35,380 nt of DNA, taken from positions 1 through 35,380 of the forward strand of contig REDK01000092.1 of the NCBI GenBank assembly GCA_007693535.1. Direction: 5' to 3'. The position numbers and the translations under genes were made by a program. Below the pieces are notes generated by a model that was not told the origin of the DNA, ran no database searches, and saw only the letters and a program-made list of their open reading frames with translations. Shown here in pieces: positions 1 through 35,380 of this stretch (its first letter is position 1; each line of letters opens with the position of its first letter). The DNA is from Chromatiaceae bacterium (GTDB lineage Bacteria; Pseudomonadota; Gammaproteobacteria; Chromatiales; Chromatiaceae).

Positions 1-156
1 CCGCTTGCGGGCGACCCGGCAGGCGCGACCGGCAGATTCCCTGGAACTGTGCTCGCCTTGCCCGCGAAGACAGCCATAACAGGCTGGTTGATGTGAATCG
101 AATCGGTTGGGCGCAGGGACATGACGACTGTAGGCTTCCTGGTCGGCGCGCGGCCC

Positions 157-185
157 TTGTCAAGCCGGCCGCGGCCGGCTATTCT
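157..185 (+). promoter_or_regulatory. Putative sigma-70 promoter of rplM-rpsI
   Basis: A -35 box TTGTCA (157-162) and a -10 box TATTCT (180-185) are separated by exactly 17 bp, the optimal spacing. It lies about 250 bp before rplM, so the transcript would have a long leader. The 156 bases before it hold no gene that I can support. Called from consensus only. Confidence 0.6.
163..180. promoter_or_regulatory. 18-bp perfect palindrome inside the rplM promoter spacer
   Basis: AGCCGGCCGCGGCCGGCT reads identically on both strands and fills the whole spacer between the putative -35 and -10 boxes, ending on the first base of the -10. A dimeric regulator bound here would block RNA polymerase. Its symmetry and position suggest an operator, but GC-rich palindromes also arise by chance in GC-rich DNA, and no regulator is identified. 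Confidence 0.4.
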
Positions 186-434
186 TCGCGATCTTTCTGC
201 CCGAGACGATGGTTGCCCGCTGGCCAGCCCCCGCCCGGGGTGGTGACCGGCGGCCCGCGTCCATGTCGATCGCCGGGTCGACATCTAGGGACCATGCCCA
301 GGGTGCATGCCTGCCCAGGGTGCATGCCTGCCCAGGGTGCATGCCTGCCCAGGGTGCATGCCTGAGGGTCATGCCGGCTCGCCCCAGTCACCGTTGAAGA
401 TTCACCGCTGAAGATCCGCTTGGAGCGCCTTATC
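186..434 (+). promoter_or_regulatory. Long untranslated leader of rplM
   Basis: No convincing reading frame lies between the promoter and the rplM start. In E. coli, L13 represses its own operon by binding the rplM leader RNA, so a long leader here is a reasonable place for the same kind of control. The region also contains the four 17-bp repeats listed separately. Function is inference. Confidence 0.35.
296..363 (+). repeat. Four perfect 17-bp tandem repeats in the rplM leader
   Basis: The unit GCCCAGGGTGCATGCCT occurs four times without a mismatch (296-312, 313-329, 330-346, 347-363). Each unit contains the palindrome GCATGC. A 17-bp period is not a multiple of three, so the array is unlikely to be coding. 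There are no spacers, so it is not a CRISPR array. Confidence 0.95.
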
Positions 435-863
435 ATGACGACGTTGAGCGCAAAGCCTGCCGAGGTGCGGCGCGCCTGGTACCTGATCGACGCCGACGGC
501 AAGACCCTCGGCCGGCTCGCCAGCGAATGTGCGCGGCGTCTGCGCGGCAAGCACAAGCCGCAGTACACGCCCCACGTGGATACCGGTGATTACCTGGTCA
601 TCGTCAACGCCGAGAAGGTCCGGGTCACCGGCAACAAGCTCGACGACAAGATGTATCATCGCCACACCGGCTATGTGGGTCATCTGCGCAGCACCAGCTT
701 GCGGGACATGCTGGCCAAGCATCCGGAGCGAGTGATTGAGATCGCCGTCAAGGGCATGCTGCCGCACAATCCCCTCGGCCGGGCGATGCTGAAGAAGCTC
801 AAGGTCTACGCCGGGCCAACGCATCGCCACACGGCGCAGCAGCCACAACCGCTCGAACTCTAG
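435..863 (+). CDS. rplM: 50S ribosomal protein L13
   Basis: Structural protein of the large ribosomal subunit, needed early in 50S assembly. The product is 142 residues, the same length as E. coli L13. It shows the family pattern: [16 protein letters not shown] near the N-terminus, then [32 protein letters not shown] and a C-terminal [19 protein letters not shown]. An in-frame TTG lies at 420, but the ATG at 435 is preceded by GGAGCG (422-427) and matches the family N-terminus, so it is chosen. It is followed by rpsI in the usual order but after an unusually long 144-bp gap that contains a hairpin. Identity is certain. Confidence 0.98.
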
Positions 864-904
864 GTCGCCCGATCTGAAGACTCCTGGGGGGTCTCCAGGC
901 GACC
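863..904 (+). other. Hairpin in the rplM-rpsI gap
   Basis: GGTCGCC (863-869), which begins on the last base of the rplM stop codon, pairs perfectly with GGCGACC (898-904), and AGAC and GTCT inside it add an inner stem. There is no T run, so this is not a classical terminator. It may be an RNA processing or stabilising structure that separates rplM from rpsI expression. The rest of the gap to 1007 shows nothing recognisable. Confidence 0.45.
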
Positions 905-1007
905 AAGCTTCCCACCGGTACCCTGCTGGCGCCCGCTTCAGCCGGCGGGGCGATCGCGACGCCACCACCGACAGCGCATTCATCACCGATTTCGGATCCT
1001 CTGCAGC

Positions 1008-1397
1008 ATGATGGACATGAATTACGCCACCGGCCGCCGCAAAAGCGCGTCGGCCCGTGTCTTTTTAACCACTGGCTCCGGGCGCATCCTGGTCAACGGT
1101 CGCAGCCTGGATGATTTCTTCGGCCGCGAGACCGCCCGCATGGTGGTCCGCCAGGCCCTGGAGGCCGCCGACATGGCCGAGCGCATCGATGTGCGGGCCA
1201 GTGTCAGCGGCGGCGGCACCACCGGCCAGGCGGGCGCCATCCGCCACGGCATCGCCCGCGCCCTGGTCGAGTACGACGAGAGCCTGCGCACCGTCATGCG
1301 TAAGGCCGGCTTCCTGACCCGTGACGCCCGCGAGGTGGAACGCAAAAAGGTCGGTCTGCATAAGGCCCGCAAGCGCCCGCAGTTCTCCAAGCGCTGA
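1008..1397 (+). CDS. rpsI: 30S ribosomal protein S9
   Basis: Small-subunit protein whose C-terminal tail reaches the P-site tRNA. The product is 129 residues (E. coli S9 has 130) and shows the family blocks: [14 protein letters not shown] at the N-terminus, [12 protein letters not shown] in the middle, [19 protein letters not shown], and the invariant C-terminus ending RRKSKR-like as KRPQFSKR. Three possible ATG codons sit at 1008, 1011 and 1017 and none has a strong ribosome binding site, so the exact first residue is uncertain. It is probably cotranscribed with rplM, and no terminator appears before the tRNA gene 68 bp downstream. Confidence 0.97.
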
Positions 1398-1465
1398 GCC
1401 GTGCGATCGCGGTCGACCGGTGCCAGCACGGGGCCGACCATCGGCGCGACATCGAACCGCTCTTC

Positions 1466-1539
1466 TGGGGGATCGTCTAGCGGCAGGACTACGGACTCTG
1501 ACTCCGTCAACCTAGGTTCGAATCCTAGTCCCCCAGCCA
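1466..1539 (+). tRNA. tRNA-Gln (anticodon CTG)
   Basis: The acceptor stem TGGGGGA (1466-1472) pairs with TCCCCCA (1529-1535), followed by discriminator G and an encoded CCA (1537-1539). The anticodon loop CTCTGAC gives anticodon CTG, which reads CAG glutamine codons. The T-arm contains GGTTCGAATCC. The 74-nt length and the leading T match E. coli tRNA-Gln. It is probably read from the rplM promoter and ends at the terminator at 1586-1609. Confidence 0.97.
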
Positions 1540-1544
1540 AACTC

Positions 1545-1582
1545 TTCAAACCTAGAAACGGCAGTTGACCGCTGCTAGGTTT
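1545..1582 (+). repeat. Dispersed CCTAGAA element, copy 1
   Basis: The sequence begins TTCAAACCTAGAAACGGCAG. AAACCTAG (1548-1555) pairs with CTAGGTTT (1575-1582), giving an 8-bp stem. The core matches copies at 14330-14363 and 35266-35293. It lies five bases after the tRNA 3' end. Confidence 0.75.
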
Positions 1583-1585
1583 CAG

Positions 1586-1609
1586 GGCCGGCCTCGCGCC
1601 GGCCTTTTT
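1586..1609 (+). terminator. Rho-independent terminator after rpsI/tRNA-Gln
   Basis: GGCCGGC (1586-1592) and GCCGGCC (1598-1604) form a perfect 7-bp GC stem with a 5-nt loop, followed by five T residues. It would end the rplM-rpsI-tRNA transcript. Confidence 0.9.
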
Positions 1610-1791
1610 CGTGACCACCGTTTGGGCTCATCCCGGGTCCTGATCACGGCCAGGCCTCGTCTGTATCCCGGTCCAATCCGGGCCGGCCGCAGCGGGCCGA
1701 TTCCCGTCCTGTCCGGCTTCCCCGTTGGCATCCGCGCCTGTTCGCTGCCGCGGCCCCTCGACGGCCTCCTGGCGGCCAGCTTCGATCGGAC

Positions 1792-1811
1792 TTGTTGCGC
1801 GTCAGCAACAA
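1792..1811. promoter_or_regulatory. Inverted repeat upstream of the porin promoter
   Basis: TTGTTGC (1792-1798) and GCAACAA (1805-1811) form a perfect inverted repeat with a 6-bp centre, about 35 bp before the putative -35 box. A T8 run follows at about 1828-1835. It could be an operator or the end of a leader structure. Apart from this site and the promoter, the 1610-1943 region shows nothing recognisable. Confidence 0.4.
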
Positions 1812-1845
1812 TCGCCTCTGTTGTCTCTTTTTTTTCGCGAAGCCG

Positions 1846-1874
1846 TTGCGGAATGTTGCGTCCTGGTCTAAGAT
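1846..1874 (+). promoter_or_regulatory. Putative sigma-70 promoter of the porin gene
   Basis: TTGCGG (1846-1851), a 17-bp spacer and TAAGAT (1869-1874) form a plausible sigma-70 promoter about 70 bp before the porin ATG. Called from consensus only. Confidence 0.5.
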
Positions 1875-1943
1875 TCTCATCGCAAGACATGAACGCGCTC
1901 GCCAGCGCACTTCGTGGCGATTCCACAACAAGCGGAGAACCTG

Positions 1944-3563
1944 ATGAACAAGAAGCTGCTCAATCTGGCCGTCGCAACTGCGATGTCCGCGCCGGCCGCC
2001 GTCATGGCCGAGGCGACCCTGTACGGGCGCGCCCACGTTTCTTTGGATTATGTCGATGTCCAGTCCAATGCCTACTGGGGGCAGGGCATCTCGAGCGCCG
2101 GCGCCGTGCCGCGCAGCGGTGGCAACCCTAACTTCGGGAATGCGCTGTTGCCGAGCCTGGTCGATGCGAACGACGACGGCATACCTGACTTCCCGGGTGC
2201 CGCGACCTTCGAGTTTGGCTCCAGCAACAACTTCAATACCGCCGAGAATCCACTGGGTGACGTCGAGCCAGCCTTTATCGTCGAGCCAGTGACCTTCGCT
2301 GAGGGTGCAACCTTCGATTACGTGCGGCGGGATGGTAGCGTCGAACACCGCGACGTCGGTGGCGATACCGTCTGGGGTGTGGCGTACGCTAGCGCCGTTA
2401 ACCGCCTGCAAGCCCAGGGCGTGGCGCCGGGCATCGCCCAGCAGGTCGCCTTCAACGAGGCCCTGGCCGTGGCCCAGGGCTTCGCCTCTGGCGACCAGAT
2501 CACTGAGGCTGGCCGCCAGATCCTGATCGGCAGCCGTGGCCAGTCCTACAAGGGCTGGGGCATGAACACCCAGTCGCGCGCCAGCCGCATCGGGGTCAAG
2601 GGCTCCGAGGATCTCGGCATCGGCATGAAGGCGGTCTATCAGATCGAACTCGGTGTCGACCTGGCCAATGAGAACCGTGACAACAACCTGCTGAACAACA
2701 ACCGCGGCGCTGGCTTCAGCCTGCGCAACACCTTCGTCGGTCTGGCTGGCGATTGGGGTACCGCGCTGTTCGGTCGTCACGACACCCCGCTGAAGATCTC
2801 CACCGGGCGGCTCGACCTGTTCGCCGACACCATGGCGGACTTCAATTACACGGTCGGCTTCCAGGATCTGCGCGCCGACAACGTGGTGGCCTACATCTCG
2901 CCCAACTTCCAGGGCTTCAGCTTCATGGGCGCGATCGTGCCGGCCGGCGGGGCGACCGGGATCGGTGACTTCAACGATGAGTCCGACAGCATCTCCGGGG
3001 CGTATTCGCTGGCGGCGATCTACAGCAACGGCCCGTTCTTCTTCTCGGCGGCCTACGAGAACCTGGGCTCGGAGATGTTCAACAACTCCAATCCCTGGCG
3101 CACCCTGGGCCTGAACCAGAACACCACCAACGACGACCTGTCGCGGGCGATGTTCGGGCGCGGCCTGCAGGACCATACGAAGTGGCGTATCGGTCTCGGC
3201 CTGCTGGACTGGAACGGTTTCACCCTCAGCGGCGTCTATGAGCAGCATGAGAACGTGAATGGTGCCCCGCGCGATGCCGATATGGATCTGTGGCAGATCC
3301 AGGCCGGCTATGCCTTTGGCAACAGCCAGATCATGGCCGCCTATGGTCAATCGGATGTCGACGCCTGCGTCGCGCCGTTTACCTTCACCTGCACCAGCAA
3401 CGTCCGTACCCTGCAGAATCGTGACAAGTCCTCGTGGGCGGTCGGGTTCAACCACAACTTCAGCAAGCGTACCCGCGCCTATGCCCTCTACACCGCGCTG
3501 GACGACGACTCGCCCGAGGCGGATTGGAGCGGCTTCTCGCTCGGCATGATGCACAGCTTCTGA
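1944..3563 (+). CDS. Outer-membrane porin, Gram-negative general porin type
   Basis: Likely a trimeric beta-barrel that lets small solutes cross the outer membrane. The 539-residue product starts with a clear signal peptide (about residues 1-22, ending VMA before EATLYGRAHVSLDY) and ends MMHSF, with the terminal Phe recognised by the BAM machinery. SRIGVKGSEDLGIGMKAVYQ (residues 214-233) is the hallmark second-strand region of the family, and further alternating strands follow. The family usually has about 350-400 residues. The excess is a segment of roughly residues 38-205 after the first strand, which contains an acidic DANDDGIPDF stretch (74-83) resembling a calcium-binding loop. ATG 1944 has GGAG (1934-1937). 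It is followed by a strong terminator, so it is probably monocistronic. Substrate preference cannot be read. Confidence 0.9.
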   Translation: MNKKLLNLAVATAMSAPAAVMAEATLYGRAHVSLDYVDVQSNAYWGQGISSAGAVPRSGGNPNFGNALLPSLVDANDDGIPDFPGAATFEFGSSNNFNTAENPLGDVEPAFIVEPVTFAEGATFDYVRRDGSVEHRDVGGDTVWGVAYASAVNRLQAQGVAPGIAQQVAFNEALAVAQGFASGDQITEAGRQILIGSRGQSYKGWGMNTQSRASRIGVKGSEDLGIGMKAVYQIELGVDLANENRDNNLLNNNRGAGFSLRNTFVGLAGDWGTALFGRHDTPLKISTGRLDLFADTMADFNYTVGFQDLRADNVVAYISPNFQGFSFMGAIVPAGGATGIGDFNDESDSISGAYSLAAIYSNGPFFFSAAYENLGSEMFNNSNPWRTLGLNQNTTNDDLSRAMFGRGLQDHTKWRIGLGLLDWNGFTLSGVYEQHENVNGAPRDADMDLWQIQAGYAFGNSQIMAAYGQSDVDACVAPFTFTCTSNVRTLQNRDKSSWAVGFNHNFSKRTRAYALYTALDDDSPEADWSGFSLGMMHSF

Positions 3564-3590
3564 TCGCGATCAGCGCTGTTGACTGAATCA

Positions 3591-3618
3591 AAACGGGGCC
3601 TTCGGGCCCCGTTTTTTT
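3591..3618 (+). terminator. Rho-independent terminator after the porin gene
   Basis: ACGGGGCC (3593-3600), loop TTCG and GGCCCCGT (3605-3612) form a perfect stem with a stable tetraloop, followed by a T run to 3618. Confidence 0.95.
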
Positions 3619-3821
3619 GTCTGGCGGCAGTTGCGCAGGACAGCGCGAGTCACCGGCCCGATCGGCGTGGCTGCTGATCGGATCGCTTACGATGCAGAGA
3701 CTTGACCGTTGCCGTGAGGCTGCGGCCCGGTCACAATCCGCCGGGGTCCGCGCGGCGCGATCGGAGCGCCCGCGGGCCGGCAACGCTTGTTATTGATCCT
3801 GCCCTGGAGGGCCTTTTCCCA

Positions 3822-4577
3822 ATGCCTATCGTCAATCGTACCGCCGCCGAGTTCATCGGTACCTTCTGGCTCGTATTCGGCGGCTGCGGCAGCGCCGTCT
3901 TCGCCGCGGCCTTTCCCGAGGTCGGCATCGGCCTGTTGGGTGTCTCGCTGGCCTTTGGTCTCACCGTGCTGACCATGGCCTATGCCATCGGCCATATCTC
4001 CGGTTGCCATCTCAATCCCGCGGTTACCCTCGGGCTGGCCGTGGGCAAGCGCTTCGCCTGGGGCGATGTGCCCGTCTATGTGATTGCCCAGGTGCTCGGC
4101 GCCATCCTGGCCGCCTATCTGATCTGGATCATCGCCGCTGGTCAGCCCGGATTCACGCTGGCCGCTAACAGCCTGGCGGTGAATGGGTATGGCAGTCTGT
4201 CTCCCGGCGGTTATTCGCTGGCGGCAGGCTTCATCACCGAGCTGGTGCTGACCATGCTGTTCCTGTTCATTATCCTGGGCGCCACCGATCAGCGTGCCCC
4301 GGCGGTCAGTGCCGGGCTCGCCATCGGCCTGGCCCTGACCCTGATCCATCTGATCAGCATCCCGATCACCAACACCTCGGTGAATCCGGCCCGGAGCACC
4401 GGCCCGGCCTTTGCGCTGATGACCGGCGGCGAGGGCCAGGCCCTGGCGCAGTTGTGGCTGTTCTGGGTCGCGCCGCTGATCGGTGCCGCGCTGGCTGGGC
4501 TGCTCTACCCGCTGGTGGCGAATGTTCGCCCGGCCGGTGCCGGTGATATCAGCGCCGTGCCGCCGGCCGCCATCTGA
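3822..4577 (+). CDS. aqpZ: Aquaporin Z, water channel
   Basis: Inner-membrane channel for rapid water movement. The 251-residue product has six predicted membrane helices and two half-helices with the NPA motifs at residues 65-67 (HLNPAVT) and 188-190 (VNPAR). Phe45, His176, Thr185 and Arg191 lie exactly two residues later than the E. coli AqpZ selectivity-filter residues Phe43, His174, Thr183 and Arg189. This indicates a water-selective pore rather than a glycerol facilitator. The reading frame is open further upstream, but ATG 3822 gives the family N-terminus and has TGGAGG at 3805-3810. It stands alone between two terminators and faces the minus-strand gene at 4696. Confidence 0.95.
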
Positions 4578-4607
4578 TCGGACCCCCGATCGAGACCGGG
4601 CCGCAGG

Positions 4608-4666
4608 CCCGGGCTACCGGCCGAGCCACCGATCAGGGTGGTCGGGCCGGTGGCCCGGGTCGTTTT
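4608..4666 (+). terminator. Long hairpin terminator after aqpZ
   Basis: A 15-bp stem with one G-U pair joins 4608-4622 to 4645-4659. Its loop carries a second stem, CCACC (4626-4630) with GGTGG (4637-4641). The tail TCGTTTT follows on the plus strand, so it serves aqpZ. It may also limit read-through from the convergent gene. Confidence 0.75.
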
Positions 4667-4695
4667 GCTCTGTGCGCCTCTTTGTTCGGTGCGCC

Positions 4696-5265
4696 TCAGT
4701 GGCCGGGCCGCTGCAGGCCGGCGATGAAGGCGATGAAGGCGGGCCGCTGGGCGGTCACCAAGGCGGCCGGCCCGTGCAGTTGCGGATAGAGGGTGCCGGC
4801 CGGGGTTTCCACCACGGCGGCGAGCAGCATCCGATCGGGCAAGGGGTCGCCTACCGGACCCATGCCGATGCCGCGGGCATAGCTGCCCTGCAACTGCACC
4901 AGCGTGGCCGGCATCGGCGTCTCCAGCCGCTCGATCAGCGGCTCGACCGGGGTCCCGTCGGGATTGGAGAATTGCGAGACCCAGCGGGCGACATTGGCCT
5001 CGACCGAGCCGCCCTGGTCCGGGCCGAAGTAGAACACCACGAACTCGGCGCCGTCGCCGTCGGTCCCGTCGTTGTCGACACGGGCCGGGATGCGGAACTG
5101 GGTCAGGCGCATATCGCTGTCGGGGATATCCAGGACCCAGTCGGCCGGGACGCTGGAGGTCATCTCCAAGACCTGCACGGGTTGTTCGGCGGCCGCCAGC
5201 GGGCCGCTGGTCAGACCGAGGAGCAGGACGCCAAGGGAGCGCAGGCGGCAACGTGGGATGGGCAT
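4696..5265 (-). CDS. Secreted protein of unknown function
   Basis: A 189-residue product with an N-terminal signal peptide ([20 protein letters not shown], cleavage probably near residue 25). The mature part is soluble-looking and starts with a segment containing [19 protein letters not shown]. It continues with [25 protein letters not shown] and a C-terminal half ending in IAFIAGLQ. I recognise no domain or catalytic motif. It is probably periplasmic. The frame is open upstream to 5418, but ATG 5265 directly precedes the signal peptide and has GGAGAC a few bases upstream, so it is chosen. Codon use and the signal peptide make it real, in contrast to the plus-strand frame opposite it. Confidence 0.8.
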
Positions 5266-5450
5266 GGGTGGTCTCCGTGGTGATGGCTGGTTTTGGATTC
5301 GGTGGCAGGTCCCTATCCTATGCTGGGAGGCCGCGCCAGGCATCCCCCTCCTGCATTGCCGCGGTGCCGCTACCCGGTACCCGCCCGCATCCGCCAGACC
5401 CCATCGACCCCAGGTCAACCCAGGTCAACCCTGATCAATCGAGTCCCATC

Positions 5451-6488
5451 ATGCGCGAGACCCCATCCCGCCCGCTTGCCCCGCTGTCCGACCCAGCCGC
5501 TATCAGCGCCGCCGGCGCCGCGGCCGACCGCGGCCCGACCGAGGTGGCGGAAGCCCCGGATCTGGCGGCCGTGCAGGACTGGCTGCGTGGGCTGCAGGAT
5601 GCACTCTGCGCGGCCCTGGCTGCGGCGGATGGGGTGGCCGAGTTCTGCGAGGATTGCTGGGAGCGCCCGGGCGGTGGCGGCGGGCGCAGCCGGGTGCTGG
5701 AGGACGGGGCGCTGTTCGAGAAGGGGGGGGTGAACCTCTCCGTGGTCCAAGGCGAGGCGCTGCCACCCAGTGCCAGCGCGGCCCGTCCGGAGCTGGCGGG
5801 CCGCGCCTTTCAGGCGTTGGGGGTCTCGCTGGTGATGCACCCGCGCAATCCCTACGTGCCGACCTCGCACATGAACGTGCGTTTTTTGATGGCCACGGCA
5901 CCGGGACAGGCCCCGGTCTGGTGGTTCGGGGGCGGCTTCGATCTCACCCCTTACTATGGCTTTGATGAGGATGTGATCCACTGGCACCGCATCGCGCGGG
6001 CTGCCTGCGCGGTGGTCGGCGCCGACGCCGCGGCGGTGCATGCCCGCTACAAGGACTGGTGCGACCGCTATTTCTATCTCAAGCATCGCGGCGAGCCGCG
6101 CGGGGTCGGCGGCCTGTTCTTCGATGATCTGAACGAATGGGGCTTTGCTCGCTGTCTTGCCTTCGCCCGCGCCGTGGCGGCGGCCTATCTGCCTGGCTAT
6201 CTGCCCATCTGCGAGCGCCGCCGCGGGCTCCCTTATGGTGAGCGCGAGCGCGACTTTCAGCGCTATCGCCGCGGCCGGTATGTCGAATTCAATCTGGTCT
6301 TCGACCGTGGCACCCTGTTCGGGCTGCAGTCGGGCGGGCGCACCGAGTCGATCCTGATGTCGCTGCCGCCGGAGGTCTCCTGGCGCTATCAATGGCAGCC
6401 TGAGCCGGGTTCGCCGGAGGCCCGGCTTTCCGAGCGTTATCTGGTGCCCTGGGACTGGCTGCACGGTCCGCCACCGGAGAGCTCGTGA
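5451..6488 (+). CDS. hemF: Oxygen-dependent coproporphyrinogen III oxidase
   Basis: Cytoplasmic enzyme of haem (and chlorophyll precursor) synthesis. It oxidatively decarboxylates coproporphyrinogen III to protoporphyrinogen IX using O2. The 345-residue product carries the family blocks: [71 protein letters not shown], and [20 protein letters not shown] before the C-terminus. E. coli HemF has 299 residues; the extra length is an Ala/Pro-rich N-terminal segment of about 40 residues that may be partly untranslated. ATG 5451 is the first in-frame ATG near the homologous region and has no strong ribosome binding site. CAGGTCAACC is duplicated in tandem just upstream (5411-5430). Presence of this enzyme implies that the organism meets oxygen. 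Confidence 0.95.
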
Positions 6489-6494
6489 AATGAC

Positions 6495-6565
6495 CGCCGA
6501 CCGACGGCGGACGCGCCCGGGGACGTCCTCGCGGGGGACGTCCTCGCGACGGTCGGCGATTTTTC
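6495..6565 (+). terminator. Possible terminator of hemF with repeats in its loop
   Basis: CGCCGACCG (6495-6503) pairs perfectly with CGGTCGGCG (6550-6558), followed by ATTTTTC. The loop is long (46 nt) and holds the 15-bp duplication listed next. The stem and T run fit a terminator; the large loop lowers confidence. Confidence 0.5.
6519..6548 (+). repeat. Perfect 15-bp tandem duplication
   Basis: GGGGACGTCCTCGCG occurs at 6519-6533 and again at 6534-6548 without a mismatch, inside the hairpin loop downstream of hemF. Each unit contains the palindrome GGACGTCC. Confidence 0.95.
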
Positions 6566-6898
6566 ACAACCTCTGGGGCCGCGCCCGCCGAGGCCGGAGG
6601 TGAGCCGCCGCCGAGCCGCTTCCGGCGCCCCTTGCTGGGTCGAGATCAGGCCGTTGGGATCAGCCTGGGGGCTGGTCCAGGGGGACTCGGCTGCGGATCG
6701 TGCTGGAGATCGGGCGGACGGCCCTGGGTGTAGGCTCGCTGCCCGATGGGGTGGGTGCCAGTCCTGATACCAGTGTCCTGGCAGATGGCGAGTTGCCCCG
6801 GCCGATCGCTTGCGTGCTCCGGCCGATGGTCGGGCCGGTCGTGTCGCCACCCTGGCCGCCAGCGTGCGCCGGCGGTCAGGGCGCGGGCAGCAGCGGCG
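6566..6898. other. Intergenic region without recognisable content
   Basis: GC-rich DNA between hemF and the convergent CBS gene. Open frames on both strands are low-complexity and resemble no known protein. I see no RNA gene or mobile element. Confidence 0.5.
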
Positions 6899-7294
6899 TT
6901 ACTTTCCCTGTCTCGCTAATAGGTCGCTGAGGGCGCGCATCAGATCAGTCTCGGTGATGATGCCGACCAGATGGCTGCCACCGTCCTCGGAAACGGGCAG
7001 GCAACCGATATGCCCGTCCATCATGAGATCGATGGCGGCCGCCAGGGGGGCGTCCGGGGCGATGGTGGTGACCGGGGTATGCATGACGTCGCTCACCTCG
7101 GCTGGGGCCTCGTGAAACAGCCGGGCCGCCATCTGCATATCGCGCCGGGTCAGGAGGCCGACCACGCGCTGTTGCCCGTCGGTGACCGGCAGATGATGCA
7201 GGCCATGGCGTTCCATGATCTCGAAGGCCTGTTGATAATCAGCGCCGGCATCGATGGTGATGGCCTTCGCAGTCATATAGTCGCGCACGCGCAT
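6899..7294 (-). CDS. Protein with two CBS domains
   Basis: The 131-residue product consists almost only of a CBS pair (Bateman module): the first domain about residues 4-60 (MRVRDYMTAKAITIDAGADY, then HHLPVTDGQQRVVGLLTRRD), the second about 70-128 (DVMHTPVTTIAPDAPL, then GCLPVSEDGGSHLVGIITETD). Such modules usually bind adenosine nucleotides or related ligands and transmit a regulatory signal. No output domain is attached, so it probably acts by binding a partner. The frame extends upstream to 7435, but ATG 7294 has GAGGAA at the right distance, while the ATG at 7309 overlaps that site. It is convergent with hemF. The regulated process is unknown. Confidence 0.9.
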   Translation of the reverse strand: MRVRDYMTAKAITIDAGADYQQAFEIMERHGLHHLPVTDGQQRVVGLLTRRDMQMAARLFHEAPAEVSDVMHTPVTTIAPDAPLAAAIDLMMDGHIGCLPVSEDGGSHLVGIITETDLMRALSDLLARQGK

Positions 7295-7856
7295 GGGCGG
7301 GTTCCTCATTTGGCTTTGGTGGTTCAGCGGGCCTCCGGAGCTGCCGATCGACCGGTCATCCTCATCCTGGCCGGAAATCAGCGAGTAACCCGCCGACATG
7401 GTCGCCGGGTCCCTTGATCGACGATCGCGGGGCAACCTGCCCCGCGGAAACCGCTGAATGTTTCAGCGCTTCCTACTGTTGTGGGTCCGCACGGGCGCTG
7501 TTGCCGCCCTGGCAGGGCGGCACCGGCTGGAGGCCGCCGTGCTCCGGGCACGCTACAGCCTATACAGATTACTCCGGTTGGGCCGGGATTTGGACCATTT
7601 CCGCGTGCGCCGAGGGTCTTTTCCGTCCCGGGCGCGCGGCCGCCCGCAGACCAGCCGCCCGCAGACAGGCCCAGGCGATTGGGTTAGCATCGCGGGGCGG
7701 GTGCGGCATCTGCTGGTGGATGTCGTTGCCCCTGGTAGCTTCCGCATAGCCAGCGGCGTTCGTCGATGCTGGTAGGCGGCTGGCGGCCACTCCCTGGCCG
7801 TCGCCGCGAACCGCGTGCAGGCGACGCCGATCAACCTCCGATGAGGCAATGGCACC
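7295..7856. other. Intergenic region with one strong hairpin
   Basis: CGCGGGGCA (7426-7434) and TGCCCCGCG (7438-7446) form a 9-bp stem with a 3-nt loop and no T run. A plus-strand frame at 7458-7775 starts with a hydrophobic stretch but resembles no protein and has no ribosome binding site. Nothing else is recognised. Confidence 0.45.
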
Positions 7857-8201
7857 ATGACCCGAGGCATTCAGCTCAAACAACTCAGTGCGGCCGATCT
7901 CGGCTATCTCGGTCTGCCGCTGGACCTGCTAGAGGCCGACCTCAGGGCCGACCTCAGGGCCGACGATTCGGACCTGAGCATGGCCGATCCGGACGCGCCC
8001 GTGGGTGTGCCGGAACCGCGCAACATCGCCCGCGAGGTGCGGGTGTGCCTGGAACAGACGTTGGCACTGTTGACCGCCGCATTGCCGGCAGAGCGCCGCC
8101 CCCACCCGCGCGGGGAGCGCGCGCTGGGGCGCGAGGGGTCCGAGCGTTCGGAGCGTCCGGCCGTGGCCCCCGGTCCGCGGCCGCCAACCTCCATGGCCTG
8201 A
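7857..8201 (+). CDS. Small hypothetical protein
   Basis: A possible 114-residue protein that I do not recognise. The first half (TRGIQLKQLSAADLGYLGLP, then VCLEQTLALLTAALPAERRP) looks like a genuine amphipathic helical protein. The second half is Arg/Pro-rich and of low complexity. Residues LRADLRAD come from a 12-bp tandem repeat (7934-7945, 7946-7957, partial to 7964). GAGG lies about 14 bp before the ATG, which is somewhat far. The composition of the first half suggests a real gene, but it could be a decayed or spurious frame. Confidence 0.4.
   Translation: MTRGIQLKQLSAADLGYLGLPLDLLEADLRADLRADDSDLSMADPDAPVGVPEPRNIAREVRVCLEQTLALLTAALPAERRPHPRGERALGREGSERSERPAVAPGPRPPTSMA
7934..7964 (+). 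repeat. 12-bp tandem repeat inside the small hypothetical gene
   Basis: GGCCGACCTCAG occurs twice in tandem (7934-7945, 7946-7957) with a third partial copy to 7964. The period is a multiple of three and keeps the frame, adding Leu-Arg-Ala-Asp units. Confidence 0.9.
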
Positions 8202-8379
8202 GTGCCGTGACGGCCTCGGCGGGGCAGGGGTCGGTCGGGCGGCGAACGCGGTATCGTGCCTCAGCGGCAGCAGCCGGGGTGGTGCGGGTCTGCGGTCTCC
8301 ATGTCGGTGCTGAAGCGCATGGCTGCGCCCCGATTGCGCGGCCGTGCCGCGGACCCGTCGCCGTCCCTCGTTGGGCCAC

Positions 8380-8419
8380 AAAAAAAGCCGTCGCGACAGG
8401 GTCTCACTGTCGCGACGGC
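8380..8419 (-). terminator. Strong minus-strand Rho-independent terminator without a gene
   Basis: GCCGTCGCGACAG (8387-8399) pairs perfectly with CTGTCGCGACGGC (8407-8419), a 13-bp stem with a 7-nt loop. Seven A residues at 8380-8386 become a T run on the minus strand, so transcription from the right ends here. No coding gene on the minus strand lies upstream of it for several kilobases. Confidence 0.85.
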
Positions 8420-8563
8420 AAACTGGCTTGCTGCCCAGATAGAGAATGGGTCGAGCGGGCGGGCAGCGGCTGCCGCGGGCGGGGCCAGAAATGACGCTGC
8501 CGGCAGGGGGCCAGGTACCTGGATGATCCGCCCCCGTTGGCAAGGGAAGTATTTCGGTATTTT
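8381..8563 (-). ncRNA. Candidate small RNA, about 180 nt
   Basis: A minus-strand promoter candidate (8570-8598) and the strong terminator at 8380-8419 delimit a transcript of about 180 nt that has no convincing reading frame. I compared it by eye with 6S RNA and with CsrB/RsmZ-type RNAs and found neither the 6S pattern nor the repeated GGA loops. The family is unknown and the 5' end is estimated from the promoter. Confidence 0.35.
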
Positions 8564-8569
8564 TGAATA

Positions 8570-8598
8570 TTTTTACAAAGTGTTATTCGGTCGTCCAA
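8570..8598 (-). promoter_or_regulatory. Putative minus-strand promoter of the candidate small RNA
   Basis: On the minus strand, TTGGAC (8598-8593) is followed after exactly 17 bp by TAAAAA (8575-8570), inside a conspicuously AT-rich patch. Consensus match only. Confidence 0.4.
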
Positions 8599-8930
8599 TC
8601 TTGACAGAAACACGGCGTCTTTGCAGTACCTTCTTGAGTGCTCACAAAGCCCAGGATCCTTCGATCCGCGGGAACTACCGACGCTGCTGAAGGGCCGCGA
8701 GCGGGGCCGTCCGATCGCAGGCTCGAGGTGTCGGTCGCGCGGCCCGATCCGCCCCCGCCCCCGCCCACGGTGCCGAGTATGGCCGCGCGGGCAGGAGCCG
8801 TGCGAACGGTTGACGGTGGCGGGACCTCCCCCTAAATTGCCCGGGCCTGCAACGTCGTCCCGGCAGTGCACTGCTGACCCAGTCCCCGAGCCCCTCCTTA
8901 ACAGAACCAACCGTCCAATGGGGAAACAAG

Positions 8931-9395
8931 ATGCTGCAACCTGGCGACAAGGCCCCAGCATTCGTGCTACCCGATGCCGACATGGATCGCGTCGATAGTG
9001 ACCGGCTGCTGCGCCAGGGGCACCTGGTGCTGTGCTTTTACCCCAAAGACGACACCCCCGGCTGCACCATGGAGGCACTGGAATTCACCGACCTGCAGGC
9101 AGAGTTCGAGGCGGCCGGTGCCGAGGTGGTGGGGATCAGCCGCGATAGCTGCGCCAGCCATGGTGCCTTCCGCGACAAGTACGGCCTCAGCGTTCGGCTG
9201 CTGGCGGACACCGACGGCGAGACCTGCATGGCCTACGGAGTCTGGCGCGAGAAGGAGAAGAATGGCGAGCGGCGCGCCGGCATCCTGCGCTCCACCTTCA
9301 TCATCGACCGTGCTGGCCTCATCCGCCATGCCCTCTACGACGTGAAGCCCAAGGGGCATGCGGCACAGATGCTGGAACTGGTGCGCGCACTCTGA
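8931..9395 (+). CDS. bcp: Thioredoxin-dependent peroxiredoxin, Bcp/PrxQ family
   Basis: Cytoplasmic thiol peroxidase that reduces hydrogen peroxide and organic hydroperoxides. The 154-residue product has the family layout: GDKAPAFVLPD at the start, FYPKDDTPGCTMEALEF with peroxidatic Cys45, VVGISRDSCASHGAFRDKYGL, and STFIIDRAGLIRHAL near the end. Many members have a resolving cysteine five residues after the peroxidatic one; here that position (50) is Leu. Cys74 or a later cysteine could resolve, or the enzyme may work as a 1-Cys type. ATG 8931 matches the family N-terminus. The gene appears to be alone. Confidence 0.93.
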   Translation: MLQPGDKAPAFVLPDADMDRVDSDRLLRQGHLVLCFYPKDDTPGCTMEALEFTDLQAEFEAAGAEVVGISRDSCASHGAFRDKYGLSVRLLADTDGETCMAYGVWREKEKNGERRAGILRSTFIIDRAGLIRHALYDVKPKGHAAQMLELVRAL

Positions 9396-9882
9396 CCGGC
9401 CCCGGTCGGGCTGCGGTCAGGCCCGCCCCGGTTTCGACCATGAGCCCCGACCTTGGTCCCGCCGGCCGCCGTCAGCGTCGTTCCCGCCGCCTGCCAGCAC
9501 CCTTCCGGCGCCTGCCAGCATCTGCCCGGCGCCTGCCAGCGCCAGTCCCAGTGGCTGCCATCGCGCGGGGCGCGACGTCAGCCCGCCGGGACCGATGGCC
9601 TTGGTGACCGCGATGTAGCTTTCTGGCAACAGCCGCGTCCCTGCGTTACCGCCAGCGCGCACCCGGCAACCGGTGCGCCCCTCCCCGCGCCGGCGTCGGT
9701 CCAGGCCGTACCCTGCGATCGGAATGGCAAAAAAATGCGCCTGTTTCATACCATTTGTCGTTTTCCGCGCTATGCTAATGTTGCGGCCGGTTCCCAGTGT
9801 TGCATAATGTGGTCTTCCGGGGTACTCCGCCCACCCGCGTTTCCGGCCCGGATTTCGTCAACCGTCTGAACAGGAGCCAACC
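9396..9882. other. Intergenic region with a tandem repeat
   Basis: No supported gene in these 487 bases. It contains the 21-bp repeat array at 9488-9550 and an A-rich stretch near 9729-9735. The promoter of the downstream OmpA-like gene must lie here, but I could not place -35 and -10 boxes at acceptable spacing. Confidence 0.5.
9488..9550 (+). repeat. Imperfect 21-bp tandem repeat, three units
   Basis: Units at 9488-9508, 9509-9529 and 9530-9550 all begin CGCCTGCCAGC and diverge towards their ends. The 21-bp period equals two helical turns. No protein in any frame looks real here. Confidence 0.8.
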
Positions 9883-10455
9883 ATGCTCGATCTCAAGTCT
9901 ATCCTCCGCAAGGCGATGCTCGCCGGGGCGGCCACCGCTATGCTGGCGGCTGGCCCCGCCGCCGCCATCGATGACGAGGCCTACTGGTACGCGGTCGGTG
10001 ACCGTGACCGGCCGCAGGGCCAGCTCTGGGTGAATCCCTACGGTCAATGCTGGGAGAGCGTCTTCGGGCCGAGCAACCTGCCCCCCTGCGAGACCGTGGC
10101 CATCGTACCCACCGAGTTCACGCTGCGACTGAACTTCGAGTTCGACGAGTACGAGATGCAAAATGTCGTCAACCGTGACGAGATCGTTCGGCTCGACCGC
10201 TACATCCAGGACGTCATCGCCTCGCCGGCCAACGAGTTCCTGACCGTGGTTGGTCACACCGACGTGGTCGGCAGCTTCGAGTACAACGACGCCCTCGGCA
10301 TGCGGCGTGCGACCACCGTGCGCAACTACATGATCGCTCAGGGGGTCACGCCGAACCGCATCGCCCCGGCGCAGAGCCGCGGCAAGCGCGAGTTGCTGCC
10401 GGAATATCCGGCCGATTCAGTGATGCAGCGCCGCGTCGTCATCCACGCCGAATGA
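9883..10455 (+). CDS. OmpA-family peptidoglycan-binding protein
   Basis: The 190-residue product has a signal peptide (about residues 1-28, ending GPAAA before IDDEAYW), a short linker with two Cys (positions about 56 and 68) that may form a disulfide, and a C-terminal OmpA domain (about 80-190). The domain shows LNFEFDEYEM, LTVVGHTDVVGSFEYNDALG, RRATTVRNYMIAQGV and the terminal QRRVVI, the set that binds diaminopimelate of peptidoglycan. There is no membrane barrel and no lipobox, so it is probably a soluble periplasmic or weakly associated envelope protein. AGGAG lies at the right distance from the ATG. A strong terminator follows. Confidence 0.92.
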   Translation: MLDLKSILRKAMLAGAATAMLAAGPAAAIDDEAYWYAVGDRDRPQGQLWVNPYGQCWESVFGPSNLPPCETVAIVPTEFTLRLNFEFDEYEMQNVVNRDEIVRLDRYIQDVIASPANEFLTVVGHTDVVGSFEYNDALGMRRATTVRNYMIAQGVTPNRIAPAQSRGKRELLPEYPADSVMQRRVVIHAE

Positions 10456-10505
10456 TCCATGGCGACGGGGCCACGGCGGCCCTCGTCGCGATCCTGTCTG
10501 ATCGA

Positions 10506-10537
10506 GGCCGGACGTGCCTGGCACGTCCGGCCTTTGT
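10506..10537 (+). terminator. Rho-independent terminator after the OmpA-like gene
   Basis: GGCCGGACGTGC (10506-10517) pairs perfectly with GCACGTCCGGCC (10521-10532), a 12-bp stem with a 3-nt loop, followed by TTTGTT. Confidence 0.88.
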
Positions 10538-10660
10538 TATTGTCTGTCTAGCCAAGGTCGGTGATGGCGGCGCTGCCGGGTCCAGGCCGGCCGCCGGCGT
10601 CGGGTCCGAGCCTGCCGGCAGTGCCGCGCCGCCCCGCCATTGGTTGCCCGGTAGATCGGC

Positions 10661-13057
10661 GTGAAGCTGCGTTTTTATATCCTGCTGCTGTTGCTGCTGT
10701 TTGGTTTGGCCCCGCTGATCATCGCGGTGCTGATCAATCTGCCGCTGGTGCTCGATCGGACTGCCCTGTTCTACCAGAAGGCCTATCTGCAGAACCTGCG
10801 CGCGGATTTTCGCGATCTGGATCAGCACCTGGCCAGCCGCCACGAGATGATCCGCTTGCTCGGCAAGCTGCCGGAGCCGGGCATCATCCTCGGCGAGGCC
10901 GGTAGCGAGGACCAGATCGATCTGGCCCGCGCCCGCTATACCGGTTGGATCAACCAGATGCTCGACGATCAGGTGGATATCATCGAGATCCTGTTCGTCG
11001 ATACCGATGCCAATGAGCGCTTCTGGCTCGACCGCGACGCCCAGACCCGCGCCTGGCACCCGACGGTATTGCCGCCCGAGCCGCCCAGCCGCGGCTTTGT
11101 CAATGCTGCGGTCAAGCTGCAGCCGGGTGAGGTGATCGTCAGCCGTATCCGCGTCAATCCTTATGCCGGCAGCAGCGATCCGCGCCGGTTGATGACCCTG
11201 CAACTGGCCAGCCCGGTGGGGGAGCGTGCGGGTAGCACCACCATCAAGCCTTTGGGCCTGCTGTTGATGACCATCGACGTGGGCGGACTGGCCCAGTTCT
11301 ATCACGATACCCTGTGGGTCAATCACAACGGCTCCTATCTGCACCCAGGCGAGCCGATCGGTCAGGAGCCGGCCGCCTTTGCCGATTTCCCCGGTCTGGC
11401 GGACGTCTTTGCCGATGGCAAGCTGGCCCTGTGGCGGGCTGAGGAGCGCCCGCCCTTCCTGTGGGTGCCGATGTTTCTGACCGAGCAGGGGGTGCCGTTG
11501 TGGGTGGGCCGGCCAGTGGATCCCTCGCCGATCGAGAGCTTCCGCGATGCGTTGATGGCGCGGGTGCTGACCATTGTGTTGGCGCTGATCCTGGTGGTGT
11601 GGCTGATCGCCCGCCGGCTGGCCAGCCGTGCCGAACGCTTCGGTCAGGAACTCACCAGCACGGTGCGCGGCATCCTGCGCGATGGCCAGACCCGGTCGTT
11701 CCCCTGGCGGGGCCCGCGCGAGGTGCGGGAACTGGGCGAGCAGCTCGACGAACTGGCGCGCGCCCATGCCGAGCATCTGGCCACCGAGCGCAAGCATACC
11801 CAGGCCCTGGAGCAGTCCAACCGCTACAAGTCGGAGTTCCTGGCCAATGTCAGCCATGAATTGCGCACCCCGCTCAATTCGATCCTGTTGCTCTCCAAGC
11901 TGTTGGCCACCGCCGAGTCCGGCCTGGATGCCGAGCAGCGCCGGCAGGCGCAGGTCATCAACGAGGCCGGACGCGATCTGCGCACCATGATCGACAATGT
12001 GCTGGACATCTCGCGCATCGAGGCCGGCGCGGTGACCGTGAGTCTGCAATGGGTGGAGCTGCGCCCAATGCTCAATCAACTGGTGGCGATGTTGGGACCG
12101 CTGTTTGCTGACAAGGGGTTGGCATTGCGCCTGGAAATCGCCCCGGAGGCCCCGGCGCGGCTCTATAGCGACCGCGACAAGCTGCGGCAGATCCTCAAGA
12201 ACTTTCTGTCCAATGCGGCCAAGTTCACCGATCGCGGCGAGACCGTCATCAGCGTGACCGGCGGCGCGGCACCCTGGCCGCTTGCCATCGCGGTCAGCGA
12301 CACCGGTATCGGCATCCCGCCCGGCAAGGAGGAAATCATCTTCGAGGCCTTCCAACAGGCCGACGGCTCCACCCGCCGCCGCTATGGAGGGACCGGGCTG
12401 GGGCTGTCGATCAGCCGCGAACTGGCCCACCTGCTGGGCGGGCATATCAGCGTCGAGAGCCAGTTGGGGCAGGGCGCGCGCTTTACCTTGCACCTGCCGC
12501 TGCGTCGCGATCCCCAGGACCTGGATGCGGTGGAGATCATCGAGGTCCAGGAAGGCGGCGCTCAGCGCCCGGCGGCGCTGCCGGCGGCGGTCGCGGCCAG
12601 CGCGCTGTCGGCACCGGCCGAGGCGATCTCGGCTGGCCCCCCCTGGCCGCGGCAGTGGGGAGATCAATGGGTGCTGCTGGTGGAGCGCGAGGTGCAGAGC
12701 CTGGTGGCGGTGACCGCGCAACTTGAGGCCATGGGACTGGCGGTGCAGACCGCGGCCGACGGCGAGGAGGCGGTCGAGACCCTCACCGAGGAGCGCGATT
12801 GCGCCCTACTGTTGCTGGGAGCATCGGCCGCGCCTGCGACCACCTGTGATACGATCCAGCGCATCCGCGAGGAGGCCGGTTTTGCCGCCCTACCCATCGT
12901 CATCGTCGGCGAGTTCGATGCCGATCACCGTCGCCGGTGCCGCGCCGCCGGTGCCTGTGGCTTCTTGGGCAAACCGATCGATCCCGCGGCCCTCGCCGAT
13001 CTGGTGCAGCGGCTCCTGAGCGCTGCCGCCGAGGCATCCAGCAGGAACACGGCATGA
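10661..13057 (+). CDS. Membrane hybrid sensor histidine kinase with a degenerate receiver
   Basis: The 798-residue product has a membrane helix at about 5-27, a periplasmic sensor domain of about 270 residues that looks Cache-like (FVDTDANERFWLDRD), a second helix at about 300-320 and a HAMP-like linker. The kinase core has H-box SHELRTPLN with phosphoacceptor His399, N-box around Asn518, D-box DTGIGIP (from 547) and G-box GGTGLGLS (576-583). The C-terminal receiver-like domain (about 668-790) keeps the fold and the GKPID lysine loop. It lacks the acidic pair (LVERE instead of the usual DD) and has Gly720 where the phosphoacceptor Asp is expected. It is probably a pseudo-receiver. The start codon is GTG at 10661 without a clear ribosome binding site. 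The stop overlaps the next gene by four bases (ATGA). Confidence 0.92.
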   Translation: MKLRFYILLLLLLFGLAPLIIAVLINLPLVLDRTALFYQKAYLQNLRADFRDLDQHLASRHEMIRLLGKLPEPGIILGEAGSEDQIDLARARYTGWINQMLDDQVDIIEILFVDTDANERFWLDRDAQTRAWHPTVLPPEPPSRGFVNAAVKLQPGEVIVSRIRVNPYAGSSDPRRLMTLQLASPVGERAGSTTIKPLGLLLMTIDVGGLAQFYHDTLWVNHNGSYLHPGEPIGQEPAAFADFPGLADVFADGKLALWRAEERPPFLWVPMFLTEQGVPLWVGRPVDPSPIESFRDALMARVLTIVLALILVVWLIARRLASRAERFGQELTSTVRGILRDGQTRSFPWRGPREVRELGEQLDELARAHAEHLATERKHTQALEQSNRYKSEFLANVSHELRTPLNSILLLSKLLATAESGLDAEQRRQAQVINEAGRDLRTMIDNVLDISRIEAGAVTVSLQWVELRPMLNQLVAMLGPLFADKGLALRLEIAPEAPARLYSDRDKLRQILKNFLSNAAKFTDRGETVISVTGGAAPWPLAIAVSDTGIGIPPGKEEIIFEAFQQADGSTRRRYGGTGLGLSISRELAHLLGGHISVESQLGQGARFTLHLPLRRDPQDLDAVEIIEVQEGGAQRPAALPAAVAASALSAPAEAISAGPPWPRQWGDQWVLLVEREVQSLVAVTAQLEAMGLAVQTAADGEEAVETLTEERDCALLLLGASAAPATTCDTIQRIREEAGFAALPIVIVGEFDADHRRRCRAAGACGFLGKPIDPAALADLVQRLLSAAAEASSRNTA

Positions 13058-13941
13058 CCGTACCCACCGGCTACAAGCTGCTGATCGTCGATGACCATGC
13101 GCACAATCTGTACAGCCTGCGCACGCTGATCCAGAAGCAGATTGATGCCACCGTGCTCGAGGCCGCCTCCGGCCGCGAGGCGATCGATCTCACGCTGCAC
13201 CACAGCGACATCGATCTGATCATCCTCGATGTCCAGATGCCCGAGATGGATGGCTTTCAGACCGCTTCGTTGCTCAAACTGCGCAAGCGCACTCGGGATG
13301 TGCCGATCATCTTCCTGACTGCGGCCTTCAAATCCGAGGAATTCCAGCAGCGCGGCTATGCGGTCGGCGCCGTCGATTATCTCCTCAAGCCCATCGACGA
13401 CCATCTGCTGATCAACAAGATCAGCACCTATTTTCGGTTGATCGAAAAGGAGCGCGCCCTCAACCGCGAACTGGAGACCAAGGTGGCCGCGCGCACCGCG
13501 GAACTGGCCGCGGCCCGGCAATACCTGGAGAACATCATCGACCACATGGGCGAGGCCCTGCTGGTCCTGAACCCCGAGGGCGAGGTCAAGATCGTCAATC
13601 CCGCCGCCTGCCGCATGCTGGGCTATACCGCAACCGACCTGCTCGGCCTGTCCATCGGCGATGTCTTCGAGGAGGAAGGGGATGCCGAGGCTGGCGCCTT
13701 CATGGGCACCTGGCTGGAGGCCCTGATCCGCACCGGTGCGCTGGCCAAGATCGAGGCCCGCTTCATCGCCCAGGACGGGCGCCGGGTGCCGATCCTGTTC
13801 TCGCGGACCGCAGTCAAGGACGCGGCTGGCCACATCACCGATATCATCTGCATCGCTAAGGATATGACCGGTTATGTGCGCATCGCTGGGGACGCCGTTG
13901 CGGCAGACGCCCTGACCGACCAAGCAGATTCAGGAGGCTAA
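13054..13941 (+). CDS. Response regulator with receiver and PAS domains
   Basis: The 295-residue product has a complete receiver (residues 6-125): Asp13/Asp14, phosphoacceptor Asp59 in LDVQMPEMDG, Thr89 in FLTAA and Lys112 in LLKPID. A coiled-coil stretch (about 127-165, rich in Glu/Arg/Ala) leads into a PAS domain (about 158-280, with GEALLVLNPEGEVKIVNPAA and RRVPILFSRTAV). There is no DNA-binding, cyclase or other output domain, so the output probably goes through protein contact. It likely accepts phosphate from the kinase upstream, whose own receiver cannot be phosphorylated. ATG 13054 overlaps the kinase stop and has AGGAAC upstream. Its last codons contain the AGGAGG that serves the arsR-type gene. 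Confidence 0.93.
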   Translation: MTVPTGYKLLIVDDHAHNLYSLRTLIQKQIDATVLEAASGREAIDLTLHHSDIDLIILDVQMPEMDGFQTASLLKLRKRTRDVPIIFLTAAFKSEEFQQRGYAVGAVDYLLKPIDDHLLINKISTYFRLIEKERALNRELETKVAARTAELAAARQYLENIIDHMGEALLVLNPEGEVKIVNPAACRMLGYTATDLLGLSIGDVFEEEGDAEAGAFMGTWLEALIRTGALAKIEARFIAQDGRRVPILFSRTAVKDAAGHITDIICIAKDMTGYVRIAGDAVAADALTDQADSGG

Positions 13942-13948
13942 GCGCCCC

Positions 13949-14323
13949 ATGAGCGAGCATCATCCCGCCGATTCCGAGGCGACCGGTAAGCAAGCACCCC
14001 AACCGCCGGACGGGCAGAGCAGCGAGGACACCGCGCTGACTGCGATGGCCCTGAAGGCCATGGCTCATCCCCTGCGCTGGAAGATCCTCTGTTCGCTGGG
14101 GGATCGGGAATTGTCCGTGGGCGAGATCGTCGAGCGTACCGGCACCTCCCAGAGCAATATCTCCCAGCATCTGGAGCAATTGCGCAATAAGAACATCGTG
14201 CTCGCCCGCAAGGAGGCGAACCGCATCTATTACCGCATCCGCAACCATCAGTTGCTAGAACTGATCGGCATCATGCGCGAGGTGCTGTGTCCGGCCAATC
14301 TGGACGACCGCTATCCGCGGTGA
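13949..14323 (+). CDS. ArsR/SmtB-family repressor, probable persulfide sensor
   Basis: A 124-residue winged-helix protein: MALKAMAHPLRWKILCSL (helices 1-2), VGEIVERTGTSQSNISQHLE (recognition helix), then the wing ARKEANRIYYRI and a C-terminal dimer helix. Cys48 (KILCSL) and Cys114 (EVLCP) are the only cysteines. Their spacing of 66 and their sites in helix 2 and the last helix are the same as Cys41/Cys107 of SqrR and Cys42/Cys108 of BigR, which sense reactive sulfur by tetrasulfide or disulfide formation. The metal-site motif ELCVCDL of ArsR/SmtB is absent. ATG 13949 has AGGAGG at 13932-13937 and lies seven bases after the response regulator. Assignment as a sulfur sensor is inference from the cysteine pattern. 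Confidence 0.9.
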   Translation: MSEHHPADSEATGKQAPQPPDGQSSEDTALTAMALKAMAHPLRWKILCSLGDRELSVGEIVERTGTSQSNISQHLEQLRNKNIVLARKEANRIYYRIRNHQLLELIGIMREVLCPANLDDRYPR

Positions 14324-14329
14324 TTGGCG

Positions 14330-14363
14330 GTTCAACCTAGAAGCGTCAGTGTCTAAGTTCAAC
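14330..14363 (+). repeat. Dispersed CCTAGAA element, copy 2
   Basis: It begins TTCAACCTAGAAGCGTCAGT, seven bases after the arsR-type stop. GTTCAAC occurs at both ends (14330-14336 and 14357-14363) as a direct repeat, and AACCTAG can pair imperfectly with CTAAGTT. It sits between convergent genes. Confidence 0.7.
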
Positions 14364-14408
14364 AGCGCCTGATCGCTCGCGTGCCCCGGCTGCCGACCAA
14401 GCTGCGAC

Positions 14409-15215
14409 TTAGTCGGTGGGCGCGAACAGCTCCGCCAGCCGCTGACCGGGATCATCGGCGCGCATCAGGGATTCTCCCACCAGGAAGGCATGCACCCCAT
14501 GGGCGCGCATCCGGGCCACGTCGGCGCGGTCGTGGATGCCGCTCTCGGTGACCACCAGGCGCTCCGGCGGGATTGCCGGCAGCAGCGTCAGCGTCGTCTC
14601 CAGGCGGACCTCGAAGCTGCGCAGATCGCGGTTGTTGATTCCGATGAGCTGCCCCGGCACCGCCAGGGCGCGCGCCAGTTCGGCCGCGTCATGCACCTCG
14701 ATCAGCACGTCCAGGCCCAGTTCGGCGGCCAGGCTGGCCAAGGCGTGCAATTGCGCGTCGTCGAGACAGGCAGCGATCAGCAGGATGCAGTCGGCGCCGA
14801 GGACGCGCGCCTCATAGACCTGATAAGGGTCGATGACGAAGTCCTTGCGCAGCACCGGCAGGCTGCAGGCGGCACGGGCGGCGACCAGGTACTCGTCGGC
14901 GCCCTGGAAGAAGTCGCGGTCGGTCAGCACCGACAGGGCAGCGGCGCCGCCGTTGGCATAGCCGCGGGCGATGGCGGGCGGATCGAAGTCGGCCCGCAAC
15001 AGGCCCTTGCTGGGGCTGGCCCGCTTGATCTCGGCGATGACCGCGGCCTGGCCGGTGGCTACCCGGGCCAGCAGGGCCGCGGCGAAACCGCGGGCGGGCG
15101 CGGCCAGCGCGACCTGGCCGAGCAGTTGCTCAAGCGGGCGTTGCTGGCGGCGCTCGGCGACCTCGGTCGCCTTGCGCTCGGTGATGCGGCGCAGGATGTC
15201 AGGGGTGGCAGCCAT
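14409..15215 (-). CDS. trpC: Indole-3-glycerol-phosphate synthase
   Basis: Cytoplasmic TIM-barrel enzyme of tryptophan synthesis that closes the indole ring of carboxyphenylamino-deoxyribulose phosphate. The 268-residue product is the monofunctional form; E. coli has it fused to TrpF. It shows [13 protein letters not shown] with the catalytic Lys, [45 protein letters not shown], and LVVTESGI with the phosphate-binding end of the barrel. ATG 15215 fits the family N-terminus; the ribosome binding site is weak. It is the last gene of trpGDC, 44 bp after trpD, and converges on the arsR-type gene. No T-run terminator is seen after it. Confidence 0.97.
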
Positions 15216-15259
15216 CGGGATGGGGGCAGGTTGGGTCCGCTGCGCGGACCAATGCTGGG

Positions 15260-16306
15260 TCAGACATCGGCAGCGGCGAGCTGCCCGCTCAGTCGCACCA
15301 GGGCGTCGAGGCGCTCGCGCGCGCCGCCGCTGGCGATCGCCGCATCGGCAGCGGCCATCCCGGCGGCCAGGGTTGCGGCGCGACCGGCGGTATAGATCGC
15401 GGCCCCGGCATTGAGCAGCACGATATCCCGTGCCGGGCCGGGCTGGTTGGCGAGCACGCCCTCGATCATAGCCAGGCTCTGCGCCGGGCCGTCCACCCGG
15501 ATGTGGTCCAGGTTGGCCGGGGTCAGCCCGAACTGCGTCGGTTCGATGCGATAACCGGTGATGCTGCCATCATTGAGTTCAGCCACCGCGGTCGGGGCGG
15601 CGATGCTGATCTCATCGAGTCCGTCCTCAGCATGCACCACCAGCACGTGGCGTGCGCCCAGTGCCTGCAGCACCTGCGCCAGGGGCTCGATCAGGGTCGC
15701 ACTGAAGACCCCGAGCAGCAGGTTGGGTACCGCAGCGGGGTTGGTCAGCGGCCCCAGCACGTTGAAGATGGTGCGCACGCCCAGTTCCCGGCGCGGACCG
15801 ATGGCGTGCTTCATGGCCCCGTGATGGGCTGGGGCGAACATGAAGCCGACGCCAACCTCCCGCACGCAGCGGGTAACCTGGTCCGGGGTGAGATCGAGCC
15901 GGATGCCGGCCGCTTCCAGCAGGTCGGCGCTGCCGGAGCGTGAGGAGACCGAGCGGTTGCCGTGCTTGGCGACGTGGCAGCCGGCGGCGGCGGCGACGAA
16001 CATGCTGGCGGTGGAGACATTGAAGGTGCCAGCGGCATCGCCGCCGGTGCCGACGATGTCCACGCAATGCGCGAGGCCGGTCAGGTCGACCGGGGTGGCC
16101 AGCTCACGCATGACCCCGGCCGCGGCGGCGATCTCGGGCACCGTCTCGCCCTTGAGGCGCAGGGCGACCAGCAGGCCGGCGATCTGGGCCGGGGTGGCGC
16201 CCCCGGTCATGATCTGGCGCATCACCGCGGTCATCTCCGCCGCTGAGAGGTCCTGGCCTTCGATGACGCGGGCGATGGCTTGTTTGATGTCCAGGGTGGG
16301 TTCCAA
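15260..16306 (-). CDS. trpD: Anthranilate phosphoribosyltransferase
   Basis: Transfers phosphoribose from PRPP to anthranilate, the second step of tryptophan synthesis. The 348-residue product has [19 protein letters not shown] for PRPP and magnesium, the [19 protein letters not shown] anthranilate site, [13 protein letters not shown], and the acidic DGLDEIS pair. The frame opens with TTG at 16306, which reads [11 protein letters not shown] in the form expected for the family and has AGAGGG six bases upstream; no in-frame ATG lies nearby before the conserved region. A TTG start may lower expression relative to trpG. The gap to trpG holds a 21-bp repeat array. Confidence 0.95.
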
Positions 16307-16329
16307 GGCTGGCCCTCTCTTGAGTCGGC

Positions 16330-16386
16330 GCCGCAGGCGCTGGGATTGTTGCCGCAGGCGCTGGGATTGTTGCCGCAGGCGCTGGG
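16330..16386. repeat. 21-bp tandem repeat between trpG and trpD
   Basis: GCCGCAGGCGCTGGGATTGTT occurs twice perfectly (16330-16350, 16351-16371), written here once as a 21-base unit split as GCCGCAGGCG, CTGGGATTGTT; a third partial copy runs 16372-16386 and ends one base before the trpG stop codon. The period keeps the reading frame, so expansion or loss would not disturb a frame crossing it. Confidence 0.93.
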
Positions 16387-16387
16387 T

Positions 16388-16978
16388 CTAGGCGTGCGCG
16401 GCGAGGAAATTGGCAAGCAGCGCGTGGCCCTGTTCGGTGAGGATGGATTCCGGATGAAACTGCACCCCTTCAATGGGGAGGGTGCGGTGGCGCACGCCCA
16501 TGATCTCGTCGCGTGCGCCGGCATCGGTGCAGGTCCAGGCGGTCACCTCCAGGTCGGCCGGCAGGGTGGCGGCGTCGATCACCAGGGAATGATACCGGGT
16601 GGCCTGGAACGGACTGGCCAGCCCGCGAAAGACACCCTGGTCGGTATGGTGGATGGGCGAAGTCTTGCCGTGCATGACCGCCCCGGCGCGCACGATCTCG
16701 CCGCCGAAGGCCTGACCGATGGCCTGATGGCCCAGGCACACCCCGAGCAGTGGGAGGTTGCCGGCCGCGGCCACGGCCTGGATCAGCGGGACCGAGATGC
16801 CGGCTTCGGAGGGGGTGCAGGGGCCAGGAGAGATCACGACCCGCGCCGGGCGCAGGGCCAGCGCCGCGGCGACGTCCAGTTCGTCGTTGCGCACCACCTG
16901 GACCTCAGCCCCCAACTCCCCCAGGTATTGCACCAGGTTGTAGGTGAAGGAGTCGTAGTTGTCGAGCATCAGGACCAT
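16388..16978 (-). CDS. trpG: Anthranilate synthase glutaminase subunit
   Basis: Class I glutamine amidotransferase that supplies ammonia to TrpE for anthranilate synthesis. It may also serve aminodeoxychorismate synthase as PabA. The 196-residue product shows [15 protein letters not shown], the oxyanion [11 protein letters not shown], the nucleophile Cys81 in [10 protein letters not shown], and His175/Glu177 in GVQFHPES, a complete catalytic triad. ATG 16978 matches the family start. trpE is not in the window, as in other gammaproteobacteria with a detached trpGDC cluster. The 188-bp gap upstream must contain its promoter unless it is read through from ptsI. Confidence 0.96.
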
Positions 16979-17166
16979 GGTCGAAGGCGAAGCTGGCGGA
17001 CCAGCGCGCGATGCTACCAGTTCGCCACTGCTGGCCGCCAGCCATCAGCCCATGCCGGCGCTGGTACTGTTTGCGGCCGGGGACGTCGTCGGCGCCATGG
17101 CCAGGCGCGCGGGGTCGGCCAGGCTCAGGCGCGGCTCGCGCCGCCAGCGGATGGGGGCGCCGGGAG

Positions 17167-18927
17167 TCAGGCGTCGCCGGCCGTCGCCAGCGTCTCCAGG
17201 ATCTGGGCCGGGGCCAAGTCATCCAGGTGCGTGGTCATGTGTTCCATGCTGTCGGTCAGGGCGCCGATGTTGCAACGGCGAATCACGTCCTTGACCTCCA
17301 GCAACGAGCCTGGCTGCATGCTCAGTTCGCGCAGGCCGAGCCCCAGGAGTACGCGGGTGTAGCGGGGATCGCCGGCCATCTCACCACACATGCCGACCGG
17401 GGTGCGCGATTCGGCGGCGGCCGCGAGGATGTAGCGGATGAGCCGCAAGACGGCCGGATGCAAGGGTTCGTAGAGGTAGCTGACGCTGTCGTCGCTGCGA
17501 TCGATGGCCAGGGTGTATTGGATCAGGTCGTTGGTGCCGATGGACAGGAAGTCCAGCCGCCGGGCGATGGCGGCGGCGGTCAGCGCTGCGGCCGGGACCT
17601 CGATCATCGCCCCCAGCGGCATCAGCGGGTCATAGGGCAGCCCCTGGCGGCGCAGCGTCCGGCGAGTCTCGTTCACCAGCCCGAGCACGGTCTCGATCTC
17701 GGCGATGGAGGTCACCATCGGCACCAGCATGCGCACCGGTCCAGCGGCCGAGGCGCGCAATACCGCCCGCAGTTGCGGTACGAACAGGGCCGGCTCCTTC
17801 AGACACAGGCGAATGGCACGCAGGCCGAGCGCCGGATTGGCGGTGGCCGCATTGCTGTCGGTGAGGCCTGGGGTCAGTCCCGGGGCCGGCTTGTCGAGAC
17901 CGAGGTCCAGGGTGCGGATGGTCAGCGGGATGCCGTCCAGGGCGCGGATGATGCCGAGATAGGTGGCAAGGTGTTCTTCCTCGTCCGGGGGGCCATTGCG
18001 GTTGAGATAGAGGAACTCGGTCCGGTAGAGCCCAACCCCGGAGGCGCCGTTGGCACGCGCGGCAGCGACATCGCTGGCCAGGTCCAGATTGGCAAGCAGC
18101 ACCACCGGAACCCCGTCGCGACTGGTGGAGGGCTTGCGTAGCAACCGGCGCAGGCGACTGCGGCGCTGCTCGGAACTGGCCAGTCGCTGTCGGTAATGAT
18201 CTAGGATCGCCTGATCGGCGCTGGCCAGGACGGTCCCGGTCTCGGCGTTGACCACCAGCAGTTCGCCGGTGCGCAGCAGGTGTGTGGCATTGTGCACGCC
18301 GACGACGGTGGGGATATCCAGGCTGCGGGCGAGGATCGCGGTATGCGACATCGGTCCACCGCGCTCGGTGACAAAGGCGGCCGCGCCGCGCTGGCGCAGC
18401 AGAATCACATCGGCCGGGGTCAGGTCGCGGGCAACCAGCACGCAGCCGCCGAGGTCGGCATCGGCCGGGGTCGCGTGTGGCGGGTCGTCGTCGAGAAAGA
18501 GCTGGATCTGGCGTACCACGTGATCCACGTCGTCGCGGCGGGTGCGCAGGTACGGGTCATCCATCCGGTCGAAGATCTCGACCAGGGTGTCGCGCTGCAT
18601 CTGCAGCGCCCAACCGGCGTTGACCGCCCGCTCGCGGATCAGGGCGCGGGTGGCATCGACCAGGGCCGAGTCGGTGAGCATCAACAGGTGGGCGTCGATG
18701 AACTCGGCGATATGGACCGGGGTACCGGTTGGGATTTGGGCGCGCACCTGCTCCAGGTGGCGCCGCGCGCGGGCCAGCGCCGCCTCCAGCCGGGCCAGTT
18801 CATCGGGGATGCGCCGGCGCGGGATATTCTCGGTGGCGATGGTTGGATGCCGAGCCAGCAGGTGGGCAGCACCGATGGCGATCGGGCGCGAGCCGCCGAC
18901 GCCGACGCCGAGCAGGGCGGTGGTCAC
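17167..18927 (-). CDS. ptsI: Phosphoenolpyruvate-protein phosphotransferase, PTS Enzyme I
   Basis: Takes phosphate from PEP and passes it to HPr. The 586-residue product has the family order: N-terminal HPr-binding/phosphohistidine domain with active His195 in GGPMSHTAILAR, then the PEP-binding barrel with GLYRTEFLYLNR, GTNDLIQYTLAIDRSDD and TPVGMCGEMAGD carrying the conserved Cys. There is no N-terminal GAF domain, so it resembles sugar-type EI rather than PtsP. The start is GTG at 18927, overlapping the HPr stop by four bases. No PTS permease is encoded nearby, so the chain is probably regulatory. Confidence 0.96.
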   Translation of the reverse strand: MTTALLGVGVGGSRPIAIGAAHLLARHPTIATENIPRRRIPDELARLEAALARARRHLEQVRAQIPTGTPVHIAEFIDAHLLMLTDSALVDATRALIRERAVNAGWALQMQRDTLVEIFDRMDDPYLRTRRDDVDHVVRQIQLFLDDDPPHATPADADLGGCVLVARDLTPADVILLRQRGAAAFVTERGGPMSHTAILARSLDIPTVVGVHNATHLLRTGELLVVNAETGTVLASADQAILDHYRQRLASSEQRRSRLRRLLRKPSTSRDGVPVVLLANLDLASDVAAARANGASGVGLYRTEFLYLNRNGPPDEEEHLATYLGIIRALDGIPLTIRTLDLGLDKPAPGLTPGLTDSNAATANPALGLRAIRLCLKEPALFVPQLRAVLRASAAGPVRMLVPMVTSIAEIETVLGLVNETRRTLRRQGLPYDPLMPLGAMIEVPAAALTAAAIARRLDFLSIGTNDLIQYTLAIDRSDDSVSYLYEPLHPAVLRLIRYILAAAAESRTPVGMCGEMAGDPRYTRVLLGLGLRELSMQPGSLLEVKDVIRRCNIGALTDSMEHMTTHLDDLAPAQILETLATAGDA

Positions 18928-19193
18928 TCGCCCTCCCCGAAGCGGTCGGCGACCAGCTTGGCGAGGGCAGCAGCGGCGGCGGTCTCATCCGGCCCGTCGA
19001 TCTCGACGATGATGTGGGTGCCGCAGGAGGCGGCCAGCATCATCACCCCCATGATGCTCTTGCCGTTGACGCGGCGGCCGTCGCGTTCGACCTGGACGCT
19101 GCTGTGGAAGCCTTCGGCACAGGTGACGAATTTGGCGGCCGCCCGTGCATGCAGTCCCAGCCGGTTGATGATGTCGAGTTCGGTGCGAATCAC
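18924..19193 (-). CDS. Phosphocarrier protein HPr
   Basis: Small phosphocarrier between Enzyme I and the EIIA proteins. The 89-residue product has active His15 in LGLHARAA and Ser46 in VNGKSIMG, the target of HPr kinase, which is encoded in the same cluster. The frame stays open upstream to 19370, but that part is Arg-rich and unlike HPr. GTG 19193 gives exactly the family length and numbering and is chosen, although its ribosome binding site is not clear. It overlaps ptsI and lies 136 bp after the EIIA gene. Confidence 0.93.
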   Translation of the reverse strand: MIRTELDIINRLGLHARAAAKFVTCAEGFHSSVQVERDGRRVNGKSIMGVMMLAASCGTHIIVEIDGPDETAAAAALAKLVADRFGEGE

Positions 19194-19329
19194 TGGCGTT
19201 CGGGGTTCTCGGGAGATAGGGGGCCGACGTCTGCGTGCCGGCCGTGCCCGGCGTCCCAGTCGGATGACCCGGTCGGAGTCCGCCGCCGGCAGCGGCAGGC
19301 GCCGCGCGTGGGCGGCAAGGCGGCCGGTT

Positions 19330-19731
19330 TCAGCAATCGTGCCGGCGTGGGCAGGTGAGCACGCCGTCATGGCCGCCGCTCAATGCCTTCTGGGCCAGCG
19401 CCGGTAGTTCCAGTCCAGCATAGTTCAGGACTCGCACCAGCATCGGCAGGTTCACGCCGGTCAGGATCACGACCTCGCTGCCGGTATCCAGGCGGTTGGC
19501 GACATTGGATGGGGTGGCACCGTAGAGATCGGTCAGGATCAGCAGACCGCCACCACGATCTACCCGCCGGGCGGCCTGCCGGAGCCGTTCCTTTAGCTGA
19601 TCGGGGTCGTCCTGCTCGCTGACGCCGATGGCCAGGGCGGGCAGCGGGCAGCGGCCGAGCATGCGGGTGGCGGTGTCGAGCAGTTCGGCGCCGATACGAT
19701 TATGGGTGATCAGCAGCAGTCCGACGCTCAT
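19330..19731 (-). CDS. PTS EIIA component, mannose/fructose type
   Basis: The 133-residue product matches the EIIA-Man fold: VGLLLITHNRIGAELL with phosphoacceptor His10, GGGLLILTDLYGATPSNVAN, and VVILTGVNLPMLVRVL. In sugar transport such a domain passes phosphate to EIIB. Here no EIIB or membrane EIIC/EIID follows, so it is likely a regulatory phosphate acceptor. The ATG at 19731 overlaps the rapZ stop (ATGA), so the two are translationally coupled. Confidence 0.93.
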   Translation of the reverse strand: MSVGLLLITHNRIGAELLDTATRMLGRCPLPALAIGVSEQDDPDQLKERLRQAARRVDRGGGLLILTDLYGATPSNVANRLDTGSEVVILTGVNLPMLVRVLNYAGLELPALAQKALSGGHDGVLTCPRRHDC

Positions 19732-20606
19732 GGCAATTCGCGATGGCGGACCAGTACCCGGTGACCCAGGGCGCGCAGATGCTGGCGCAGCGCCTCGACC
19801 ATGTAGACCGACCGGTGTTGGCCGCCGGTGCAGCCGATGGCGATGGTGAGATAGCTGCGCCCATCGGTCTCGAAGCGTGGAATCCAGCGCTCCAGGAATT
19901 GGATGAGGTCGGCGCGCATCTGGACCACCTCAGCGGATTGGTCGAGGAACTCGATGATCGGCTGCTCGAGTCCGGTCAGGCGTCGCAATGCCGGCTGCCA
20001 GTAGGGGTTGGGCAGACAGCGCACGTCGAAGACGAAGTCGACGCCGCTGGGCAAGCCGTTCTTGAACCCGAACGACTGCAACAGCACCGATGCCTGAACG
20101 TCGCGACCGCCATGCAGGCTTTCACGCACCAGATCGCGCAGTTCATGCACGTTGGTGTGGGTGCTATCGATATGCACCTCGGCCACCTCGCGCAGCGGGG
20201 CCAGCAGTTCGCGCTCCAGCGCGATGGCCTCGGCCAGGGAGCGATCGCGCTGGGTCAGCGGATGCTTGCGCCGGGTCTCGCTGAAGCGCTGGATCAGCGT
20301 CGCATCGTCAGCCTCGACAAAGACCACCCGCGCATCGACCCCGAGCGCCTCCAGCCCGGCGATCACCTGTGGCAGTTCCGCCAGATGCTGGGGGCCATTG
20401 CGGGCATCGATTCCGACCGCGGTGCCGGTGCTCTGATGACGGCCGTCGGGTTCGGCGGCCTGGTGCACTTCGCCCAGGCCCTGGGCCAGGTGGCGCAGCA
20501 GAAACAGGGGCAGATTGTCGATGCAGGCATAGCCGATGTCTTCGAGCGTGCGCAGCACGACGCTCTTACCGGCCCCAGACAGCCCGCTGATGATAATGAA
20601 GTCCAT
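19728..20606 (-). CDS. rapZ: RNase adapter protein / nucleotide-binding protein RapZ
   Basis: In E. coli RapZ binds the small RNA GlmZ and guides its cleavage by RNase E, adjusting glucosamine-6-phosphate synthesis. The 292-residue product has Walker A in ISGLSGAGKS, VGIDARN as the second nucleotide motif, FVEADDATLIQRFSETRR, and the C-terminal block GCTGGQHRSVYMVE. ATG 20606 fits the family start. A 211-bp gap separates it from hprK, in which I see no feature. Family identity is certain; whether the GlmZ role holds here is inference. Confidence 0.95.
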   Translation of the reverse strand: MDFIIISGLSGAGKSVVLRTLEDIGYACIDNLPLFLLRHLAQGLGEVHQAAEPDGRHQSTGTAVGIDARNGPQHLAELPQVIAGLEALGVDARVVFVEADDATLIQRFSETRRKHPLTQRDRSLAEAIALERELLAPLREVAEVHIDSTHTNVHELRDLVRESLHGGRDVQASVLLQSFGFKNGLPSGVDFVFDVRCLPNPYWQPALRRLTGLEQPIIEFLDQSAEVVQMRADLIQFLERWIPRFETDGRSYLTIAIGCTGGQHRSVYMVEALRQHLRALGHRVLVRHRELP

Positions 20607-20817
20607 GGTCGGCGGCGATCGGATGGCTGGATTCAGGTGGCTCGAGCAGGTGCTGCTAGCTGGCGGCGCGCGGATGCGGGTGGGCAGCGGCGCCGGTCAC
20701 AACCTGCGGTATTCTGGCAGGCTCACACATCGTCTGCCGCGGCCCGGGCCAGCAACGCGGTGTCACGGATGCCGCTCGGTAGCAGCCCGGCTGGGGCAAG
20801 CGCGGTTGCTGTCGGCC

Positions 20818-21879
20818 TCAGGTGTTGGGAGCGGTCGGCCTGGCATTGGCCGGACTGGGGTCGGCTTGACCTGCGCTGGCTTCGTAGCCGGGTGGCAGGT
20901 CGATCCGGCGCAATCCAGCCGCGGCTCGGGCGTCGTCCTCCAGGGCCCGTGCTTGGCGGTCGACCAGATCAATGCCGGCATCGTAGCCGCGTTGGCGCAG
21001 GATCTGATTGCGCACCGCAGTCTCGAGCAACACTGCCAGATTGCGCCCCGGGGCCACCGGCAGGGTGATCTCGGCGACCGCCACATCGAGGATCGTACGT
21101 GCCGAGAGGCTGCCGCGCAGGCGGTCGATCTGGGCCAGTTCGTTCTTGACAAAAGACCGCATGTTGACGATCAGGTTCAGCGTTTCGCGCTGTTGCACGG
21201 CCCCTTCGCCGAACATGGCGCGGATATTCAGCACCCCCAGGCCGCGCACTTCAAGGAAATCCCGCAACAGGGGCGGGCAGCTCCCCTGCAGGGTCTCCGG
21301 GGCGATGCGGGCGAACTCTGGGGCGTCGTCGGCGATTAGCCGATGGCCGCGGGCAATCATTTCCAGGGCCAGTTCGCTCTTGCCGATGCCAGCATCGCCG
21401 ACCAGTAGAACCCCCATCCCGAGGACGGCCAGGAACACCCCGTGCACCACGGCGCGTTCTGCCAGGGCATGCGTGAGGAAATACTGTAGCCGATCGACGA
21501 TCTCCTCGTCGTCGGCCGGCGATCCCAGCAGGGGCGTGCCAGCGGCGGCGGCCGCGGCGAGAAAGGCCGCGTCGGGTTCGATGCCGGCGGCGAAGATGAC
21601 CGCTGCCGGGCGGGCGGCGAACAGCCGTTCGATGGTCTCTCGATAGGCGGGTGGGCTGAGATCGGCGAGATGGGCGATCTCGGCGCACCCGAGTACCTGC
21701 AGTCGATTGGGGTGAATGCAGTTCAGAGAGCCCACTAGGCTCTGCGCGGTCATCCCCCGCGTGCCTCCCTGACTGGCGAGCAGCGGCCAGGGCGCGGCCG
21801 GCGGCGGGGTCAGCCAACGCAGTCGCAGCCTGGGGCCGATGTGTTGCAGCAATCCCTGCAGGGAATGGACGGGCTTCAT
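20818..21879 (-). CDS. hprK: HPr kinase/phosphorylase
   Basis: Phosphorylates HPr on Ser46 using ATP or pyrophosphate and can reverse the reaction. The 353-residue product has an N-terminal domain to about residue 130 and a catalytic domain with His146 (VVHGVFL), Walker A GDAGIGKS (161-168), the ADDAP acidic site (184-185) and the signature LEVRGLGVLNIRAMFGEG with Glu210. All are conserved. The last 30 residues are Ala/Pro-rich and beyond the usual end. It overlaps ptsN by four bases. In proteobacteria this enzyme is usually tied to regulatory PTS, in agreement with the neighbours. Confidence 0.95.
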   Translation of the reverse strand: MKPVHSLQGLLQHIGPRLRLRWLTPPPAAPWPLLASQGGTRGMTAQSLVGSLNCIHPNRLQVLGCAEIAHLADLSPPAYRETIERLFAARPAAVIFAAGIEPDAAFLAAAAAAGTPLLGSPADDEEIVDRLQYFLTHALAERAVVHGVFLAVLGMGVLLVGDAGIGKSELALEMIARGHRLIADDAPEFARIAPETLQGSCPPLLRDFLEVRGLGVLNIRAMFGEGAVQQRETLNLIVNMRSFVKNELAQIDRLRGSLSARTILDVAVAEITLPVAPGRNLAVLLETAVRNQILRQRGYDAGIDLVDRQARALEDDARAAAGLRRIDLPPGYEASAGQADPSPANARPTAPNT

Positions 21880-22349
21880 GGGCCGCTGGGGTTGGTGGCA
21901 GGCGGTTGCAGCAATATCACCCGCAGTTCCTCGGGCGCAGTGGCCTGGCGTAGGGTCTGGCGCAGGTCGGCACTGGTGAACATCTCGGCCAGACTGGCGA
22001 GCAAGCGCAGATGCTCATCGGTGGCCGCCTCCGGCACCAGCAGGGCGAAGGCGAGGTCCACCGGCTGGTTGTCGACGGCGTCGAAGTCGATCCCGCTGCG
22101 CAGTTGGATGAAGGCGCCGAGCGCCTGCTCGACGTCGCTGGCGCGGGCGTGGGGCAGCGCCACGCCATGGCCCAGACCGGTGCTGCCCAGGCGCTCGCGT
22201 TGGAGCAGCCGATCAAACACCGCCGCCGTGGTCAATTGGGGTGAGGCGACGGCGAGCAATTCGGCCAGCGATTCGAGCAGGCGTTTCTTGCTGGTGATCT
22301 CCGCCCGCGCACGGATGCTGGCAGTGGTGATCAGGTTGGGGGGAAGCAT
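21876..22349 (-). CDS. ptsN: Nitrogen-regulatory PTS EIIA
   Basis: EIIA-Ntr receives phosphate from HPr/NPr and controls potassium and nitrogen-related functions by protein contact. The 157-residue product shows EITSKKRLLESLAELLA, LLQRERLGSTGLGHGVALPH with phosphoacceptor His67, and LLVPEAATDEHLRLLASLAEMF. The frame is open to 22529, but ATG 22349 begins the family domain and has GAG upstream. A minus-strand terminator lies 160 bp before it, so ptsN-hprK may have their own promoter. Confidence 0.95.
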   Translation of the reverse strand: MLPPNLITTASIRARAEITSKKRLLESLAELLAVASPQLTTAAVFDRLLQRERLGSTGLGHGVALPHARASDVEQALGAFIQLRSGIDFDAVDNQPVDLAFALLVPEAATDEHLRLLASLAEMFTSADLRQTLRQATAPEELRVILLQPPATNPSGP

Positions 22350-22509
22350 CGGCCTTGGCTCTCGTTGCGGTAGGGGATCGGTCGCTGGTGCCGCGGGGCC
22401 CCGTGGCGATGTCCGGGGGCAGGCGGATGTCGCGACCCGAGCCGATCCCGGGCAAAGACCCCGTGCGCGGCATAGGCCAGGTCCGTCGAGCGCGGCGGGG
22501 ATGGGCAGC

Positions 22510-22544
22510 AAAAACGCCGGAATCGGCATGGGCCGATTCCGGCG
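22510..22544 (-). terminator. Minus-strand terminator between hpf and ptsN
   Basis: CGCCGGAATCGGC (22515-22527) and GCCGATTCCGGCG (22532-22544) form a perfect 13-bp stem with a 4-nt loop. A22510-A22514 give five T on the minus strand. It would end most transcription coming from rpoN-hpf before ptsN. Confidence 0.85.
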
Positions 22545-22590
22545 CGGCGACCGCTGCCGCGCAGCGGTCGGTCTGTCCCGGGCGGGCGGG

Positions 22591-22953
22591 TCAGTCGTGA
22601 ACCTCTTCGTCCTCGGCCTCAGCCAGGGCGGCTGGCGCCTCGGTGTCGATCGGGCTGCGCGGTCCGCGATGGTTCTGGCGCTTCTCCTTGTACTTGATCA
22701 CCTGCCGGTCGAGCTTGTCGATCAGGGTATCGATCGCCGCATACATGTCCTCGTGCACCGAATCAGCAAAGACATTGGCCCCGTTGATGTGCAGCGTGGC
22801 CTCTGCCTTCTGCCGCAGCTTCTCGACGCTGAGCACTACATGGACCTTGATCACATGGTCGAAATGGCGGGCCAGGCGATCGAACTTGCTGTCCACATAG
22901 CCCTTCAGCGGCTCGGTGATATCGACATGATGGCCGGTCAGGTTGATGTGCAT
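22591..22953 (-). CDS. hpf: Ribosome hibernation promoting factor, short form
   Basis: Binds the 30S decoding region in slow growth and helps form inactive 100S ribosome dimers. The 120-residue product starts INLTGHHVDITEPLKGYVDS and contains KFDRLARHFDHVIKVHVVLS and FADSVHEDMYAAIDTLIDKLDRQV, the conserved core. The tail after residue 95 is acidic and variable. It lacks the extra C-terminal domain of the long form. ATG 22953 has GGAG seven bases upstream. It follows rpoN, as in E. coli. Confidence 0.95.
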   Translation of the reverse strand: MHINLTGHHVDITEPLKGYVDSKFDRLARHFDHVIKVHVVLSVEKLRQKAEATLHINGANVFADSVHEDMYAAIDTLIDKLDRQVIKYKEKRQNHRGPRSPIDTEAPAALAEAEDEEVHD

Positions 22954-23044
22954 AGTGTCACTCCGGGGTTAGCAGACGTCGGGGCTGGGGGCAGAACCCG
23001 GGACAGAACCCTTTGGGGGCCGCCGTCACCGGGGCGGAACTGCC

Positions 23045-24490
23045 TCAGGCCAGACGCTTGCGCTCGTTCGAGGGTGGGATACCCATTGCCTCGCGGTACT
23101 TGGCGACGGTACGTCGCGCCACGTTGATGCCCTGCTCCGAAAGGATGCCGGCAATCTTATTATCGCTCAACGGCTTGTTCGGCTGCTCCGCGGCCACGAG
23201 TTTTCGGATGACGGCCCGGATGGCGGTCGAGGAGCATTCCCCGCCGCCGGCAGTACCGACATGGCTGGAGAAGAAGTACTTGAATTCCAAGGTGCCGCGC
23301 GGGGTATGCATATATTTTTGGGTGGTGACCCGCGAGACCGTGGATTCATGCAGTTCCAGCGCCTCGGCCACGTCGCGTAACACCAGCGGGCGCATGGCCT
23401 CTTCGCCAAAGTCGAAAAAATCCTGCTGCAGCTCGACGATCTTCGCGGCGACCCGTAGCACGGTGTCGTTGCGGCTGGCCAGGCTCTTGATGAACCAGCG
23501 CGCCTCCTGGAGATGGCTCTTTAGGCAGAGGTTGTCGGCGGTCTGATCGGCGCGGCGGATCAGGTCCGCATAACCGGCGTTCACCCTGAGTTTAGGCGTT
23601 GTCTCGGGGTTCAGCTCGACCTCCCAGCGCCCGTTGCGACGCCGCACCATCACGTCGGGGATCACATACTCGGGCCGCACCTCGGCAATCAGGGCGCCGG
23701 GGCGCGGTTGCAGCGAGCGGACCAGCAGCAGGGCCGCGCGCAACCCGTCCTCGTCGAGCTGGGTACGGCGGCGCAGGTCGTCGAGATCGTTGCGACCGAG
23801 CGCCGGGAAATGGTTGCTGCAGATACGCATCGCACCGTCGCGTCCGGGTTGTTCGGCGGGCAACTGGCGTAGTTGTAGCAACAGGCATTCGCGCAGGTCG
23901 CGGGCGCCGACCCCGATGGGGTCGAAGGACTGTACCCGATGGAGCACCGCCTCGACCTCGTCGGCCTCCAGGTCCGGCATGGCGATGATCGCCGGCAGTT
24001 CGGCGAGGTCCAGGCGCAGGTAGCCGTCCGCGTCGATCGCGTCGATGAGGGCCTCGGCAATGCTGCGATCACGCCCCTCCAGGCGGCTCAGTTCCAGTTG
24101 CCAGGTCAGATGGTCGTGCAGGGTCTGCGGCGAGGACTGCTGGGCGAACAGGTCGTAGTCATCGCGTCCGTCGCTGCTGCCGCCGGCGAGGGTGTAGGTG
24201 TCGTAGGTGTCGGCCCAGGAGCTGTCTACCGGTAGCTCATCGGGCATGGTGCCGGCATCGGCATGGACCTCTGCGTCGACGCGTGCCTCGGCCCGGTTTG
24301 GCAACCCCGCGTTGCCCTCGCTGACGGTGTCGACGTCCTCGCCGTTCTCGAGCATCAGGTTGGAATCCAGCGCCTCCTGAATCTCGCGTTGCAGGTCGAT
24401 GGTCGAGAGCTGCAGCAGTTTGATCGCCTGCTGCAACTGCGGCGTCATGGTCAGTTGCTGACCAAGCCGGAGTTGGATGGTCTGTTTCAT
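23045..24490 (-). CDS. rpoN: RNA polymerase sigma-54 factor
   Basis: Directs RNA polymerase to -24/-12 promoters that need an ATP-driven activator. The 481-residue product has the Gln-rich region I (MKQTIQLRLGQQLTMTPQLQ and on to about residue 50), an acidic region II, the core-binding middle domain with GVGARDLRECLLLQL, a helix-turn-helix (LVLRDVAEALELHESTVSRV) and the RpoN box ARRTVAKYRE close to the end. The frame extends upstream to 24652, but ATG 24490 gives the exact family N-terminus and has GGAG eight bases before it. A 162-bp gap separates it from lptB. Confidence 0.98.
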   Translation of the reverse strand: MKQTIQLRLGQQLTMTPQLQQAIKLLQLSTIDLQREIQEALDSNLMLENGEDVDTVSEGNAGLPNRAEARVDAEVHADAGTMPDELPVDSSWADTYDTYTLAGGSSDGRDDYDLFAQQSSPQTLHDHLTWQLELSRLEGRDRSIAEALIDAIDADGYLRLDLAELPAIIAMPDLEADEVEAVLHRVQSFDPIGVGARDLRECLLLQLRQLPAEQPGRDGAMRICSNHFPALGRNDLDDLRRRTQLDEDGLRAALLLVRSLQPRPGALIAEVRPEYVIPDVMVRRRNGRWEVELNPETTPKLRVNAGYADLIRRADQTADNLCLKSHLQEARWFIKSLASRNDTVLRVAAKIVELQQDFFDFGEEAMRPLVLRDVAEALELHESTVSRVTTQKYMHTPRGTLEFKYFFSSHVGTAGGGECSSTAIRAVIRKLVAAEQPNKPLSDNKIAGILSEQGINVARRTVAKYREAMGIPPSNERKRLA

Positions 24491-24652
24491 GGCGCCCGCT
24501 CCGCCGGCTGGGCCGCCAGGTGTGCGAGCGGGGACCACCCGGTGGGTCGGCGGCAGCGGATGGTCTGTAATTTGAATGTCATACCCTGATTCTAGCCCAA
24601 CTGGCCGCGGCCGCGCGCCGACGTCGGCGCCGGATCGAGATGCTGGGTTCAC

Positions 24653-25372
24653 TCATAATCGGAAGTGCTCACCCAGATAGACCGCCCGCACCTTGGCATT
24701 CTGCAGCAGTTCGGCCGGCGCACCGGCGGCGATGACCTGGCCCTCGCTGATGATGTACGCGCGATCGCAGATGTCGAGGGTCTCACGAACGTTGTGATCC
24801 GTGATCAGTACGCCGATGGCGCGGTCGCGCAACTGTCCAATGATGGCCTTGATGTCGCCGACGGCGATCGGGTCGACCCCGGCGAAGGGCTCGTCGAGCA
24901 GCATGACGCGGGGCTCCACCGCCAGCGCGCGGGCGATCTCTAGGCGCCGGCGCTCGCCCCCAGACAGACTCAGCGCCAGCGAGTCGGCGACATGGCCGAT
25001 CCCCAGTTCATCGAGCAGCTCGGCACAGCGTTGCAGATGGTCGTCACGACTGACGCCGCGGCGCGTCTGCAGCACCGCCAACAGATTGTCGCGGGCGCTC
25101 AGCTTGCGGAACACCGATGGCTCCTGTGCCAGATAGCTCAGGCCGCGGCGGGCGCGGGCGTGCATCGGCAGCAGGGTGATGTCGTGATCGTCGAGGCGAA
25201 TCTGGCCGGCATCGGCCTGAATCAGCCCAACGATCATGTAGAAGCTGGTGGTCTTGCCGGCCCCGTTGGGGCCGAGCAGCCCGACCACCTCGCCCGGTGC
25301 GACCGCCAGATCGACACCCGCCACCACCCGCCGGCGGCGATAGCGCTTTTCCAGGCCTTCGGCAATCAGCAT
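24653..25372 (-). CDS. lptB: LPS export ATPase
   Basis: Cytoplasmic ATPase of the LptB2FG transporter, which extracts lipopolysaccharide from the inner membrane and pushes it along the Lpt bridge. The 239-residue product has Walker A GPNGAGKT, the Q-loop LAQEPSVF, signature LSGGERRRLEIARAL, Walker B VMLLDEPFAGVDP and the switch His in ITDHNVRETL. It follows lptA by five bases. lptF and lptG are not in the window. Confidence 0.97.
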   Translation of the reverse strand: MLIAEGLEKRYRRRRVVAGVDLAVAPGEVVGLLGPNGAGKTTSFYMIVGLIQADAGQIRLDDHDITLLPMHARARRGLSYLAQEPSVFRKLSARDNLLAVLQTRRGVSRDDHLQRCAELLDELGIGHVADSLALSLSGGERRRLEIARALAVEPRVMLLDEPFAGVDPIAVGDIKAIIGQLRDRAIGVLITDHNVRETLDICDRAYIISEGQVIAAGAPAELLQNAKVRAVYLGEHFRL

Positions 25373-25377
25373 CGGGA

Positions 25378-25890
25378 TTATTGCGATGACTGCTGGGGTT
25401 CGATGCGGATACGTACCCGCTCGCGGCCCTGGGCACTGGCACCGGCGATCAGTCGGGCAGTGATGCGATTGTAGACGATCCGATCGCTGGCGAAGCGATC
25501 CTCGCCCTGGATCACCACCGCCTGGTCGATCAGGGTCAGTTCCTCGCGATCGCTCTCGAACTCCATCCGCAGGGCCTCGGCCTGGATCTCTTCGGGGTCG
25601 CCGTCGAGTAACTGACGGTAGCGTGCCGGGCGGCCGATGGCGATGATCTTACGCGCCTGCCGGTCCGGATAGTGTTGCACCAGCACCTCATCCGCCAGCA
25701 GGCGCATGCTGCCCTGCTGCACGTCGACATTGCCGATGTAGAGGCTTATGGATTGCCGGTCGTCGAGTTCAGCGGCGTCGGCCTCGATGAACATGGGCTG
25801 CTTCAGGTCGTCGGCGCGGGCCACCGCACCGGCAGCCAGCAGCAGCAAGGCGAGGCCGAGGCCGGCGAGGCGAGATGACAAAGGCGACAT
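25378..25890 (-). CDS. lptA: Periplasmic LPS transport protein LptA
   Basis: Forms the beta-jellyroll bridge that carries LPS across the periplasm between LptC and LptD. The 170-residue product has a signal peptide (SRLAGLGLALLLLAAGAVARA) followed by PMFIEADAAELDDRQSISLY, IGNVDVQQGSMRLLADEVLV, and a C-terminal GEDRFASDRIVYN. The frame is open to 26022, but ATG 25890 begins the signal peptide. The 213-bp gap to lptC is unusual, since the two genes usually overlap or nearly so. Confidence 0.93.
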   Translation of the reverse strand: MSPLSSRLAGLGLALLLLAAGAVARADDLKQPMFIEADAAELDDRQSISLYIGNVDVQQGSMRLLADEVLVQHYPDRQARKIIAIGRPARYRQLLDGDPEEIQAEALRMEFESDREELTLIDQAVVIQGEDRFASDRIVYNRITARLIAGASAQGRERVRIRIEPQQSSQ

Positions 25891-26103
25891 GGCAGGCTGG
25901 TGTACCAGGTTGTCCAAAGCGGGCTGCGGATGGCTCGGGATTGATTGAGGTGATTGCCGGAAACCGTGATGCCAGATGATGCAGGATCGACCTTCGCCTT
26001 CAAGGCGGGCTGGCAGGGGCATTGCAAGTGCTGTGACCGCCAGCGCGACGCCGAAGGCGGGCGCAAGACCAGTCAGGCGGTATGACAGTTGACAGAAATC
26101 GCC

Positions 26104-26688
26104 TTAGGGTGGTCCGGTGGCAGTGGGTGCAGTCAGGCGGCCGCGCACCCGGCCAAATAGGGTGACATGCCAGGGATCGGCGAACCAGACCCGCAGACCA
26201 TCCACTGCGGTGACCCAGTCGGCGCCGCGTTCGATCTCGGCGAAGCGGGCGGTCTCGGCATAGTCCGATTCCGGCAGGATCAGCAGTTCACTGCTGCGCA
26301 GTTGCACCGGCGGCTGTCCGGCATGGGCGGCGCGGGCGATGACCGCCGACCCGCGCAGCAGAACCTCGTCGCCAGCAGCGCTGATCCAGCCCTGGTCGCT
26401 GTGCCCCTCCCACGGCGGGCCGTCGGCGCGGTAGAGGGTCAGCCGCGGGTCGTCGAGTTCGCTGCCGCCGCTGCCGGGATAGTGCCGCACTTGCGTTGCG
26501 GTGAGGCGGCGCAGCGGGCGGCCGTCGGCGTCGGTGCTCAGCGTCTGCAGGGCATCGACCACATAGTCCGGGCGCGTCGCCGGGGCCGCGTCCGGGGTCG
26601 GGCCGGGGCCGCGCGCCTGTTGCCACCACCAGGCCGCGAGTCCGAGCAGGGCCAGCAGCAGCCCGAGCACTTGGGTACGCCGCTCCAT
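26104..26688 (-). CDS. lptC: LPS export protein LptC
   Basis: Inner-membrane bitopic protein linking LptB2FG to LptA. The 194-residue product has one N-terminal membrane helix (about 7-24, GLLLALLGLAAWWW) and a periplasmic domain of the LptA/LptC type: PDYVVDALQTLSTDADGRPL, RLTATQVRHYPGSGGSEL, and WEGHSDQGWISAAGDEVLL with the typical weak sequence conservation of the family. Placed by context, since it lies between kdsC and lptA, and by the motifs. ATG 26688 is the first residue before the helix. Confidence 0.9.
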   Translation of the reverse strand: MERRTQVLGLLLALLGLAAWWWQQARGPGPTPDAAPATRPDYVVDALQTLSTDADGRPLRRLTATQVRHYPGSGGSELDDPRLTLYRADGPPWEGHSDQGWISAAGDEVLLRGSAVIARAAHAGQPPVQLRSSELLILPESDYAETARFAEIERGADWVTAVDGLRVWFADPWHVTLFGRVRGRLTAPTATGPP

Positions 26689-26752
26689 CAGCGATCACGG
26701 GCTGGGCGGGCGGCGGGGGCGACTGACCGGTGCATGATGCCGAGCCGCAATC

Positions 26753-27277
26753 TCAGTTGGTGTAGGCCGTCCACAGGGCCTGCAGCTTGCCCTGGGCCGC
26801 GAGCAGGAACTCGCAGACCTCGCGCGCCGCCCCGCGGCCGCCGGCGGCTCGGGTCTGCCAGTGGGCGTGCTGCTGCACCAGCGGATGGGCGTCGCCGACG
26901 GCAATGGCGAGGCCGACCCGGCGCATCACCGGCAGGTCCATCACGTCGTCGCCGACGTAGGCGATCGCCGGATCATCGAGTCCGAGCTGCTCCTTGAGCG
27001 CAAGATAGGCCGGCAGCTTGTCCCGCTGACCCTGATAGACATGGGTGACGCCCAGGCTTTCCATCCGAATGCGCACAACCTCCGACCGGCGCCCGGTGAT
27101 CACTGCCAGGATCATGCCGCTGTCGCGTAGCATGACCATGCCATGACCGTCGCGGGAGTTGAAGGCCTTGTACTCCTTGCCCGCGTCGCTCAGGTACAGG
27201 CTGCCGTCGGTGAGCACGCCGTCGACATCGAAGATGACGAGATGGATGTCGCGGGCGCGTTCGATCGGATCAGGCAT
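26753..27277 (-). CDS. kdsC: 3-deoxy-D-manno-octulosonate 8-phosphate phosphatase
   Basis: HAD-family tetrameric phosphatase that makes Kdo, the first sugar of the LPS core. The 174-residue product shows the nucleophile motif FDVDGVLTDG, NSRDGHGMVMLRDSG, VITGRRSEVV, and YVGDDVMDLPVMRRVGL with the final acidic pair. The frame runs upstream to 27568, but the extra N-terminal part comes from tandem repeats and is unlike KdsC. ATG 27277 starts the conserved domain. kdsD, usually next to kdsC, is absent here. Confidence 0.95.
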   Translation of the reverse strand: MPDPIERARDIHLVIFDVDGVLTDGSLYLSDAGKEYKAFNSRDGHGMVMLRDSGMILAVITGRRSEVVRIRMESLGVTHVYQGQRDKLPAYLALKEQLGLDDPAIAYVGDDVMDLPVMRRVGLAIAVGDAHPLVQQHAHWQTRAAGGRGAAREVCEFLLAAQGKLQALWTAYTN

Positions 27278-27330
27278 TGGGTCTATCCCCCGGGTCTGCG
27301 ATCCGTCCGGTCGGGGCGGACTTGGCCCTA

Positions 27331-27375
27331 TGATAACCGGCACTGGGATAACCGGCACCGGGATAACCGTGTCGG
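27331..27375. repeat. 15-bp tandem repeat upstream of kdsC
   Basis: Three units of 15 bp (27331-27345, 27346-27360, 27361-27375) share GATAACCG with few changes. They lie in the 244-bp divergent region between kdsC and the gene at 27522, where promoters for both directions are expected. Read on the minus strand they would encode Val-Ile-Pro repeats, which is why the kdsC frame looks longer. Confidence 0.85.
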
Positions 27376-27521
27376 CGCGCCGGCCCTGGTCTGCCGCGAC
27401 TGGGCCAGATCGCCGCCACGCGCCGCCATGTTCCGGCAATCCACGGCCCGCGCCGGCCCTGGATACCTGTGCACCTGACCCCGGGTCTGTCGGTCCGAGG
27501 TCGCCGTTGAGGTCTTGCGCC

Positions 27522-28148
27522 ATGTCCACGCCAACCTTCCCTCCCGTGCCCGCAATGCACCCGGACACGGTGGTCGCACCCTGCGGCTGGGAGGCGCTGC
27601 CCGATGCTGACGATTTCTATCCTGATGACCTGCCCGCGGACTGGCGGCTGACCTATTTCGCCAACACCTTGCCCGCGGTCCTGCTGCCCTGGTCGGCCTG
27701 GCAGGCGCAGCCGCCAGCCATCCTGCAGGGCTGGCGCGACGATGTGCATGGCAGCTTCAGGTTCTTTCTGGAGGTGCCGCGACTGCCGGTGACGGATGCG
27801 GCCAGGATGGCGGTCGCGGCGCGTGCCGCCGCTGCCCTGGGGCCGGCCCTGGGTGGTTGGGTGGCGAGCACCTTGGCGGTGGCGCCGGGGTCGCCGGTGG
27901 GCTGCAGCGCGCCGGCGGCGGCCGGCATGCCGCCCGCGGCTTACGCGGTGGTGGTGCCGTCCGAGCTGCAGGGCGACCTGCGTGCGGCGACGGCCTGGCT
28001 GCGCGCGCTGGCCGCGGCCGAGGGCGGGCCGCCGCGGCTGCTGCTGCTACCGGCGGCCGCGACGGCGACGCTAACCGCTTGGCAACATCTGTTGGCGTTG
28101 CTGGGATGGACTCCGGGCGCGGGTGCTGCTGCCGGCGGGGCGGGATGA
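27522..28148 (+). CDS. Hypothetical protein, possibly DUF72-like
   Basis: A 208-residue protein whose family I cannot name with confidence. Its N-terminal part, CGWEALPDADDFYPDDLPAD then WRLTYFANTLPAVLLP, recalls the start of DUF72 (YecE-like) proteins, which begin GxSGWxY, then FYP, LP and a YFA stretch. The later part is Ala/Gly-rich with Rossmann-like hydrophobic strands (PRLLLLPAAATATL). No catalytic residues are evident. GAGG lies nine bases before ATG 27522. It occupies the position between kdsC and the mla operon that kdsD holds in E. coli. Confidence 0.75.
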   Translation: MSTPTFPPVPAMHPDTVVAPCGWEALPDADDFYPDDLPADWRLTYFANTLPAVLLPWSAWQAQPPAILQGWRDDVHGSFRFFLEVPRLPVTDAARMAVAARAAAALGPALGGWVASTLAVAPGSPVGCSAPAAAGMPPAAYAVVVPSELQGDLRAATAWLRALAAAEGGPPRLLLLPAAATATLTAWQHLLALLGWTPGAGAAAGGAG

Positions 28149-28173
28149 CCGCGGCGGCTGGCAGCCGCCCGGC

Positions 28174-28202
28174 TTGACGGCCGCTAGGCTGGCTCGGACA
28201 AT
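28174..28202 (+). promoter_or_regulatory. Putative sigma-70 promoter of the mla operon
   Basis: TTGACG (28174-28179), a 17-bp spacer and GACAAT (28197-28202) lie about 94 bp before mlaF. Good -35 box, fair -10 box. Confidence 0.45.
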
Positions 28203-28295
28203 GCTGATGCTGCGGGAGCATCCGCTGTCCGCCTCACCCCTGTCTCCATCTGTCTCCATCGCGCCCTGCCTCCAGGGCAAGGCTGCCCAAACCTG

Positions 28296-29204
28296 GTGAC
28301 TTCAGTCTCTTCTGCAGCGCAGTCTGCGCCAGTCTCGCCTGCTGCGGTCGCGCAGTGCCAGCCAGACGCCGCCGCCACCTCGCTGGTGCGCATCCGCGGT
28401 CTGCGCTTTGCGCGCGGCGAGCGGGTCGTCTTCGACGGCGTGGATCTCGACATCCCGCGCGGCCTGGTCACCGCCATCATGGGGCCGAGCGGTACCGGCA
28501 AGACCACGCTGCTCAAGCTCATCAGCGGGCAGTTGCGCCCGGATGCAGGGACCGTTGAGGTGGATGGCCAGGATGTCCATCGCCTCGGCCAGCAGGCGTT
28601 GTACCGGCTGCGTACCCGGATGGGCATGCTGTTTCAGAGCGGGGCACTGCTGACCGATCTCGATGTGTTCGAGAACGTCGCCTTTCCGCTGCGCGAGCAT
28701 GCGCGGCTGCCGCCCTCACTGTTGCGCAAGCTGGTGCTGATGAAGCTGGAGGCGGTGGGCCTGCGCGGGGCCGCCCGGCTGCTGCCGAGCGAACTCTCCG
28801 GCGGCATGGCGCGCCGGGTGGCGTTGGCACGGGCGATGGCGCTGGACCCGATGATGATCATGTACGACGAGCCATTTACCGGCCAGGACCCGATCTCGAT
28901 GGGGGTGCTGGTGACCCTGATCCGGGCCCTCAACGATGCCAGCGGGTTGACCAGTATCGTCGTCTCGCATGATGTGCGCGAGACCGCCGGAATTGCCGAT
29001 CGAATCTATCTCATTGCCAACGGCAGCGTCGTCGCCAGCGGCACCTCGGCGACGGTGGACGCCCATCCCTCGCCCTGGGTGCAGCAGTTCATGCACGGGC
29101 TGCCGGATGGGCCGGTCCATTTCCACTATCCGGCCGTACCCTTGGAGCGGGAACTGTTCCCATCGCCACGGCGGGCCTGGTGGCGGCGGGTGCGCGCGGC
29201 CTGA
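28296..29204 (+). CDS. mlaF: Phospholipid ABC transporter ATPase MlaF
   Basis: Cytoplasmic ATPase of the MlaFEDB complex, which moves phospholipids between the inner membrane and the periplasmic carrier MlaC. The 302-residue product has Walker A GPSGTGKT, the Q-loop [20 protein letters not shown], signature [14 protein letters not shown], Walker [14 protein letters not shown] and the switch His in VVSHDVRE. The GTG start at 28296 adds about 30 low-complexity residues before the domain, so the true start may be later. The C-terminus (after 260) is longer than in E. coli. Confidence 0.95.
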
Positions 29205-29277
29205 GCCTGGTGCGCGCCTCGTCCCCCGTCGCAGTGCTATCCCACCCTGCGCCAGTTGCAACTGGCCGTTCACTCCC

Positions 29278-30057
29278 ATGCTGAATGCCATCGCCCGTCT
29301 CGGTCATACCGGCATGGCCACCCTGGCCAGCCTCGGTCGTGCCCATCTGCTGCTTGGCGCGATGCTGATCGGGCTGCCGGCCCTGACCCTGCGTCCGCGG
29401 CTGCTGATGCAGCAGGTCTATTTCATCGGGGTCCTGTCCACCCTGATCGTGGTGGTCTCGGGGCTGTTCGTCGGCATGGTGCTGGGCCTGCAGGGCTACT
29501 ACGTCCTATCGCAGTTTCGCGCGGCCGAGAGCCTGGGGGTGATGGTGGCGGCCTCGCTGGTGCGCGAACTCGGGCCGGTGGTGACAGCGCTGCTGGTGGC
29601 CGGGCGCGCCGGCTCCGCGCTGACCGCCGAGATCGGTCTAATGAAGGCAACCGAGCAGCTCTCGGGGCTGGAGATGATGGCGGTGGACCCGGTGCGGCGG
29701 GTGCTCTCGCCGCGCTTCCTCGGCGGGTTCATCGCGATGCCGCTGCTAGCGGCCATGTTCAGCGCGGTGGGTGTGCTCGGCGGCTGGTTCGTGGGGGTTG
29801 GCCTGCTCGGGGTCGATGATGGCGCCTATTGGACACAGATGCAGGCCAAGCTGGACTTCGGCGAAGACATCGTCAACGGCGTCATCAAGAGCCTGGTGTT
29901 CGGGTTCGTGGTGACCTGGATCGCCCTCTACGAAGGCTATGATGCCACCCCCACCTCAGCGGGTGTGAGCCGCGCCACGACCCGGACCGTGGTGCATTCG
30001 GCCCTCGCTGTGTTGGGACTCGATTTCATCCTGACTGCATTGATGTTTGGAGATTGA
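29278..30057 (+). CDS. mlaE: Phospholipid ABC transporter permease MlaE
   Basis: Inner-membrane permease of MlaFEDB. The 259-residue product (E. coli 260) has five or six membrane segments and the MlaE core: [60 protein letters not shown] and [20 protein letters not shown]. The frame is open upstream across the end of mlaF, but ATG 29278 matches family length. There is no strong ribosome binding site. It ends four bases before mlaD starts. Confidence 0.96.
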
Positions 30058-30061
30058 CGGC

Positions 30062-30535
30062 ATGGCCCGCTCGCATCTGGTGGAGGTCCTGGTCGGCGTC
30101 TTCATGGCGCTCGGCTTCGTTGCCCTGTTCTTCCTGGCCATGCGCGTCAGCAATCTCAGCGCCGCTGCTGGCGGCGAGGGCTATCTGCTGAGCGCCCGTT
30201 TCGATAACGTGGGCAGTCTCAAGGTCCGTTCGCCGGTCAGCATCGCCGGGGTCCGCATTGGTCGCGTGGAGTCGATTCGCTTCGACCAGGAGACCTATCA
30301 GGCCGTGGTGGGCATGCGGATCGATCCGCAGTTCGACCGGCTGCCCACCGATACCTTTGCAAACATCTATACCGCCGGCCTGCTCGGGGAACAATACATC
30401 GGCCTCGATCCCGGCGGCGACGTGGATTATCTCGGCGATGGTGATCAGGTGGAATTTACCCAGTCGGCGCTGGTCTTGGAGAAGATGATTTCGCAACTGT
30501 TGTTCAGCATGGCAGAGGGAGGAGGTGACCGATGA
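30062..30535 (+). CDS. mlaD: MCE-domain substrate-binding protein MlaD
   Basis: Anchored in the inner membrane and forming a hexameric ring with a central lipid channel. The 157-residue product has one N-terminal helix (about 7-31) and an MCE domain (LLSARFDNVGSLKVRSPVSI, then AGVRIGRVESIRF and ANIYTAGLLGEQYIGLDPGG). It is shorter than E. coli MlaD (183) because the C-terminal segment after the domain is reduced. ATG 30062 has GGAG nine bases upstream, and the stop overlaps mlaC (ATGA). Confidence 0.96.
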   Translation: MARSHLVEVLVGVFMALGFVALFFLAMRVSNLSAAAGGEGYLLSARFDNVGSLKVRSPVSIAGVRIGRVESIRFDQETYQAVVGMRIDPQFDRLPTDTFANIYTAGLLGEQYIGLDPGGDVDYLGDGDQVEFTQSALVLEKMISQLLFSMAEGGGDR

Positions 30536-31140
30536 AGACCCTAATCATGGCCGGCGTGCTGTTGCTGCTGCTGGTGGGTGCGGCCAATGGTGCCGCCGAC
30601 GACGCCGCCACCCGGCTGGTGGAGCGCACCGCCGGTCGCATGCTCGCGACCCTGCAGGCGGAACGGGCCGCGATCGATCGCAATCCCCAGCGGATCAATC
30701 AACTGGTGGATAGCATCCTTGCCCCGCATTTCGATTTCGAGATGATCACCCGCGCCGCGGTCGGGCGGGATTGGAACAGTGCCACCCCGGCCCAGCAGCG
30801 CGCCCTGACCCAGGCCTTCCGCGAGACCCTGGTGCGTACCTATGCCCAGGCCCTGCTCAAGTATTCTGGCCAGGAGATCATCTACGAGGCGGCCAAGCCC
30901 GGTACCCGCACCGGCACCGTGGTGGTGCCGACCCAGGTGCGCGGCACCGGCGGGGCACCGGCGATCCCGATCGACTATCGCATGCACCGGCAGGGCGGCG
31001 CCTGGAAGGTGTACGACGTGATCATCGAGAACGTCAGCCTGATCGCTAATTATCGCGGTCAGTTCCGCACGACGATCGGCCGTTCCGGGATCGACGGCCT
31101 GATCCGCGAACTCGAGACGCGCAATCGCCGTGGCGTCTGA
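30532..31140 (+). CDS. mlaC: Periplasmic phospholipid carrier MlaC
   Basis: Shuttles phospholipid between MlaFEDB and the outer-membrane MlaA complex. The 202-residue product has a signal peptide (MAGVLLLLLVGAANG) and the family blocks LVDSILAPHFDFEMITRAAV, GRDWNSATPAQQRALTQAFR, LLKYSGQEIIYE, and YDVIIENVSLIANYRGQF. ATG 30532 overlaps the mlaD stop and has GGAGG. mlaA is not in the window. Confidence 0.96.
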   Translation: MKTLIMAGVLLLLLVGAANGAADDAATRLVERTAGRMLATLQAERAAIDRNPQRINQLVDSILAPHFDFEMITRAAVGRDWNSATPAQQRALTQAFRETLVRTYAQALLKYSGQEIIYEAAKPGTRTGTVVVPTQVRGTGGAPAIPIDYRMHRQGGAWKVYDVIIENVSLIANYRGQFRTTIGRSGIDGLIRELETRNRRGV

Positions 31141-31621
31141 ACGTTCGCCGCTAGCGATCGCCCCGCATGCGCCGCTGGTCTCGGGCGAGGAGGCAGATGG
31201 AGCGGCTGCGGATGGTTCTCCGAATCGTCCCCAGGATGTCTTGCCGGCCGCGCTGCTGGTAGCGGGTTCGCGCATCGGCGGCGGTGCCAGCCTGCAGGCG
31301 GTGGCACGGGGGCGTTATCACCTCTGCGGCGATCTGGACCTGGCCGCGGTCGCTGGCCTGGCTCGGGCTGGCAGGCTGCTCGCAACTGCGGCCGCGGCGG
31401 CCCCGGTCGAGGTGGACCTCGGCGGTGTCGGTCGCAGCAGCAGCGCGGCAGTGGCCCTGCTCCTGGAATGGACCGAGCAGGTGCGCCAGCGCGGTGGTCG
31501 GCTGCACTTTACCAACTGGCCGGCGGCCCTGGTGCGCATCGCCGGCCTCTCCAATGTCGACGGCCTGCTTGGCTGTGACCCGGGACAGCAGCAAGCGGGG
31601 CCTGACCAGCATGGGCGTTGA
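31130..31621 (+). CDS. mlaB: STAS-domain protein MlaB
   Basis: Small cytoplasmic subunit that binds MlaF and supports its activity. The STAS domain covers about residues 55-155: YHLCGDLDLAAVAGLARAG, then VEVDLGGVGRSSSAAVALLL and GGRLHFTNWPAALVRIAGLS. The usual Asp-Thr-Gly at the anchor is replaced by Arg-Ser-Ser-Ser. The frame begins with GTG 31130 inside the mlaC end and adds about 50 low-complexity residues. An in-frame TTG at 31241 would give a protein closer to the family length (about 97), so the start is uncertain. Confidence 0.85.
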   Translation: MASERSPLAIAPHAPLVSGEEADGAAADGSPNRPQDVLPAALLVAGSRIGGGASLQAVARGRYHLCGDLDLAAVAGLARAGRLLATAAAAAPVEVDLGGVGRSSSAAVALLLEWTEQVRQRGGRLHFTNWPAALVRIAGLSNVDGLLGCDPGQQQAGPDQHGR

Positions 31622-32944
<1,323 letters not shown>

Positions 32945-33010
32945 TGGCTGCCGGTCGCCACAACGTCTGGCGCAATCGCCGTGCTGTCCCGAGCAGGAGC
33001 CTGTCCGTCC

Positions 33011-33664
33011 ATGGTTCAAGATCAATTATTGACGATTGCCCTCTCCAAGGGGCGCATCTTCGAACAGGCGCTGCCGTTGCTGGCCAGTGCCGGCATCCAG
33101 GTACACGATGACCCCGAGACCAGCCGCAAGCTCATCCTGGACACGGCCGATGCCCGGGTCAAGCTGGTCATCATTCGTGCCAGCGATGTGCCCACCTATG
33201 TCCAGTACGGCGCCGCCGATCTGGGCGTCGCCGGTAAGGATGTGCTGCTGGAGCATGGCGGCGAGGGACTGTACGAGCCATTGGACCTGGGCATTGCCCG
33301 CTGCCGCCTGATGGTGGCGGGTCGGCCGAGGGCGCCGCTGGACCGGCGCGGTGCCCAGGGTCGCCTGCGGGTGGCCACCAAATATGTCCGCAGCGCCGAG
33401 CGCCATTTCGCTGCCAAGGGGCAGCAGGTGGAGATCATCAAGCTCTACGGCTCCATGGAGTTGGCGCCCCTGGTGGGGCTGGCGGACCTGATCGTGGACC
33501 TAGTCGAGAGCGGCAATACCCTCAAGGCCAACGGCCTGGTGCCGCTGGAGCATATTTGTGACATCAGTTCGAGGCTGGTGGTCAACAAGGCGGCCTGGAA
33601 GATGAAACATGCGCGGGTCACCGGCCTGTTGGAGGCCCTGCGCGGGCAGGTCGCGGCGACCTGA
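33011..33664 (+). CDS. hisG: ATP phosphoribosyltransferase, short form
   Basis: Joins ATP and PRPP in the first step of histidine synthesis. The 217-residue product contains [15 protein letters not shown] at the start, VRIIRASDV-like [25 protein letters not shown], and the PRPP loop [14 protein letters not shown]. It ends without the C-terminal regulatory domain of the long form (about 300 residues). It should therefore be a HisG-S protein that works with a HisZ partner encoded elsewhere. ATG 33011 fits the family start. Confidence 0.96.
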
Positions 33665-33877
33665 TGGGCGATGCCGCTGACCGGGGTGCTGGTTGGGGTG
33701 CCCGCTGGGTACCCGTTGGATACTAGCTGGGCACCGGGTGGGCCACCGGGCACCTCCCGACCACAGCGGTTTCGGTACCTGCCCCATGCGCACCCAATGC
33801 CCGCCAGCGCCTGCTGCAGGTCCTGCCAGCCGGCGGCCTGCCACCTGATCCCGTCATCCGTGACCCGATTACCTGCC

Positions 33878-35173
33878 ATGCCCGAGATCACCCGCCTCGC
33901 GACCACCGACCCCGATTTTGCCGACCGCCTCGAGGCCCTGCTGGCCTGGGAATCGGTCTCCGATCAGGCCGTGCAGCAGACCGTCGATGCCATCATCACC
34001 GCGGTGCGCCAGTGCGGCGATGCTGCCCTGATCGAGTACACCAGCCGCTTCGACCGCTGGCAACCGGCCGACGCTGCCGCCCTGGAGCTGCCCCCGGCCT
34101 CCCTGCAGGCGGCCCTGGCGACCATCCCGGCGAGCCAACGGGCCGCCCTGGAGGGCGCCGCTGATCGCATCGGCGCCTATGCCGAGCATCAGCGCCTGCA
34201 GTCGTTCAGCTACACCGAGGCCGATGGCACCCTGCTCGGACAGCAGGTCACCCCGCTGGATCGGGTCGGCCTCTATGTGCCCGGCGGCAAGGCCGCCTAT
34301 CCGTCCTCGGTACTGATGAATGCGATCCCGGCCAAGGTGGCGGGGGTCGGGGAACTCATCATGGTCGTGCCCACCCCGGATGGCGAGCGCAACGACCTGG
34401 TACTGGCCGCCGCGGCCATCGCCGGGGTCGATCGCGCCTTTGCCATCGGTGGTGCCCAGGCGATCGCCGCCCTCGCTTATGGCACCGTCAGCGTGCCGGG
34501 CTGCGACAAGATCGTCGGTCCCGGCAATATCTACGTGGCCACCGCCAAGCGTGCCGTCTTCGGCCAGGTCGGGATCGATATGGTCGCCGGGCCGTCGGAG
34601 ATTCTGGTGCTTTGCGACGGCGGGACCGATCCGGACTGGATCGCGATGGACCTGTTCTCCCAGGCCGAGCACGATGAGGATGCCCAGGCCATCCTGGTAA
34701 CCTGGGATGCTGCCTTCCTGGATGCGGTGGCGGCCAGTATCGAGCGACTGCTGCCGCAACTGGAGCGGGCTCCGATCATTGCTGCGGCGCTGGCCCGCCG
34801 CGGCGCGCTGATCCTGGTGCGCGATGCCGCCGATGCGGTCGCGGTGGCCAATCGCATCGCCCCGGAGCACCTGGAACTCTCGGTGGCCGACCCGCTACCA
34901 CTGGCCGCGCAGATCCGCCATGCCGGCGCGATCTTCATGGGTCGCTACACCGCCGAGGCCCTCGGCGACTACTGCGCCGGTCCCAATCATGTACTGCCCA
35001 CCTCGCGCACCGCGCGCTTCTCCTCGCCGCTCGGCGTCTATGACTTCCAGAAGCGCAGCAGCCTGATCATGGCCTCTGCCGCTGGCGCGGCGGCCCTGGC
35101 CGACACCGCTGCCACCCTCGCCCGCGGCGAGGGGCTGACCGCGCATGCCCGCTCGGCCGAATACCGCCGCTGA
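33878..35173 (+). CDS. hisD: Histidinol dehydrogenase
   Basis: Zinc enzyme that oxidises L-histidinol to L-histidine with two NAD+ in the last two steps of the pathway. The 431-residue product (E. coli 434) has [20 protein letters not shown], the signature [20 protein letters not shown], zinc ligands in [12 protein letters not shown], and the catalytic HLE/HVLPT region (APEHLELSV, then [20 protein letters not shown]). The frame opens upstream at 33671, but ATG 33878 matches the family start. The 213-bp gap after hisG is GC-rich with several GGGTACC/GGGCACC variants and no gene. Confidence 0.97.
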
Positions 35174-35265
35174 GACCCGACGGAGGAGGCCGTATCGTCT
35201 CGCGCAGGAGACGGCGATAGCCGGCGGGGGCAGATGGATTCGAGTTGATGCCAGCCACCCTCTCC

Positions 35266-35293
35266 CGTTCAACCTAGAAACGACAGTTGAACG
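35266..35293 (+). repeat. Dispersed CCTAGAA element, copy 3
   Basis: CGTTCAAC (35266-35273) and GTTGAACG (35286-35293) form a perfect 8-bp inverted repeat around CTAGAAACGACA. It is the most symmetric of the three copies and lies about 93 bp after hisD. The rest of the window end (to 35380) shows no gene. Confidence 0.78.
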
Positions 35294-35380
35294 CTTCGTG
35301 CATCACGCAAGTGATTGACTGGTCCGGAATTCTGCGCTCGCCTCGGCATCACCTTTCGGGTGCGGGCCGCTACGGCCCCC

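Follow-up and report, generated by a model that had tools for sequence, protein, structure and literature searches.

Organization of the locus

The window, a 35,380-nucleotide stretch of contig REDK01000092.1 from a Chromatiaceae bacterium, carries three closely packed genes on the forward strand, where all features named below are also located. They encode a hybrid sensor histidine kinase (10661–13057; 798 aa, GTG start), a receiver–coiled coil–PAS protein devoid of a DNA-binding domain (13054–13941; 295 aa, with its ATG at 13054) and an ArsR-type repressor of the SqrR/BigR/YgaV/HlyU kind (13949–14323; 124 aa). The kinase and receiver–PAS genes overlap by four bases (13054–13057), and seven bases (13942–13948) separate the latter from the ArsR gene, whose ribosome-binding site, AGGAGG (13932–13937), lies within the last codons of the regulator gene; all three details had been described in the first-pass annotation. 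Its reading of the regulator as a protein without DNA-binding output, and of the ArsR protein as the DNA-binding member of the operon, agrees with the Pfam matches: HisKA, HATPase_c and a weak Response_reg in the kinase, only Response_reg and PAS in the regulator, and HTH_5 in the ArsR protein.

Upstream, the triplet is set apart from an ompA-like gene by a terminator-like hairpin (10504–10534; one found versus 0.3 expected in shuffled sequences). In the window, this ompA-like gene stands between the triplet and a gene encoding a Bcp/PrxQ-type peroxiredoxin (8931–9395; Pfam AhpC-TSA).

Conservation of the triplet

The recurrence of the three genes in other genomes, which had been proposed as a check on the annotation, was found on a broad scale. 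The receiver–PAS gene adjoins the ArsR gene in all 80 loci kept from a search with the ArsR protein, and a kinase ortholog lies upstream in 78 of them, some loci being cut by contig ends. Among 369 genomes of the class, a receiver–PAS ortholog is present in 26, which represent 14 families and include the window's own genome; the ArsR gene is its neighbour in 26/26 (own genome included), and there was no case of a receiver–PAS ortholog without the neighbouring triplet ArsR. The top 26 ArsR matches across the 369 genomes come from the same 26 genomes, the weaker matches being assigned by score to a paralog, of which 21 were examined. Because the adjacency of the receiver–PAS and ArsR genes holds in 80/80 loci reached through ArsR and in 26/26 class genomes reached through receiver–PAS, it is beyond chance, and the triplet is deeply conserved. 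Allochromatium and Thiocapsa are among the genera that carry it. In a search for occurrences outside Gammaproteobacteria, a thin sample of 398 genomes of the phylum yielded, at a threshold of 1e-60 or better, nothing beyond the window's own genome and a single larger fused protein.

The kinase gene adjoins the receiver–PAS/ArsR pair in 23 of the 26 class genomes, and in the other three (G141, G117 and G062) an ortholog of the kinase sensor is encoded elsewhere, in G062 on another contig, with the receiver–PAS gene at a contig end. The same holds for the genome of locus L068, in which a sensor ortholog is likewise present away from the pair. The idea that the kinase is dispensable, raised by L068, L106 and L109, where it does not adjoin the pair, was rejected, given the orthologs found elsewhere in those genomes.

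The four-base overlap between the kinase and regulator genes recurs in 34/78 loci, and the distance from the regulator to the ArsR gene is at most 12 bases in 54 of the 75 loci in which both ends were set by script. In nine of the 75 the gap reaches 95–241 bases, and in these loci a separate ArsR promoter is possible. Of the two findings named in the annotation as counting against its proposal, a lack of conservation in relatives is thus contradicted by the counts above, while an independent promoter of the ArsR gene retains this limited scope. Alignments that included the window comprised 75 rows for ArsR, 79 for receiver–PAS and 69 for the kinase, with stops left as found; six, two and 12 rows from the 80 loci, respectively, were unusable owing to truncation by contig ends, internal stops in the matching region, absence of a match or a start not found by the script.

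The kinase and the receiver–PAS protein

Between two membrane helices, the kinase contains a periplasmic sensor region (approximately residues 27–298; 10739–11554) that matched no Pfam family and is predicted to adopt a dCache-like fold. Its AlphaFold model has a mean pLDDT of 81, and the best Foldseek matches, 2p7j and 3lid, were obtained with E of about 1e-9 and TM scores by target of 0.62 and 0.60. The phospho-acceptor His399 (codon 11855–11857) is present in 68/69 aligned kinases, with a gap in the remaining one. The C-terminal receiver (12671–13006; Pfam Response_reg, 6.7e-9) is degenerate, with Gly720 at the expected position of the phospho-acceptor Asp, which is retained in 26/69 aligned kinases and replaced by Ala, Gly, Ser or Cys in 43/69. 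The kinase is thus a hybrid whose receiver lacks the phospho-acceptor in those 43 proteins, including that of the window.

The receiver–PAS protein retains its phospho-acceptor, Asp59 (13228–13230), in 79/79 aligned proteins. Its model, predicted like that of the kinase for a single chain, consists of a receiver, a helix (residues 116–164) and a PAS domain, and both the model and the Pfam matches place it outside the OmpR, NarL and NtrC types of DNA-binding response regulators. The PAS domain contains Cys266 (13849–13851), which is present in 79/79 aligned proteins and invariant in a 31-row alignment; the notion that this residue is unique to the triplet was weakened by L115, a receiver–PAS protein outside the family with a Cys at the same position. 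With HisKA and HATPase_c domains, His399 in 68/69 and Asp59 in 79/79 proteins, the kinase and the receiver–PAS protein have the features of a two-component system, and their adjacency and co-occurrence suggest phosphotransfer between them.

Co-occurrence does not prove contact, and the interaction between the receiver–PAS protein and ArsR is a proposed one. Co-transcription of the genes might instead reflect a shared physiological role, the receiver–PAS protein acting on some other target, such as a signalling enzyme, and ArsR acting alone on its own regulon. Such parallel outputs would fit the 95–241 bases that precede the ArsR gene in 9/75 loci, as well as the finding that related receivers also form part of larger proteins, certain of which have kinase-like regions (six lower-scoring matches in frames of 606–884 aa; kinase matches in L112–L114). 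Nevertheless, the ArsR adjacency in 26/26 genomes, the matching genome sets and the shortness of a receiver–PAS protein with no Pfam output domain argue against this arrangement, which is considered unlikely.

The ArsR-type repressor

Assignment of the third protein to the winged-helix ArsR family is based on HTH_5 (3e-13) and on PDB matches to HlyU, NolR, YgaV and BigR. The family also comprises the sulfane-sulfur-responsive repressors SqrR, BigR, YgaV, HlyU, SoxR and sHdrR, some of which act in sulfur oxidisers. Two cysteines, Cys48 (14090–14092) and Cys114 (14288–14290), align with those of HlyU and YgaV, are conserved in 75/75 proteins and recur in 25/25 triplet proteins from distant families. 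Their spacing of 66 residues equals that given for Cys50 and Cys116 of Hyphomicrobium SoxR and sHdrR. By analogy of sequence, the pair is a putative persulfide switch.

On the other hand, the triplet ArsR differs from the SqrR/BigR group in being encoded with a kinase and a receiver–PAS protein, in its own W44, N99 and Asn-Leu tail, and in its score with the NCBIfam BigR equivalog NF040642 (69.8 bits versus a cut-off of 155). It is also distinct from a widespread paralog, ArsR2, which sits beside a rhodanese gene and has the recognition-helix core TSQSNISQHL (14144–14173) in common with it. A 46-protein tree separates the two (support 100 and 1.0), and W44, N99, N117 and L118 are found in 25/25 triplet proteins and 0/21 paralogs, L111 having been left out of the comparison as an unusable row. 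W44 and the Asn117-Leu118 signature (14297–14302) flank the cysteines.

A cysteine pair alone cannot separate persulfide from peroxide chemistry, and ArsR could respond to peroxide or act as a dithiol redox switch, like that reported for RexT of Nostoc, working with the upstream Bcp rather than sensing persulfides. The Bcp peroxiredoxin, the usual upstream neighbour of the triplet, precedes the kinase gene on its strand in 55/70 eligible loci, 46 of which have it within 350 bases. However, the Cys positions match those of the persulfide-sensing YgaV/HlyU/SoxR group, and the triplet carriers have dsrA or soxB, which makes a peroxide switch rather improbable.

Association with sulfur-oxidation genes and search for operators

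The gene dsrA (E of 1e-30 or better) was detected in 23/26 triplet carriers and 15/54 non-carriers, and soxB above the cut-off in 25/26 and 15/54, respectively. At least one of the two is present in 26/26 carriers versus 18/54 non-carriers, counts that are uncorrected for kinship. Among the gene groups looked at, no conserved sulfur-oxidation neighbour of the triplet was found, its frequent neighbours being Bcp and a spermidine-synthase-like gene.

Enumeration revealed no gapped palindrome common to most of the 74 kinase-upstream regions. The best, CGCA-N9-TGCG, occurs in 18/74 regions versus 1.4 expected, and the ends of related bcp genes fall within many of the kinase-upstream regions. A position matrix was built from 21 regions upstream of paralog genes, 15 of which score above 15 bits; it exceeded 10 bits in 0/74 kinase-upstream, 0/76 ArsR-upstream and 1/81 ArsR-downstream regions, with medians no higher than those of shuffled sequences. 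This absence of a shared operator-like element before the kinase speaks against ArsR being an autoregulator of its own operon only, with the receiver–PAS protein serving the kinase as a phosphate sink or as a sensor for feedback. Gene order would suit such a circuit, autoregulation is common among ArsR proteins, and an operator-like motif precedes the gene of the paralog itself; even so, the probability of this explanation is judged to be low.

In the window's own genome, the 15-mer of the paralog yielded two sites with three mismatches versus none for the control, one of them preceding a DsrC-like gene near dsrA. As evidence of a regulon this site was rejected, because the same place in seven relatives bears a different conserved element, and no regulon is claimed from the 15-mer sites. 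Across the 26 triplet genomes, 73 matches with up to two mismatches were obtained versus 62 for the reversed pattern, and all seven exact matches lie before a paralog gene.

A proposed two-input sulfur switch

The observed gene order, domain composition, co-occurrence, invariant catalytic and Cys residues and association with dsrA and soxB are consistent with a two-input switch, a scheme that we regard as having roughly even prospects of being correct. The dCache-type membrane kinase would sense a periplasmic signal and phosphorylate Asp59 of the receiver–PAS protein, which, having no DNA-binding part, would partner the ArsR encoded beside it under the control of phosphorylation. It would probably dock on surfaces that only the triplet ArsR clade has, and docking would change either the DNA binding of ArsR or its readiness to switch. 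ArsR itself would sense cytoplasmic sulfane sulfur through a Cys48–Cys114 bridge, and its targets are probably sulfur-oxidation genes elsewhere on the chromosome. Phosphotransfer, persulfide chemistry and docking, like the ligand, the regulon and the sign of the effect, are all inferred. A broader formulation, in which the output of the relay is a separate persulfide-switch repressor modulated by the receiver–PAS protein in a phosphorylation-dependent manner, so that the module would form a gate between a signal in the periplasm and sulfane sulfur in the cytoplasm and, as such, regulate sulfur oxidation generally across purple sulfur bacteria and chemosynthetic symbionts, is put forward tentatively and at somewhat less than even likelihood.

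If correct, the scheme would represent a novel connection between phosphorylation and a thiol switch, joining signals from outside and inside the cell. Little is known of how reduced sulfur is sensed by Gammaproteobacteria that oxidise sulfur, among them purple sulfur bacteria and the symbionts of tubeworms and clams, and the triplet is a direct candidate for such a sensor in Allochromatium and Thiocapsa, for example. The sulfur-oxidation repressors studied in the papers cited here come from Hyphomicrobium, an alphaproteobacterium.

Relation to known systems

The first-pass annotation knew of no described system with this combination, and likewise no description of a kinase, receiver–PAS protein and ArsR together was found in the literature among the matches listed; the triplet thus looks like an apparently undescribed variant of persulfide-switch regulation. 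YrkD is a CsoR-type protein, in contrast to the ArsR-type repressor of the triplet. Its partnership with NreBC in Bacillus licheniformis (PMC9918477) nonetheless offers a parallel, as that paper presents a two-component system whose genes are co-transcribed in one cluster with that of a repressor responsive to sulfane sulfur, the two acting jointly; according to its section headings, however, NreC binds its own DNA sites, whereas the triplet regulator has no DNA-binding domain. In Hyphomicrobium denitrificans, PMC11582611 describes a membrane protein, SoxT1B, that is needed to inform the ArsR-type repressor SoxR of external sulfur. That protein is a YeeE-like transporter, and the terms 'histidine kinase' and 'response regulator' are absent from the text of PMC11582611.

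Among response regulators without DNA-binding output, RssB and PhyR act via a protein partner, which is a sigma or anti-sigma factor, in contrast to the ArsR repressor proposed for the triplet.

Organization of the three-gene unit

The genes described in the first-pass annotation are present in the window as a kinase (10661–13057; Pfam HisKA, HATPase_c and a weak receiver), a receiver-PAS protein (13054–13941; receiver and PAS) and an ArsR protein (13949–14323; HTH_5), and the regulator indeed lacks a DNA-binding output, as Pfam gives only a receiver and a PAS domain. A terminator-like hairpin (10504–10534) divides this triplet from the preceding gene, and no consensus promoter was found at 10400–10720 or 13700–14460.

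The kinase sensor region matched no Pfam family. Structure comparison of its model indicated a likeness of the predicted fold to dCache sensors (best 2p7j and 3lid, E about 1e-9), and a sequence profile retrieved the same two entries, but with an E of only about 0.9. The C-terminal receiver of the window kinase (12671–13006) lacks the phospho-Asp, which is absent from 43 of the 69 aligned kinases (the window's among them) and present in 26. Judging from the alignment, the phosphorylation site looks to have been lost in one lineage. Many of the Asp-keeping receivers belong to Thiodiazotropha, Sedimenticola or tubeworm-symbiont loci. The receiver-PAS protein is modelled as a receiver, a long helix (residues 116–164) and a PAS domain, residues 208–226 and 279–295 being predicted with low confidence; its receiver Asp59 and PAS-domain Cys266 are each found in 79/79 aligned proteins.

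Conservation and co-occurrence

Scanning genome contigs with the ArsR protein gave 200 relatives, the best 80 of which were retained, a sample selected by ArsR similarity. These are labelled as purple sulfur bacteria (among them Thiohalocapsa, Halochromatium, Thiocapsa, Thiocystis, Allochromatium and Thiospirillum), as Sedimenticola, as symbionts (Thiodiazotropha, Thiosymbion and those of tubeworms and Solemya) or as MAGs. Within these best 80 of 200, the receiver-PAS gene adjoins arsR at every locus (80/80) and a kinase was matched at 78; the two exceptions are locus L030, at a contig end, and locus L068, whose genome encodes a kinase-sensor ortholog elsewhere (69% identity).

At a threshold of 1e-40, the receiver-PAS search of 369 Gammaproteobacteria genomes returned 32 matches, of which 26 reach 3.3e-105 or better with 62–74% identity (own genome aside); the remaining six follow after a score gap, at 1.6e-53 or weaker, and lie within longer frames. 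ArsR is immediately downstream in all 26 carrier genomes and the kinase upstream in 23, while the other three, including G062, in which the receiver-PAS gene sits at a contig end, possess a kinase-sensor ortholog elsewhere (39–49% identity). The carriers span 14 families, at least three of which (f10, f43 and f81) also include sampled non-carriers. The annotated triplet is thus conserved in relatives, and the adjacency counts, together with the kinase orthologs elsewhere, identify the receiver-PAS/ArsR pair as the linked core and the kinase as a retained partner.

A paralogous ArsR and the triplet-specific signature

The 26 top ArsR matches in the same 369 genomes are exactly the receiver-PAS genomes, although the scores divide poorly (weakest triplet ArsR, 3.6e-36; next match, a paralog, 3.1e-34); the two kinds are nevertheless separable because the diagnostic residues W44, N99, N117 and L118 differ. 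ArsR matches at 1e-25 or better occur in 171/369 genomes, the 26 triplet genomes among them. The source genome itself encodes such a second protein (ArsR2), 61% identical to the triplet ArsR and adjoining a rhodanese gene, with secB nearby. Among 21 paralog loci (20 fetched from the ArsR match list plus that of the source genome), all have a rhodanese gene in the same orientation, no more than 446 bases away, and all the proteins retain both cysteines. At 15 of these 21 loci (L084, 5155–5595, and L148–L167, from different families), ArsR2 is preceded by an operator-like 15-mer, TATTATTGTATAATG or a near match to it, in which ATTAT-N3-ATAAT overlies a -10-like box; a widespread ArsR-rhodanese unit may regulate itself through this site.

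The triplet proteins (n=25) group apart from the paralogs (n=21), each kind in a clade of its own (support 100 and 1.0). The recognition-helix core is shared, being T[ST]QSN[IVM]SQHL in 24/25 triplet proteins and TSQSNISQHL in 21/21 paralogs, whereas W44, N99, N117 and L118 occur in 25/25 and 0/21, respectively. Judged by sequence spacing, W44 precedes Cys48 by one helical turn and N117-L118 follow Cys114 by three to four residues. The thiol switch is therefore probably flanked by the signature on both sides, and we propose that these residues provide a docking or tuning surface.

A proposed two-input switch

Cys48 and Cys114 are present in 75/75 aligned ArsR proteins, and both are matched in HlyU and YgaV. 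Their spacing is identical to that of Cys50/Cys116 in Hyphomicrobium SoxR and sHdrR; for SoxR, a sulfur bridge abolishing DNA binding has been described (PMC12423496, PMC10451225). The triplet is best read as a two-input switch, in which a periplasmic signal would pass through the kinase to Asp59 of the receiver-PAS protein, cytoplasmic sulfane sulfur would act on Cys48/Cys114, and both would converge on the single ArsR repressor. A protein–protein step between receiver-PAS and ArsR, one of the two possibilities raised in the annotation, would be the most economical connection because the regulator lacks a DNA-binding output and is constantly accompanied by this ArsR, which has a proposed clade-specific surface. 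The main weakness of the two-input reading is that motif searches of the flanking regions and the source genome found no operator or regulon for the triplet ArsR.

No paper on this gene combination was found among the matches listed, most subscription journals being outside coverage; the nearest systems among them are SoxT1B-SoxR and YrkD with NreBC.

Genomic context and sulfur oxidation

The neighbours of the triplet (70 eligible loci upstream, 75 downstream) include no direct pointer to sulfur oxidation. A Bcp-type peroxiredoxin gene precedes the kinase on the same strand at 55/70 loci (46 within 350 bases, 32 within 100); in the window (8931–9395), an ompA-like gene and the terminator-like hairpin intervene. 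A spermidine-synthase-like gene directly follows arsR at 31/75 loci, on the same strand and within 215 bases (e.g. 6368–7315 in locus L048), its place being taken in the window by trpC on the opposite strand.

The 26 carriers were compared with 54 non-carriers of the same sample, taken from the top of the list as ordered by handle. dsrA was detected at 1e-30 or better in 23/26 versus 15/54 (three of the 38 matches, two of these in carriers, being fragments under the curated cut-off), and soxB above cut-off in 25/26 versus 15/54 (16 with one weaker match). Either gene was present in 26/26 versus 18/54 (Fisher one-sided p about 1e-9, kinship ignored).

Near dsrA, a DsrC-like gene (PF04358) encoding a protein without any cysteine is preceded by a conserved 16-base element, ACAATTGACTAATATT in five relatives and a near variant in two (loci L206–L208 and L210–L213). 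A related element precedes the DsrC-like gene of the source genome (locus L168, around 1501, i.e. C17:15441).
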